Both the position numbers and the translations under genes were made by a program. This document shows positions 1 through 64,000 of a DNA stretch of 64,000 nt, one piece after another; the stretch's first letter is position 1; each line of letters begins with the position of its first letter. The DNA comes from Sacculina carcini (taxonomy: Eukaryota; Arthropoda; Thecostraca; Sacculinidae). The notes under the pieces are model-generated. The model had not been told where the DNA came from and did not search any database. It was given only the letters and a program-made list of their open reading frames with translations. The stretch lies in assembly GCA_916048095.2 (NCBI GenBank), contig OU696577.1:5631440-5695439 (forward strand). The letters run 5' to 3'.

Positions 1-199
1 CAATTTTCCTTAAGCCTTGTCAGAATCCAGAGCCTTACTCAGAATAAAATTAGGAAATATAAGAAATGAATATGGATGAAATATGGAGCAAATATAGATC
101 AGGAAATATCAGTAATATTAAGTATGAAAAAATTAACTAAACCACCACTGAATATGGCCAGTATGTGTTTCAGAAAGCAAAACCCAGAACTAATTTTGC

Positions 200-560
200 T
201 GCTAATGTTAAAAATCAAAATGTTATGTAAATATAGGAGGACCTCCAATCAATATTTTAGTAGATGCTGGGTGTGATGTATGAATAATATCGAAATATTG
301 CGTGAAGAAACTAAGTTGCATGTCTTGTAGGATGCGTTTGACTAGTATAAAGGCGACAAGATTAAACAATATTGCACTTATTAAATGATCGGTGTCTTTT
401 GTGAATTTTGACACTAAGTATTCTATTAGAGGACACGAAATTGAAGAACAGTTGGATATTAGGCTGGGATCTGTTTAATAATTTGTATAATTATTATGGT
501 GTGCAATTGGACTTTGATATTTTAATTTTTATGTCAAAACATGTACTATATACGACTGAG
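200..560 (+). pseudogene. decayed retroelement aspartic protease
   Basis: One frame reads GGPPINILVDAGCDV, then a TGA stop, then IISKYCVKKL. This resembles the LVDTGxD catalytic core of retrotransposon proteases. About 50 codons further on, in another frame, ILGWDLFNNLYNYYGVQLDFD matches the ILGxDFL...DF tail typical of the same domain. Stops and frame changes show it is dead. No RT or LTR is visible nearby, so the parent family cannot be named. A chance resemblance is possible. Confidence 0.42.
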
Positions 561-755
561 AAATATGGGAAGACAATCACTGACAAATCCTTTTTTTTAA
601 TCAGGACGAGATGTTGAAATATTTGAAATGAAATGTAAAACTATCTGTCAAAAGTGACAGATATTTGAGAACATACATTTAAAGTATGTATAGCAACGCA
701 TATAAGATGCATTGGAACGTCAGGGCACGATACGCCGCATGTGACTAAATAAATA

Positions 756-976
756 TATGAATGATGACTAAATAACTAAATGACTGATGACTATATGACT
801 AAATGACCAGATTAAGTAGATGTTGGTGTAGACACTGTGTATCTCATACCAGAAAATGAGAGTGTAAGGTGTTATATAATACGAAACGGATATCGAGGAA
901 AGTTCCATACTGATGGATGACTGATGACTGATGCTGACTGATGGATGACTGATGACTGATACTGTCTGATGGACTA
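756..976. repeat. ACTGATGG/ACTAAATG minisatellite
   Basis: Two clusters of degenerate short repeats. 756-808 is built from units like atgactaaatgactgatg, and 902-976 from tgatggatgactgatgact. No gene is seen in 561-1086 otherwise. Confidence 0.6.
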
Positions 977-1086
977 CACTGATGGATATATGAATGCGCT
1001 TAATATTGAGCAACAAAATAATGTACCAGGCACACATGGTGTCAAAAGAGAAGAGCCTTGTGTCAACCGTCTAACGGTGAAAATAC

Positions 1087-1378
1087 TGTAGAAAATTTAA
1101 TGAGTACACAAAAAAACAATATCACACCAGAAAACCTCACAATGAATATAATACACCAACACAGAAAAACACAACACTCAAACGCCACTCAACGCGAAAC
1201 TTGATCCACACACTCGCCACTCTCGCCAACAACAGACCCGTAACGCAAGCGCGCTTTCCTATTTGTCACCTCGCATCACGTGACCTTTACGCGCACACAC
1301 GCATACACTCTGGTATTTCCATATGCACACCTACACCTACGTCACAGGGTCAACAGTACAGATGCACTTCTACACACC

Positions 1379-1443
<65 letters not shown>

Positions 1444-1494
1444 ATGATAAAAGTAAGCATACACTTCTACACGTTTGTTAACATAAAACCTACA
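1087..1494 (-). repeat. Element 1 3' LTR
   Basis: Direct repeat of 5203-5572 with TGTAG/CTACA ends. It is about 38 bp longer than its partner because the internal CA tract is expanded. Confidence 0.9.
1382..1440. repeat. (CA)n microsatellite inside LTR
   Basis: About 29 CA units, versus roughly 11 at the matching place in the partner LTR (about 5499-5519). The expansion therefore happened after insertion. The repeat creates spurious His-Thr ORFs on one strand and Val-Cys ORFs on the other. Confidence 0.95.
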
Positions 1495-4322
1495 CCTCCT
1501 CCTGATTGTTACAATCACATAGATAGCACACTCGACCGCCTCCACGCCTTGCACGAATTCGTTCTGATCTCCGGATCGGAACGTTCTCACGGGATTGCGC
1601 CAGGCTGATCTGGTTACTCTCGTCATCACACGTACTTGTCTGCGGCGCCACAGGAAACCACGCGATGAGTTCCTCCTCATCGTCCTCCTTTGTCTCCTCC
1701 ACGAACTCCTCCACATCCTTCGTCTGTATCTCAGCTTCGCTTGCAAGTCCTGGTCTCAAATCACGAATGTGTCTGTTCGTCCCGTCCACCTGCACACACT
1801 GGGCAGAAACAACACCAGTCACCACACCTTCAGCATATTTATCAGTACATCTGGCACTTGGCGGCTTCACCCAGACCAAATCGCCCACCATATATTTCGA
1901 CGCGGCTGCATCTCTCACCTCCGGCGACGCCTGGTCACATTTCGTCCTCACCTCGTAGTTGTGCAATAACGAAGCGGGCGAACTGCTGGCGGAGCTATCG
2001 TCTAACGGTGCGACGTTATACAAATAGACAGCTTCAGCAACCGCACATCCTTTTCTCGCGGCAATGACCTTCACTGTTCTATGATTACGCTCAACAATTC
2101 CGTTGCCAGACGGCACGTAGGCGCATCTGAATCTCAGACTCACTCCCCATTCCCTAACAAAGTGGCCGAACCTTTGACTGCGAAATGACGTTTCATTGTC
2201 TGTGAGAATAGACACTGGTTGGCCACGTTCAAAAAACACTTCCTGCAGCTTCTCGATCACGTGTTCAACACCGTGAGACCGCAACTCCCTCCAGACAGCA
2301 AATCGAGAAGGACCACAGTCAATTAGTGTCAAATACATCTTGCCTCTGAAGTGCGTTATGTCCATGGCTAACCGTTCCCACATTTTATCCACACTCAGTT
2401 GCCCTCTTTTCCACTTCACTGATGGTGGATCAATGGATTTGCACACCTCGCATGTCGACACCACTTTTGCAACATCTCTTCGACTTGCGTTATTTCCAGA
2501 CCTTCTTACAAAATAGAGAGTTCGCTTGACTCCTGGGTGTCCCATCTCGTGGTGCACCCTGCGGATGTGATCTTCTGATTTCACCATCACTGCGCAACAT
2601 GATACTGCGTGCTCATTTTCACATGCACATCTGTTTTCTAGCCATTTCCTGGGCACACGAGTAAGTCGATCTGCCTTGTTTTCTTTCGATGAAACTAGCT
2701 TCACGCTCACTTTCAACTGATACTCGTCAATGAGACATTTGACAATATCCAGTCTTCTGCGCACGAGCATTTCTCCGGCCGCTTTTGTGCGCAGACGCGA
2801 TTTATCACTCAAAAGATCAGACATCCATCGAGCAACAGTCTCAGAATCAGTCATCAGCTCAATTTCGTTAAAGTGCCACACGAGAGCCAAATTTAGACCT
2901 TTTATGACTGCCTCCAGTTCTGCCATGTTAATGTGCTGTACGTTGTTTTTCCTCAGCCAGCTGCCGTCCTCAACAATCTCGCCATCCACCTCGATTGCAG
3001 CTCCAAGAGCAAGGTTGCTTGCATCGACCCACACTCGAGCTTTTTCTCCTCGCACCGCCCATCGACCACGCACAGGGTCATGTTTTGCCAGATCATTCGA
3101 GACGCTTTGGAGACACTCTTGAAGAAATTCACTTTTTATTTCTTCATCCCATGAACTGCTGCTTTCACTTGCGATTATCTTGATATATGCAGTAGCCACA
3201 CGTAACCACCCACAAACTGGATAGTGCCCTGTCCATTTGCTGCAGACAGAAAACACGGTCCGACGTGTCACGCGTTCAGGTAACGTACACACACCACCGT
3301 CACGCGACCATCTCAATTCCTGGTCTTCCTGTGAAACCCACAAACCCAGAAGTCTAGTCCCAGCCTCGACGCTCTCACTGTCCTTACACACCAATCCATG
3401 TTCACACAAATGTTTCCTCACGTGCTCAACACTGACCAAATTTTTATTTACCAGCATATCGTCAACATACGGGACAACTCCTGATTCAACCCGCTCATCC
3501 AATTTTATCACGGTTTTGAGCACTGCCTTCAAAATCAACGGAGCTACATTCAACCCAAATCCCAATCTTGTAAGACAGTATCTTTCACCTTTAATCATTA
3601 CAGTTTGATATGGCCACAAACTAGGATGAATTCTAATCTGCAAATACGCCTTCTTCAAATCCAAGACAGCAACATTATCTCCTAACCTCCTCCAGTTCCT
3701 CAAAGCATCAGCACAAACATCAGCGTCCCTGGTATGAGCATCTATGAAAGAATTCAACTCCCTGAAGTCCATTACTGGTCTTACCTTATTCCGCTGCGGC
3801 ACAGCCATCAGCGGTATCAGTCCCCTCGCAGGGCCAAGTCTTCCTTCGTCGTACTTCACGAGCCAGCCATTCTCCATCCAACACCGCAACTCGTCATCAA
3901 AAGCCTCTTGAATACCAGCGTCCAGGCGATACGACTCCACATGGTTTTTCAAAACACTCGGACCTTCTCCGCCAGCCCACTTCCATTCCGCTGTCCACGA
4001 TTTGTCTGACGCGTCATATACAACTGTAAAATCTGTCTCGTCGACTTTCAGGTTCTTATTGCAAGGATTCACTTCATCGTGCAGATCATGGCGCGCTCCA
4101 CATGCAACACCAAACACTGGCCTTAAGTCCGCTGACAACGAAAGACCACCCAGCAGCGACATAGCATCTAGTCCAGCCACAAAACGATAATCGAACAAGC
4201 ACTCTGTAACCACAATAGCTTTTAGCTCAACTGATTTACCGTCCACGCGCAGCACTACGTTACTCTCCCCTGCGCACCGAATCATCCCTCCATTCATTGT
4301 GTACACACTGACAGTCGACCTG
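1490..4322 (-). CDS. pol: Element 1 pol: RT, RNase H, integrase
   Basis: About 940 residues, open without a stop. The frame enters from the protease upstream, so it needs no ATG. Counting from the codon at 4306: RT with LDLKKAYLQI near 215-224 and the catalytic YVDD at 280-283; RNase H with D428, E463, D487 and D546; integrase zinc motif H586/H590/C619/C622; integrase core D649, D703, E739, an exact DD35E spacing. A basic Ser-Arg rich tail follows. It would copy element RNA to DNA and insert it. The frame is separated from the protease by one extra A in a seven-A run near 4330-4336, which is either a mutation or a sequencing error. The family is clearly a retroelement, but its exact clade is not recognised. 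Confidence 0.88.
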
Positions 4323-4483
4323 TCAACTTTTTTTCCCGCACAATGACATGTGTATTAAGCTTCTGGTGCATCCGGTGTCAACCAGCACTGGACAGAACAC
4401 ACCGTTTACCTCGGCGACGACAGTCACAAGCGCCTTGTGTATTGTTTTGGAGAGGAGGCTGGCGCACACCGCCTCTCCTACTC
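4323..4483 (-). pseudogene. Element 1 protease segment (frame broken)
   Basis: Reading in the -1 frame after the slippery heptamer gives KRVGEAVCAS and then VDTGCTRSLI, the D-T/S-G active site of a retroviral-type aspartic protease. It processes the Gag-Pol polyprotein. The frame ends at a TGA just after a run of seven A. With six A it would continue directly into the RT frame, so a one-base homopolymer insertion separates protease from RT. Confidence 0.75.
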
Positions 4484-5187
4484 GTTTAACGGGCACGACG
4501 CCTGCACATGTCCCTTTTCTCCGCATCGATAACACGTGATGTTTCCAAACGACTTCTTGCTCCTACAATTTCTCGACCTACGCGACCACAATTAAAACAT
4601 TTGGGGCCTGCTCCAAGTACACAATTCGTCGTTGAACTCAAGCCGGGCGCCACGCTGCTCATATCTGAAATAATTGTCCTTGCTCTCTCAATGACCTCTT
4701 CGAACATCATCCCATCCAAATTGGCATTCGCCCTTAATACTTCTCTCACCTTGACAGGTAGACCCCTGACGAATGCACACCTCAACGTGATGTCTGCAGT
4801 GATGCCACAACAGGTGCCCAACTTCTCCAGGTCCGATGCGAACACATCCACAACCTCACCGTCCCGAAGTTTACGGTCCACGAATCGGTCCAGAGACACA
4901 TACGGGTCGGCCCCAAAAGCTCGCTGTAGCGCAAAGCACACCTTCTCTATGTTGAGCTGGTCGTCAGAGCTGAGACGATCAACTACGGCGTAAGCATTCC
5001 CGGTCAACCTCATCATAACGACTGTTGCCACATCGGTGACGCCTCTCAGTCTCAGACACATCTTCCTCACCTTTCCGAGCCACTCTGACGGGTCGCTTTT
5101 GCCGTCATACTCAGGTATAAGCCGAATGTCAAGTGATGAACTCCCACCGACGACTTGTGACTGCAGCATTTGTTCAGTTCGCTCCAT
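4478..5187 (-). pseudogene. gag: Element 1 gag
   Basis: The chosen start is the ATG at 5187 (MERTEQMLQSQ), 15 nt inside the LTR edge; the open frame extending into the LTR is not needed. The body (IPEYDGKSDPSEWLGKV, then a region with ALQRAFG and DRFVDRKLRDGE) has the usual retrotransposon Gag capsid pattern. It forms the particle shell and binds RNA. Near the C-terminus a CFNC knuckle begins, but the second knuckle (CYRCGEKGHVQASC) lies in the -1 frame, so an indel around 4570-4600 has broken the RNA-binding domain. As sequenced, the uninterrupted frame runs to a TAA at 4486-4488. Confidence 0.75.
4484..4490 (-). promoter_or_regulatory. candidate -1 frameshift heptamer G TTA AAC
   Basis: In the zinc-knuckle frame (GHVQASCPLNE, then TAG at 4478-4480) the codons read CCG TTA AAC GAG TAG. 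G TTA AAC is a known -1 slippery heptamer type (arteriviruses). A -1 slip leads exactly into the protease frame. Inference from sequence only. Confidence 0.6.
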
Positions 5188-5190
5188 GTG

Positions 5191-5202
5191 GCCGAAATAG
5201 CT
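5191..5202 (-). promoter_or_regulatory. Element 1 primer-binding site matching tRNA-Phe 5' end
   Basis: Directly abutting the 5' LTR, the element strand reads AGCTATTTCGGC. No TGG-starting site follows the LTR. The complement GCCGAAATAGCT equals nucleotides 1-12 of metazoan tRNA-Phe as I remember it. The same 12 bases sit at the same place next to H-family LTRs (34242-34253, 39717-39728, 41482-41493), which argues for function. Confidence 0.6.
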
Positions 5203-5572
5203 TGTAGAAAATTTAATGAGTACACAAAAAAACAATATCACACCAGAAAACCTCACAATGAATATAATACACCAACACAGAAAAACACAACACTCAAACG
5301 CCACTCAACGCGAAACTTGATCCACACACACGCCACTCTCGCCAACAACAGACCCGTAACGCAAGCGCGCCTTCCTATTTGTCACCTCGCATCACGTGAC
5401 CTTTACGCGCACACACGCATACACTCTGGTATTTCCATATGCACACATACACCTACGTCACAGGGTCAAAAGTACAGATGCACTTTTACACACCGCAAAC
5501 ACACACACACACACACACATAATGATAAAAGTAAGCATACACTTCTACACGTTTGTTAACATAAAACCTACA
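5203..5572 (-). repeat. Element 1 5' LTR
   Basis: Direct repeat of 1087-1494; TGTAG...CTACA ends. The AATAC target duplication lies at 5573-5577. Confidence 0.9.
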
Positions 5573-5577
5573 AATAC

Positions 5578-6935
5578 ATAAGACATTTAGTTGAAAGCAT
5601 TAAACATGCTACTTAATAAACAAGCGGAGTTATTGAAGCAATTACTTTGTTGACTAAGTCTGTTAGTTGAAACTGGAGGCATACACAGAAGTATGCTACG
5701 ACATCAATTAACGACCAATAGAGTAGATTGTAATTATCATGGAGAATATACGCAGAAGTATGCGTGCACTCAAAGTTACAAAAGACGAAACATTACTCTG
5801 TAAGTGTGTAAAACATATTCTTAAAACTATATAAATATATGGCAACTTGACAATTATAAAGTGAAAGTGGGTTTAATTAGAATAAATAAATACAATAATA
5901 TTTTATAATGATTAAAAGTAAAACGGCTCTGGATATTGCTCCTATTAATTGTATCATATTTATTGTCTCCTATTAATTGTCTATTTTCCTCTCATGATGC
6001 AGCCCCTGTTTTCCTACCTCGTGGTAAATTAGTTTCATATTTCCAAGTGTACATTGCATGCGTTTTCATTCAATTCCCTGTCTCAATCCTGCTACCACAC
6101 CGACACAGAACAATGAGTCACTGGCGAGAATTGTCCGTTTTTCGGTCTGAAGAGGCCAGATTGAGTCAACAGTGTGCTGAACCCCCTGATCAACCGTGTG
6201 CTGAACTGACAGTCTACTAACAACGACAACGAAAACAATTAGCGGACTGAGATAAGTCAATGCCGAAATCATCATCAACACGAGCCGAGACAACACCAGC
6301 GGTTCACCGAACAACCTGAAAGACAACTGCGATAAAGATGGGGACGAGTAATCATGGAAGACGGCCGAATATTAATCAACGAGATTTACAACGAAGTACT
6401 GCAGGCGTTTGAGCACAACGACAACAGCTGGATGACTGGTGAAGCAGCGCGTGGACTACGAGTCGACACAGTATACCCCGCCGGTGTACGACCTCTGCCT
6501 GATGTGGTTCAACAACACCTGCTTGGATCGAGCCGTGGTCGCGTTCGTGGTCGGCGACAAATGGTTTTATTAACACGATATATCGCTCATTTTATATGTA
6601 TAATGTGTTGAGCTAGTTAGAATTAATTGTGTTAATCTTATAGCCAGGTAATCGTAACCTTGTGTCCATAACCGTGTGTTAATTACAACTAAGTTAGTTT
6701 CTCATGTAGATTTGTGAGATATATATTCTTGTTCTAGATTTTAAGTTACTGTGTTAGTTGCGATTAATTTATGCGATAGACATAGACATGCGCTAATCTA
6801 GAATTGTATTTCATTGTATAATTGTGTTTAAGTACTTTGATATACACCCTTGAATATTTAGGTGAAAGGGGTTGTAATGACTAGTTAGGGTTATAGCTAG
6901 TAATTTTCAAGCGAAAATGTAAAGATTACTGGTCT
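5578..6935. other. unassigned AT-rich spacer
   Basis: No convincing gene. A short open frame at 6354-6611 (85 codons) has no recognisable domain. The rest is AT-rich, with a repeated 'cgcagaagtatgc'-like phrase near 5680-5765. Confidence 0.5.
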
Positions 6936-7737
6936 TGTTAACTATACTTGTTAAGTACGGTTAAACATGCATAGAAAACAATTAGTAAGTCAGCTATATA
7001 TTACATTCACACATTTACATAACATTAATACATAATTACAATTACGAAACAATACAATAAGATACGATACCCGCAGCGGCTGAACACGAATACGCGGGGA
7101 GCACGAACAAGTCGCGGGAACACAATGAAGCGAGCGAACAACTCTAGCACTGTGTGACAGCACGCACTATTCTCGACTGACTTGTCCCAACACCTGTAGC
7201 ACCGGCCGGAATACCTTCACTCCAAGTAGGACACCGGTCACGTGACCGTCTGGAAGGTGCCGTGCGATGTCTGAGCAAACAGTCGTGTGAATTGTCGCGG
7301 GAAATAGCGGGACTACGATCGTCGTGGGTGGTGTGAACACACAGTAGTACTTCCGCCGGCTTGCGTGGAGAATGGGCAGCGCACACAGGCGGCTCAGACA
7401 GACAGACACAAGCACACACGCGGCGCGAATATACAGCGCGACACAAACACGACATAGCCAGACGGCGATGACATAGCCAGACGGCGACGTAAACACACGG
7501 CGAAAATAGGCGACGAAAATATCACATCCGGTGGTGTGCACGGTGCGAACATACATACAATCATATTGCGAAGTGTGTAAATTTATACAATGAAATGAAT
7601 TTATGCAATGAAACAAACACGCAACGCACATAACGCAAACACACGCACAACATAAACATGCAACGCATAAACTAAAATAATACAACGACAATCAATACAA
7701 AATAAACATGTGTGTGTGAATAAGTGTGTACGCCACA
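6936..7737 (-). repeat. Element 2 3' LTR
   Basis: Direct repeat of 12478-13289. Open frames of up to 174 codons within it are non-coding shadows. Confidence 0.93.
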
Positions 7738-7754
7738 GGAGCCCCCTCCTCAGA

Positions 7755-10700
7755 TCAGGGCGAGAAACGAACAGGTGGCCTGGTGCGTCGGCCTGATCGA
7801 GAATGAATGTGTTGTGGCGTTGCTGTGTCACCGGATAATTGTTGCTCTGCTGGACGTGTACCAGCATGTTGTTGTGGCACTGGAACCGCGAACAATGTGC
7901 TATCTGTCTCCGGCGTTGGCTGTATATTGTTGTCAATGAAGGCTGGTCGCAGTCGCTCAATGTTGACGACATCTGAGCCATTGCGTTCAATGGTGTACGT
8001 CTTCGGTGTTCTGTTGAGCACCTTGTACGGCCCGTCGTACACCGGCTGCAATGGACGGCGATGACCGTCGTGCCGCACAAACACGAAGTCGGCCGAATCC
8101 AGCGCAGGCAGCTTGAAGACTGCTTTGTCGACAGGTCTCGGCTGCTGTGGTCTCACAGAGCTGAAATGCTGAGAGAGCTGTCTTGCAAACTTACACGCGT
8201 TGGTTTTGTTAGTATTTGTGTGGAAAAATTCGCTAGGAAGATGAAGTTTGGCACCGTAAACAAGTTCAGCACAGGAACAATTCAGTGGTTCTTTAATACA
8301 GGCTCTGATACCTAATAGAACAATTGATAATCTGTCAACCCAATTTATGCACCCTCGTAAAGCACTTTTCAATTGTCGGTGCAGTCTCTCAACCATTCCG
8401 TTTGCCGCAGGATGGTAAGCAGTAGTGAAACGGATATGAGCCCCTAAACGATTATTAATTTCTCGCCACAAGTTTGAAGTGAACTGACTACCCCTGTCAG
8501 ACACTATAGTAGCTGGCACACCGAAACGGGATATCCACGTGGATACGAAATATCGAGCAATAGTTTCAGCTGATACATCAGGTATCGGACATGCCTCAGG
8601 CCATCTAGTAAACCGATCAACAATTGTCAGAATATACTGGCAATTTTGCGAGTACGGTAGCGGACCTACTATATCTACATGGATGTGTTCGAATCTCCGT
8701 GATGGTGGTTGAAATTGGGCAGCAGGTGACGAATTGTGTCGTGAGACCTTCGATTGTTGACACTGTAAACAAGTGCGTGTCCAACTAGCAACGTCTTTGC
8801 GCATGTTCGGCCAAACAAACCGTTCAGCTATAAGCTTGAGCGTGGCGGTTCGACCCGGGTGAGACATATTGTGAAGTGATAAGAAAACACGCCTACGCAT
8901 CGGTTCAGGCACAAAGGGGCGTGGCTTGTCTAAGGACGTGTCGCACAGGAGTTTGCGGTCGGAAATGGCGGGAAATTCAATGCACTGCAACTTTAAACTA
9001 CCCGCTGAATCGATTAAATCGGACTGGGCTTGCTGTGATTCTGCCATTTCTCTGATATTAACACTTGGTAGATCACTGCAAGAACATATTCTAGATAGAG
9101 CGTCTGAGACAACATTGTCTTTACTACTGATGTGACGCACATCTGACGTAAATTGCAGGATAAAATCCAAATGACGCTGCTCACGTGGTGAATGATTAGT
9201 TGTGGGTGCTCTAATAGCGTGCACAATAGGTTTGTGGTCGGTGAAGATGATAAATTCACGACCCTCCAAGTATGGACGAAAATGACGCACCGATAAGTAA
9301 ACAGCAGGTACCTCGCGACCAAAAGCGCTATACATTGTTTGAGCGGAGTTGAGCTGCTTAGACCAAAAGGCTAATGGCTGCCAGACACCGTCACTCAGTT
9401 GTTGTAGTACAGCACCTATACTTGAATTGCTGGCGTCAGTGAATAACCCAAGCTGAGCTGATTCGTTCTGATGGCAAGGGATAGTAGCTGAGCTGAGAGC
9501 GGCTTTACTCTCATCAAATGCTTGCTCTGCCTCATCTGTCCACACGACAGGCACCTTGGAGCGCTTGGCGTTATTTGTCAGCAAACGATGGAGGGGCGCG
9601 AGAAGAGTCGCGGCGTTCGGCAAGAAACGATGATAAAAATTCACCATGCCTAAATACCTGCGCAATTGTTGGTGCGAAACAGGACGTGGGTATTCGGTGA
9701 TAGCCTTCGTAGCACCGTCATGCGGTGAGATGCCGCGTTCGGTGATTCTGTGACCTAAAAAGGTTATTTCGCGCTTGCCAAAAACACATTTCTCGATATT
9801 GATCTTAATATCATGTGCATGTAACCGATCAAAAACTATATCTAAATGTCTCAAATGCTCGGTTTCTGATTTGCTAGCAATCAAAATATCGTCAATGTAG
9901 ACGAATATGAAATCAAGTCCTCGAAGAATTGTATCCAGCAGACGCTGCATGGTTTGCGCGCTGTTACGCAAGCCAAAAGGCATTCGCAGCATTTCAAAGG
10001 ATCCAAAGGGTGTACAAATGGCAGTCTTTGAAATATCTTGTGGATATACAGGCACTTGAAAGAATGCTTTCACCAGATCTATTTTGGTGAATATGTTGGT
10101 TCCGTGCAGAGCTGCTGTAAAATCTTGTAAATAGGGAATTGGATATCTATCGGGTACTGTGATATTATTGAGAGCTCTGTAGTCTCCGCATGGCCTCCAT
10201 TCGTCATCTCGCGCTTTTGGCACCAAGTGTAGGGCAGACGCGTACGGACTCTGGCTAGGGCGTATTATACCTTGATCGAGCATGCGTTGGAACTCATCTT
10301 TGGCTATCTTAAGCCTGGCCGCATCAAGCTTTCGCGGGCGGCAAAAAACAGGCTTTCCTCGTGTTTGAATGCGATGAAAAACGCCATGATTAGATGTACT
10401 AGTAAATACCATTGGAGACAACAGCCCAGGGTACTTTGACAGTAAATCTACATACACTTTGTCGTGCTGAGGAGCGCACACTGAAATATTGAGCGAGTTC
10501 CGGCGAGTTATGCCTGTGGCTTTCAAACCGGTTTCGCCGTCCACAATTTGACGTTCACGTGGGATAACGTTGATATTGTGGCGAGAGAGAAAGCCGATAC
10601 CAATGATGGCTGTGTCAATATCGGCAATTATAAAGGTCCAGTGAAAATTGCGTCTGAGACCTAAAGACACGCAGGTAGAAATACTTCCGTAGGTGTTGAT

Positions 10701-10934
10701 GTGAGATGAATTCACAGCTTGTAGCACCAAGGGAGATTTCACTGGCTGTGAAGCAGTGGAGCTACGCACCAGTCTGCATTTGGCGGGCAATAACCTATAT
10801 TGAGCGCCAGTGTCGATGAGAAAATTGCAGCCTGTTGTTGGATCGCGGATATAAAATGGTAAAGAATTGTCGCCTTGGATGGATGATGTGAGGGGTGAAA
10901 TAGGCGATCTTTCACGCCCTCCGTTCAGTTTAAA
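7755..10934 (-). CDS. pol: Element 2 pol: protease, RT, RNase H, integrase
   Basis: Entered by -1 slippage from gag at 10928-10934. The open frame runs from 10958 and residue numbers count from there. Protease LIDTGA 47-52; RT with YIDD at 354-357 and the FGLRN block near 328; RNase H D508, D574 and D619; integrase zinc motif H696, H700, C730, C733; integrase core D762, D821, E857, an exact DD35E spacing. A C-terminal region around LQPVYDGPYKVLNRTP is the GPY/F module. The tail ends RTRPPVRFSP just before the LTR. All catalytic residues are present and the frame is unbroken, so this copy could supply enzymes. It replicates the element's RNA in cytoplasmic particles and integrates the cDNA. 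Confidence 0.95.
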   Translation of the reverse strand, partial: FKLNGGRERSPISPLTSSIQGDNSLPFYIRDPTTGCNFLIDTGAQYRLLPAKCRLVRSSTASQPVKSPLVLQAVNSSHINTYGSISTCVSLGLRRNFHWTFIIADIDTAIIGIGFLSRHNINVIPRERQIVDGETGLKATGITRRNSLNISVCAPQHDKVYVDLLSKYPGLLSPMVFTSTSNHGVFHRIQTRGKPVFCRPRKLDAARLKIAKDEFQRMLDQGIIRPSQSPYASALHLVPKARDDEWRPCGDYRALNNITVPDRYPIPYLQDFTAALHGTNIFTKIDLVKAFFQVPVYPQDISKTAICTPFGSFEMLRMPFGLRNSAQTMQRLLDTILRGLDFIFVYIDDILIASKSETEHLRHLDIVFDRLHAHDIKINIEKCVFGKREITFLGHRITERGISPHDGATKAITEYPRPVSHQQLRRYLGMVNFYHRFLPNAATLLAPLHRLLTNNAKRSKVPVVWTDEAEQAFDESKAALSSATIPCHQNESAQLGLFTDASNSSIGAVLQQLSDGVWQPLAFWSKQLNSAQTMYSAFGREVPAVYLSVRHFRPYLEGREFIIFTDHKPIVHAIRAPTTNHSPREQRHLDFILQFTSDVRHISSKDNVVSDALSRICSCSDLPSVNIREMAESQQAQSDLIDSAGSLKLQCIEFPAISDRKLLCDTSLDKPRPFVPEPMRRRVFLSLHNMSHPGRTATLKLIAERFVWPNMRKDVASWTRTCLQCQQSKVSRHNSSPAAQFQPPSRRFEHIHVDIVGPLPYSQNCQYILTIVDRFTRWPEACPIPDVSAETIARYFVSTWISRFGVPATIVSDRGSQFTSNLWREINNRLGAHIRFTTAYHPAANGMVERLHRQLKSALRGCINWVDRLSIVLLGIRACIKEPLNCSCAELVYGAKLHLPSEFFHTNTNKTNACKFARQLSQHFSSVRPQQPRPVDKAVFKLPALDSADFVFVRHDGHRRPLQPVYDGPYKVLNRTPKTYTIERNGSDVVNIERLRPAFIDNNIQPTPETDSTLFAVPVPQQHAGTRPAEQQLSGDTATPQHIHSRSGRRTRPPVRFSP

Positions 10935-11911
10935 TGAAACGAACAGGGTTTCACACAAGTGTGAGCTTTATCACCGAATTTCCAGTGATACCAGCAGTAT
11001 TTCTTGTCTGGTGGTGCACTGTGCTCACCTGTTGTCTGTTCTCCGGATGCGGCAGATTTTCGCGGAGATTTGGTGCGTTGGGTGCGTGATTGCCGCTCTG
11101 AAGAATTTGCGCGACTACGCGACGTTCGCTGTTCGGTTGACAATCTGCTGAGCATTCGCTGAATTTCATTTAGCTGCTGTTTGATTGTCTTTAGCTCTTC
11201 CATGTTTTGCTGAGCTTGAGTGCAGGTAGTATCAGCGGCGGCTTCAGAACACTGTACCCTGTTTATTGCTGCCTTGGCGCGTGGCATGGCAGAAATAATT
11301 CTATCTGCCGTACCTGCCAGTGTGTCAAGCAGAGTGTCGTCGGGAGAAAACTGCAAGAAAGGCATTACGTCCTCAGGCATGCCCTTCAAAAATATTTGTC
11401 TCAGCAAAGGTGACTCACCGTCTTTGACATACGGCCGTGTCAATTCTTGGAGATGCCGTAGATACTGGCTGGGACGACGGTCTCCGAGCTCTTGTGATTC
11501 CAGCACTGAGCGTAGTTTTTGTTCAGTCGTCTTGCCTAAGCGAGCCTGCAGAGCCTGACAAAGCTGCGTGTAAGCATCGGCTGGCGGCTGTCGAATCATG
11601 TCGATAAATTCCATCACATGATGGGGAGGCAGAAGAGACGCTGCAGTTTGAAAACGAAGCATGTCGTCTGTTATTTGAGCCCTAGCGAAATACAGATCCA
11701 GCTGAATAACCCATATGTGTGGGTGTTCTTCTACAAAAGCAGGAGGCGGGCCCATAACGGCTGTCTGTTGGGTTTGTTTGTCACCTGTAGACTGACGAGC
11801 GGCGGCAGATTCGCTGGTAGATATGACTTGGCTGGTAGACTGAGTGTCGCTGGCTGACTGATTGTCGCCTTTGCTGGCGTGCTTCTTTGAAGATTTAGAC
11901 TGACTGTCCAT
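10925..11911 (-). CDS. gag: Element 2 gag
   Basis: 328 aa from ATG at 11911 (MDSQSKSSKKHASKG). It has a low-complexity Ser/Thr/Gln N-terminus, a capsid-like core (FVEEHPHIWVIQLDLYFARAQI, then LLPPHHVMEFIDMIRQPP and LGDRRPSQYLRHLQEL), a basic region, and a C-terminal CWYHWKFGDKAHTCVKPC motif. The last is the Cys/His finger usual in this arthropod Gypsy lineage in place of a CCHC knuckle. Structural protein of the particle. The same gag type occurs in Elements 5 and 8. Confidence 0.9.
   Translation of the reverse strand: MDSQSKSSKKHASKGDNQSASDTQSTSQVISTSESAAARQSTGDKQTQQTAVMGPPPAFVEEHPHIWVIQLDLYFARAQITDDMLRFQTAASLLPPHHVMEFIDMIRQPPADAYTQLCQALQARLGKTTEQKLRSVLESQELGDRRPSQYLRHLQELTRPYVKDGESPLLRQIFLKGMPEDVMPFLQFSPDDTLLDTLAGTADRIISAMPRAKAAINRVQCSEAAADTTCTQAQQNMEELKTIKQQLNEIQRMLSRLSTEQRTSRSRANSSERQSRTQRTKSPRKSAASGEQTTGEHSAPPDKKYCWYHWKFGDKAHTCVKPCSFHLN
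10928..10934 (-). promoter_or_regulatory. -1 frameshift heptamer T TTA AAC with adjacent TGA
   Basis: Gag ends CAT TTA AAC TGA, so the heptamer T TTA AAC sits in the gag frame immediately before the stop. A -1 slip continues as TTT AAA CTG AAC into pol. It is conserved in Element 8 at 57850-57856. This heptamer is the classic coronavirus slippery sequence. I did not model a downstream pseudoknot. Confidence 0.8.
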
Positions 11912-12077
11912 CTCCAGGCTAATTCAACCAGAATCGAAAAAACGCAGTAGGTTAAGCGCAGATGTGTACGAAAACGATACGCCGTTCGCAAGTAAGTAGT
12001 ACGCTCGAATGCAAGAACGCACGGTATAATACAAGATTATACAAGATATATAATACAAGATTAAATAAAAACCAAGA

Positions 12078-12274
12078 TGCAAGATAAGCCAATACACGAT
12101 GTAAGCCAAGACGCGATGTAGGCCAAGACGCGCAAGATAAGCCAAGACGCAACACAAGGCAATACGCGCAAGATAAGCCAAGACGCAACACAAGGCAATA
12201 CGCGATACAAGGCAAGACGCGCAAGATAAGCCAAGACGCAACACAAGGCAATACGCGATACAAGGCAAGACGCG
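12078..12274. repeat. leader minisatellite of Element 2
   Basis: Tandem degenerate units built from caagataagccaagacgc, acacaaggcaatacgcg and similar phrases. A counterpart with a different unit arrangement lies at 56540-56710 in Element 8, so the array varies between copies. Confidence 0.75.
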
Positions 12275-12457
12275 CAGAAATCAAGACCAAGATCGAGATC
12301 TAAGATCAAGACTCATGATGTAAGATGCTAGTGTACCTGTAAAACCTGTAAAAGTTGGTTAATGCGTGAAGTAGCTGTTACTACAACCACTGTTAGTGGT
12401 TAGTTGTTAGCGAGGTCACCACTTGTTAAACACGGTGTCCGCATATAATACAATTCA

Positions 12458-12475
12458 ATCACGTCGGGGTCACCA
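12458..12475 (-). promoter_or_regulatory. Element 2 primer-binding site (tRNA-Trp type)
   Basis: The element strand reads TGGTGACCCCGACGTGAT, 2 nt after the LTR. It is complementary to the 3' end of metazoan tRNA-Trp (ATCACGTCGGGGTCA plus CCA) from memory. A second, partial copy of the LTR edge/PBS unit lies at 12412-12428. Confidence 0.8.
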
Positions 12476-12477
12476 CT

Positions 12478-13289
12478 TGTTAACTATACTTGTTAAGTAC
12501 GGTTAAACATGCATAGAAAACAATTAGTAAGTCAGCTACATATGTATATATATTACATTCACACATTTACATAACATTAATACATAATTACAATTACGAA
12601 ACAATACAATAAGATACGATACCCGCAGCGGCTGAACACGAATACGCGGGGAGCACGAACAAGTCGCGGGAACACAATGAAGCGAGCGAACAACTCTAGC
12701 ACTGTGTGACAGCACGCACTATTCTCGACTGACTTGTCCCAACACCTGTAGCACCGGCCGGAATACCTTCACTCCAAGTAGGACACCGGTCACGTGACCG
12801 TCTGGAAGGTGCCGTGCGATGTCTGAGCAAACAGTCGTGTGAATTGTCGCGGAAAATAGCGGGACTACGATCGTCGTGGGTCGTGTGAACACACAGTAGT
12901 ACTTCCGCCGGCTTGCGTGGAGAATGGGCAGCGCACACAGGCGGCTCAGACAGACAGACACAAGCACACACGCGGCGCGAATATACAGCGCGACACAAAC
13001 ACGACATAGCCAGACGGCGATGACATAGCCAGACGGCGACGTAAACACACGGCGCAAATAGGCGACGAAAATATCACATCCGGTGGTGTGCACGGTGCGA
13101 ACATACATACAATCATATTGCGAAGTGTGTAAATTTATACAATGAAATGAATTTATGCAATGAAACAAACACGCAACGCACATAACGCAAACACACGCAC
13201 AACATAAACATGCAACGCATAAACTAAAATAATACAACGACAATCAATACAAAAGAAACATGTGTGTGTGAATAAGTGTGTACGCCACA
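12478..13289 (-). repeat. Element 2 5' LTR
   Basis: Direct repeat of 6936-7737; followed by the GTCT duplication at 13290-13293. Confidence 0.93.
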
Positions 13290-13293
13290 GTCT

Positions 13294-14447
13294 GAATAAT
13301 TTTAAAACCTCACTTTTAATCAAGCTATCGAGTATTTTGGGCTAATACTGAACGCTAGAGCTGTCAGTTATTGATGATGCAGGAATACCATAAAAATATT
13401 GGGATGAGGCAACCATCGAAAAAGGACAGTTAATGTGCCAGAATTCACCAGTAATTGGCTGGTGACACAGGACGTGCCTGTGTGTTATGTACGGCCCTGT
13501 CGACTCGATGTGACAGTTGATTATTACAGACGCACAATACTGTATGCACTTACTCATGGAGTATGTGTGTATGATGAAAAATGGCGCTGTATAATCACTG
13601 ATCAGAATTATGCCTCAGTCCTACCCTGATGTGGAAACTCGGCAAATAATGACTGGCAGTTTGCTATAATTGCAACTATCACGATTCAGTAGAGCCGTTG
13701 GCTTTGATGGCCGTGATTGTGTCTAGTGTTCACATTCGTTTAAAAGACCTCGCAGCTGTGATATAACAAAGTTATAATCAGACCAGTTTTCTATCTGTCA
13801 GTTTAATCAGTTTTCTTTCTCTTTCTCAGTTTACGTTCGCGTTCTTTCGCGGCCTGCTTGTGCAGCTGTCGTTAGGCTAATTTATGTGTTAGAGCGACGC
13901 CCGTAGTACACTGCGCCTGATATGCTTGGCAACGTGTGACCGTTGATTAATTATCTTTCTTGTGTCTGACTTGGCTGAGCATCTCGAGGCAACACGCCTG
14001 TGCACTGTCAGATCGTGTTTAGAAATAGCTCGCAACTAGGTTGGCAGCTGAACTGTTTGCCCAGTGAGATTCAGTGTGGCACATTGAGCCGACGACCTGT
14101 GGTCGTGGGTATATATACCTGTGTTGTACTAACAATAAGGGGGTGATACTAGAGACTGGAGACGCTAGAGATACTAGGTTCACTAACGATAGGGCAGTCA
14201 AGATGTGACACTAACAACAGAGGACCACTCACCCAGGCAGGCAATTATTAAGTCGTCATTAGAGCAATAGGTTCAGGACTATATTAAGTGTTAAGAGTAG
14301 ATTTGACTGGTTGCCCTGAATACACAATTCAACTCCGACTGGGTGACTATTACTTGTTATCGCGGAACACAACAACAAGAGGAACTATCAAGACTTCACG
14401 ATCAGCCAAACGAAGATCAATATAACAACATATTATTATTACTATCG
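13294..14447. other. unassigned region, possibly 3' end of Element 3
   Basis: No recognisable gene. On the minus strand, TGTAACGATAG follows a purine stretch just after the Element 3 pol stop. This would fit the start of a 3' LTR, but no partner repeat is visible above 18655. Confidence 0.35.
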
Positions 14448-15844
14448 TTACAAGGCCTCCGATGTACCGGCCACATTCTCCCCCGGCGGCGGTGATGCGG
14501 GGCTGCTTCTGGTCTCCTGCCACGGTAGCGGCGCCGCACCAACAGTTGGCGGCGGTTGTACCTCGGACGAGGGTGTGTTGGCTGCTGGTCGCAGGTGTCT
14601 ACGGTTGCGCCAGTAGAGAACGCCGTGTGGCAGGCGCACAGCGTACTGGCGGCGACGGCCAGTCATGGCGACCACGCCAGTCCGGTCCCAGCGGCCGGAT
14701 GTCGGGTCCTGGAGAGCCACCGTAGTGCCGGGCAGCAACGGCGGCAACGCCTTAGCCGACCGGTTGTATTGGGCGACCTGCTTGTTGTGCAAGCTCGCTG
14801 CTCGCCGGTCGCACTCAGCGGTGGGCGGCTGCCACTCCGGCAGAAACGAGCGTGGATGCGCGGGAACGGCGGACGACACGGGGCGGCCGTACAAAAGCTG
14901 CGCGGGGGAGCGACCGTCGGCACCCGGCGCGTTACACAGCTCTAACAGGCCGGCGACAAAGGCGTCTATGTCCATGTTCCCGTCGTGCGCCGCCTTCTGA
15001 ATGAGCCGCTTCACCCGTTTCACGGCGGACTCAGCGTGCCCATTAGGAGACGGAAAGTGCGGACTGGAGACACGATGGCGTATGTGCCAAAGTCGCAGAA
15101 ATTCGGCGGTGTGGCGCGCCGTGAACTGTGGACCGCCCTCTGACGACAGTATGGTCGGAACCCCCGTCATGGCGAACACATGTGGGAGCATCTTCACCAG
15201 CTGGTGAGCGGAGGTATCACGGCCACAGTCGAAAACCAATGGCCAGTTGGAGAACCGGTCCGCGTACACGAGGTAGGTCTTCCCTGCGTGTTGGAAAAAA
15301 TCCGCGGACACCGATTCGAAAGGACGTGTCGGGTGCGGTTCCGTCAGGTATGGCTCTTTTTGCTGGCTGTCTTTGTACTGCAGACATTTTCGGCACGATG
15401 CTTTTTCGGCACTAGTTTTTCGGCGAGATTTTCGGCACGAGTGGCGATTTCGTTGTTCAGGCCCGGCCAGAAGACAGTTTGCCGTGCGCGTTGCACAGTC
15501 CTGACCTGCCCCTGGTGACTGTCGCGGAGCCGACGGAGGGTGTCCTTCCGCAAACACCTGGGCACAAGCAGGCGGCAGACGACCAGGACTAGGCCATGGT
15601 CCGCAGTGAGCTGGTCGCGCACGCCCCAGAATGGGTGGAGACTGGCGGGCAGCAGATGTTTGTGCTGAGGGAAACCGCCCAGCACGTACGTCATCAATTG
15701 GCGAAACTCATCGTCGGCCAGAGACGCAACACGCACCGCCTCCAGGGTGGTGTCTATCGGTGACGTGCGATGACCCAGGTCGTCGGCGTCTGTGAACGCG
15801 TCCAGCGTCTGGACGAAGAACCCAGACGAGCACTCGTCAATCAC
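14448..15844 (-). pseudogene. Element 3 integrase
   Basis: The frame at 14448-15557 carries CRKCL, then SADFFQHAGKTYLVYADRF (first catalytic D), ILSSEGGPQF and GHAESAVKRV (catalytic E). The second catalytic Asp of the DD35E triad is replaced by Glu (SSEGG where SDGG is usual), which would be expected to inactivate it. Upstream, 15344-15844 is in another frame (FWPGLNNEIATRAENLAEKL). The break lies in a short tandem expansion at about 15386-15440 made of tttttcggcac-like units. C-terminal GPY-like region: GTTVALQDPTSGRWDRTGVV. Confidence 0.82.
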
Positions 15845-17319
15845 TCGTCAGGTGCAGCATACGCGGTCGCATACGTTGCAGGCGCGGGTTGGAGATGTCT
15901 CCCAGTGCCTTCTCGTTCAGTATCGGAACGAGAGGCTTGTGATCGGTGACCACACTGAACGTGGGGAGGCCGGCCAGATACGGGTGACATTTCTGACATG
16001 CCCACACAACTGCCAGCATCTCCAAATCACACACAGGATACCTGCTTTCGGTGTCGGACACAAATCGCGACCCACACTGGATCAACTGCCAACGGCCTTG
16101 ATCATCCCGCTGGCGAAGAACGAATCCGAGACCTTTCTCACGTGCTGCATCCGTCTCCAGCATTGTGGGCCGCGTTGGGTCGAAGTGACCAAGCACAGGA
16201 GGGCTGGCCAACGCGCGCTTGACCGTCGTGAAAGCCGCATCGTGCTGTGTTGTCCATTGCCACTCAACGCCTTTGCAGAGCAGCTGGCGCAGGGGCTCAG
16301 CGGCGGAGGCGATGGAGTCCGGGAAATCACCGAATTGGTTCGCCAAGCCAAGAATGGACCGCAGGGATGTAAAGTCCGTCGGTGCGGGAAACTCTGCAAG
16401 GGCTCGAATTTTCTTGTGGTCGACGGTTAATCCAGAGGCGTTGACGAGGAATCCACAAGAATTGGCGGACGTGGCGGCGAACATGAATTTTTGCCGGTTC
16501 AACGTAACGCCGGCGTCGTCGAAGCGTTGTAGCAGCTGCCAGACTCGCTGCAGATGCTCGTCGTAGCTGGCGATATACACCAGCACGTCGTCCACGATCT
16601 TGCAGGAGTCAGGTAGGCCAGACAAAGGCGGCGTCGCCGCGTGGGTTGAATTCGTCGCCGCTGGAGACCAGGCCCATAGGCGCGCGACAGAACCTGAATC
16701 GGCCCCACGGGGTGATGAAGGTGGTGAGATCTCGGTGCTCGCGCCGCAAGGGCACCTGAAAGTACCCTTGTAATGCGTCCACCTGGGTGAACCACCGATT
16801 GCCGAGGCCCATACTGCTCACAGCCTCCAGAGGCGAGCGAACCGGATGTGTAGGCCGGCGAACGAAGCGGTTGAGGCGTGTGAAGTCCACCGTGAGCCGG
16901 CAGCGGTTTGGCGTGCCGTCTGTCTTGTGCTTGCCGACAACGACGATGGGTGAGCACCAGTCTGTCGGGTGGGAGACCGGCTCGATGACGCCCTGCTGCT
17001 GAAGCTGCTCCAGTTGCTGTTGTGCCTGGGCGCGATGACAGAACGGTACGGATCGGGGAGCCGTCACGTTGTACGGCACCGCGATATCGCGCAGATCGAT
17101 CCGCATTGCCCCGCCTTTCATCTCCTGGAGATGACCGTCCGTCGACGATCCGCCGCTTTTGGCTGAGCTGTGTTGGTCCAGCGCGGGCATTGTTGAGGTG
17201 TGGCTGCCGGTCCAGCGGCCACCTGCTGCAGGTGCTGTTCGCGAGACATCTACCGAGGGAATGCGCGGTGCAGTAGACGCAGCTCCACTGCGTCTCGCCA
17301 GCAGAGCAGAGCACAGCAC
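15837..17319 (-). pseudogene. Element 3 RT and RNase H
   Basis: 16609-17319 holds the RT N-terminal half (GVIEPVSHPTDWCSPIVVV, VDFTRLNRFVRRP, FITPWGRFRF). A one-base shift near 16625 moves to the frame with the catalytic box IVDDVLVY, the YxDD variant VDD, followed by thumb and RNase H (LETDAAREKGLGFVL, VTDHKPLVPIL). Another frame change near 15840 leads into integrase. At least two frameshifts make it non-functional. Confidence 0.85.
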
Positions 17320-17448
17320 ACTGTCGGCACCACGTACAGATTGGAGCGGCAGGATGCATCACCCAGTCGCAAGACTGCCTCGCACGCGCCCAGACACCGC
17401 AGTAACTGACCGTTGGCAACACGCAGGCGCGACGACGGTGGGCGCAAG

Positions 17449-17646
17449 CTACTGGCGTCCACTCCGAGCTGCAACCCCAGAGTCAATTACCGACACATAG
17501 GCGCCGGAATCGCATCGCCACTTGATCTCGCGCGGCGCGCGGCCCTCTGCGGAAACGGTGATGTTAATAGCGCTTACGCGCGTGTGCGTAATATCATTTA
17601 TAACATCGCCGATATAGGAGCACAAAGCAGGTGTATCAACATTCAC
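17449..17646 (-). pseudogene. Element 3 protease fragment
   Basis: Contains KWRCDSGAYVSVIDSGVAA, with the DSGA active-site motif of a retroelement aspartic protease. It lies between gag and RT in the expected order but in its own short frame. Confidence 0.65.
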
Positions 17647-17707
17647 AACACCGTCAACATCATCATCAGTGTCATCAGCGACGTCTCTGACAAATCAAAT
17701 GATCAAA

Positions 17708-18655
17708 TCAAATGATCGTCAAATATCCCGACGACGACCAGTCTTGTAGGGATTGTGATGAGCGGCGGACGCGCGAGTAGTGCCCGCGCTTTCCGCACCG
17801 ACGACACAAGCTCTCCGCGGCGCGGCACGGGGCCGACTGGTGATACTGCCCACACCGCACACAAGGGGTGGAGCCATCGTCGCGATATGACTGCCGGCTC
17901 AGTTGACTGCGCATGCGCGGCTGCTGACGGCGTACAGCAGCGACCTCTGCGCGGGGGACCGGGGAACCAGTCACATCGGCCGAGGCGCTTCGCATAGCTG
18001 CAGCGTTGAGGCGGGCCGACTCAGCCGATTGGCATATTTTGAGTGCCTTGTCCAACGACAGGTCCCTGTACGCGATTTGCAGGAGCTGGTGCAGAGCGGC
18101 AGAGTCGGACGTCCCCATCACCAGCTGGTCGCGCAAATGCTCGTCGCGGCAGGCAGCGCAAAAATCGCAGCTGGCAGCGATTTCTCGCAGCGAGTGCAAG
18201 AATTCGTCAACATTTTCGCCGTCCTGTTGTCGATGGGCGAAGAAGCGCCGGCGTTCCACCAGCACATTCTGCTGCGACTGCTGATGCTCCTCCAATAGGC
18301 GGATGCAGGCGGGCAAATCAGCCGTCGCCGGCAGCGTCAGTGAGTGGCGGATGACGCGGCACCACTCGTCATCCAGCAGTGTCGTGAGCAGCGCTTGCTG
18401 CTGCGCAGGGCTCAGGCTTTCACTGCCTGACAGTGTGGTGTACGCCAGCACGCGCTCCTTCCAGGAGGTGAAGTCGGCTGCCGATGCGGCGTAGGCCAGA
18501 CGGGCTGGTGGCTGACAATGAGCCATGGCGTGTGGAGCGACTGCAGGCGAGCTGGCGGGGGCTGCCATTACAAGCTGCTGGCGAGCGAGCTGAGTCACCA
18601 ACTCTGTGAGCTGGTCCAGCTTCTGCTGTTGGTCGTCTCGCAGCGGCTGCGCCAT
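17708..18655 (-). CDS. gag: Element 3 gag
   Basis: About 315 aa from ATG at 18655 (MAQPLRDDQQQKLDQL); the open frame extends upstream but this ATG starts the conserved part. Capsid-like helices include FTSWKERVLAYTTLSG and the block RRFFAHRQQDGENVDEFLHSLREIAASCDF, typical of invertebrate Gypsy gag. Two knuckles follow: CVRCGQYHQSAPC, then CRRCGKRGHYSRVR, in which the last Cys is replaced by Arg. The N-terminal two thirds is open and could still be translated. Confidence 0.8.
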   Translation of the reverse strand: MAQPLRDDQQQKLDQLTELVTQLARQQLVMAAPASSPAVAPHAMAHCQPPARLAYAASAADFTSWKERVLAYTTLSGSESLSPAQQQALLTTLLDDEWCRVIRHSLTLPATADLPACIRLLEEHQQSQQNVLVERRRFFAHRQQDGENVDEFLHSLREIAASCDFCAACRDEHLRDQLVMGTSDSAALHQLLQIAYRDLSLDKALKICQSAESARLNAAAMRSASADVTGSPVPRAEVAAVRRQQPRMRSQLSRQSYRDDGSTPCVRCGQYHQSAPCRAAESLCRRCGKRGHYSRVRRSSQSLQDWSSSGYLTII

Positions 18656-19099
18656 GTACAATATATTATAGCACTCAACACAACAATAACAATAACAATC
18701 CACCAACAATACAATGATACAACGCCACGACACACACACCACCACTGCTGCACACACACTGGCCGACGGCCGTTAGCGTCACCCACGCCTAATACACTCG
18801 CGCCCTCTGGCGGTTTAGCCACACACTACACAGCCCTTTGCGTTATTATTTATTTAATTGTTTCCTTCTCTGTGTAGTATATAATTTAATTGATCATACC
18901 TTCGTATGTGCGTCTTGTTTTTTGTTGTGAACATTTGTTTGAACTTTAACTTGGATACGCATTGTATGTGACGCTGTCACTGAACTTGGGAGTTTTCCCT
19001 CTCTCTCTCATGGATGCTTGCGGCATGCGCACCTCGCTGCTCGCGCTCTTGTACTGGTGATAATTAAATTTACTACGTGTTTTGGTGTGTTTGTTTGTT
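18656..19099. other. unassigned spacer
   Basis: Likely the leader of Element 3 and flanking DNA. No repeat partner, gene or RNA seen. Confidence 0.4.
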
Positions 19100-19345
19100 G
19101 TGTTTGTGGCTCTCGCTATAATAGTAACAAATAAAGTTGTTCAGAATGGGAGGCTGGTCATCGCTCCATTTCCACTTGACCGTCCACATCGCGCTATCAA
19201 ACACTGCCTCAAAGTATCTGTCCTCAATCCTCATCTCCTGTTTCGTAGCACCCACTGCCGCTTCCAATCTTACTCTGACATCATTTACCAGGTGTTCACC
19301 ATCATTGAAAAATTTCACACTTCCTTGTTTTCCACTGAAAACCAC
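19100..19345 (-). pseudogene. pol fragment of the Element 1 family
   Basis: Reading YFEAVFDSAMWTVKWKWSDDQPPILNN, it matches the Element 1 pol stretch TDFTVVYDASDKSWTAEWKWAGGEGP in pattern. Only the region just upstream of the RT core remains. Confidence 0.6.
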
Positions 19346-19609
19346 CGTCTTTCTCGATAAGATTGTGTTGCGTTTCTATTAGGTTAGTTTAGTAGCTACA
19401 CTAACTATTCCCTAAATATTGCATCAAAGGTAGTGTGTAAATTAACAATAGGTGTAGTTAGTTCGTAGTTAGGTGTGTGCGTGTATGTGCGTATGTGCGT
19501 GTGGGTTACATTGTACAGAATCGCGAAGTGCTTTAGGCTTGACTGATTTAAAGGTTGTGTATTTGCAACGTCGTATCATTAATCGACTTGTGTCGAGCTG
19601 ATGCATGCT

Positions 19610-20028
19610 GAGCATGCTGAGCATTAGACCTCTTCAAATTTGACTGTTTTCATCAAACTTATGCAATCTGATATTATTCCCATTCTCCAAGGTCTGAATG
19701 AACTGAATATGCCAGTTGCTTTGATCTTGGACTTTGGCTATGCCCGCCTCAAGAGCCATGTAGCTTTATTGTTGACGTTCTTCAAAAACGCTGCGAAATT
19801 CGGGATATCATGTCATTGTTTTCATTGTAGCTTCCCAGAGGTTGATGCTATAGCACTGAAAGTGGTACCAAATGAAAGCTAATAAAATTTTCTTGCATAT
19901 GGTGCCAAAAACATGAACAGTCGTAGGAATTTTAACTAATTTTAATGCACAAATATACATATTTTTGATTTTTGGAAAATATGACATGATATTATCCATA
20001 ACTTTATCTAAAAAATGTTACTCTTACT
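19610..20028 (+). repeat. left inverted arm
   Basis: Reverse complement of 21492-21897. Both arms keep an open frame (IIPILQGLNELNMPV...VVPNES; 80 and 73 codons) with mostly silent-looking or conservative differences. Confidence 0.85.
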
Positions 20029-20067
20029 GCACATACATCTCACATTACATTGATGATTAGGTTTGTG

Positions 20068-20160
20068 GCGTACACACATATTTTTCAATCACACCTGTTT
20101 ATTTTTGTATAAATTTCGTATTTATTTGATTTTGTATTGATTTTCGTTGTATAATTTTAG
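20068..20160 (+). repeat. fragment of the Element 2/8 LTR start
   Basis: Begins TGTGGCGTACACACAT and continues to ttgtattgattttcgttgtataattttag, matching the first ~70 bp of the LTRs at 55495 and 61106 with small insertions. Confidence 0.6.
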
Positions 20161-20170
20161 GCAGGCATCA

Positions 20171-20201
20171 GAGGATCAGGCACAGCCTGTGCCTGATCCT
20201 C
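20171..20201. repeat. perfect 15-bp hairpin
   Basis: gaggatcaggcacag, one base, then its exact reverse complement. It lies at the junction between the LTR scrap and the gene-like segment. Confidence 0.9.
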
Positions 20202-20267
20202 CTGGGTGAGGAACCACCCCGAGGTATCCACTGGGCCAAGCCAGGTGCCATTCACTAGGCCCGCTGG

Positions 20268-20980
20268 ATGACCAGGAACATTTACTGTATGAAGATGCTC
20301 ATATTTTCCAAGGAACTCAAATACAACAATACCACTATCTTCAAGCTGGTGAGGATGAACAAGTTCCTGGCCATATTATTCACCAGTCACTGGGTGACCA
20401 CCACATCTGCTGCTGACGCACCTATCCATGACCTCCAGCTTATGAAGGACATGCTACAATACAAGCAGCTGACTATGAATTGGCGACCTCTATTCTCAAG
20501 AAAATGAGCAACCACCGCTGGTATCTGACCCAGGAACTGGTGCCATTCACATTGTTCAGCTCGCACGACAGCATGATCAAGTCTGCAAAGGAGAAGCTCG
20601 CAGTCAAGCAGTCAGAAACAGAGAAACCTGATAGCTACAGGAAAGGCAAGCCAGTGTTTCCTGTTATCAACATAGCTACAGTTCTCAATGACTTGGTTGG
20701 GCCAGAGTCTCACTTTCTGTTTGATGCTCTTGGGGTGGAATGTGACTGGCTCACTACTCCTGCTGACACCTGGGAATACAATGACAGCTACAGGAATGCA
20801 CAGAAGTTTGTGAGGTCAGTAAAAGTGACTAATGATGTGGCTGAGAGAGGTGTGAAACTCATGAGTGACTTCGCGACTCAGATCACAACTGATGCAGAGC
20901 AGAGAAACTGCCTGCTACAAGTTGTGGAGTACCACAGGAACAGATTTGGCAGTTTCAAGAAAGCCACATTGAACAAGTGA
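20268..20980 (+). pseudogene. transposon-encoded protein remnant (NDVAERGVKL motif)
   Basis: Two overlapping frames, 20268-20507 and about 20455-20980, with one frameshift near 20460-20500. The first half reads FLAILFTSHWVTTTSAADAP. The second reads RWYLTQELVPFTLF, DALGVECDWLTTPADTWEY, TNDVAERGVKLMSDF and NCLLQVVEYHRNRFG. I recall the NDxAERGVxL...LLQVVxxHR pattern from repeated uncharacterised proteins in many invertebrate genomes, probably transposon-encoded, but cannot name the superfamily. It is placed between the inverted arms, so it may be their own gene. Confidence 0.5.
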
Positions 20981-21123
20981 CAATACATGTATTAGTGACA
21001 TACTATCTGGCAGTTTCTTACACAACATTTGTGTCAGTGAAGTGCTATTATACCACCACGTTGAATTTTTCAGTGTCCCATCTCAAGACAGGCATAATTG
21101 TACACGTGTATCACAGTTGTATT

Positions 21124-21379
21124 CAGAGCCGCTGCGAGGAATTATGAGGCCCCCCGAAGGCAACACTTGGGGCACCCATTATAAATATATCACCAAATAT
21201 TGAATGTATTAATTATACATAATCACATGATACAAGCTCAGGTGAAATCATCTGGGCAAAAAAGTAAAGGCTATACATAATAAATATGATACATTTTAAT
21301 ATAATACGTGAAGCAACGGGGCCCCTCAACATTCGGGCCCCCCGGCCAGGGGGTACGGGGGGCGGTTGCTACGGCTCTG
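21124..21379. mobile_element. hAT-type MITE
   Basis: 256-bp non-coding unit with terminal inverted repeats CAGAGCCGCTGC / CAGAGCCGTAGC flanked by the exact 8-bp duplication GTTGTATT (21116-21123 and 21380-21387). An 8-bp TSD and CAG-starting termini are typical of hAT elements. Confidence 0.85.
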
Positions 21380-21491
21380 GTTGTATTTACCTGTAGTAAG
21401 ATTGCATATCATTGTATTGTCATAACTTGCAATCACATTGTGTAGTCATCTTTATAGTCACATTTTGTAATTTATTTAAGCTGTATAGACT

Positions 21492-21897
21492 AGAGTAACA
21501 TTTTGAGATAAAGTTATGTATAATATAATGTCATCTTTTCCAAACATCAAAAATATGTATATTTGTGCATTAAAATTAGTTAAAATTTATACAGTTGTTC
21601 ATGTGTTTGGCACCATATGCAAGAAAATTTTCTTAGCTTTCATTTGGTACCACTTTCAGTGCTATAGCATCCACCTCTGGGAAGATACAATGAAAACAAT
21701 GACATGATATCCCGAATTTTGCAGCGTTTTTGAAGAACGTCAACAATAAAGCTACATGGCTCTTGAGGCGGGCATAGCCAAGGTCCAAGATCAAAGTAAC
21801 TGGCATATTTAGTTCATTTAGACCTTGGAGAATGGGAATAATATCAGCTTGCATAAGTTTGATGAAAAAAGTAAAATTTGAAGAGGTCTACTGAGCA
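21492..21897 (-). repeat. right inverted arm
   Basis: Reverse complement of 19610-20028. Confidence 0.85.
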
Positions 21898-22397
21898 TGC
21901 ACCTAATGGGTTAACCCATTAGCAGGCAGTGATCTAAAAATAGATCACCAATTTCAACTACTTTTTTCTCAGAATTGTTTCTTGATATGACAAATATAAT
22001 TTATTTGTTATAATATTTGGACCTTGCACTTATGATATTTTATTTTAATAATTACTTTGGAGTTTTTAACTTGTCCTAATAGAGCATTGAAGTAGACCAT
22101 TTTTACCTTTTTTCGGTGGTTCTCTTTTTTGACCCACAGCATAGACACATGACCTCGAGTAGAAAAAAACGATTTTAATAATTTATCTATTACCTCATGC
22201 TGCTTCACAACAATTTTCAATGCTCTAATAAGTATAACTTCTGTATAGGAGCGATTTACATTCAGTGATCAAAAAATAGATCACTGCCGGTTTACGCTTA
22301 TAATGGCACCAACTCAATGTTATAGAGGAAATAGGTTCACCGCACGAAATTTAACACAAGAATAAGAATAATTAGTCTAATAATTAAAACATTAAAC

Positions 22398-22817
22398 GGT
22401 GACACCGAGCGTGGTTGTTGTATAAGTGTATTGCGTCAGCAGTTGTGCATTGATTCCCTCGCTCTGCCCCGTTCTGTACAATAACTCATCTGCTCTTTGG
22501 CGTGGCACTATCGCGTCTCATGAATGTACAGTGCGCAGTTGTGTATCTTGGTTAGTTGTGTATTGAGTGTCGTGTGACAGCAGCCCATGAAACTTGTATA
22601 CGTGAGTTGTTTGAATTATTTCTCACATTCAACAACGCATGTGTTTAAGATTATCCACGTGTGTACATGGTTTATTATTTCAATGTATGTATGGTAACTG
22701 TTGTGCTTCTGTTTTAACGATATGTATGTGTTTGCAGAAACGCCATCATTGTGTTTTTAAATATACAAAGTAACCATTTTTAATCGGCCGTTTGTTCTGG
22801 GATCATAAGCATTGTTT
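22398..22817 (+). repeat. Element 4 5' LTR
   Basis: Starts ggtgacaccgagcg and ends gcattgt, a near-identical direct repeat of 27926-28345. Gag ATG follows within a few bases. Confidence 0.8.
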
Positions 22818-23948
22818 ATGATGGCGTCAAATGATCCAGAGGAAATCAGCGACAACAAAGAAACTGTCATGTTGAAAATCGACACTCTGCAGTCAATTAT
22901 TTCCTCAGCGACGCAGGCAGCAGTACAAGCTACACTTGCGAGCATGCAGTCACCAACTCCTTCGGTTGACAGGCCAAGACGTCCTTCTGCTTTCAGAGGA
23001 ATGTCACCGGAGCAGTGGAAGTACTTCCTCACAAAGTGGAACAACCTCAAGACGTCAGTGAAAATACCTGCAGACAGAGCACCTGCTGAGCTGCTCAAAT
23101 GCTGTGATGACAGTCTACAACTCAATGTGCATCGTGTACTAGGAGAGTCTGTCTACTCTCACGACGAGTCGACGGTGTTGCACCATATCAAAAGTCTAGC
23201 AGTGAAGGAAGTCATCGTGATAGTGTCTCGTGTCAACATGAAACACATGAAACAACTGCAGAACGAGGATGTTCATCATTTTTGCGCGCGTTTGAGAGGT
23301 CAAGCTGAGTTGTGCAACTACAATGTCAAATGCTGTGTTTCAGACTGCGGAGCTGCCGTGTCGTATGCAGATGAACAAATCAAAGACCAACTGTGCGTCG
23401 GTCTCAATGACCCAGAGATACAGCAGCATCTACTCATGGCGCACGTCGAGTGCATGAGTTTGAGCGAAACCGTGAAATTCATTGCCGCAAAAGAAGCTGG
23501 TCGAACTTCACATCTCTCTCTCTCTCATGTGCAGTCCACAGAGAACATGAGTCCACCAGAAGTAGAACACGCCAAAATATCATCATACAGAAAACTCTCT
23601 TCAAGTCAGCCTCCTAGACAACATCGTGCGTCGCCATCACACACAGCAGAGCAAGAATGCGGATGGTGTGGACAGAAAGGACATGGCGTCAGATCCGCAC
23701 GTGACATCCGTCGAGAAAGATGTCCGGCATTTTATCACAAATGTTCGATATGTTCAAAGCAGGGTCACTTTGAACAAAAATGTCTGTCTTCAAAACATGC
23801 AAAACGTTCTTCCGACAGTGATGCTATACTGTTGAATAACATCGATCTATTGGCGAATATTGAGTCCACCAAATCTCGTAATGGGAAAATCAGACATAAA
23901 ATCGTACATACGATTTTATGTGAATGTACTCGGATTAAAGGCGCATGA
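22818..23948 (+). CDS. gag: Element 4 gag
   Basis: ATG at 22818 or 22821 (MASNDPEEISDNKE), almost touching the LTR. About 375 codons. The capsid-like part includes GMSPEQWKYFLTKWNNLKTSV and the block VHHFCARLRGQAELCNYN. Knuckles CGWCGQKGHGVRSARDIRRERC and CSICSKQGHFEQKC follow. The last codons (after about 23890) run into a hairpin and duplicated sequence, so the natural gag/pol junction is disrupted here. Confidence 0.85.
   Translation: MMASNDPEEISDNKETVMLKIDTLQSIISSATQAAVQATLASMQSPTPSVDRPRRPSAFRGMSPEQWKYFLTKWNNLKTSVKIPADRAPAELLKCCDDSLQLNVHRVLGESVYSHDESTVLHHIKSLAVKEVIVIVSRVNMKHMKQLQNEDVHHFCARLRGQAELCNYNVKCCVSDCGAAVSYADEQIKDQLCVGLNDPEIQQHLLMAHVECMSLSETVKFIAAKEAGRTSHLSLSHVQSTENMSPPEVEHAKISSYRKLSSSQPPRQHRASPSHTAEQECGWCGQKGHGVRSARDIRRERCPAFYHKCSICSKQGHFEQKCLSSKHAKRSSDSDAILLNNIDLLANIESTKSRNGKIRHKIVHTILCECTRIKGA
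23894..23921. repeat. perfect 12-bp hairpin at duplication start
   Basis: acataaaatcgt, loop acat, acgattttatgt. The 223-bp duplicated block begins at its right edge. Confidence 0.9.
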
Positions 23949-24143
23949 TGTAATACCAACTCAGCAGCGATTATGTGCCGCAAACAAAGCCCCGTTACGT
24001 GTGCTTGACGGCTTGTTTCTGTCGATATCTGCCACCGATTCGAACGGCAAAACATTGACTGCAAAACAAATGCGCTATGTCCAAGCAGGACCATTTCTAC
24101 CTGAGCAAGTCTGCTTGTCGCCAACTGGGCATAATCTCGGACG
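23921..24143 (+). repeat. tandem-duplicated block, copy 1 (protease region)
   Basis: Near-identical to 24361-24583, from tgaatgtactcggattaaag to ataatctcggacga. The copies are separated by a foldback and the start of the protease frame. Confidence 0.9.
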
Positions 24144-24147
24144 ACGG

Positions 24148-24191
24148 ACAACCTTCATCATACTCCGCACACGGAGTATGATGAAGGTTGT
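24148..24191. repeat. perfect 20-bp hairpin at duplication end
   Basis: acaaccttcatcatactccg, loop caca, then the exact reverse complement. Confidence 0.92.
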
Positions 24192-24233
24192 GGATGGGCT
24201 CAACTTCCGTCAGAATCTGATCCGTCGATATCA

Positions 24234-24620
24234 GTGACAGTGGCGACGTGTCCGGAGGCATATGCTGCTTACGACATTCGGAGTCCAAATAGTCACTCAA
24301 CAGTCACTTCAGCCATCGTTGACACCGGAGCTCGCACCACAGTTTGCGGTATGTCCCTGGTGAATGTACTCGGATTAAAGGCGCATGATGTAATACCAAC
24401 TCAGCAGCGATTATGTGCCGCAAACAAATCCCCGTTACGTGTGCTTGACGGCTTGTTTCTGTCGATATCTGCCACCGATTCGAACGGCAAAACATTGACT
24501 GCAAAACAACTGCGCTATGTCCAAGCAGGACCATTTCTACCTGAGCAAGTCTGCTTGTCGCCAACTGGGCATAATCTCGGACGAGTTTCCACGAGTGGGA
24601 TCTTCCACATCTGCGTCTAA
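24234..24620 (+). pseudogene. Element 4 protease
   Basis: Contains SAIVDTGARTTVCGM, the DTGA active site of a retropepsin, followed by the second copy of the duplicated block. The frame ends before RT, so the polyprotein is interrupted. Confidence 0.75.
24361..24583 (+). repeat. tandem-duplicated block, copy 2
   Basis: See 23921-24143. This copy is in the normal position downstream of the protease active site. Confidence 0.9.
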
Positions 24621-24846
24621 AGATACGCACGATCAAAGAAACCTTGCTTTCTCTACTACAGCCGCTACCATCGCTGATCCAGAGCGAGCCAGCTGTGGCT
24701 GTCTCAAGCGAAAATGTGCTCCGGATCCACCGACCAGCATGCCGTTTCAAGGAGAGCCCGACAATCGTACGCTGCTTTAGGCATGGCTCCTTGAGTATTA
24801 CGGTAGCAGCACATTCAACATATGTGAGCACCAGAGACTGCCACAT

Positions 24847-26631
24847 ATGACTGGTCCACCTCTGCGTCTATATGTTGACCCTGCTGCTAAGCCAACCGTG
24901 GTTCATACTCCCATACCTATCCCGGTGCACTGGCGTGACGAGGTAAAGGCGTCACTTGATCGCGGCGTACGCCTTGGAGTGATTGAGCGCGTCCCGATTG
25001 GTGTGCCGGTCACATGGTGCTCCAGGATGGTCACGGTGGCTAAGAAAGACGGATCCCCACGACGCACAGTTGATCTGCAAGCGCTTAACAAGGCTTCAGT
25101 GCGTCAGACCCACCACACTATCCCTCCTTTTCGACAGGTGGTATCCGTTCCCAGCAACACCGTAAAGACAGTCCTGAACACATAGAACGGGTATCACAGT
25201 GTCCCGATTCAGCCGGCAGATCGAAATTTGACAACGTTCATAACACCCTGGGGGAGGTATCGTTACTGCACGGCCCCTCAAGGCTACCTGGCGGCCGGTG
25301 ACGCTTACACACATCGGTTTGACGAGCTCATTTCAGGAGTGTCCAATCATACGAAATGTATTGACGATACTCTATTGTGGGCTTCAGACACAAAGGCTGC
25401 ATTTTCTCAGGTATGTGAGTTTCTCTCTATATGTGGTCAAAATGGGATAATATTGAACCCCAAAAAATTTCATTTTGCCTGTGACGATGTTGAATTTGCT
25501 GGCTTTGTGATTACCAAAGATTCTGTGCGTCCAACTGATGCTTACCTCAGGGCAATTGCGTCTTTCCCCACTCCTAAATGTATCACGGATGTGCGGTCAT
25601 GGTACGGGCTGGTTAATCAAGCTGCATATGCACTGCCGAAACTGGACGTATTGCAGCCATTTCGCGACTTGCTAAAACCTAAACATACATTTGATTGGGA
25701 TGACACTTTACAAGATCTGTTCGAACGTACAAAAGCCGATATTATAACATCGATTAAGCAAGGTGTTAAGATGTTTGATCCCGAACGAATTACTTGCCTC
25801 ACCACTGACTGGTCACGGAATGGTACTGGCTTCATTTTGCATAAAAAATATTGCCATTGTAGCACAGTCGCACCTGCATGTTGCGATTCCGGGTGGAAAA
25901 CTGTTTTCATCGGTGGTCAATTTAATAACGCAGCGGAAGCAGATTACGATCCGGTTGAGGGAGAATGTCTAGCGGTAGTTAAGGCCCTTCACAAAGCAAA
26001 ATACTTTGTTTTAGGCTGCAGAGACTTACTAATCGCCACCGATCACAAGCCTCTTCTTAAAATTCTCGGTGATCGCAAGTTAGAAGACATTGACAATCCA
26101 AGGCTCTTGCGTCTAAAGGAGAAAACTTTACGCTATTCATTTCGTATATTATATGTACCGGGAAAACTGAACGCTATAGCTGACGCCTCATCTCGATACA
26201 CTGCTAACGCTTCTTCAGCGGGTGGCATTCTTCATCTTCGTGGGATCTCAGTCATCAGTGATGAACCCTCGACTAATAACCATATTAGCGAGAATGTCAA
26301 TCAAGAAATAATTGGTCATTTGGCAAGTGTGTTTCCTCTGAAAGCAGTCACGTGGAACGAATTACAGGCAGAAACGGTCCGAGACCCAGAAATGCGTGTG
26401 CTCCTTCACACGGTGCGCGAAGGGTTTCCAGATGATTCAGCCAAAGTCCCTCAATCAATAAGAGAATATCCCCGATATCGAGATTGTCTCAGCGAAATGG
26501 TATCTGTCGTCCTATATAAAGACAGGATTGTCATCCCGAAGATATGTCGATCGATCATACTTGATCACCTTCATGGTGCCCATCAAGGAGTCACCTCCAT
26601 GACTGCACGAGCGCAAGAGTCAGTATTCTGA
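24847..26631 (+). pseudogene. Element 4 RT and RNase H
   Basis: RT opens VHTPIPIPVHWRDEVKASLDRG, with a TAG at 25183-25185 where a Trp is expected (VLNT*NGYHS). It continues FITPWGRYRYC and has the catalytic box CIDDTLLWA near 25360, Cys instead of the usual aromatic before xDD. RNase H: LTTDWSRNGTGFI and ATDHKPLLKIL. A TGA at 26629-26631 replaces the Trp of the FWPG block. Both stops are one G-to-A change away from TGG. Confidence 0.88.
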
Positions 26632-27756
26632 CCTGGTCTAACCGTGGATATCCACAACACAAGAGCTGCTTGCTCAGCATGCAATGTTATGGCTCCTTCG
26701 CAACCAAATTTACCTCCAACAGAGCCCGTTCATCCTGTCTACCCGTTTCAGCTTGTCTGTTCGGACTACTTTCAACACTGTGGTGCAAACTACGTAGTGA
26801 TTGTGGACAGATACTCTAACTGGCCTGTAGTGGTCAAAGTCGCGCATGGTGATGGGTCCAAAGAGTTCATCGATGCCATTAAAATATATGCAGAAACGTT
26901 TGGTATTCCAGAGGAAATTGCCACAGATAGGGGATCTCAATATATGGCCAGTGACACTCAAACTTTCTTCAAAAACTGGGGAATTAGGCATCGAACATCG
27001 TCGACAGCCTATCCACACAGCAATACTCGCGCTGAGCTTGGTGTCAAAACCATAAAGCGACTGATTACCGGCAATACTGGCGCTGATGGTCAACTCAATA
27101 CCCACGCTTTTCGCCGAGCTATGTTGGTGTACAAAAACACTCCGGACAAAGACACCCATTTGTCGCCGGCACAAATCATATACGGTCGGCAACTACGCGA
27201 GTTTACTCCCAGTGTCCCGACAAAGTTTCAGCCAAGTCAAGTATGGCGGTTGACGGCACATGACAGAGAACTGGCTCTAAGTCGTCGGCACGCCAGAGCA
27301 TGCGAACGGCTGATTGAACACACTGAACGTCTACCTCCTCTCAAAGTGAGAGATACAGTCTATATTCAAAATCAGGTTGGAAACCACAAACGCCGTTGGG
27401 ATCGGTCAGGCAGAGTAATCGAAGTCAGACAGCACGACCAATACGTGGTGCGCGTAGACGGCTCTGGTCGGCTCACAGTGCGCAACCAACGATTTCTCCG
27501 TCGATTTACACCTGTTCTTCTGTCATCGTCAAGAGTGTGCCCTCTTATTCTACCTGATGTGAGTCCTCCCTCAACTACTGACAGTACGGACACAGACCTG
27601 CAGACAGCGAGAGATACACAGCTGTCAAGACCTACATGTACTGAACAACACGAAACCGCGCCTACGGAAACATCCGGTGACGCACATCAATCGTCTTCCA
27701 GCGATGCAAACGGTGACACATCACCATCCCTGCACGAAGATGAACCGCGTCGCTAG
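26632..27756 (+). CDS. Element 4 integrase and tail
   Basis: Open frame after the TGA. It contains C-x2-C of the zinc domain (ACSACN), DYFQHCGANYVVIVDRY (first D), ATDRGSQYM (second D), SNTRAELGVKTI (catalytic E), a GPY-like region (VRDTVYIQNQVGNHKRRWDRSGRVI) and a Ser/Thr-rich tail. The catalytic triad is kept, but no initiation codon suits independent expression. Confidence 0.85.
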   Translation, partial: PGLTVDIHNTRAACSACNVMAPSQPNLPPTEPVHPVYPFQLVCSDYFQHCGANYVVIVDRYSNWPVVVKVAHGDGSKEFIDAIKIYAETFGIPEEIATDRGSQYMASDTQTFFKNWGIRHRTSSTAYPHSNTRAELGVKTIKRLITGNTGADGQLNTHAFRRAMLVYKNTPDKDTHLSPAQIIYGRQLREFTPSVPTKFQPSQVWRLTAHDRELALSRRHARACERLIEHTERLPPLKVRDTVYIQNQVGNHKRRWDRSGRVIEVRQHDQYVVRVDGSGRLTVRNQRFLRRFTPVLLSSSRVCPLILPDVSPPSTTDSTDTDLQTARDTQLSRPTCTEQHETAPTETSGDAHQSSSSDANGDTSPSLHEDEPRR

Positions 27757-27925
27757 CGTCGCTAGCGCCTCCTGTCGTCCAAGATCAAAGTCCACCGTCC
27801 CGACTTCCATCAACCACACGAGTGTTCCGCCGATCGCAACGTTCGACACGTGGGCGAACAGCCCGGTATGATGATTTTGTCGTGGGACGTTGAGACCTTC
27901 GATCTCGACGGTGGGGGAGATCAAC

Positions 27926-28345
27926 GGTGACACCGAGCGTGGTTGTTATATAAGTGTATTGCGTCAGCAGTTGTGCATTGATTCCCTCGCTCTGCCCCGT
28001 TCTGTACAATAACTCATCTGCTCTTTGGCGTGGCACTATCGCGTTTCATGAATGTACAGTGCGCAGTTGTGTCTCTTAGTTAGTTGGAGTATTGAGTGTC
28101 GTGTATCAGTAGCCCATGAAACTTGTATACGTGAGTTGTTTGAATTATTACTCACATTCAACAACGCATGTGTTTAATTTTATCCACGTGTGTACATGGT
28201 TTATTATTTCAATGTATGTATGGTAACTGTTGTGCTTCTGTTTTAACAATATGTATGTGTTTGCAGAAACGCAATCATTGTTTTTTTAAATATACAAAGT
28301 AAACATTGTTACTCGGCCGTTTGTTCTGGGATCATAAGCATTGTA
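27926..28345 (+). repeat. Element 4 3' LTR
   Basis: Direct repeat of 22398-22817; then TAAAC at 28346-28350. Confidence 0.8.
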
Positions 28346-28683
28346 TAAACATGCGTTCCTGTCGGTTTTATTTCAAGAATTTCGCGCAGCAGCGGTGCCA
28401 AGGGGGGACTTGGAGTGGCTGAAGTTCCCCAAAATATGCCAACCCCCTTGAGCACACCAAAAATCTTGACCATGAACATTTCGAGAGTAGTTATTCATGT
28501 CTCCCAAAGCCCCGCATCTTTTACTGAGCCCCTCTCAGTCCCCTACCGGAAAAGTCCTGGCGCCGTCACTGCCTTCGAGTATATACAATATTTTCAATCC
28601 AAGTCCAGACGGTCCACGGAACACGGTCCACGGTCGTATCGGAACACGAAATGGACTTTTCCGAGATGTCTGTCGGTAATTAT

Positions 28684-29970
28684 TTATGTCGTATGATAGG
28701 GATTGAAATACTGCCTGCACAGCGTAGTGCTTGTACACTTTCCGTAGTAGGACAGCGGGCTCGACTTGCAACCGGGTCCCTGACATTGACGTTGGTGCTC
28801 ACGCACGAGGCGAATATGGCCGAGGCCGTCGAAGCTGGAGTCCAGCGGAGGCTGCGCTGACAGTCCAACGCGAGAAGCGATCTGGACCCGTGAGATGATT
28901 GAGTCCTTGCCACTGGTGATCTTCATATACGAGACCGCCACCTCGCGCGTGAAGTCGAGGCCCATAACCTCTTCCGGCTTCTCAACCATGGTTCTTGTGG
29001 ATTAACCAGGCATTCAACAAGGTCATCTGGACTGCCCCCATCAGAAGAGAGAAGTGTATTTTTATCTTCGATCTCAATCACAAAGTGCGCCACCATCCAA
29101 TCATGGTGGTCCACGACGGCATGTTACTGTTGTACTTGGAGATGAAGCGGAGCATGTCGACCTCCACGGAGCTAAGGACGTTTGGATAAGGATATATGCA
29201 CCCCAGGTATATTTGGACCTGCTTCAGTCCGGCTCTCTTTCACTTTCCCAACTAATATGATCATACATAACGTAACATAGAGAAAAGAGACCCGGGACTG
29301 GAGCAGGACCAAACCAACCAGGGACATAACAGCATATTTGCCGACCTTCACCTTCTTCTCGGCGCGGCTGTACCGCAAGGCCTTCACTGTAGGGCGTGAT
29401 TTGGAGTGGTTCGTCGCCATGTAAACAAAGCTGCTGTCGTTCCACTTGACAAAATAATCTGGTTCTTCTGGTTGAATTTCTGCTCCAGAGTCCCAAACCT
29501 TCATCTCCTTGTCCGATTTGAACGGATCTTTCTTGGTTCAATTGACGAGGATGGTTCCTAACGCATTGAATCTCATTTTGGTCAACGAGACAAGAAGTCA
29601 TAGAGAGGCGGACAATTTGTCGAAGGAGAGTTCATTCCCGTTAGCGATGTCGACCAGGGAGATGGGACTGAGTACTACTCGAGACCCCATCGGGATCCCT
29701 GCTGAGTGACTCTGCTCCTTGTACTGATACAAAGATGAAGCGTAGATGTTTCCGTCGGATGCGCACAATAACCATAACTTGTATCCGAATCGAATGGGTT
29801 TTCCTCGAATAAACAGCTTCAGGTCGTGATGGCCGTAATACTTTATGATCATCTCATCGATTGAGAGTCTTGGAAACCTCCCAACGACAACATCAACTTA
29901 GAAGAATGTAAGCCTCAACTTCATCAACATCGAGGCCAAGGTCGTCCAGGAAGGCCACAGCCTCATTCAT
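28684..29970 (-). pseudogene. piggyBac transposase remnant
   Basis: Probable ATG at 29970 (MNEAVAFLDDLGLDVDEVEAY), then a large deletion joining to the DDE core segment IIKYYGHHDLKLFIRGKPIRFGYKLWLLCASDG (29750-29852). Next come VKWNDSSFVYMATNHSKSRP (about 29420-29450), SWTTMIGWW and NAWLIHKNH (about 29000-29130), LDFTREVAVSYMKI (about 28930), and the Cys-rich C-terminus GKCTSTTLCRQYFNPYHT typical of piggyBac transposases. Several stops and frameshifts. It once cut at TTAA and reinserted seamlessly. Now non-functional. Confidence 0.87.
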
Positions 29971-30220
29971 AGTTATATCACATCGTGCAGACAGTCTATT
30001 GAAAAATATATGACATTTGAAATACACCCACTATACGCGGTGTACCCTACGGCGCTCTCCGGCAGAGATCTACTTTTAGATCACCCTGAAAATCCTAGAA
30101 AATAACATATTACATTTTGTTTTCGTATTTCACCATGTATAATGAACCTAATTATACGAAAAATAGCTAATTTCAATTAGCCAACTTCATTAATTTTATG
30201 GTCGCCGGTTAATGGGTTAA

Positions 30221-30886
30221 TGTGTTGTCGGTAGAGCCAACCCACACTGCGTGCGTGCGTGAAAAGGCCCAAGGGTCCGTATAAAAGACGGTGTCGACTA
30301 GGCATGGGTAGGATTAGATCAGAGACATTCGAAATGTAAACATAGGACCGTAGTAGGGCGATAGGAGGTGTGGGGGATTATAACATAGACATTCGAGATG
30401 TAAACATAGGGCGTTAGGAGGTGTGGCTGACTAGGACTCTGCGACACAAGTATAGTGGCTTGTGAGCATTTTGATACCTCTTCACAATTAGTTGTTCGGA
30501 TTGCCTGTGTGGTCAACAATATATTCATCATTGAAACTGGTATACAAAAGCGGGACCCAACTCAAACACTGTCTAACGCACACTGCTCAATTTTCTCTCG
30601 CTGCCAAAGTCAAGGTCACCCCTCGGATCATGTGTCATGGGATCGTCCGTTCTACACTAAGCAATCACACAAACAAACATGTATTTGATATAGCGCCAAG
30701 TAGAGCAGAGGTGCGTAAAAGAGTAAAACTGGTGCTAACAATATAAAGGAGTATTAGCTCATAGAGGGAAAATACATGAGCCTGCAAAAATAACACACAT
30801 TATAATAAAAGAGAAAAACGAGTATAAAACAACAAAAGAAATACGTTACACATTAACACACATCACATCACACCTCACATCATGCA
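30221..30886. other. unassigned spacer with short tandem duplication
   Basis: Contains a duplicated phrase (gacattcgaaatgtaaacatagg near 30325 and gacattcgagatgtaaacatagg near 30389). No gene recognised. Confidence 0.5.
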
Positions 30887-31384
30887 TTAACACTGGTTAC
30901 CAAGAAAAAAGAATGTAGATAGAACAAGATTTAGTGCTGTCGGAATGGAGGAGTTATAGGTGTTGGCAAAGATAGCAAAAATTTGTGCAGAGCAGAAGAG
31001 AATGAGGAGTATGATTTTTGCTTCAGGACATGAGGAGGAAGTTGATTGTAAAGACGGCGAGCAGAAAAGTAGAAAGACTTGGTCCACCAATTTGACTCAT
31101 GAAGAGCAGGAGGAGAAACAAGAGGTACAGGACGGCGACTGGAAGGTCGCTCGTTGCACTGTAGGAGGGTAAGTACGAGAAGAAGGCGAGCGAAAAAGTT
31201 TATATACAAGACAGCAAAGCTTATAATGGATCCTCGAAGGGACTGGTAGCCAGCCTAGTTGCCGAATATGTACAGAGGTTGGCGAGCAGAATGAGTTTGT
31301 TGGAGTTCGTAGATGCTGAGACATGTCCATGCTGAAATTTGGAGGCGGATTTACCTGAGGATATGGAAAATGGTCGAGCACTTG
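30887..31384 (-). pseudogene. LINE RT C-terminal fragment (CR1/Jockey-like)
   Basis: Minus-strand frames read LGWLPVPSRIHYKLCCLVYKLF and, after a frameshift, WTKSFYFSARRLYNQLPPHVLK. This is the usual C-terminal end of APE-type LINE ORF2. Same family as the LINE at 43587-51186 (WSAKSFSFFAPRFYNWLPSHIL). 5' truncated at 31384, where an Element 1-like pol begins. Confidence 0.75.
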
Positions 31385-33142
31385 GGCTAAATCTGAGAGT
31401 AGACAGAGGTGTCTTGGTTTTCAGCAGAGGGAATGAACTTCCAGATGATGTAGAAGATGGCACGACCAAGAGATAACTGTTTTCCTCCTGCGGCAGACTA
31501 GTTGGGCACTATCCTGTGGCTGGGTGGTTGAGGGTTGCCGCTAGTTTTGTGAAAAGTATGGCACAAACTATTGATTGGGATGAAAGCACGAGCAGTGAGA
31601 CTTTGGTAATGGCACGAGAAATGCTGAAGAAAGTTGTGTCGAATGATCCAGTGCGTGACAGATGGCATGTACCTGACAAGCTGAAAGGAACCGTTTGGTG
31701 TGATACCATCAGTCTTGTCTTGCTCTAGCAGTCTTGCTCTAGGGGTCAATCTTTAGGTGGACGGCGATGTAGCAAAAGACGCGTCGTGGCTGTGAAAGTT
31801 AGGTGATGCATATCATATCAACGCTGCCGAGATGGATGCCGTGTTGATAGGAGTCAACCTAGTGGTGAAATGGGATATTCAGCAGGTCGAGGTGAAAACG
31901 GATTCTTCCACGGTGCTTGGATGGCTGAAATCGGTGCTAAACGGCGATAGTCAGGTGAAGAGCAGCAGTGCGGCTGAAATGTGGATCAAACGCAGGCTGG
32001 GCGTGTTGATTGACCAGGCTGATTAACTCGACCTGAAAATATCAGAATTTTACGTTAGGTCAGAACATAATAAGGCGGATGAACTCACCAAGGTGTCGAG
32101 GTCGTGGCTACGGATGTCTGAGGCAAATAATGAGACGGGTGTTATGACGGTGGAAAAGTTGCATGGTCTGCATCACTTTGGTGTTGACAGAACCTTGACG
32201 CTGAGTAGAATGGTAGGTCCCAATGTGACCAGGAAAGAAACGGAGGACTGTGTGAAAAGATGTTTGTGTTGTCGGTCAGTGGATCCAGTGCCAGCAAGCG
32301 CCAGCGCTGCTGGCGATATTAGTGTTGAAAATAATTAGAGTCGTTTGTCGGTGGACGCTACAGAGTACAAGGACGAGTGCTATGTGACTATTGTGGATTC
32401 CGGCCCATGTCCCTTTGCGATATGGAAAAAGGCACGCTCCGAGAACGCTGACGACTTTGTGAGGATCCTGAACGACGTATTCCTCGAAAGACGATCTCCG
32501 GATGGATTTTTGTTGGACAACAGTGCCGCGTTCCGATCGTCTGTAGTGGCAGAGCTGTGTGAGAAGTGGGGTGTCGTCAGAAGGTATCGATCAGCTTATC
32601 GACCTACGGAAAACGGAATCGTAGAACGTCATCATCGCACTGTGAATAGAATGGCGGAACGATGTGGCAAAACTCCACCAAAAATGTTATTTTGGTACAA
32701 CATGGCACCAAAGAATATCACCGATCCTGAGACGGCTCCAGGGCGCGGGCTGTACCGCTATGAGTGGATACATCCCATGGCTCCTGTTGAGTGTTCTCGG
32801 AAAGAAGACAGTGGCTGGCGAGTGGGAGATGAGGTGCTGGTGAAACCACCTGGAGTGAGATGTACCACTCATTGGCGCAGAGGTAGAGTTACTGGTGTGA
32901 CATCTTCCAGTAACATTGATGTCGACTGCACACCACGCCATGTCTTAGACGCGCGGCGCTTGTTTGCGGATGAATCGGACGAAGAGGACGAAAGCGAGTC
33001 GCGGCGTACTACTAGTGAAGCGGAGATGCGGAGTACCGGTGAAGAGCATCACGGCAGGCCCGTGAGAGAAAGGCAAAGACCGCGGTGGATGGAAGATTAC
33101 CACGTTGGAGATGATGAAGACATCACGGGGGCGTGTGGTTAG
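31384..33142 (+). pseudogene. Element 1-like pol fragment: RNase H and integrase
   Basis: Starts LGLNLRVDRGVLVFSRG, equivalent to the thumb region of the Element 1 pol, then GHYPVAGWLRVAASFV and AAEMDAVLIGVNLVV. The integrase frame is 32345-33142: VTIVDSGPCPFAIW (DSG in place of the DxG context), LLDNSAAFRS (second D), NGIVERHHRTV (catalytic E) and an acidic tail rich in Asp/Glu ending DEDITGACG. Interrupted by several stops (for example at 31728, 32026 and 32338). No LTR of this fragment was found downstream. Confidence 0.82.
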
Positions 33143-33339
33143 TGCGTGTATTAATTGTTGTATATTTGTATATGTGTGTAAGAGTTTGTAAGCGTGTGCG
33201 TGCACTGTTGAACGTGTTGTTGAAAACGTTACTGTAGGTGTCTCGAATGTCTGCGCGTGCAACTGAACATGTGTATGGGCGTGTGTGTTTGTATGTTGGT
33301 GTGTACGCGAGTGACAGTTGATTGTGTGGGAGTACTGCC

Positions 33340-33881
33340 ATATCGCCCTATGAACATATTAGCCACAAGCGCCCGAGTACTCCCATACTCTGCAATAGAG
33401 CAATATGTTCACCTCGGCCAGTGTAGTATCAAAGGCGTACCAAGTGCGGTGAGTGCGACTGCGGTTTGTGGCCAATATGGTCACTTTTCACCATAGCGTA
33501 ATTTCAGTGGTTTTCAACACAACACACGAGTTTATACACTACAGGTAGCTAGCACATAACGCACTGTGTGGTTATTGATTAGGTTAGGTTAGGTTGGTCA
33601 GGTTAGGTCAAGTTTGGTTAGGTCAGCTTACTGAGCTTAGTCAATAACCACACACAGTACGTTAAGTGCTAGTCATCTGTTGTATACGAACTCGTGTGTT
33701 GTGTTGAAAACCACTGAAATTACGCTATGGTGAAAAGTGAACATATTGGCCACACGCCGCAGTCGCACTCACAGCACTTGGTACGCCTTTGATACTACAC
33801 TGGCCGAGGTGAACATATTGCCCTATTGCAGAGTATGGGAGTACTCGGGCACTTGTGGCTAATATGTTCATAGGGCGATAT
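33340..33881. mobile_element. foldback MITE with ~240-bp inverted arms
   Basis: 33340-33577 and 33645-33881 are inverted copies (termini atatcgccctatgaacatat) with few mismatches, including shared motifs tagtatcaaaggcgtacc and ccatagcgtaatttcagtgg. It has no coding capacity. The central 60 bp is TTAGG-rich. A target duplication is not clear; outer agtac/gtact pairs sit 1-4 bp outside the arms. Confidence 0.85.
33578..33633 (+). repeat. TTAGG-rich loop of the foldback element
   Basis: Three consecutive TTAGG units and two more nearby. TTAGG is the canonical arthropod telomere repeat, but the tract is too short to be a telomere. Confidence 0.6.
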
Positions 33882-34241
33882 TGTACTAGATCTGATTGTG
33901 TCAGCGAGAATGTGACGAGTCAATGGGAGTCTTGGTGTGACGTTGGTCTAGTGTGCGGTGTTTTGTGTGGCGATAGTTTTTTCAGTGAATTTCGCGTATG
34001 TCTAGTGGTTTTACGTGCGGGTATGAGATAATCTTGTCTGCCTTATTCTTCTCTGTTGTTTTTGCTCGCGTCGCCTGAGCTCTTGTGCGGCTTTTATTTC
34101 CAGTTACATATCATCGATTAAATTGTCATTAAATACATCGTTCACATTACACCTATAACAGACCTGAAGCAGAAATTCAAGAACTTTTCACAAATATATC
34201 AATAATTAGAAAGTGTAAAATGAAAAACAATGCCGAAAATG

Positions 34242-34253
34242 GCCGAAATAGCT
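34242..34253 (-). promoter_or_regulatory. primer-binding site beside H-family LTR
   Basis: gccgaaatagct directly abuts the LTR start at 34254, as in Element 1 and the LTRs at 39372 and 41147. On the element strand it reads AGCTATTTCGGC. Confidence 0.6.
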
Positions 34254-34502
34254 TGTAGAAGTAGGAGACAATTTTAAGAAAACATAATCAATACGTATTT
34301 AGACAGGCGCGCGTGGGACAGCGATGTCCCACGCGCACCTACAAGACCACGCCACTCGCAATCCCACTCAGAACACGACTCCCCTCCCGCTGCTCGAGCA
34401 GCGCACTCCCCTTGCACGCTCTCTCTCCAAACACACACCCTCGCTCTCTCGATGATTCATCGCATTCGTTGCCATGATGCACGAGCACAGTCGTCTGTCA
34501 CA
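34254..34502 (-). repeat. H-family LTR, copy 6
   Basis: Element-strand ends TGTGACAG...TTCTACA. It contains the GC-rich hairpin at 34305-34340. The internal part would lie below 34242, but no coding sequence of it is recognisable there. Confidence 0.65.
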
Positions 34503-35208
34503 GCTAGAGATGTGACCTAAATAACCGACGGCTTAAAAAAATCGTTTCTTGGCAAAAGACCTCGACAAAAAACTCGTTTATTGTTTTTTTGAAGTTATGC
34601 CAATAATTCAAAATATAGAAATGATATATTTGGGATATTAAATAAATTATTTTTATCAACACATGAGTTTGTGGCGTCGTGAAGCCACGTTGAACACGAG
34701 GAAGACACGGCAAGAAAAGTCAATTGCAGGCGAGATTGTAGGCGCCATTCGTTCCATGTAAATATTAATGTGTTATATTCTTGTATTTAGGCGCACACTT
34801 ATATTATATATATACATGCTACGTTATTCGTTAAACTGTGGTATAAATTTGATGAAAAATGTTCTAGCACGTTATTCCAAACTATTGTATGCGCGAAACA
34901 TGTGTAGTGTATTGAACCATGTCCTAGGGAACCACACATAATTAAAACATATTCTTGTTTTGTGTTTAAATGTTTTGTATGTATGCATAAGTGACGTTAG
35001 TATAGTTTTTGAATTGTGTACGTTCATGTTGGCTTGTTCATATGCATCAACGTGCATGTGTATTTGCTGTTCATATGTGTTGCCTATTTAGATATACTGT
35101 AATGTATTGTGCATGTGGATGTACGTGTTGCACCCCGGTCCTCTATTCATTTAGTCGCGTGCTTTGCGCAAAAGCACAACCGTTTAGACCAATATCAGCT
35201 CGAGTTTA
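34503..35208. other. unassigned AT-rich region
   Basis: No gene or repeat recognised. Confidence 0.4.
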
Positions 35209-35262
35209 TGTGGTTGTCGGACACACTTCCGGCGCGCTCCGACAACGGCATGAATCATCGGG

Positions 35263-35272
35263 CTATATAAGG
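35263..35272 (+). promoter_or_regulatory. TATA box of Element 5
   Basis: gctatataagg lies about 400 bp before the gag ATG, in the place expected for LTR-driven transcription. Confidence 0.5.
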
Positions 35273-35487
35273 GGGCGCAGAATGCTGAGTGAAATCATTG
35301 TTCCTGCGCACTCGCCACTCTCTCCAGCAACACTGCAAGCACACCTCCAGCTGCTCCTCTGCAATACTCGCCTTGTGTTTAATGTTATTTCGCCGTGCTG
35401 TTTTGCCAGTCTACGCTGTACTTGCTAATACACTGGAAAAACCCAGCTGCTTTTTCTGCACTGTAACGTATCCATAGCATCTCTTCA

Positions 35488-35591
35488 CGCCTTTTTAAAG
35501 GCGCACTCGTTTAGCGATTACACCTCATATGCGCCTTTATAAAGGCCAATTTTGTCAACGAATTCCGCAATGTTACGCCTTGCTAAAGGCG
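35488..35591 (+). repeat. three GCCTTT-n-AAAGGC palindromes
   Basis: cgcctttttaaaggcg (35488-35503), gcgcctttataaaggcc (35531-35547) and cgccttgctaaaggcg (35576-35591) recur every ~44 bp in the leader. The third is also in the copied segment at 38328-38452. Confidence 0.8.
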
Positions 35592-35668
35592 ACTAATTAG
35601 TGAATTTTTGCGCAATCGCGGTGGCCGTGTGCAGCACTCCGTGCAGCTGGTTTTTCACGACGGTTGCC

Positions 35669-36592
35669 ATGGCCACCAACAGTGGTGACTCCCGGCTTGC
35701 GGACACTTTCGAGAGTGCCATGTCCCCTGACGCAACTGCGCAAGCGGCTACTTCCGAAGTACGCCCTATGGCTACATTCCGCCTGCCACCATTTTCAGCC
35801 GAGGAACCAGAGATGTGGCTCATTCAGGTTGAGTGCGCATTCGATATCGCTGGGATTTCATCTGACGAGACCCGCTTCAAGATGATTGTGGCAAATCTTC
35901 CCATCACAGTGGCAGCTCAAGTGAAGGATGTCATTCGCACATCAAGATCCTTCGCTGCGTTGAGTACCGCCCTGCAGTCTCGTCTGGCACAATCGCTTAC
36001 GTCTCGCCTGGAAGCTCTGATTTCACGACAACAGCTGGGCGACCAACGACCATCGAAGCTACTGCGCTCCATGCGCAACGAGCTGGCAGCGGTAGGCGAC
36101 ACGCCAGAAGACACCGGCTTACTGCGCACGCTGTTTTCACGGCGATTACCCCAAGGGACACGAGCAGCACTGTCCCTTCTGCCAACATCTGCTCACCTCG
36201 ACGAGCTGGCCAACGCCGCCGATCGCTACCTGGAGGCTACACAAGCAGCCCAAGCAGTGGCAGCTATTTCTCCTACGGCACCATCATCTAACGACAACAT
36301 GGCTGTCCTGCTCGCCAAAATTGAACAACTCGAGCTTTCACACAAACGCATTGAATCGGAAATGGCAGCCCGCGACAAGGCGACAAGGCCAAATTACGAG
36401 CGTTTCCCGGCAAGACACAGGAGCAACTCACGAGACAGAATTCGGCGCCGTTACCCATCACCGTATGCTCGCTCACGAGACAGCTCACCGGTACGCCGTA
36501 GCATGAACCAACCACGTATGTGTTTTTATCATGCCCGGTTCGGCTCATCAGCGCGTCGCTGCACGCCTCCTTGCTCGTGGCATTTCAACTAA
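35669..36592 (+). CDS. gag: Element 5 gag
   Basis: 307 codons from the ATG at 35669, chosen for its GCCATGG context and because it starts [14 protein letters not shown]; the frame extends 23 codons upstream from a non-ATG. Core: [41 protein letters not shown] basic Arg/Ser region precedes the finger [18 protein letters not shown]. The ending CAT TTC AAC TAA corresponds to the CAT TTA AAC TGA of Element 2, so the slippery heptamer has decayed to T TTC AAC. Confidence 0.88.
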
Positions 36593-38327
36593 CAAGCCAC
36601 CAACACATCGCGCAGTGCACTGGTGGCTCACGTACAAGCGCACCTCTTCTCTTCATCAAAGACGAGACATCCGGCCGTCGGTTCCTGATTGATACAGGCG
36701 CACAAGTCAGTGTAGTGCCTAGAAACTTTGTACCGCGACGCACCAAGCTGCAGACACCACGACCAGACCAACAACTTCAAGCTGCTAATGGCTCGAAAAT
36801 TTCCGTCTTCGGTACGTACGAAGCCACAATGGTCTTTAATTATCGCACGTTCGTCTGGTGCGTGCTTGTACCCGACGTCAGCATGCCCATACTCGGCACT
36901 GATTTTCTCGCCGCTAATGAACTGGTTGTCGACGTCTCCAAGAAGCAGCTGTTGCACAAAGGTCACGTGTGCGCCAACGTGTCAGCCTCACATATCGCTT
37001 CACCAGGCATACGCTTTGTCAATGGCAGCGATTCCAGCCCATACAAACGCTTACTCGCATCTTTCCCTGAGATCACTCAAGAGCGCGCAACTGGTGCAGT
37101 CAAGCACAATGTGACGCACCACATCGTGACCAAGGGCCCACCGATCCACATTCGTCCTCGGCGTTTAGCCTCCGATAGAGCCAGCATCGCCAGGCAAGAA
37201 TTTGACAAAATGCTGCGCTTGGGTATCATTCAACCGTCCAAGAGTGCTTGGTCATCGCCTCTCCACATGGTACCCAAGAAATTGCCCGGCCAATGGAGAC
37301 CGTGTGGCGACTACCGGGCACTCAACGCACAAACGCTTCCGGACCGATACCCACTACCGTACCTGCGAGACTTTTCTGCAAAACTCAGTGGCTGCAACGT
37401 ATTCTCAACAGTGGACCTGGTTCGCGCATACCACCAGATCCCCGTTGAACCAGCAGACGTCGCAAAGACAGCCATCGCCACGCCATTTGGTCTGTACGAG
37501 ATGGTGCGAATGCCATTCGGCCTGCGCAACGCCGGTTCAACGTTCCAGCGTTTCATCGACGAAGTTCTGCGCGGTGTTGACGGCTGCTTCGCATATCTCG
37601 ATGACATTTTGGTGGCATCAACAAACGAAGACGAGCATCTAGGACACCTCCGCGCCTTGTTTCAGAAATTGCAGTCCTACGGCGTAGTGATCAACAGAGA
37701 CAAGTGTGTATTTGGTCGCGACACGGTCTCTTTCCTCGGACATCGTGTCACACCCGGCGGAATTTTCCCACTCGACGACAAGGTGCGTGCAATCAGGGAA
37801 TTCCCACAGCTGACCAGTCAGTCTCAGCTTCGCCGGTTTCTGGGTATGGTGGCGTATTATCACCGTTTTATACCCAACGCAGCTGCCATACTACAACCCT
37901 GCACACTCTTCTGACACACCGCGCCAAACGGTCCAAAGCCCCGGTAGCATGGACACAACAGAGCCTCGACAGCTTCAATGCAGCTAAAACAGCTCTAGCC
38001 GACCGTAGTATGCTTGCACATCAAATCCCCGGTGCTCCCTTGAGTATCCTGGTCGACGCGTCGGACACTGGTGTCGGCGGAGTACTGCAGCAGCACACCA
38101 ATGGTGAGTGGCAGCCTCTCAGCTACTTTTCAAAGACGCTGACGTCTACTGAACGGCGATACAGCACATTCGGCAGAGAACTGCTCGGAGTGTACATGGC
38201 CATTCGCCACTTCCGCTACACGATCGAAGGGCGTGACGTGGTCGTGTTCACCGATCACCGCCCTCTCGTGCATGCCCTGCCTTCAGTGTCAGAGAAATAC
38301 TCGCTTCGCGAGTTGCGGCATTTGGAT
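36571..38327 (+). pseudogene. Element 5 pol: protease, RT, RNase H (truncated)
   Basis: The -1 frame relative to gag. Protease [17 protein letters not shown] with [26 protein letters not shown] and catalytic YLDD near 37591-37602 ([12 protein letters not shown]). A frameshift near 37895-37910 switches to the frame carrying RNase H (ILVDASDTGVGGVL, FTDHRPLVHAL). The sequence stops after RHLDF at 38327, where the leader copy begins, so the C-terminal part of RNase H and all of integrase are missing. Confidence 0.88.
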
Positions 38328-38452
38328 TTCAACGAATTCCGCAATGTTACGCCTTGCTAAAGGCGACTAATTAGTGAATTTTTGCGCAATCGCGGTGGCC
38401 GTGTGCAACACTCCGTGTAGCTGGTTTTTCACGACGGTTGCCATGGCCATCA
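38328..38452 (+). repeat. copied leader/gag start fused to pol
   Basis: Nearly identical to 35556-35680, including the third palindrome and the gag ATG. It is fused in place of the deleted pol end, with only a few bases of homology at the junction. Confidence 0.85.
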
Positions 38453-38943
38453 ACAAGATCACAATAAAAGCTAATACCAGCGAATCAGGGCGAATGCCTG
38501 TTGACCGGCAGTGTGCCGTGTTATATCAGCTCGGTCATGTGACCTTTCACACGGTCACATGACCATTCACACGGTCATATTCCCACACACACACCTAAAC
38601 GCGTTCACCAATACAAAAGGATACACACATACATAATAGTTCAGTAGACACATACACACCGCACACACACCACTGACCCAAGACTAACTACACACAGACA
38701 TACACTTGACATACATACACACCAGACACGCATACAGACGAGCGAAACGTACACACACGACAGGACACACTAACATTTTCGCAAACATACAAACAATGCG
38801 AAACATGATACACCACAAGTTATTCATGCTATTAGTGACCCTATCAAATTGAATTGTCATTGAATACGCACAATAAAAGTGTGTGTGTGTGTGAATAATG
38901 TGTCTGAATGTCCTAATATCATTGTTTGCACGGTACTATGCGG
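38453..38943. other. CA-rich unassigned region
   Basis: Holds a short cacacggtcacatgacc inverted phrase and scattered CA runs; no gene. Confidence 0.5.
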
Positions 38944-39371
38944 CACTTCTATGTACAGTACAGCTTTGCATTCAATTATTGAATTAATCATTGTGTAAGA
39001 AAGCAGGGTTCGAGAACCGTTTCTTTCTGTAAAAAACATGAAACTGTTTAAAAAAAACAATAACAGGTGGCATAATTTTATGATTTACTATGACGTACTA
39101 TGACGCTAAAAATTTCATCTTCAGCATAATTTCTTTCAACATATCAATTATTTGCAAGTATAAACAAGAACAACAACAACAACGTATATTTATAGCGCAT
39201 ATAAATAACATACACGCGAGCCAAGCACAAAAATGAGACACGACGATAATGGGAGGCGTGGTCGCAGCATCAACACAAATATGCGACATGTATAGTGAAC
39301 ACAAGGCAAACAAGTAAACGATGGAACCGAAGAGATAGTTAAATATTCACACAAGAGGGATGAGACTGTCA

Positions 39372-39716
39372 TGTGATCGTGTATTGTTGAATTGTGTATT
39401 GTGTGCGAGAGAGTGTGTGAGCGAGTGTGTATAGTTGTGTCGGTGTCTGTGTATGAGTTTGTCGAGTGTTCATGCCCCGCGGCGGCGAGAGAGTGACCGG
39501 CTCGCCGCTGATTGGTTGTTTCGGTGGATGTGAAGCCTGTGCGTGTGTGTGTGTGCGTGCTCCCGTGTCACAGTGTGAGCGTGAATGCGTGTTGAGGAGT
39601 CTTGTTCGTGGTGCGGTTGTGGCGTGACGTCTTGTAGGCGCGCGTGGGGTAGTGATGCCCACGCGCGCCTGTCTGAATATATCTTAGTGTTTTTGTTTTC
39701 GTTACAAGCTATTTCG
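39372..39716 (+). repeat. H-family LTR, copy 1
   Basis: TGTGATCG...GTTACA, followed directly by AGCTATTTCGGC (39717-39728). Hairpin at 39636-39670. Confidence 0.78.
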
Positions 39717-39728
39717 GCACCTTTTTGT
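39717..39728 (+). promoter_or_regulatory. tRNA-Phe 5'-end type primer site
   Basis: AGCTATTTCGGC immediately after the LTR, as in Element 1. Confidence 0.6.
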
Positions 39729-40376
39729 TTTGGAAGTGGTTTTTGTCTGCGACCCGGCTTCAGCAGCGGAGACAGTGCCCTCAAGTATTAGCAGTGGCCT
39801 GGAATATTTGGTGGGGGTGCTCGGCAGCATGTCAGGTTGGTGTGTATGGGGACGACAGGAGAGCAGGGTGCCGGCAGGAGGCAGCGGGGGAGCTGCGGCC
39901 GAGGGTCGCTCGTCGTCCCGCCTGCACTGGTGTTGGACTCGCCACCGGGCAGCTAGAAGATCGCTGGTGGAGGCTGCTGGTACTGGAGGGCATGTGAGAC
40001 ATAGGAGCTGCTGAAGCCAGAGGAGAAATGACGATAGACAACGACGGCGTGGCCTGCGTGTGCGGCGACGTCACGGCTGTCTGCGGCAGGGTGCTGAACA
40101 GCACTGGAGATGACGGGAGCATAGTGGATGCTGGGGTCGTGGTGTTGTGCCCTGTCGCGGCAGCCGGCGATGAAGAGGACGGCAGGCTGCGGTGGAGCAC
40201 CGAGCACGGGCGAGGCGGGATCGTGGTGGACGCTAGGGCCTGACGTGTTGTGCTTCGCCGCCGCCAAGGAGTGTGCGTCTGGTGGAGGCCGTCGTCGAGT
40301 TAGGTTTTTTTGTTTTGTTGATTTCTCTGGTTTGCGTCTTTTGTTTTACGTTTTTCACTGTTGTCTACTATTCAGT

Positions 40377-40715
40377 ACGTCGCGTTGTAGGCTGAACAAA
40401 GGAACGAAAAAAATGTATTCACCATCATCAACTCAATCACACCGTATTCACCGTACCATCTCTCACACTCGCAACACCCCAAGCTCCACTGACCCACGCC
40501 ATTTTCCACATTGCAAAAGCGTCCTGCAAATTCTATTCCAAGCGATCCGATTGCACATACGCACATGCGCACAGGCTCGCACATACACACACGCACATAC
40601 ACACACACACATGCACACAACAACGCGCAGACATTTGCAGAACCATTCATTCTAATTATATGCAACACTGAATGCAACTGAATGACCAAATCGGTCAACT
40701 ATACATATCAAATTA
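40377..40715. other. unique spacer between duplicates
   Basis: CA-rich, no gene; the only part of 38944-42151 not duplicated. Confidence 0.6.
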
Positions 40716-41146
40716 CACTTCTATGTGCAGTACAGCTTTGCATTCAATTATTGAATTAATCATTGTGTACGAAAGCAGGGTTTGAGAACCGTTTCTTTCT
40801 GTAAAAAACATGAAACTGTTTAGAAAAAAAAATAACAGGTGGCATAATTTTATGATTTACTATGACGTACTATGACGCTAAAAATTTCATCTTCAGCATA
40901 ATTTCTTTCAACATATCAATTATTTGCAAGTATAAACAACAACAACAACAACAACAACGTATACTTATAGCGCATATAAATAACATACACGCGAGCCAAG
41001 CACAAAAATGAGACACGACGATAATGGGAGGCGTGGTCGCAGCATCAACACAAATATGCGACATGTATAGTGAACACAAGGCAAACAAGTAAACGATGTA
41101 ACCGAAGAGATAGTTAAATATTCACACAAGAGGGATGAGACTGTCG

Positions 41147-41481
41147 TGTGATCGTGTATTGTTGAATTGTGTATTGTGTGCGAGAGAGTGTGTGAGCGAG
41201 TGTGTATAGTTGTGTCGGTGTCTGTGTATGAGTTTGTCGAGTGTTCATGCCCCGCGGCGGCGTGAGAGTGACCGGCTCGCCGCTGATTGGTTGTTTCGGT
41301 GGATGTGAAGCCTGTGCGTGTGTGTGTGTGCGTGCTCCCGTGTCACAGTGTGAGCATGAATGCGTGTTGAGGAGTCTTGTTCGTGGTGCGGTTGTGGCGT
41401 GACGTCTTGTAGGCGCGCGTGGGGCAGTGATGCCCACGCGCGCCTGTCTGAATATATCTTAGTGTTTTTGTTTTCGTTACA
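41147..41481 (+). repeat. H-family LTR, copy 2
   Basis: As copy 1; hairpin at 41411-41445. Confidence 0.8.
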
Positions 41482-41493
41482 AGCTATTTCGGC
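41482..41493 (+). promoter_or_regulatory. tRNA-Phe 5'-end type primer site
   Basis: AGCTATTTCGGC directly after the LTR. Confidence 0.6.
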
Positions 41494-42187
41494 GCCTTTT
41501 TGTTTTGGAAGTGGTTTTTGTCTGCGACCCGGCTTCAGCAGCGGAGACAGTGCCCTCAAGTATTAGCAGCGGCCTGGAATATTTGGTGGGGGTGCTCGGC
41601 AGCGTGTCAGGTTGGTGTGTATGGGGACGACAGGAGAGCAGGGTGCCGGCAAGAGGCAGCGTGGGAGCTGCGGCCGAGGGTTGCTCGTCGTCCCGCCTGC
41701 ACTGGTGTTGGACTCGCCGCCGGGCAGCTAGAAGATCGCTGGTGGAGGCTGCTGGTACTGGAGGGCATGTGAGACATAGGAGCTGCTGAAGCCGGAGGAG
41801 AAATGACGATCGACAACGACGGCGTGGCCTGCGTGTGCGGCGACGTCACGGCTGTCTGCGGCAGGGTGCTGAACACCACTGGAGATGACGGGAGCATAGT
41901 GGATGCTGGGGTCGTGATGTTGTGCCCTGTCGCGGCAGCCGGCGATGAAGAGGACGGCAGGCTGCGGTGGAGCACCGAGCACGGGCGAGGCGGGATCGTG
42001 GTGGACGCTAGGGCCTGACGTGTTGTGCTTCGCCGCCGCCAAGGAGTGTGCGTCTGGTGGAGGCCGTCGTCGAGTTAGGTTTTTTTGTTTTGTTGATTTC
42101 TCTGGTTTGCGTCTTTTGTTTTGCGTTTTTCACTGTTGTCTACTATTCAGTTCGTTTTTGTTTTCTTAAAAACAGGTGGAGGTGTCG

Positions 42188-42524
42188 TGTGATCGAGTAT
42201 TGTGTAATTGTGTATTGTGTGCGAGAGTGTGTGAGCGAGTGTGTATAGTTGTGTCGGTGTCTGTGTATGAGTTTGTCGAGTGTTCATGCCCCGCGGCGGC
42301 GAGAGAGTGACCGGCTCGCCGCTGATTGGTTGTTTCGGTGGATGTGAGGCCTGTGCGTGTGTGTGTGTGTGTGCGTGGTCCCGTGTCACAGTGTGAGCGT
42401 GAATGCGTGTTGAGGAGTCTTGTTCGTGGTGCGGTTGTGGCGTGACGTCTTGTAGGCGCGCGTGGGGCAGTGATGCCCACGCGCGCCTGTCTGAATATAT
42501 CTTAGTGTTTTTGTTTTCGTTACA
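42188..42524 (+). repeat. H-family LTR, copy 3
   Basis: TGTGATCG...GTTACA; hairpin at 42454-42488. It is followed by gaaacaatag, not the primer site, as expected of a 3' LTR. Confidence 0.8.
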
Positions 42525-42543
42525 GAAACAATAGAGGATTATA

Positions 42544-42870
42544 TGTAAAAGCAAACAAAAAATTTAGATATATGCCAGACAGGCGCGCGTGGGCATCACC
42601 GCCCCACGCGCGCTCACAAGACGTCACACGCCGACAACACTTCGAACACGACTCCTAGCTCACACCGTGACACACGGGAGCACACACGGACACACACACG
42701 CACACAGTCCTCATCCGCCGCAACAACCAATCAACGGTGAGCCGGTCATTCACTCGCCGCAGCGGGTCATGGACAATTCACAAAAACATACACACAGCTA
42801 TACACAACTATACACACTTGCTCACACACTCTCGCACGCAATACGCAATTCAACTGTACACTATCACACA
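42544..42870 (-). repeat. H-family LTR, copy 4 (inverted)
   Basis: More diverged. Element-strand ends TGTGTGATAG...CTTTTACA; hairpin at 42581-42614. Lies head-to-head with copy 3. Confidence 0.7.
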
Positions 42871-43274
42871 TAGATACATTAACACGTTCACGTGTTGCAA
42901 CCCCCCTGGGTCTGGCGAACGACACAATGGGGGACGACAACACAATATATATTCACAAGAGATCACAGTTCAGAGGCGGTTACTTACTGTGGCGAAGCAA
43001 AACACAAGCAATGGTGAACAACAGAGCGAGCCAGCAACAGGGTGAGTTCTGTGGACTGGTTGTGGAAGAGTGTATCTGTCGGTGTTTTATACGTCGCTGG
43101 CGTGTGTGATTGGGAATGTGTGTGTATGTGCGTATGTTGTCGCCTGGTGTTCTGGGTCACATATGGTCTGGGCGCACGGCTGTGGACCAGATGTTGCCCT
43201 CGATGGCTGCTGCATCCCTGGGTGAGGATGTGGTCAGGCGGATGCGAACCAGATGTTGGCCCTGACACTGAAGA

Positions 43275-43440
43275 GGGTTGGTGCGCACTGACTGGTGTTT
43301 GTACGTGGTGTATGTCTGTGTGCAGGGGACATACACCTCCGGGACGCGACACTGTACCGGGTTGGTGCGCGTTGGCTGGTGTTTGTACGTGATGTATGTC
43401 TGTGTGCAGGGGACATACACCTCCGGGACGCGAACCGCTG
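43275..43440 (+). repeat. two-copy ~85-bp tandem repeat
   Basis: gggttggtgcgc...ggacatacacctccgggacgcga occurs twice in a row. The surrounding 42871-43586 shows no gene. Confidence 0.8.
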
Positions 43441-43586
43441 AAGCGCTGGTAGAGTGTGTGTTTGTGGTGTATGGGAAAATGTGTTTGACCTACATTTGCA
43501 CAGGCGCCACACACGCACACACAATCTCAGTCAACGTAGACACAATCTCTCACACACACTCTCTCACTGCACTCAATCACACTACA

Positions 43587-44015
43587 TTATAGTTTGGCAT
43601 CAGGCGTCAGAGAGTGAGTGACAGGCTCAAATGATAAAGAGAATATGTATTTGAGTAGGCAAGAGGTGAATGAAACGTAGGAAGAAGAGATAAGAATGTG
43701 AGAGGGGAGCCAGTTATAGAAGCGAGGTGCGAAAAAAGAGAAGGATTTTGCCGACCAGCAGGATTCATTTATAGCTCGAGGACAGTTTAGAGGGCGAGTG
43801 ATACGAGGGGACAAGTGTGAGGACAGAGAAAGAAGGCGAACTAGATAATGAGGCTGGCCTATACCATGTAATAATTTGAAAATCATGCAGGCAATCTTGT
43901 AGTGTACACGTGGGATGATGGATAGCCAGCTGAATTGATAAAGATATTGAGAAGTGTGACGGCAAGAAAGAGGAGACAACACAAATCTGCAGGATTGATT
44001 CAGGACCGATTGGAG
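43587..44015 (-). pseudogene. LINE ORF2 C-terminal part
   Basis: Reads FSWLSIIPRVHYKIACMIFKLL, then WSAKSFSFFAPRFYNWLPSHIL, the conserved tail of APE-type LINE polymerases. It ends PDAKL at a stop at 43587. Separated from the RT by the solo LTR. Confidence 0.82.
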
Positions 44016-44020
44016 AACTG

Positions 44021-44348
44021 TGGTGTAATCGTGTGTAGTGAGAGAGAGTGTGTGTGTGAAAGATTGAGTGTGTGTAGTTGTTTCGGTATGTGTGTGTGTG
44101 TATGCGTTTAGTGAAGTGTGCATGCCCCGCAGCGGCGAGCGAGTGACCGGCTCGCCGCTGATTGGTTGTTGCGTCGGGTGAGGACTGTGCGTGTGTATGT
44201 GTGTCCGTGTGTGCTCCCGTGTGACACGGTGTGAGCTAGGAGTCCTGTTTGAGCTGCGGTTGTGGCGTGACGTCTTGTAGGCGCGCGTGGGGCAGTGATG
44301 CCCGCGCGCGTCTGTCTCTAATATATTTTAGTCTTTTTGTTTTCTACA
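44021..44348 (+). mobile_element. solo LTR of the H family, copy 5
   Basis: TGTGGTGT...TTCTACA flanked by the exact 5-bp duplication AGAAC (44016-44020 and 44349-44353), inside LINE sequence. Hairpin at 44279-44312. This copy proves the LTR boundaries and the 5-bp TSD of the family. A solo LTR arises by recombination between the two LTRs of a full element. Confidence 0.9.
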
Positions 44349-44353
44349 AGAAC

Positions 44354-45947
44354 TTTTAAAAAACAGCGAGGAGCGTTGAAATAGAGAGAAATACAGTCGT
44401 CAATGCGGGGAAATATAAGAGATTTTATAAAGTTGATTGCAGACGACTCGTCCAGAAATGGGCGAATGGGATAGAGAGCACGGAAGATTAGTCGACAAGA
44501 GCGAGCAACTGAGTAAATGCTATTTACAAAATTGAGGGATGAATAAAAAATGACACCCAAATTGCGCATAGAAGAACGGAGAGGAAAGGGAGAACAGGAG
44601 GAGTTAGCCGTGATGGGTGGAATACCATGATTTCTGTCTTGGATGAATTAATTAAAAGACGACGAGACGCCGCCCATGATGAAATATCAGAAAATAAAGA
44701 AGAAATAAAAGAAATATCGAGTGACGACAGTGGACAAATTAGCTGAATGTCGTCAGCGTAAATATGAAAAGTCACAGGATAGTGAGACAAAACGGAACAT
44801 AAAGATGACATGTATAGATTGAAGAGAATGGATCCTAAGATGGAGCCCTGAGGAACTCCCGAGGACAGTGGGATAGCATCAGATACCTCAGAGTTGAATT
44901 TAACAGAATAAGACCTGTCTGATAGATAAGAGCGCATAAGTGAAAGAGCCTTAGAAGTAAGACCAATATGGGATAAGTCATCAAGTAGGATATCATGGCA
45001 CACCAGATCGAACACTGAGGACAAATCCAGCATGGCTATTAACACGGAATTTCGATAGAAGAACTGAGAAAACACGCTGTCGGCGACAGAGGTAAGGACA
45101 GTTTCTGTTGAATGAGAAGGTCGGAAACCTGACTGATGAGGATGCAAAACAGTGTAGATGATTGGAGAGATCTGTGAGAAGATTACAGATTCGATAAGTT
45201 TAGAAGTGAGGCTGATTATAGGAATAGGACGATAATTTTTGCACAAGGAAGGATCTAGTGTAGGCTTTTTCAATATGGGATATACTATAGCGTGTTTATC
45301 AGGAAGAAACTCTCCATGGAGTAGTGATAGATTAATTATGTGCAAAAAGTAAGGAGCAAACAGGTCTACGGAGTGAGCGATGGCTTTAAAATTGATAGGA
45401 TCTGCACGGGAAGAGGAAATTTTAACCAAAGAGAGAAGAAATAGAATATCAGAGAGGTCAACAAGATCGAAGGATGACATGTCAGACGAAGAAACAGTGT
45501 GGTTTACGATAATATTTGAAGGAGGAATGTTTGCATGGGCGGATTTGACTTTGTCAGCGAAAAACAAGCCCAGCTCAGAGGCAGTGATGCAGCAGTTTGT
45601 GGAAGCTGAGTGACGACCAGACAGAGTATCGAGTGTGGACCATAGACATTTTTGAAATTTAGATAAAGAAGCGAGTTTATATTTATAATATGATTGTTTA
45701 GCAGTAGAAAGTGCAGTTAAATAGGTTGTGCGGGCTGTACGAAGAGCGGACCATTCAGCAGCAGAACGAGTGCGACGCCAAACTTTTTCAGATCGTCGCT
45801 GATAACGTTTGAGTTGAGTCAGCTCAACATTGAGCCACGGAGATTGCAAGTGTGCACGGGGCCGCGTCAGCAATGGGAAAAGAAAGTCGTTAATTTCTGA
45901 AAGACCGTGATTAAAGTGTGAATAGACTTGAGATGGGCATAGTGAGT
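44354..45947 (-). pseudogene. LINE reverse transcriptase
   Basis: Long open frame 44524-45873 and beyond. RT blocks are YRPIPIISLTSKLIESVI, HPHQSGFRPSHSTETVL, VPQGSILGSILFNLYMSSL and catalytic FHIYADDIQL, then SSWAASRRLLINSSKTEIM. A frameshift near 44530-44570 leads to ARSCRLIFRALYPIRPFL. The APE endonuclease upstream and the block order indicate a CR1/Jockey-group element. The core YADD is intact. Confidence 0.88.
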
Positions 45948-46110
45948 GTCACATATGTATGTAGATATATGTGCGTGTGTGTTATGAACAGTGCGTGACG
46001 TCACGCGTCACGCCACTGTCGTGGGAGTGGCTTGACGGTGCGCACGCGGGGGCTCGGGAGTGTGGCGCAGGACAGTGTGCAATACATGGTCGTATGATCA
46101 ACATGTTACA
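45948..46110 (+). repeat. Element 6 5' LTR
   Basis: Only ~163 bp, short for a Gypsy element. Contains the palindrome-rich gtgcgtgacgtcacgcgtcacg. Confidence 0.93.
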
Positions 46111-46124
46111 TGGTGTCAGAAGTG
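46111..46124 (+). promoter_or_regulatory. Element 6 primer-binding site (tRNA-Leu)
   Basis: TGGTGTCAGAAGTG directly after the LTR, complementary to the 3' end CACTTCTGACACCA of a tRNA-Leu (CAA type, from memory). Confidence 0.82.
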
Positions 46125-46204
46125 CCCAGTAGATTTTTGAGTTATTTGTGAGTGTGTGTGAGTGGTGTGGTTTCTCTGTGAGTTTTGTTGTGCGGGTTTC
46201 AAGG

Positions 46205-49200
46205 ATGGCAGCTAGACAGCCTCCGGAGCTGGAGTTGACCTCACCTGTGTTAGCGTCGGAGTGGAATGCATGGAGGAGAGACTGGACATACTTTGCTGCG
46301 GCAAAAGAATTGTGCACAAAGCCGGTGGCCGTGCAAGTGGGCACATTTTTCAATTGTGCAGGGCGGCAGGCTCAAGAAGTGGCGTCTCATTTCAGTTGGA
46401 CGGAAACGGATGGCTTGGACGCGCTAGTTCAAGAATTTGAGAAGTACTGTGCGCCGCGCAAGAACGAGGTGCTCGAGCGGTACCGCTTCTACCAGCGGGT
46501 ACAGCAGTCGGGAGAAACGGTGAGCGCGTACGTGTCGGCATTGAGAAAACAAGGAGCCCCATGTAATTTCAAAGATCTAGACAGCATGCTGAGGGACCGG
46601 CTAGTGATGGGTATATCAGATAAAGCGGCCCAGCAAGCGCTGTTGCGTGAGACCGAGCTCACTCTGGAGTCTGCACTGAAAATTGCACTGTCGGAAGAAG
46701 CGGCCAAGCGGGACCAGCAGGTCATCAGCGGCGATGTGGTGGTATCGGCGACTCAGTCCAGCGTCTGTGAGATCAGTGACATGGCGGAGGTGGAGGCGCG
46801 CCAGTGTCGTTTTTGCCGGCGTCGCCACGCGATGCGGCGTGAGCTGTGTCAGGCCTGGGGGCGTCGCTGCAATGCGTGCGGTCGGATGCATCATTTTGCT
46901 CGTAGCGAGGCGTGCACCATGGGTGCGGGTGCATCTGACGGGCAGCAACAACAACAACAACAGCAGCAGCAGCGGCCGCAGCCGACAGGAAGACCGTCCA
47001 GCCGGTATGGTCCGAGTCGATTTCACAGTAGAAGAGATGTGAACGTCAATGAAGTGACTGCGGGGGATTTTCAGGATGTCTTATCCATTGCTGAGGGACA
47101 TAACTGTAATGACAGTAAAGTATTCAAGACCTTGTTTACAGTTTGTGGTAAGCCATTAAAATTGCTCATTGATTCAGGGTCGGAGACGAATGTTTTGTCT
47201 CGCAGTGACTATGTTAAAATTTCAGGTGATGTTGAGTGTACTGATCTGAGACCATGTAAGATGATGTTACGCATGTACAATGGTCAGCTTGTGTCGACTG
47301 TGGGGAAGGTCACGATTGTCTTAATTAATCGTACGTGTAATTTGCGTCACTCATTGTTATTTCACGTGTTAGATCTTGATGTGAAACCCATTTTGAGCTT
47401 GCGGTCGTCGGTGCACATGAACCTCATTGCTGTTAATGATTGTGACCCCCTTGAGTATGTGCCAAAAGTGCAGGCTGTGACTCAGTCTGACGCAATGTCT
47501 GCTAATATGAGGGTTAACGACAATGCTCGCGATTACATCGTTTCTCAATATCCAAGTGTTTTTACTAAAGAAGGGGTGGGTCTGGTAGCCTCTGATGTTA
47601 ATATTGAAACTGATCCGAAGGTGAATCCCGTTGTAGAAAACCCTTACAGAGTTCGTATTCACCTACGTGAAAAATTGCGTGTCAAGTTGAGTCAACTGGA
47701 GGAGCAGGGTATTCTAGTACGCGTAACTCAGCCAACGGATTGGGTGTCAAATTTGGTGATTGTACCGAAACCCGATGGCGATATCCGAGTGTGTATCGAC
47801 CCGAGAACCCTTAATAAAGCAATAAAGCGCGAGCACTATCCTACGCCAACTTTTGATGAAGTGAGTTATCGTCTATCAGGCGCAAAAGTATTCACCATGC
47901 TGGATGCTCGATCTGCTTTTCATCACGTTGGTCTGTCAGAAAAATCATCGTTGCTGTGTTGTTTTCATACCCCATTTGGTAGATACAGATGGACTCGTTT
48001 GCCATATGGAGTGTCGTGTGCGCCAGAAATTTGGCAACGCTTGATGCATGAGATGGTAGCGGATCTAGAGGGTGTAGAGGTAATAGCCGATGATTTTATA
48101 GTATATGGAAAAGGTGAGACCCGCGCAGAGGCAATTGCCGATCATGATGCAAAATTGCGAGCATTTCTTGACAAGGCTCAGAAATGTAATTTACGACTAA
48201 ATCAGGACAAATTACGTTATCGTGTTCAGGAAGTTTCGTGGTTGGGTCATGTGGTAAGCGAAGCAGGAATTAAAGTGAGTCCTTCTAAAGTGGAGGCTGT
48301 AGTTAAATTTCCGGCGCCAAGCAACAAAATCGAGCTGAAGCGTTTCATGGGTATTGCATCCTATCTCTCGCGATTTATTCCCGAATTTTCAACGGTAACA
48401 GCTCCGATGCGTCATTTGCTCAGTCAAAAATACGATTGGTTCTGGAGTGACTCGTGTCAGACTGCGTTTGAGCGAATCAAGCGATTACTAACAGAGGCTC
48501 CTCTGCTGGCGTTTTATGATAAGGATGCCCCGGCGACTGTTCAGTGTGATGCGTCTTCATCCGGTCTGGGTGCTGTGCTGCTGCAGAAGGGGCGTCCAGT
48601 GGTGTACTGTTCCAGAGCGCTGACCGCGTCGGAGAAAGCTTACTCGCAAATAGAGAAAGAGTTGCTGGCGGTTACATTTGCAATGAAAAGGTTAGACCAG
48701 TTTGTATACGCTCGGCACGTAACAATTCAGACGGATCATAAGCCGCTGGTTGCCATTCGTGAAAAGCCTCTTGTGGAAGCACCGCTTCGCTTACAGAGAA
48801 TGTTGATGACCTTGCAACGATATCAATTTGAATTAAAATACACACCTGGATCGGAAGTTCCTGTGGCTGATGCTCTGAGCCGTGCACCGATGTCGAACAC
48901 TCTTGAGAGAGCGACGTGGGCGGTGGAAATGAATGAACTCAGTCTGTCTGATGAGTTAGCGGTAACGGATGCGCGCTTGGAAAAATACAGAGAAGCGACG
49001 TTGGCAGATCCAGGCTTACAAAAAGTGCGTGAGTACGTAATAAGTGGGTGGCCGGAACAACGAAGCAGTGTCGATCAGGTAGCGGCCCCTTACTGGTCAG
49101 TGAAACATGAGTTGTCTGTTCAGAACGGTCTGGTTTACAAGTCAAACAGGCTGGTCATTCCATCGTCAATGAGACTTGAATTGTTAAATAGGTTTCACAG

Positions 49201-50260
49201 AAGTCATATTGGAGTGGCTTCAATACTCAGGCTGGCCCGGGATAATGCCTTTTGGCCCGGAATGACGGCAATGGTGAGGGACAAGATATTACGATGTGAA
49301 ACATGCATTTCATACCGTCCCCAACAGCCTCCAGAGCCATTAACGCCGCACGAGGTGCCAAGTCGGCAGTGGCAAAAAGTTGGCACGGATATATTCGAAT
49401 TTCGCGGTGCTCATTATCTCGTTTTAGTCGATTACTTCAGTGGATATATTGAAGTTGAACGATTGTCGCCTGTAACAACGACGGCTGTGACAAATATTCT
49501 CTCCCACCAATTTGCTCGTTATGGTGTGCCGGAAGTACTTGTGTCTGATAACGGGCCACAATTTGCCAGTCTTGACTTCAAAGAATTTACGTCATTTGTG
49601 GATATGTTGCATATAACGTCAAGCCCGAGGTATCCGCAGTCGAATGGTCGTGCAGAAAACGCTGTCAAGCTAATCAAGGGGATCTTCCGAAAAGCGCACG
49701 ATACTCGGCAGAATCCCATGTGGGCGCTCATGCTTTGGCGAAATACACCCAGTCAATATACAGCCTTCTCGCCGGCGCACGTTATGTTCGGACGTCGGTG
49801 TCGCACTCTAATGCCCACAACCCGACGTTCATTAGAGCCGGATCCTCCCAAAGGGGTTCGGGACAATTTGCTGAATAGCAAAGCCGATCAAAAACATTAT
49901 TATGATCATCAGGGAGTGCGGTCATTGCCGCCGATTCGTCCAGGGACAGCAGTTCGGGTAAAACGGCCGGATCAAAACTCGTGGTCACGGGGAGAATGTG
50001 TAAGGAAGCTACCCTATAAATCGTACTTGGTAAAAGTGGGTGGCACACTGTATCGACGAAATCGCCGTCATATTTTGATGGCAGGGGAAGATAATCCCGT
50101 GCAGTCGACCCGTAGCTACCAGATGATCCAGGGGCTTCCCAGCCCTGAGGTCCTCCCGTCCAACAGGTCAAACACAACAGGCAATGAGGATCGTGTGTTA
50201 CCGCGGCGGTCTATGCGTATTCGTCGACCGCCGGCGTATTTGAATGATTATGTGCCGTGA
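46205..50260 (+). CDS. gag-pol: Element 6 Gag-Pol polyprotein
   Basis: 1351 codons from ATG 46205 (MAARQPPELELTSP), chosen over the in-frame 46148 non-ATG start because it begins the conserved gag. Residues below count from 46148. Capsid-like region SEWNAWRRDWTYFAAAK; knuckles CRFCRRRHAMRRELC and CNACGRMHHFARSEAC; a polyglutamine run encoded by a CAA/CAG repeat (46943-46973); protease DSGS at 342-345; RT with IADD at 646-649; RNase H (VQCDASSSGLGAVL, QTDHKPLVAI); integrase zinc domain and DD35E D1081, D1134, E1170; GPY-like module; a basic tail with RRSMRIRRPPAY. Gag and pol share one frame, so no frameshift is needed. All catalytic residues are present. Confidence 0.95.
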   Translation: MAARQPPELELTSPVLASEWNAWRRDWTYFAAAKELCTKPVAVQVGTFFNCAGRQAQEVASHFSWTETDGLDALVQEFEKYCAPRKNEVLERYRFYQRVQQSGETVSAYVSALRKQGAPCNFKDLDSMLRDRLVMGISDKAAQQALLRETELTLESALKIALSEEAAKRDQQVISGDVVVSATQSSVCEISDMAEVEARQCRFCRRRHAMRRELCQAWGRRCNACGRMHHFARSEACTMGAGASDGQQQQQQQQQQRPQPTGRPSSRYGPSRFHSRRDVNVNEVTAGDFQDVLSIAEGHNCNDSKVFKTLFTVCGKPLKLLIDSGSETNVLSRSDYVKISGDVECTDLRPCKMMLRMYNGQLVSTVGKVTIVLINRTCNLRHSLLFHVLDLDVKPILSLRSSVHMNLIAVNDCDPLEYVPKVQAVTQSDAMSANMRVNDNARDYIVSQYPSVFTKEGVGLVASDVNIETDPKVNPVVENPYRVRIHLREKLRVKLSQLEEQGILVRVTQPTDWVSNLVIVPKPDGDIRVCIDPRTLNKAIKREHYPTPTFDEVSYRLSGAKVFTMLDARSAFHHVGLSEKSSLLCCFHTPFGRYRWTRLPYGVSCAPEIWQRLMHEMVADLEGVEVIADDFIVYGKGETRAEAIADHDAKLRAFLDKAQKCNLRLNQDKLRYRVQEVSWLGHVVSEAGIKVSPSKVEAVVKFPAPSNKIELKRFMGIASYLSRFIPEFSTVTAPMRHLLSQKYDWFWSDSCQTAFERIKRLLTEAPLLAFYDKDAPATVQCDASSSGLGAVLLQKGRPVVYCSRALTASEKAYSQIEKELLAVTFAMKRLDQFVYARHVTIQTDHKPLVAIREKPLVEAPLRLQRMLMTLQRYQFELKYTPGSEVPVADALSRAPMSNTLERATWAVEMNELSLSDELAVTDARLEKYREATLADPGLQKVREYVISGWPEQRSSVDQVAAPYWSVKHELSVQNGLVYKSNRLVIPSSMRLELLNRFHRSHIGVASILRLARDNAFWPGMTAMVRDKILRCETCISYRPQQPPEPLTPHEVPSRQWQKVGTDIFEFRGAHYLVLVDYFSGYIEVERLSPVTTTAVTNILSHQFARYGVPEVLVSDNGPQFASLDFKEFTSFVDMLHITSSPRYPQSNGRAENAVKLIKGIFRKAHDTRQNPMWALMLWRNTPSQYTAFSPAHVMFGRRCRTLMPTTRRSLEPDPPKGVRDNLLNSKADQKHYYDHQGVRSLPPIRPGTAVRVKRPDQNSWSRGECVRKLPYKSYLVKVGGTLYRRNRRHILMAGEDNPVQSTRSYQMIQGLPSPEVLPSNRSNTTGNEDRVLPRRSMRIRRPPAYLNDYVP

Positions 50261-50295
50261 ACGCGTGTTATGCAATGCCATTTCATGTGGTATGT

Positions 50296-50398
50296 AGGTT
50301 GTGATTAACTTGGAGGGGGAGGTATAACGTGTGTATGTATGTGCGTGTATTTTATTTCATGTTTTATATATAGGTTGTGATTGACTTGGAGGGGGAGG
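50296..50398 (+). repeat. duplicated polypurine tract region
   Basis: ggttgtgatt-aacttggagggggaggt occurs at 50296 and again at 50372, just before the LTR at 50399. The sequence after the first copy (gtgtatgtatgtgcgtgt) resembles the LTR start. Confidence 0.75.
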
Positions 50399-50562
50399 TG
50401 TCACATATGTATGTAGATATATGTGCGTGTGTGTTATGAACAGTGCGTGACGTCACGCGTCACGCCACTGTCGTGGGAGTGGCTTGACGGTGCGCACGCG
50501 GGGGCTCGGGAGTGTGGCGCAGGACAGTGTGCAATACATGGTCGTATGATCAACATGTTACA
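50399..50562 (+). repeat. Element 6 3' LTR
   Basis: Direct repeat of 45948-46110; followed by GTGAG. Confidence 0.93.
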
Positions 50563-51186
50563 GTGAGTGAAACATAGAAAGAGGATGACGAGATGATAAA
50601 CAGGAGAAAAGTAGGTCCAGGTTGAGGTTTTTGTATTATCTGAATGTGATCAGAGTGCAATCAGGAGGGTTGCACTGGAAAGGGAGGCTGAAAAGACATA
50701 GATTGTGGTCGGAAAAAGTATTGTCAGGGGGAATAACTTGAATTTCAGGAATAGCAAGGTCGGTGGACAGTACAGGTCTAGGAAATAAAATAAGATCAAG
50801 AGTGTGACCCGAAAGATGGGTGGGAGAAGATATTGGCGAACGAAAAGCAAGAGTCAATAAGTGACGGACGAAAACGAGGACAATACGGATCAGAAGAGGG
50901 GTTATCAACCCAAAAAATGAAATCGCCGGCAATAAAGTATCTGTTTGAGAAAAATTGAGTCACAGATTCTAAAACAGCGGATAATTCATCGGAGAAGGAA
51001 GTATTAGAGACAGGATGGTTATGACGGTAGATGACTATTATACAAAACTTTGGTAAGGAAGGAAGGGACAATGACATAGCGATGAATTCAAAAGAAATAT
51101 AGGTAGAGCTTAAATGAGGGAAAATAGCAATAGAGATGGACTTGTGGAGATGAAGCCACGAAAAGGTGAGGAAAAACACACACACA
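50563..51186 (-). pseudogene. LINE endonuclease (APE type) C-terminal part
   Basis: Minus-strand frames read FFSNRYFIAGDFIFWVDNPS (GDFN-like motif, Asn replaced by Ile) and, one frame away, LSGHTLDLILFP with TFSDHNLCLF (the SDHxL motif of APE endonucleases). A frameshift separates them near 50850. It nicks target DNA for LINE insertion. The N-terminal catalytic part is missing because Element 9 interrupts. Confidence 0.8.
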
Positions 51187-51189
51187 GTG

Positions 51190-51496
51190 TGTTATGAAAT
51201 CTTGGCTATTTTTGTGCGCTCATCTGGCAGCGCTGTGGGTATTTTCTGTATAACAACAACAACATATTTTGTCTTTCACCATCGTGTTTTGCGTGCACAT
51301 CTCCGGGTATATTTCTGTATTAAATATTCTGTAAATAGCTCATTTTGGGCAATCATTTTGTTTAATTGTGTACTTACAATTATCCTGTATATATAACGTT
51401 TTATGGTTCACATATCCATTTGTACTTTCTTTTGTTTCAGGAGATGTGTGTTTTGTGATGAATAAAGCCTATCGTTGAGGCCAATCTTTCATAACA
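51190..51496 (+). repeat. Element 7 5' LTR
   Basis: Contains TATATATAA (51388-51396), a TTTCAGG initiator-like site (51435-51441) and AATAAA (51461-51466) close to the 3' edge. Confidence 0.95.
51450..51466 (+). promoter_or_regulatory. LTR segment complementary to the leader (putative self-primer)
   Basis: GTTTTGTGATGAATAAA is the exact reverse complement of 51498-51514. If transcription starts near 51439, it is about nucleotides 12-28 of the RNA. Confidence 0.65.
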
Positions 51497-51497
51497 A

Positions 51498-51514
51498 TTT
51501 ATTCATCACAAAAC
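51498..51514 (+). promoter_or_regulatory. putative self-primed primer-binding site
   Basis: TTTATTCATCACAAAAC, 1 nt after the LTR, the place of a PBS. It pairs over 17 nt with 51450-51466, the arrangement known from Tf1/sushi-type self-priming. Confidence 0.65.
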
Positions 51515-51525
51515 AATCCGATAAG

Positions 51526-54500
51526 ATGGAACGCTTTCTCAAACCAGAGAGGTTGGACTGTGACCCGTCCTCGTCTTCAGCGACACAAGAGTGGAAACAC
51601 TGGTTCAAAACTTTCGAGCTTTTTCTGACAGTCGTTCCTCAAGGAAGCGCCAACAAGTTGGGACTACTAGTCAATTTTGTGTCTTCAAAGGTGTACGATA
51701 CTATTTCTGACTGTGATACGTACGAAAAAGCTATCAAGTGTCTCAAGTCGCAGTATGTCAGACCATCAAACGAAGTGTTTGCCCGTCACCGACTGGCCAC
51801 TCGGCGTCAGCAGGTGGGAGAGTCTCTTGACGAGTATTTTCAGGCTCTCAAAGTTCTCAGCAGAGAGTGCAATTTCCAGGCCGTCACTTCAACAAAATAT
51901 TGTGACGAGTCTATACGTGACGCATTCATTGCTGGACTTCAGTCGTCAGCTATACGACAGCGCCTCCTGGAGAATACAACATTGGAACTGACTACCATGT
52001 TTGACCAAGCGCGAGCTCTAGAGTCGGCTCGGAATAACTCTGTTGTCTACGGTGAAACTCATGCGGCATGTGTCCCGGCCGACTCACTCTGTGAAAATAA
52101 TGACACCACTGCTGTTACATGTGCTGTGAGTGCGAAATGTTTCTTTTGTGGTTTACAAAGACACCCTCGCTCAAGGTGTCCTGCTCGAGAAGCTGTCTGT
52201 CATAAATGTCAGAAAACTGGTCATTTTGCCAAAGTGTGTCGTGGAAGGCCGACAACAGCTGCTGCAAATACAGACGTGGATTCTGGCGGCAAAATGATAG
52301 CATCTACCACGTCGGCAGCCACTCCGAGCTCATTGTCAAAGGCGGCTGTGAAGGTTTTCATTGCTAACGAGGAGGTTGACGGTCTCGTAGATAGTGGTAG
52401 CTCGGAAAGTTTCATTCATCCGTGTCTCGTTAAACGCCACTCGCTAACTGTTCAGCCATCACCCAGTACTGTTTCCATGGCTTCAACGACGTTCTCCACG
52501 CGAACGTCTGGACATTGTCTGGTCAATATCATAGTTAATGGTCGACAATACGATAGGGTGCGTTTGACAGTCCTGCCTCAATTGTGTTCAGATATTATTC
52601 TGGGTCAAGATTTTCAGCAGATGCATGACAATGTAGTTTTGAAGTACGGAGGAGATCTGCCACCTCTCGTTGTCTGTGGATTCAGTGCCATGAAAGTGGA
52701 CCCACCTGAACTTTTCAAAAACATGACAGAAGATTGTCACCCGATTCCAACCAAGTCCAGGAGGTACTCACATCAAGATCGGCTGTTCATCGAGAAAGAG
52801 ACTCAGCGGCTGTTGAAGGAAGGAGTCATTGAACCGTCAAATTCTCCTTGGCGTGCACAGATTGTTGTGGTCAAAGATGGCACGAAGAAATGGCGCATGG
52901 CTGTTGATTATTCGCAGACAGTAAACAAGTTCACGCTTCTCGACAGCTACCCTTTACCACGAATTGACGATACCGTGGACAAAATTGCGCGTTACCGAAT
53001 TTTCAGCACGATAGACTTGAGGAGTGCGTATCATCAGATCCCGATTCAGAATGAAGACAAGCCATATACGGCGTTTCAAGCTGGCGGCCGTTTATATCAG
53101 TTTACTCGAATTCCATTCGGAGTTACGAACGGCGTCGCCTGCTTCCAACGGATCATGGATTCTTTGATTCAGGAAGAACAGCTCTCTGGGACGTTTGCCT
53201 ACTTGGATGACGTCACCATATGTGGTATGACTCAAGAAGAGCATGACTCAAACCTTGAAAAATTCATGGCAGCGGCGAAAAGAAGAAACATCAGCTACAA
53301 CGATGAAAAATGCTCATTCTCGACGAAGTGTCTCAGTATTCTAGGCTATGTGGTGGAAGATGGCAAGAAACGCCCAGATCCAGAGAGACTTCGTCCTCTA
53401 CGCGAATTATCTTTACCCAAGGACAGAAAGTCACTGAATCGATCATTGGGTTTGTTTGCGTATTATTCGCATTGGATCCACAACTACTCTCAGAAGGTTC
53501 ACCCGTTAAGCAGCACCACTACTTTTCCAGTCTCCAAGGAAGCTGAGATCGCTTTCGAAAAACTCAAGGGTGAAATAGAAAATTCAGTAGTGCAAGCGAT
53601 TGATGAGACACTTCCTTTTGACGTGGAAACTGACGCGTCCGACGTGGCGATCGCCGCTGTACTGGCCCAGAATGGACGCCCTGTAGCGTTCTTTTCAAAA
53701 ACATTTCAAGGGCCCGAGAAATTATACGCATCGGTGGAAAAAGAAGCGCAGGCCATCATCGAAGCAGTCCGTCACTGGCGTCATTATCTAACTGGAAGAC
53801 GTTTCATCATAAGGACTGATCAGAGATCTGTGAGCTTCATGTTTGACAAGCAACATAGAAGTAAGATAAAGAACGACAAAATTTTGCGTTGGCGTCTAGA
53901 GCTGTCCTGTTACGACTACGACATTGTTTTCCGACCAGGTCACGAGAATGTGACTCCTGACATATTCTCCAGGCCTCATTGTGGAGCAGCCTGCAGTGGT
54001 GCCGATGCGTTGAGGTCTCTCCACGAAGCTTTATGTCATCCTGGCGTCACTCGCCTGTGTCATTTCATCAGGATCAAGAATTTGCCATATTCTGTAGAGG
54101 ATGTTCGACAGGTCATCCGGTCATGCAAAGTGTGTGCCGAAGTCAAACCAAGATTTAATCGACCTGAGAAGACTAGTCTAATTAAAGCAACACAACCATT
54201 TGAACGTTTAAATATAGACTTCAAGGGACCTTTACCAAGCACAGATAAGAATTGCTATTTTCTGAATATCATAGACGAGTATTCTCGTTTTCCGTTTGTG
54301 TATCCATGTTCGAACATGACTGCCGCTACCGTCATCGACTGCCTTGCGCATCTATTCTCCATTTTTGGTATGCCGGCATACATACACAGCGACAGAGGAT
54401 CGTCTTTCATGAGCAGGGAGGTTCAAGATTTCTTAATGAGAAAAGGAATAGCGTGCAGCAGAACAACGAGCTACAATCCACAAGGAAATGGTCAGGTTGA

Positions 54501-55146
54501 GCGTTTTAACGGAGTCATATGGAAAAGTGTTTTGATGGCTCTGAAGTCTCGTGGTCTTCAGACACAGCACTGGCAGACTGTTTTGCCGGATGTTCTGCAT
54601 TCTATACGCTCGTTGTTGTGCACATCTATCAATTCAACTCCACATGAAAGATTATTCAACTTCACACGACGTTCTTCTTCAGGTGCGTCGGTTCCTTCTT
54701 GGCTCTGTCATCCAGGTCCTGTTCTTCTGAAGCGCCACGTACGGGCAAGCAAAAATGAACCTCTTGTTGAAGAAGTGGAACTCATACAGGCAAATTCACA
54801 TTATGCTCATATTCGAAATCGAGCAGGTGTCGAAACGACCGTATCTACAAGACATTTGGCACCATCACATATTTATACTGATCGTGAGTCTACTGTTATC
54901 TCCAGTGATGCTGTGAATGAACCGGCGACTCGAGCTGACGCGTCGAGCCCTACCACTCCGGCGAATACTGATTTTTCAAACTCAGATCCTTCCGGACCAC
55001 AGGCATCCAGACACTCGGGTGAACCTGGTGGCGAAGCAAACGACGAAAGTAGAGTCGAAGCTGGTGATGAGGTTCAGACTGTCCGAAGGTCGAGTCGCGT
55101 CCGTAGACCGCCCAGTCGTTTTGGAGACTATGCTTGCGATTTTTAG
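51526..55146 (+). CDS. gag-pol: Element 7 Gag-Pol polyprotein
   Basis: 1206 codons from ATG 51526 (MERFLKPERLDCD). The frame is open from a few codons upstream, but those residues encode the primer site. Residues count from 51475. Capsid core WKHWFKTFELFLTVVP; knuckle CFFCGLQRHPRSRC from 222 and CHKCQKTGHFAKVC; protease DSGS from 306; RT YLDD 576-579; RNase H ETDASDVAIAAVL and RTDQRSVSFMF (Gln-Arg in place of the usual His-Lys); integrase D915, D973, E1009, exact DD35E spacing; tail RRSSRVRRPPSRFGDY. All catalytic residues are present, so this copy may be active. The single frame means Gag and Pol are made in equal amounts unless processed. Confidence 0.95.
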   Translation: MERFLKPERLDCDPSSSSATQEWKHWFKTFELFLTVVPQGSANKLGLLVNFVSSKVYDTISDCDTYEKAIKCLKSQYVRPSNEVFARHRLATRRQQVGESLDEYFQALKVLSRECNFQAVTSTKYCDESIRDAFIAGLQSSAIRQRLLENTTLELTTMFDQARALESARNNSVVYGETHAACVPADSLCENNDTTAVTCAVSAKCFFCGLQRHPRSRCPAREAVCHKCQKTGHFAKVCRGRPTTAAANTDVDSGGKMIASTTSAATPSSLSKAAVKVFIANEEVDGLVDSGSSESFIHPCLVKRHSLTVQPSPSTVSMASTTFSTRTSGHCLVNIIVNGRQYDRVRLTVLPQLCSDIILGQDFQQMHDNVVLKYGGDLPPLVVCGFSAMKVDPPELFKNMTEDCHPIPTKSRRYSHQDRLFIEKETQRLLKEGVIEPSNSPWRAQIVVVKDGTKKWRMAVDYSQTVNKFTLLDSYPLPRIDDTVDKIARYRIFSTIDLRSAYHQIPIQNEDKPYTAFQAGGRLYQFTRIPFGVTNGVACFQRIMDSLIQEEQLSGTFAYLDDVTICGMTQEEHDSNLEKFMAAAKRRNISYNDEKCSFSTKCLSILGYVVEDGKKRPDPERLRPLRELSLPKDRKSLNRSLGLFAYYSHWIHNYSQKVHPLSSTTTFPVSKEAEIAFEKLKGEIENSVVQAIDETLPFDVETDASDVAIAAVLAQNGRPVAFFSKTFQGPEKLYASVEKEAQAIIEAVRHWRHYLTGRRFIIRTDQRSVSFMFDKQHRSKIKNDKILRWRLELSCYDYDIVFRPGHENVTPDIFSRPHCGAACSGADALRSLHEALCHPGVTRLCHFIRIKNLPYSVEDVRQVIRSCKVCAEVKPRFNRPEKTSLIKATQPFERLNIDFKGPLPSTDKNCYFLNIIDEYSRFPFVYPCSNMTAATVIDCLAHLFSIFGMPAYIHSDRGSSFMSREVQDFLMRKGIACSRTTSYNPQGNGQVERFNGVIWKSVLMALKSRGLQTQHWQTVLPDVLHSIRSLLCTSINSTPHERLFNFTRRSSSGASVPSWLCHPGPVLLKRHVRASKNEPLVEEVELIQANSHYAHIRNRAGVETTVSTRHLAPSHIYTDRESTVISSDAVNEPATRADASSPTTPANTDFSNSDPSGPQASRHSGEPGGEANDESRVEAGDEVQTVRRSSRVRRPPSRFGDYACDF

Positions 55147-55156
55147 AGGGGGAGAT
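55145..55156 (+). promoter_or_regulatory. Element 7 polypurine tract
   Basis: agagggggagat lies directly before the 3' LTR and primes plus-strand DNA. Confidence 0.8.
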
Positions 55157-55463
55157 TGTTATGAAATCTTGGCTATTTTTGTGCGCTCATCTGGCAGCGC
55201 TGTGGGTATTTTCTGTATAACAACAACAACATATTTTGTCTTTCACCATCGTGTTTTGCGTGCACATCTCCGGGTATATTTCTGTATTAAATATTCTGTA
55301 AATAGCTCATTTTGGGCAATCATTTTGTTTAATTGTGTACTTACAATTATCCTGTATATATAACGTTTTATGGTTCACATATCCATTTGTACTTTCTTTT
55401 GTTTCAGGAGATGTGTGTTTTGTGATGAATAAAGCCTATCGTTGAGGCCAATCTTTCATAACA
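55157..55463 (+). repeat. Element 7 3' LTR
   Basis: Identical by eye to 51190-51496. Confidence 0.95.
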
Positions 55464-55466
55464 CAG

Positions 55467-55494
55467 TGTATTAGGCAGCAAGCGTGTGGCGTAC
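55467..55494 (-). repeat. Element 9 3' LTR, outer piece
   Basis: tgtattaggcagcaagcg, up to the Element 8 insertion. With 62722-62971 it forms one LTR whose element-strand ends are TGTAGTG...AATACA. Confidence 0.6.
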
Positions 55495-56287
55495 ACACTT
55501 GTTCACACACACATGTTTCTTTTGTATTGATTTTCGTTGTATTATTTCAGTTTATGCGTTGCATGTTTATGTTGTGCGTGTGTTTGCGTTATATGCGTTA
55601 TATACGTGTTTGTTTCATTGCATAAATTCATTTCATTGTATAAATTTACACACTTCGCAATATGATTTTATGTATGTTCGCACCGTGCACACCACCGGAT
55701 GTGTTATTTTCGTCGCCTATTTGCACCGTGTGTTTACGTCGCCGTCTGGCTGTCATCGCCGTCTGGCTATGTCGTGTTTGTGTCGCGCTGTATATCCGCG
55801 CCGCCTGTGTGCTTGTGTCTGTCTGTCTGAGCCGCCTGTGTGCGCTGCCCATTCTCCACGCAAGCCGGCGGAAGTGCTACTGTGTGTTCACACCATCCAC
55901 GGCGATGATAGTCCCGCTATTTCCCGCGACAATTCACACGACTGTTTGCTCAGGCATCGCACGGCACCTTCCAGACGGTCACGTGACCGGTGTCCTACTT
56001 GGAGTGAAGGTATTCCGGCCGGTGCTACAGGTGTTGGACAAGTCAGTCGAGAATAGTGCGTGCTGTCACACAGTGCTAGAGTTGTTCGCTCGCTTCATTG
56101 TGTTCCCGCTACTCATTCGTACTCCCCACGTATTCGTGTTCAGCCGCTGCGGGTATCGTATCTTATTGTATTGTTTCGTAATTGTAATTATGTATTAATG
56201 TTATGTAAATGTGTGAATGTAATATATAGCTGATTTACTAATTGTTTTCTATGCATGTTTAACCGTACTTAACAAGTGTAGTTAACA
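55495..56287 (+). repeat. Element 8 5' LTR
   Basis: TGTGGCGTAC...GTTAACA; same family as 6936-7737. Confidence 0.93.
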
Positions 56288-56407
56288 AGTGGTGACCCCG
56301 ACGTGATCGCAGTGTATTATATGCGGACACCGTGTTTAACAAGTGGTGACCCCGACGTGATCGCAGTGTATTATATGCGGACACCGTGTTTAACAAGTGG
56401 TGACCTC
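56284..56407 (+). repeat. tandem 54-bp units each containing a primer-binding site
   Basis: Unit aacaagtggtgaccccg...ccgtgttt is complete at 56284-56337 and 56338-56391 and partial after that. TGGTGACCCCGACGTGAT lies at 56290-56307 and 56344-56361; a third, decayed site is at 56398. Element 2 has one full unit plus the edge. Confidence 0.9.
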
Positions 56408-56539
56408 GCTAACAACTAACCACTAACAGTGGTTGTAGTAACAGCTACTTCACGCATTAACCAAATTTTACAGGTTTTACAGGTACACTAGCATCTTACA
56501 TCATGAGTCTTGATCTTCGATCTCGATCTTGGTCTTGAT

Positions 56540-56710
56540 TTTTGCGCGTCTTGCCTTGTATCGCGTATTGCATTGTGTTGCGTCTTGGCTTATCTTGCGC
56601 GTATTGCCTTGTGTTGCGTATTGGCTTATCTTGCGCGTCTTGGCCTACATCGCGTCTTGGCCTACATCGCGTCCTGGCTTACATCGTGTATTGGCTTATC
56701 TTGCATCTTG
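56540..56710 (+). repeat. leader minisatellite of Element 8
   Basis: Counterpart of 12078-12274, with a different unit order. Confidence 0.75.
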
Positions 56711-56871
56711 GTTTTTATTGAATCTTGTATTATATATCTTGTATAATCTTGTATTATACCGTGCGTTCTTGCATTCGAGCGTACTACTTACTATCGAACG
56801 GCATATCGTTTTGGTACACATCTGCGCTTAACCTACTGCGTTTTTTCGATTCTGGTTGAATCAGCCTGGAG

Positions 56872-57859
56872 ATGGACAGTCAGTCTAAATCTTCAAAGAA
56901 GCACGCCAGCAAAGGCGACAATCAGTCAGCCAGCGACACTCAGTCTACCAGCCAAGTCATATCTACCAGCGAATCTGCCGCCGCTCGTCAGTCTACAGGT
57001 GACAAACAAACCCAACAGACAGCCGTTATGGGCCCCCCTCCTGCTTTTGTAGAAGAACACCCACACATATGGGTTATTCAGCTGGATCTGTATTTCGCCA
57101 GGGCTCAAATAACAGACGACATGCTTCGTTTTCAAACTGCAGCGTCTCTTCTGCCTCCCCATCATGTGATGGAATTTATCGACATGATTCGACAGCCGCC
57201 AGCCGATGCTTACACGCAGCTTTGTCAGGCTCTGCAGGCTCGCTTAGGCAAGACGACTGAACAAAAACTACGCTCAGTGCTGGAATCACAAGAGCTCGGA
57301 GACCGTCGTCCCAGCCAGTATCTACGGCATCTCCAAGAATTGACACGGCCGTATGTCAAAGACGGTGAGTCACCCTTGCTGAGACAAATATTTTTGAAGG
57401 GCATGCCTGAGGACGTAATGCTTTTCTTGCAGTTTTTTTTCCGACGAGACTCTGCTTGACACACTGGCAGGTACGGCAGATAGAATTATTTCTGCCATGC
57501 CACGCGCCAAGGCAGCAATAAACAGGGTAAAGTGTTCTGAAGCCGCCGCTGATACTACTTGCACTCAAGCTCAGCAAAACATGGAAGAGCTAAAGACAAT
57601 CAAACAGCAGCTAAATGAAATTCAGCGAATGCTCAGCAGATTGCCAACCGGACAGCGAACGTCGCGTAGTCGCGCAAATTCTTCAGAGCGGCAATCACGC
57701 ACCCAACGCACCAAATCTCCGCGAAAATCTGCCGCATCCGGAGAACAGACAACAGGTGAGCACAGTGCACCACCAGACAAGAAATACTGCTGGTATTACT
57801 GGAAATTCGGTGATAAAGCTCACACCTGTGTGAAACCCTGTTCGTTTCATTTAAACTGA
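56872..57859 (+). pseudogene. gag: Element 8 gag (frameshifted)
   Basis: Same protein as Element 2 gag (MDSQSKSSKKHASKG...). At about 57430-57437 the T run is longer than in Element 2 and the frame shifts (FLQFFFRRDSA then stop). The right frame resumes from about 57440 to the stop at 57857-57859. The finger CWYYWKFGDKAHTCVKPC has Tyr in place of the His of Element 2. Confidence 0.9.
57850..57856 (+). promoter_or_regulatory. -1 frameshift heptamer T TTA AAC
   Basis: Same position and context as in Element 2, with TGA at 57857-57859. Confidence 0.75.
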
Positions 57860-60800
57860 AAGGAGGGCGTGAAAGATCGCCTATTTCACCCCTCACATCA
57901 TCCATTCAAGGCGACAATTCTTTACCATTTTATATCCGCGATCCAACAACAGGCTGCAATTTTCTCATCGACACTGGCGCTCAATATAGTTTATTGCCCG
58001 CCAAATGCAAACTGGTGCGTAGCTCCACTGCTTCACAGCCAGTGAAATCACCCTTGGTGCTACAAGCTGTGAATTCATCTCACATCAACACCTACGGAAG
58101 TATTTCTACCTGTGTGTCTTTAGGTCTCAGACGCAATTTTCACTGGACCTTCATAATTGCCGATATTGACACAGCCATCATTGGTATCGACTTCCTCTCT
58201 CACCACAATATCAACGTTATCCCACGTGAACGTCAAATTGTGGACGGCGAAATCGGTTTGAAAGCCACAGGCATAACTCGCCGGAACTCGCTCAATATTT
58301 CACTGTGCGCTCCTCAGCACGACAAAGTGTATGTAGATTTACTGTCAAAGTACCCTGGCTTGTTGTCTCCAATGGTATTTACTAGTACATCTAATCATGG
58401 CGTTTTTCATCGCATTCAAACACGAGGAAAGCCTGTCGCGAAAGCTTGATGCGGCCAGGCTTATAAGCCAGGCCTAAGATGAAGGCCTAGGCCTATAGGC
58501 TTAAGATAGCCAAAGATGAGTTCCAACGCATGCTCGATCAAGGTATAATACGCCCTAGTCAGAGTCCGTACGCGTCTGCCCTACACTTGGTGCCAAAAGC
58601 GCGAGATGGCGAATGGAGGCCATGCGGAGACTACAGAGCTCTAAAAAATATCACAGTACCCGATAGATATCCAATTCCCTATTTACAAGATTTTACAGCA
58701 GCTCTGCACGGAACCAACATATTCACCAAAATAGATCTGGTGAAAGCATTCTTTCAAGTGTCTGTATATCCACAAGATATTTCAAAGACTGCCATTTGTA
58801 AACCCTTTGGATCCTTTGAAATGCTGCGAATGTCTTTTGGCTTGCGTAACAGCGCGCAAACCATGCAGCGTCTGCTGGATACAATTCTTCGAGGACTTGA
58901 TTTCATATTCGTCTACATTGACGATATTTTGATTGCTAGCAAATCAGAAACCGAGCATTTGAGACATTTAGATATAGTTTTAGATCGGTTACATGCACAT
59001 GATATTAAGATTAATATCGAGAAATGTGTTTTTGGCAAGCGGGAAATAACCTTTTTAGGTCACAGAATCACCGAACGCGGCATCTCACCGCATGACGGTG
59101 CAACGAAGGCTATCACCGAATACCCACGTCCTGTTTCGCACCAACAATTGCGCATGTATTTAGGCATGGTGAATTTTTATCATGGTTTCTTGCCGAACGC
59201 CGCGACTCTTCTCACGCCCCTCCATCGTTTGATGACAAATAACGCCAAGCGCTCCAAGGTGCCTGTCGTGTGGACAGATAAGGCAGAGCAAGAATTTGAT
59301 GAGAGTAAAGCCACTCTCAGCTCAGCTACTATCCTTTGCCATCAGAACGAATCAGCTCAACTTGGGTTATTCACTGACGCCAGCAATTCAAGTATAGGTG
59401 CTGTACTACAACAACTGAGTGACGGTGTCTGGCAGCCATTGGCCTTTTGGTCTAAGCAGCTCAACTCCGCTCAAACAATGTATAGCGCTTTTGGTCGCGA
59501 TGTACTTGCTGTTTACTTATCGGTGCGTCATTTTCGTCCATACTTGGAGGGTCGTGAATTTATCATCTTCACCGATCACAAACCTATTGTGCACGCTATT
59601 AGAGCACCCACAGCTAATAATTCACCACGTGAGCAGCGTCATTTGGATTTTATCCTGCAATTTACGTCAGATGTGCGTCACATCAGTGGTAAAGACAATG
59701 TTGTCTCAGACGCTCTGTCTAGGATATTTTCTTGCAGTGATCTACCAAGTGTTGATATCAGAGACATGGCAGAAGCACAGCAAGCCCAGTCCGATTTAAT
59801 CGATTCAGCGGGTAGTTTAAAGTTGCAGTGGATTGAATTTCCCGCCATTTCCGACCGCAAATTCCTGTGCGACACGTCCTTAGACAAGCCACGCCCCTTT
59901 GTGCCTGAAGCGATGCGTAGGCGTGCTTTCCAGTCATTTCACAATATGTCTCACCCTGGTCGAACCGCCACGCTCAAGCTTATAGCCGAACGGTTTGTTT
60001 GGCCACACATGCGCAGAGACGTCGCTAGTTGGACACGCACTTGTTTACAGTGTCAACAATCGATGGTCTCACGACACAATTCGTCACCTGCTGCCCAGTT
60101 TCAACCACCATCACGGAGATTCGAACACATCCATGTAGATATAGTAGGTCCGCTACCGTACTCGCAAAATTGCCAGTATATTCTGAAAATTGTTGATCGG
60201 TTTACTAGATGGCCTGAGGCATGTCCGATACCTGATGTATCAGCTGAAACTATTGCTCGATATTTCGTATCCACGTGGATATCCCGTTTCGGTGTACCAG
60301 CTACTATAGTGTCTGACAGGGGTAGTCAGTTCACTTCAAACTTGTGGCGAGAAATAAATAATCGTTTAGGGGCTCATATCCGTTTCACTACTGCTTACCA
60401 TCCTGCGGCAAACGGAATGGTCGAGAGACTGCACCGACAATTGAAAAGCGCTTTACGAGGGTGCATAAATTGGGTTGACAGATTATCAATTGTTCTATTA
60501 GGTATCAGAGCCTGTATTAAAGAACCACTCAATTGTTCCTGTGCTGAACTTGTTTACGGTGCCAAACTTCATCTTCCTAGCGAATTTTTCCACACAAATA
60601 CTAACAAAACCAGCGCGTGTGAGTTTGCAAGACAGCTCTCTCAGCATTTCAGCTCCGTGAGACCACAGCAGCCGAGACCTGTCGACAAAGCAGTCTTCAA
60701 GCTGACTGCGCTGGATTCGGCCGACTTCGTGTTTGTGCGGCACGACGGTCATCGCCGTCCATTGCAGCCGGTGTACGACGGGCCGTACAAGGTGCTCAAC

Positions 60801-61088
60801 AGAACACCGAAGACGTACACCATTGAACGCAATGGCTCAGATGTCGTCAACATTGACCGACTGCGACCAGCCTTCATTGACAACAATATACAGCCAACGC
60901 CGGAGACAGATAGCACATTGTTCGCGGTTCCAGTGCCACAACAACATGCTGGTACACGTCCAGCAGAACAACAACTCCCCGGTGCGCCAACATCATCACA
61001 ACAATTATCCGGTGACACAGCAACGCCACAACATATTCATTCTCGATCAGGCCGACGCATCAGACCACCTGTTCGTTTCTCGCCCTGA
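57851..61088 (+). pseudogene. pol: Element 8 pol (rearranged)
   Basis: Protease part ([13 protein letters not shown]) runs in frame to about 58440. There a segment present in Element 2 (FCRPRKL) is lost and about 40 bp of aggcctaag-type repeats are inserted, with stops. From 58530 the frame is open for 852 codons: RT YIDD near 58916-58927, RNase H (LFTDASNSSIGAVL), integrase zinc domain, DD35E core (VDIVGPLPYS, SDRGSQFTS, NGMVERLHRQL) and tail. A 13-codon insertion (PGAPTSSQQ region) relative to Element 2 lies near the C-terminus. Confidence 0.92.
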
Positions 61089-61105
61089 TCTGAGGAGGGG
61101 GCTCC

Positions 61106-62721
61106 TGTGGCGTACACACTTGTTCACACACATGTTTCTTTTGTATTGATTGTCGTTGTATTATTTTAGTTTATGCGTTGCATGTTTATGTTGTGCGTGT
61201 GTTTGCGTTATATGCGTTGCGTGTTTGTTTCATTGCATAAATTCATTTCATTGTATAAATTTACACACTTCGCAATATGATTATATGTATGTTCGCACCG
61301 TGCACACCACCGGATGTGTTATTTTCGTCGTCTATTTGCACGTGGCACTACCTGCCCACATCGCCTCGCTGGAAGCCACCGGAAACTTGGTCTGTCTCAT
61401 TAACCACCGCACAAGCGGTGACAGACCCTGCTCTCTGGTGGCAGCCATCGAGGAGTTCGTGGACACCATGTGCCCGGACTTCAGCACGAGCGAGCCACTG
61501 AACCAGCACCATCTGGATGACCGAACTTCCTCCGTCCGCCAACAACATCTCCTCGGAAGTGCGGATCAGTTGTGCCGAGCCCGTCTACTAGCCGCAGCCG
61601 CTCCTCATAGCGGCGCTTGGCTGTCAGCGCTGCCTGTCGCCAGCCTCGGCTTGCTGCTGCCAGACGAAGCCGTCCGAGTCGGCGTGGCGTTGCGACTTGG
61701 TGCCGCAGTACAAGAGCCGCACAGATGCCGTTGCGGTGCCACAACTGACAGGTGGGGCCACCATAGCCTTTCCTGCAGTCGCAATGCCGGCCGCCTGCCA
61801 CGCCACACGGCGCTGAACAACATCATTCGCCGCAGTGTGGCGTCGGCAGGAATCGCCGCGGTGCTGGAGCCACGAGGCCTGGACCGCGGCGACGGCCGCC
61901 GACCGGACGGAATCACCGTGTTTCCGGTGCGGCACGGGAAGTCGCTGCTCTGGGACGTTACCTGCGTGAACACATTCTGTGACACACATCTGCTGGACGG
62001 CGCGGTCACTCCCGGGGCAGCAGCGCGGGCGGCGGAAGACCGAAAGCGGCGGCGCTACACAGAACTGTGTCAGCGGTACGATTTCGTGCCGCTGGCTATC
62101 GAGACCACCGGCGTGAAATATATTCGTTTGTGTCAAAAAAAAAAAAAAAAAAAATTGCACCGTGTGTTTACGTCGCCGTCTGGCTGTCATCGCCGTCTGG
62201 CTATGTCGTGTTTGTGTCGCGCTGTATATCCGCGCCGCCTGTGTGCTTGTGTCTGTCTGTCTGAGCTGCCTGTGTGCGCTGCCCATTCTCCATGCAAGCC
62301 GGCGGAAGTGCTACTGTGTGTTCACACCACCCACGGCGATGATAGTCCCGCTATTTCCCGCGACAATTCACACGACTGTTTGCTCAGACATCGCACGGCA
62401 CCTTCCAGACGGTCACGTGCCCGGTGTCCTACTTGGAGTGAAGGTATTCCGGCCGGTGCTACAGGTGTTGGACAAGTCAGTCGAGAATAGTGCGTGCTGT
62501 CACACAGTGCTAGAGTTGTTCGCTCGCTTCATTGTGTTCCCGCTACTCATTCGTACTCCCCGCGTATTCGTGTTCAGCCGCTGCGGGTATCGTATCTTAT
62601 TGTATTGTTTCGTAATTGTAATTATGTATTAATGTTATGTAAATGTGTGAATGTAATATATAGCTGATTTACTAATTGTTTTCTATGCATGTTTCACCGT
62701 ACTTAACAAGTGTAGTTAACA
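61106..62721 (+). repeat. Element 8 3' LTR with internal LINE insertion
   Basis: Equivalent to 55495-56287 but split after ctatttgcac at 61341 by 813 bp; it resumes at ttgcaccgtg. Confidence 0.93.
61342..62154 (+). mobile_element. 5'-truncated RLE-type LINE tail with poly-A
   Basis: Inserted with a 6-bp duplication TTGCAC (61336-61341 and 62155-62160) and ending in 20 A (62135-62154), the signature of target-primed reverse transcription. The open frame reads the C-terminal part of a LINE polymerase: a C-x-C-x8-H-x4-C finger (CRCGATTDRWGHHSLSC), then RPDGITVFP...LLWDVTC, matching the PD...D core of the restriction-like endonuclease of R2/R4-type LINEs, and RRRYTELCQRYDFVPLAIETTGV near the end. 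The clade is uncertain. RT is missing, so it cannot move itself. Confidence 0.85.
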
Positions 62722-62971
62722 AGCGCTACGTTCAACGCGACCCCAACCAGGACTAACCCTCTGACACGACTTTACTAGTCACTTGTCCGGCACACGCGCA
62801 TACATACAGTGACACGCGGTCAATGACCCGCGTGCGTCACAGGTCAAACACGAGTCTGTAGTCGCGAACACGCGCGCTCACATACACACAGACAAACCAA
62901 AACCATTGTACACTAAAACCAAACACACGCATATATAACAATAGGCGTAAACAGCATGACCAACACTACAA
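62722..62971 (-). repeat. Element 9 3' LTR, inner piece
   Basis: Continues the piece at 55467-55494. On the element strand the LTR begins TGTAGTGTTGG at 62971, right after the polypurine tract. Confidence 0.65.
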
Positions 62972-62985
62972 TACTCCCCCTCCTT
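62972..62985 (-). promoter_or_regulatory. Element 9 polypurine tract
   Basis: Element strand reads cttcaaggagggggagtat, just upstream of the LTR. Confidence 0.65.
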
Positions 62986-63063
62986 GAAGTGGAGCGACAA
63001 TGAAAAAAAAACATGTATAAAACAATAACAAAATTCAAACACAATTCACGCAAAGTAAATACA

Positions 63064-63065
<2 letters not shown>

Positions 63066-63146
<81 letters not shown>
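63066..63146. repeat. (AT)40 microsatellite
   Basis: Uninterrupted AT dinucleotides between the Element 9 pol stop and its LTR. Confidence 0.97.
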
Positions 63147-63147
<1 letters not shown>

Positions 63148-63173
63148 CATACATAACAAAGCAATAAAAGCTA

Positions 63174-64000
63174 TCAGAAATAGTAATAGTCTGGGTGTCG
63201 TTTAAATCTGACAACCCGACCAGAACGACTGGTGGCAGCTGGTTTTGATGCACCAGTCCACACATCTTTTCCACTGGACTGATTCGGCTGGTCTACAGAA
63301 GCTGGTGACACAACCGGCGGCTTGCGTATCTCGCGGCGCCAAGTCGTCTTTTGAACGGCGGAGGGTGGCGCGACCGTCAGATGAGCAGGTTTTATCCGAG
63401 ATATTGACACCGTCTCCGTAGCTCCAGATGGCAGCTGCAGTGTGAAAACTTCTGGACTGCGCCGCACCACAAGAAAGGGCCCATGATAGGGCGCTTCCAA
63501 GGCTCGACGGACCCGGTCGATTCTCACCCAGACATGTGTGCACGTTGACAATTCGGCTGGGATATGAACTGCGCTGGTTCCATGATATGATGACTCAGAC
63601 ACACGTCGGAAATCCAGCTCTGTCATTCGTCGAGCTAGTTCCCGCACAAACTCTTGCTGGACAGCTGCAGGAGCGTCACGCTCAACTGCTATGCGGGGGC
63701 ATAAAAGTTCTGTTCCAGTCACTGCACTAAACGGTGATATACCTGCCTCAGTGGGCAGCATTCTTATGCCGAGAAGTACCACTGGCAGAGCTGCCAGCCA
63801 GTCTTGACCTCGTGCCATGATGGACGCCTTGAGCACACGATGGCGTCGCTCAATCATCCATTACTTTGAGGGTGATACGCAGTGGTGCGCACCCTGTGAA
63901 AACCTATGCATTGGGCCAGATGTTGAAACAGCTCGCTTTCAAATTGTCTCCCTCTATCAGTGACAACATGGATTGGCACGCCAAAGCGGGCAGCCCACGT
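63174..64000 (-). pseudogene. Element 9 integrase C-terminal part
   Basis: Runs off the right edge. The edge part reads RFGVPIHVVTDRGRQFES (second catalytic D of DD35E) and AYHPQSNG. A one-base deletion near 63857 breaks the frame just before MIERRHRVLKASI, which carries the catalytic E. Then a long C-terminal domain with LEAPYHGPFLVVRRSPEVFTL (GPY/F module), ending SGRVVRFKRHPDYYYF. A Gypsy family distinct from Elements 1-8. Confidence 0.87.

What the first reader, a model, noticed from the sequence alone, without database searches (positions are those of the whole stretch)
51450..51514. Element 7 looks self-primed: leader pairs over 17 nt with its own LTR
Seen: no TGG-type tRNA site follows the LTR. 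One base after the LTR (51498-51514) lies the exact reverse complement of LTR bases 51450-51466, and the 3' LTR has the same segment (55417-55433). An initiator-like TTTCAGG (51435-51441) just upstream would put the complementary stretch near the RNA 5' end. Known: Tf1 and sushi-type elements prime minus-strand DNA from a fold-back of their own 5' RNA end. Inferred: Element 7 does the same with a longer duplex (17 versus about 11 nt). Identical LTRs and an intact ORF suggest it is active.
Basis: partly seen in the sequence, partly recalled or inferred. Interest (0 to 1): 0.86.

Follow-up and report, generated by a model that had tools for sequence, protein, structure and literature searches.

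The report
Retrotransposon that primes itself
This animal-type jumping gene appears to start copying itself by folding the front of its own RNA back as the primer instead of borrowing a cell tRNA, and about fifteen related families show the same fold with different but matching sequences, so it is unlikely to be chance.

Summary
The same genome holds about fourteen related families (RT 51-81% identical). Of 21 related loci with a gag start, 19 have such a duplex at the same place (17 exact over 12-17 nt, one 10 nt, one 14 nt with a G-U pair); arm sequences differ between families but match within each. Over 16 families 204 of 208 inner pairs are Watson-Crick; re-dealt partners reached at most 161. 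A relative from another organism has it too (14 nt). Seven other LTR elements of the window lack it. Best explanation: self-primed reverse transcription as in Tf1, in a Ty3/Gypsy clade without chromodomain, with a longer primer that mostly ends in the poly(A) signal. Insertions of fold-back cDNA joined at the arms show that the arms anneal during reverse transcription. The RNA 5' end, the cleavage and the priming itself are inferred. New variant of a known kind.

The parts
51185..51189 (+). target site duplication CAGTG (left copy)
   Evidence: read; LTR bounds
51190..51496 (+). 5' LTR, 307 bp, TGTTATG...CATAACA
   Evidence: 100% identical to 3' LTR
51388..51396 (+). TATA-like stretch, 61 nt upstream of arm A
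   Evidence: motif only
51435..51441 (+). initiator-like TTTCAGG; candidate RNA 5' end nearby
   Evidence: one rearranged copy whose complementary run ends at 51440-51442; inferred
51449..51466 (+). arm A: proposed self-primer TGTTTTGTGATGAATAAA, ending in the poly(A) signal AATAAA (51461-51466)
   Evidence: 18-nt exact reverse complement of arm B; covaries across families
51467..51481 (+). small hairpin GCCT(7)AGGC next to the proposed cleavage site
   Evidence: RNA fold; similar short hairpins in several, not all, families
51497..51497 (+). single base A between LTR end and primer-binding site
   Evidence: exact arm B starts one base after the terminal CA in 11 of 13 families whose LTR end is known from the LTR pair; two bases in L069, three in L090
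51498..51515 (+). arm B: proposed primer-binding site TTTATTCATCACAAAACA
51526..55146 (+). single gag-pol frame, 1206 aa: protease, RT, RNase H, integrase; gag match weak (below Pfam's cut-off); no chromodomain
55145..55155 (+). polypurine tract AGAGGGGGAGA
   Evidence: read; purine-rich tracts precede the 3' LTR in related families
55157..55463 (+). 3' LTR
55416..55433 (+). copy of arm A in the 3' LTR
   Evidence: I4
55464..55468 (+). target site duplication CAGTG (right copy)
   Evidence: read

Best explanation
Element 7 is a young Ty3/Gypsy LTR retrotransposon that primes minus-strand DNA synthesis with its own RNA. Near the 5' end of the transcript, arm A (51449-51466) folds back on arm B (51498-51515), directly behind the LTR. 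RNase H cuts after arm A (...AATAAA^GCC), freeing a 3' end paired with the primer-binding site; RT copies A51497, U5 and what is left of R, and the product transfers to the 3' LTR. When the plus strand is made, arm B is copied anew from the primer, which would keep the two arms exact complements although their sequence drifts between families. Shown: the arms, their position, the match within and the covariation between families, lack of a TGG-type site, fold-back cDNAs joined at the arms. Inferred: RNA start upstream of arm A, cleavage, priming, copying of the primer.
For: Exact 18-nt arms one base behind the LTR. Same architecture with other sequences in 19 of 21 related loci that have a gag start; the two misses (L075, L076) have a damaged arm A or a rearranged LTR. 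With LTR ends taken from LTR pairs, the match to the own LTR beats that to every other family's LTR in 13 of 13. 16 families, inner 13 pairs: 204/208 Watson-Crick, 1 G-U, 3 mismatches; re-dealt partners mean 133, maximum 161 in 2000; beyond the six pairs of the shared poly(A) signal 110/112 against mean 58, maximum 77. The nearest relative in this genome, L066, differs from Element 7 by a two-sided change (51458/51506, A-T to T-A). A relative in another organism (L104, 61% identical) has 14-nt arms at CA|A. Seven other LTR elements of the window: longest match of leader to own LTR 9 nt, most under 7. Fold-back DNA joined exactly at the arms in loci of four families, one with a 5-bp duplication (C31). 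One locus (L061/L024) joins pol to U5 at 51465-51469, where a strong-stop DNA on a cut template would end.
Against: No RNA or biochemical data. Arm A may not start at the RNA 5' end as in Tf1: TATA-like motifs lie 34 to 128 nt upstream of it, and seven of 15 families show none in the 130 nt searched. Fold-backs only show that the arms anneal, probably as DNA, and I looked for junctions at the arms; other inverted junctions of this family lie outside them (C1, one junction of C31). The duplex of L066 is 10 nt and decayed beyond. The 20 loci were picked from the RT list before their leaders were seen, but the 13 loci for 3' ends were picked afterwards.
Confidence: 0.86

Rival explanations
1. The arms form only a regulatory hairpin that hides the 5' copy of the poly(A) signal, so that the transcript is not cut in the 5' LTR; the 3' copy has no partner next to it and stays usable. 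Priming is done by something else.
For: Arm A ends in AATAAA in 11 of 16 families, holds it one base further in in L084, and ends in ATTAAA in L104. The partner follows the 5' LTR only.
Against: The L069 and L071 families have no AATAAA in the arm and keep 16-17 exact pairs. Hiding a signal needs neither a fixed place right behind the LTR nor near absence of G-U pairs (1 of 208). No other primer site is seen. It can hold together with priming.
Confidence: 0.07
2. A tRNA (internal part) or another host RNA is the primer and the LTR match is a by-product.
For: Primer sites matching half-tRNAs exist in some Ty1/copia elements (PMC6317226, passages). I made no direct comparison with the host's tRNAs.
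Against: The leader differs from family to family and matches its own LTR each time. A genome-wide search for the 18-nt arm gave 70 exact places; by position nearly all lie in copies of this family or their LTRs, C4:1008970 is a solo LTR and C22:273045 I did not place. With up to two mismatches there were 153 places (34 for the control pattern); that list was cut and I did not sort it.
Confidence: 0.03
3. The leader is a palindrome left behind by template switching and has no role.
For: Fold-back DNA joined at the arms exists.
Against: It would have to arise anew at nearly the same base in about fifteen families and be kept exact; the fold-backs need the arms to exist first.
Confidence: 0.02
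4. The arms pair between two genomic RNAs or between the two ends of one RNA (arm B with arm A of the 3' LTR), for dimer formation or strand transfer, and priming uses this trans duplex.
For: Arm A is also in the 3' LTR in Element 7 and in 12 of 12 families with a 3' LTR found. In C23 a DNA ending in arm B was extended backwards through U3, polypurine tract and pol, as if annealed to a 3' copy.
Against: The spacing of 31-80 nt favours pairing in cis; the hairpin folds alone (-24.2 kcal/mol).
Confidence: 0.1

Closest known systems
Tf1/sushi group of chromoviruses (Tf1, Tf2, Tj1, sushi, Tcn1)
   Same: Leader behind the LTR complementary to the 5' part of the element's own RNA instead of a tRNA; further duplexes nearby (PMC4600332, PMC7175516, PMC10085805, passages).
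   Different: No chromodomain; duplex of 18 nt against 11 nt in Tf1; arm mostly ends in the poly(A) signal; arm A perhaps some bases inside the RNA rather than at its very end; clade separate from Ty3 and two other Gypsy elements in an RT tree. Whether it branches with Tf1/sushi RTs was not tested.
TAR lineage of plant Ty1/copia (Houba, Osr-1)
   Same: Self-priming predicted outside the chromoviruses (PMC6317226, passages).
   Different: Other superfamily and host kingdom.
Animal Ty3/Gypsy elements, many with single frames of about 1200 aa (unnamed proteins; sources name Trichuris, Trichinella, Actinostola, Styela, a sea cucumber, cartilaginous fish)
   Same: 56-78% identical over the RT-RNase H region among the 120 listed of 1436 hits; the ten tested fall in one clade with it.
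   Different: Their leaders could not be read here except that of L104.
HIV-type poly(A) hairpin (recalled, not from a call)
   Same: A 5' duplex that includes AAUAAA.
   Different: Here the partner is the primer-binding site and is missing at the 3' end.

Membership tests
Ty3/Gypsy LTR retrotransposon | LTR pair, target duplication, PR-RT-RH-IN order in one frame | tested here: met
   (gag match weak, below Pfam's cut-off)
Ty3/Gypsy LTR retrotransposon | RT closest to Gypsy RTs | tested here: met
   best solved relative is Ty3; tree
Tf1/sushi group (chromoviruses) | chromodomain at the integrase C end | tested here: not met
   no Chromo match in the 1206-aa protein; PF00385 not in the domain lists of the 120 listed relatives
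Tf1/sushi group (chromoviruses) | RT branches with Tf1/sushi | not tested
   no Tf1 or sushi sequence could be obtained; only Ty3 as reference
Self-primed LTR retrotransposon | primer-binding site complementary to own upstream RNA, directly behind the LTR | tested here: met
Self-primed LTR retrotransposon | complementary stretch lies at the RNA 5' end | tested here: inconclusive
   motifs and one rearranged copy ending at 51440-51442
Self-primed LTR retrotransposon | RNase H cut at the end of the primer | not testable with these tools
   only the L061/L024 junction at 51465-51469 bears on it
Self-primed LTR retrotransposon | three-duplex 'pretzel' leader of Tf1 | tested here: inconclusive
   main duplex plus a small hairpin; flanking duplexes were not sought systematically
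tRNA-primed LTR retrotransposon | TGG-type site behind the LTR | tested here: not met
   contrast with window elements

The most novel reading that the evidence does not exclude
A whole clade of animal Ty3/Gypsy elements without chromodomain, spread from whipworms and sea anemones to sharks, is self-primed, independently of Tf1/sushi; and one duplex does two jobs: the primer's 3' end is the poly(A) signal, so forming the primer hides that signal in the 5' copy only, tying 'make full-length RNA' to 'be ready for reverse transcription'.
Probability: 0.35. Interest if true: 0.76.

Novelty: new variant of a known kind. Interest (0 to 1): 0.64.

Why it matters
In the passages seen here, self-priming in Ty3/Gypsy is tied to the Tf1/sushi chromoviruses and their fungal kin. 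A second Gypsy clade that does it, with many covarying families in one genome, lets one ask how often tRNA dependence was lost, gives a simple rule for finding primer sites that a search among tRNAs would miss, and offers natural series of primer/site pairs for testing primer length and cleavage. Elements that need no tRNA should also escape silencing by tRNA fragments aimed at tRNA primer sites (that such silencing exists: start of the abstract of PMC7472051 as listed; the rest is inference).

Tried and rejected
Covariation inside the family: not informative; copies are 89-100% alike over the queried 5' stretch and show only one-sided changes in the arms. Relatives in IMG/VR: three scans, none confirmed. 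Bacterial genome collection: two contaminant contigs, one with a 5' end (L104), one without (L105). Symmetry of extra bases at the two LTR ends as a test of the primer boundary: it does not hold in all families, dropped. TATA-to-arm distance as a guide to the RNA start: too variable. A first RT tree with two poor rows (w_1490, w_46148) was unusable; rebuilt without these and without two redundant rows (fam_L083, fam_L075). Chromodomain search of the genome for a chromovirus to put in the tree: 18 matches, none used. Fold-backs were sought by pattern in three families only and met by chance in a fourth; of the 15 pattern hits, C16, C11, C26 and C31:4905132 are fold-backs, C4 is a solo LTR and ten read as the ordinary reverse strand of LTRs by their sequence. 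Host identity: not found; a Wnt search did not complete. Literature: ten searches were run (in only 25 of 46 and 15 of 622 papers were listed). I saw listings, and passages only of PMC4600332, PMC3601003, PMC6238403, PMC7175516, PMC6317226, PMC10085805, PMC8220671, PMC6934838, PMC5006619, PMC5445492, PMC2864245; no passage seen describes self-priming in a non-chromoviral animal Gypsy clade. Most subscription papers are not in that library; two original Tf1 papers that I asked for are not held, and Butler et al. 2001 was seen only as a reference.

Full report
What is there. Element 7 runs from 51190 to 55463: two identical 307-bp LTRs (TGTTATG...CATAACA), a 5-bp target duplication CAGTG, one 1206-aa frame (51526-55146) with protease, RT, RNase H and integrase, a gag match below Pfam's cut-off, a polypurine tract, and no chromodomain. 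LTR bases 51449-51466 are the exact reverse complement of 51498-51515, which begin one base after the LTR. The repeat is 18 nt long, one more than reported. There is no TGG after the LTR.

Copies of the family. A search with the 5' end gave 27 copies plus one diverged relative with leader sequence (L039-L066). In 24 both arms can be read: 19 pair over 18/18, four over 17/18, one has an insertion in arm B; L061, L064 and L065 lack the normal LTR in front. The copies are too alike to test covariation.

Covariation between families. An RT search of the same genome (143 matches scored of 5853 candidates) showed related families at 51-59% identity and one relative at 81%. I read the expected 5' end of 24 loci (2, 20, and L036 and L066 already held). 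A gag start is present in 21 of 24; L036, L080 and L083 have none. Of the 21, 17 have an exact inverted repeat of 12-17 nt across the LTR end, L066 has 10 nt, L084 has 14 nt with one G-U pair, L075 has lost part of arm A and L076 has a rearranged LTR. The arm sequences differ: for example GTTCTTTGTGTAGTTAA, GTATTTTGTCTTGTTAA, AGTTTAAGTAATATAAA, TTTACAGCTTAATAAA, ATTAGAGTTGAATAAA. Several loci are copies of one family (L069/L070, L071-L073/L076, L074/L075, L081/L088, L086/L087), so about fourteen families stand beside Element 7.

Placing the site without using the arms. For 13 families, chosen after the 5' ends had been seen, I fetched the 3' end; LTR pairs were found for 12 of the 13, not for L079. 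With Element 7 that makes 13 families in which the LTR end is known from the LTR pair; I set it by hand at the terminal CA. The exact arm B starts one base after that CA in 11 of the 13, two bases in L069 and three in L090, and arm A is also inside the 3' LTR in all 13. The longest match of the leader to its own LTR (9-18 nt; the 9 is L084, whose 14 pairs include a G-U) exceeded the match to each of the 12 other families' LTRs (under 6 to 11 nt) in 13 of 13; shuffled LTRs reached at most 11 nt in 6500 trials. Over 16 families (15 of this genome and L104) the 13 inner pairs are Watson-Crick in 204 of 208, G-U in one, mismatched in three; dealing the leaders out anew gave a mean of 133 and a maximum of 161 in 2000 trials. 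Leaving out the first six pairs, where most families share the poly(A) signal: 110 of 112, mean 58, maximum 77. For two rows (L066, L090) the anchor was shifted by two bases to line up AATAAA. Related families are not independent draws, so these numbers are a guide and not a probability. Between Element 7 and its nearest relative in this genome, L066, one pair (51458/51506) changed on both sides.

Another organism. A contaminant contig in a bacterial genome record (L104, protein 61% identical) has TATTGTTGATTAAA and its 14-nt complement at CTACA|A|, 51 nt apart. In the RT tree it and Element 7 lie in two sister groups with moderate support. Protein relatives are named by their sources as from whipworms, Trichinella, a sea anemone, a tunicate, a sea cucumber and cartilaginous fish (1436 proteins with E up to 0.001 of 7991 scored, 120 listed), but their leaders could not be read. 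That the host is an animal is inferred from these relatives.

Controls in the window. Seven other LTR elements taken from the self-alignment: three have TGGTG leaders, one GTGGTGACTCC, two share AGCTATTTCGGC, one starts TGATGGCG; longest match to their own LTR under 6, 6, 6, under 6, under 6, 6 and 9 nt. The one with 9 nt has uncertain LTR ends.

RNA structure. The stretch from arm A to arm B of Element 7 folds at -24.2 kcal/mol, with a small hairpin GCCT...AGGC just after arm A; similar short hairpins appear in several families (for example ACCTT...AAGGT, GCCAA...TTGGT), not in all. No shuffle test was made of the small hairpin.

Fold-back insertions. Some copies record aberrant reverse transcription. 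C31:5872389-5874587 is one insertion with the duplication CCCTG: LTR and part of arm B, a jump to inverted pol-gag, and at the arm a return to U5 in plus sense up to the LTR end. In C16 (L024) the order is U5, A, arm B, then the complement of 51448-51440, then a jump to the complement of 51307-51271 with two bases shared, so that the run ends at 51440-51442. C23 (two loci with similar flanks, L071 family), C11 (L081 family), C26 and C31:4905132 (L069 family) have U5, A, arm B followed by the complement of the LTR upstream of arm A; C11 and C26 run to the LTR start, C23 on through polypurine tract and pol. So DNA ending in arm B was extended from arm A in four families. I looked for junctions at the arms, so I have no rate for other places; inverted junctions outside the arms exist in C1 and at the other end of the C31 inversion. 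Target duplications were looked for in C31 only. The stop at 51440-51442 lies next to the initiator-like TTTCAGG and may mark the RNA 5' end; it is a single case, and fold-backs of other families run past the corresponding place. In L061/L024 pol is joined twice to U5 at 51465-51469, where a strong-stop DNA would end if the template had been cut after arm A; again one locus, in a tandem repeat.

Mechanism. [quoted passage not shown] That the primer is copied into the plus strand would renew arm B from arm A in each round and would explain why G-U pairs are nearly absent; this step is my inference. Arm A ends in AATAAA in 11 of 16 families, holds it one base further in in L084, ends in ATTAAA in L104 and ATATAAA in L077, and has none in the L069 and L071 families. 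The duplex would then hide the 5' poly(A) signal, whereas the 3' copy has no partner beside it. This second role is an inference and the main rival if priming should fail.

Known and new. Self-priming is reported in the passages seen for Tf1, Tf2, Tj1 and other fungal elements and for sushi; it is proposed for Tcn1, though one paper found no evidence for it in a moss-group Tcn1 element, and it is predicted for the plant Ty1/copia lineage TAR (PMC4600332, PMC6934838, PMC10085805, PMC7175516, PMC2864245, PMC6317226). Tf1/sushi elements are chromoviruses; Element 7 has no chromodomain and its clade of 26 tested members stands apart from Ty3 and two other Gypsy elements with support 100/99. Tf1 or sushi RTs could not be included, so a common origin is not excluded. 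In a survey of mollusc Gypsy clades the word PBS does not occur (PMC6238403, term search in the main text). I file the element as a self-primed Ty3/Gypsy element of a non-chromoviral, animal-type clade: a new variant of a known kind.

Noticed in passing
window 5203-5572 (5' LTR of the minus element 1087-5572) and 39367-39706 (plus element): Two LTR elements share the leader AGCTATTTCGGC directly behind the 5' LTR although their LTR ends differ; it is neither TGG-type nor complementary to their own LTRs beyond 6 nt. The primer is unknown.
   Followed up: partly
L024 (C16:3967276-3970181): Rearranged copy: pol 54029 joined to U5 at 51465-51469 twice, then arm B followed by the complement of 51448-51440; possible fossil of the primer cut and of the RNA 5' end.
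   Followed up: partly
L065/L067 (C31:5872389-5874587): Fold-back insertion with target duplication CCCTG whose right LTR end was made through the 18-nt arm.
   Followed up: yes
L021/L058 (C1:6918713-6922806): Copy with an internal inversion (52605-53882) outside the arms and a repeated 53741-53882.
   Followed up: no
window 51296-51304 and 51440-51448: The LTR holds CACATCTCC and its complement GGAGATGTG about 135 bp apart; the C16 template jump lies between these two places.
   Followed up: no
window 56282-56408: 54-bp direct repeat that contains a TGGTGACCCCG primer-type site, in two full copies and one partial.
   Followed up: no
window 42470-42493 and 42576-42599: 24-nt perfect inverted repeat with one arm inside an LTR and one 52 bp beyond its end.
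   Followed up: no
L104 (JAAESD010000556.1) and L105 (JABSRZ010000027.1): Bacterial genome records hold animal-type retrotransposon contigs, so these records look contaminated; both contigs repeat about 150 bp at their two ends as if assembled in a circle.
   Followed up: partly
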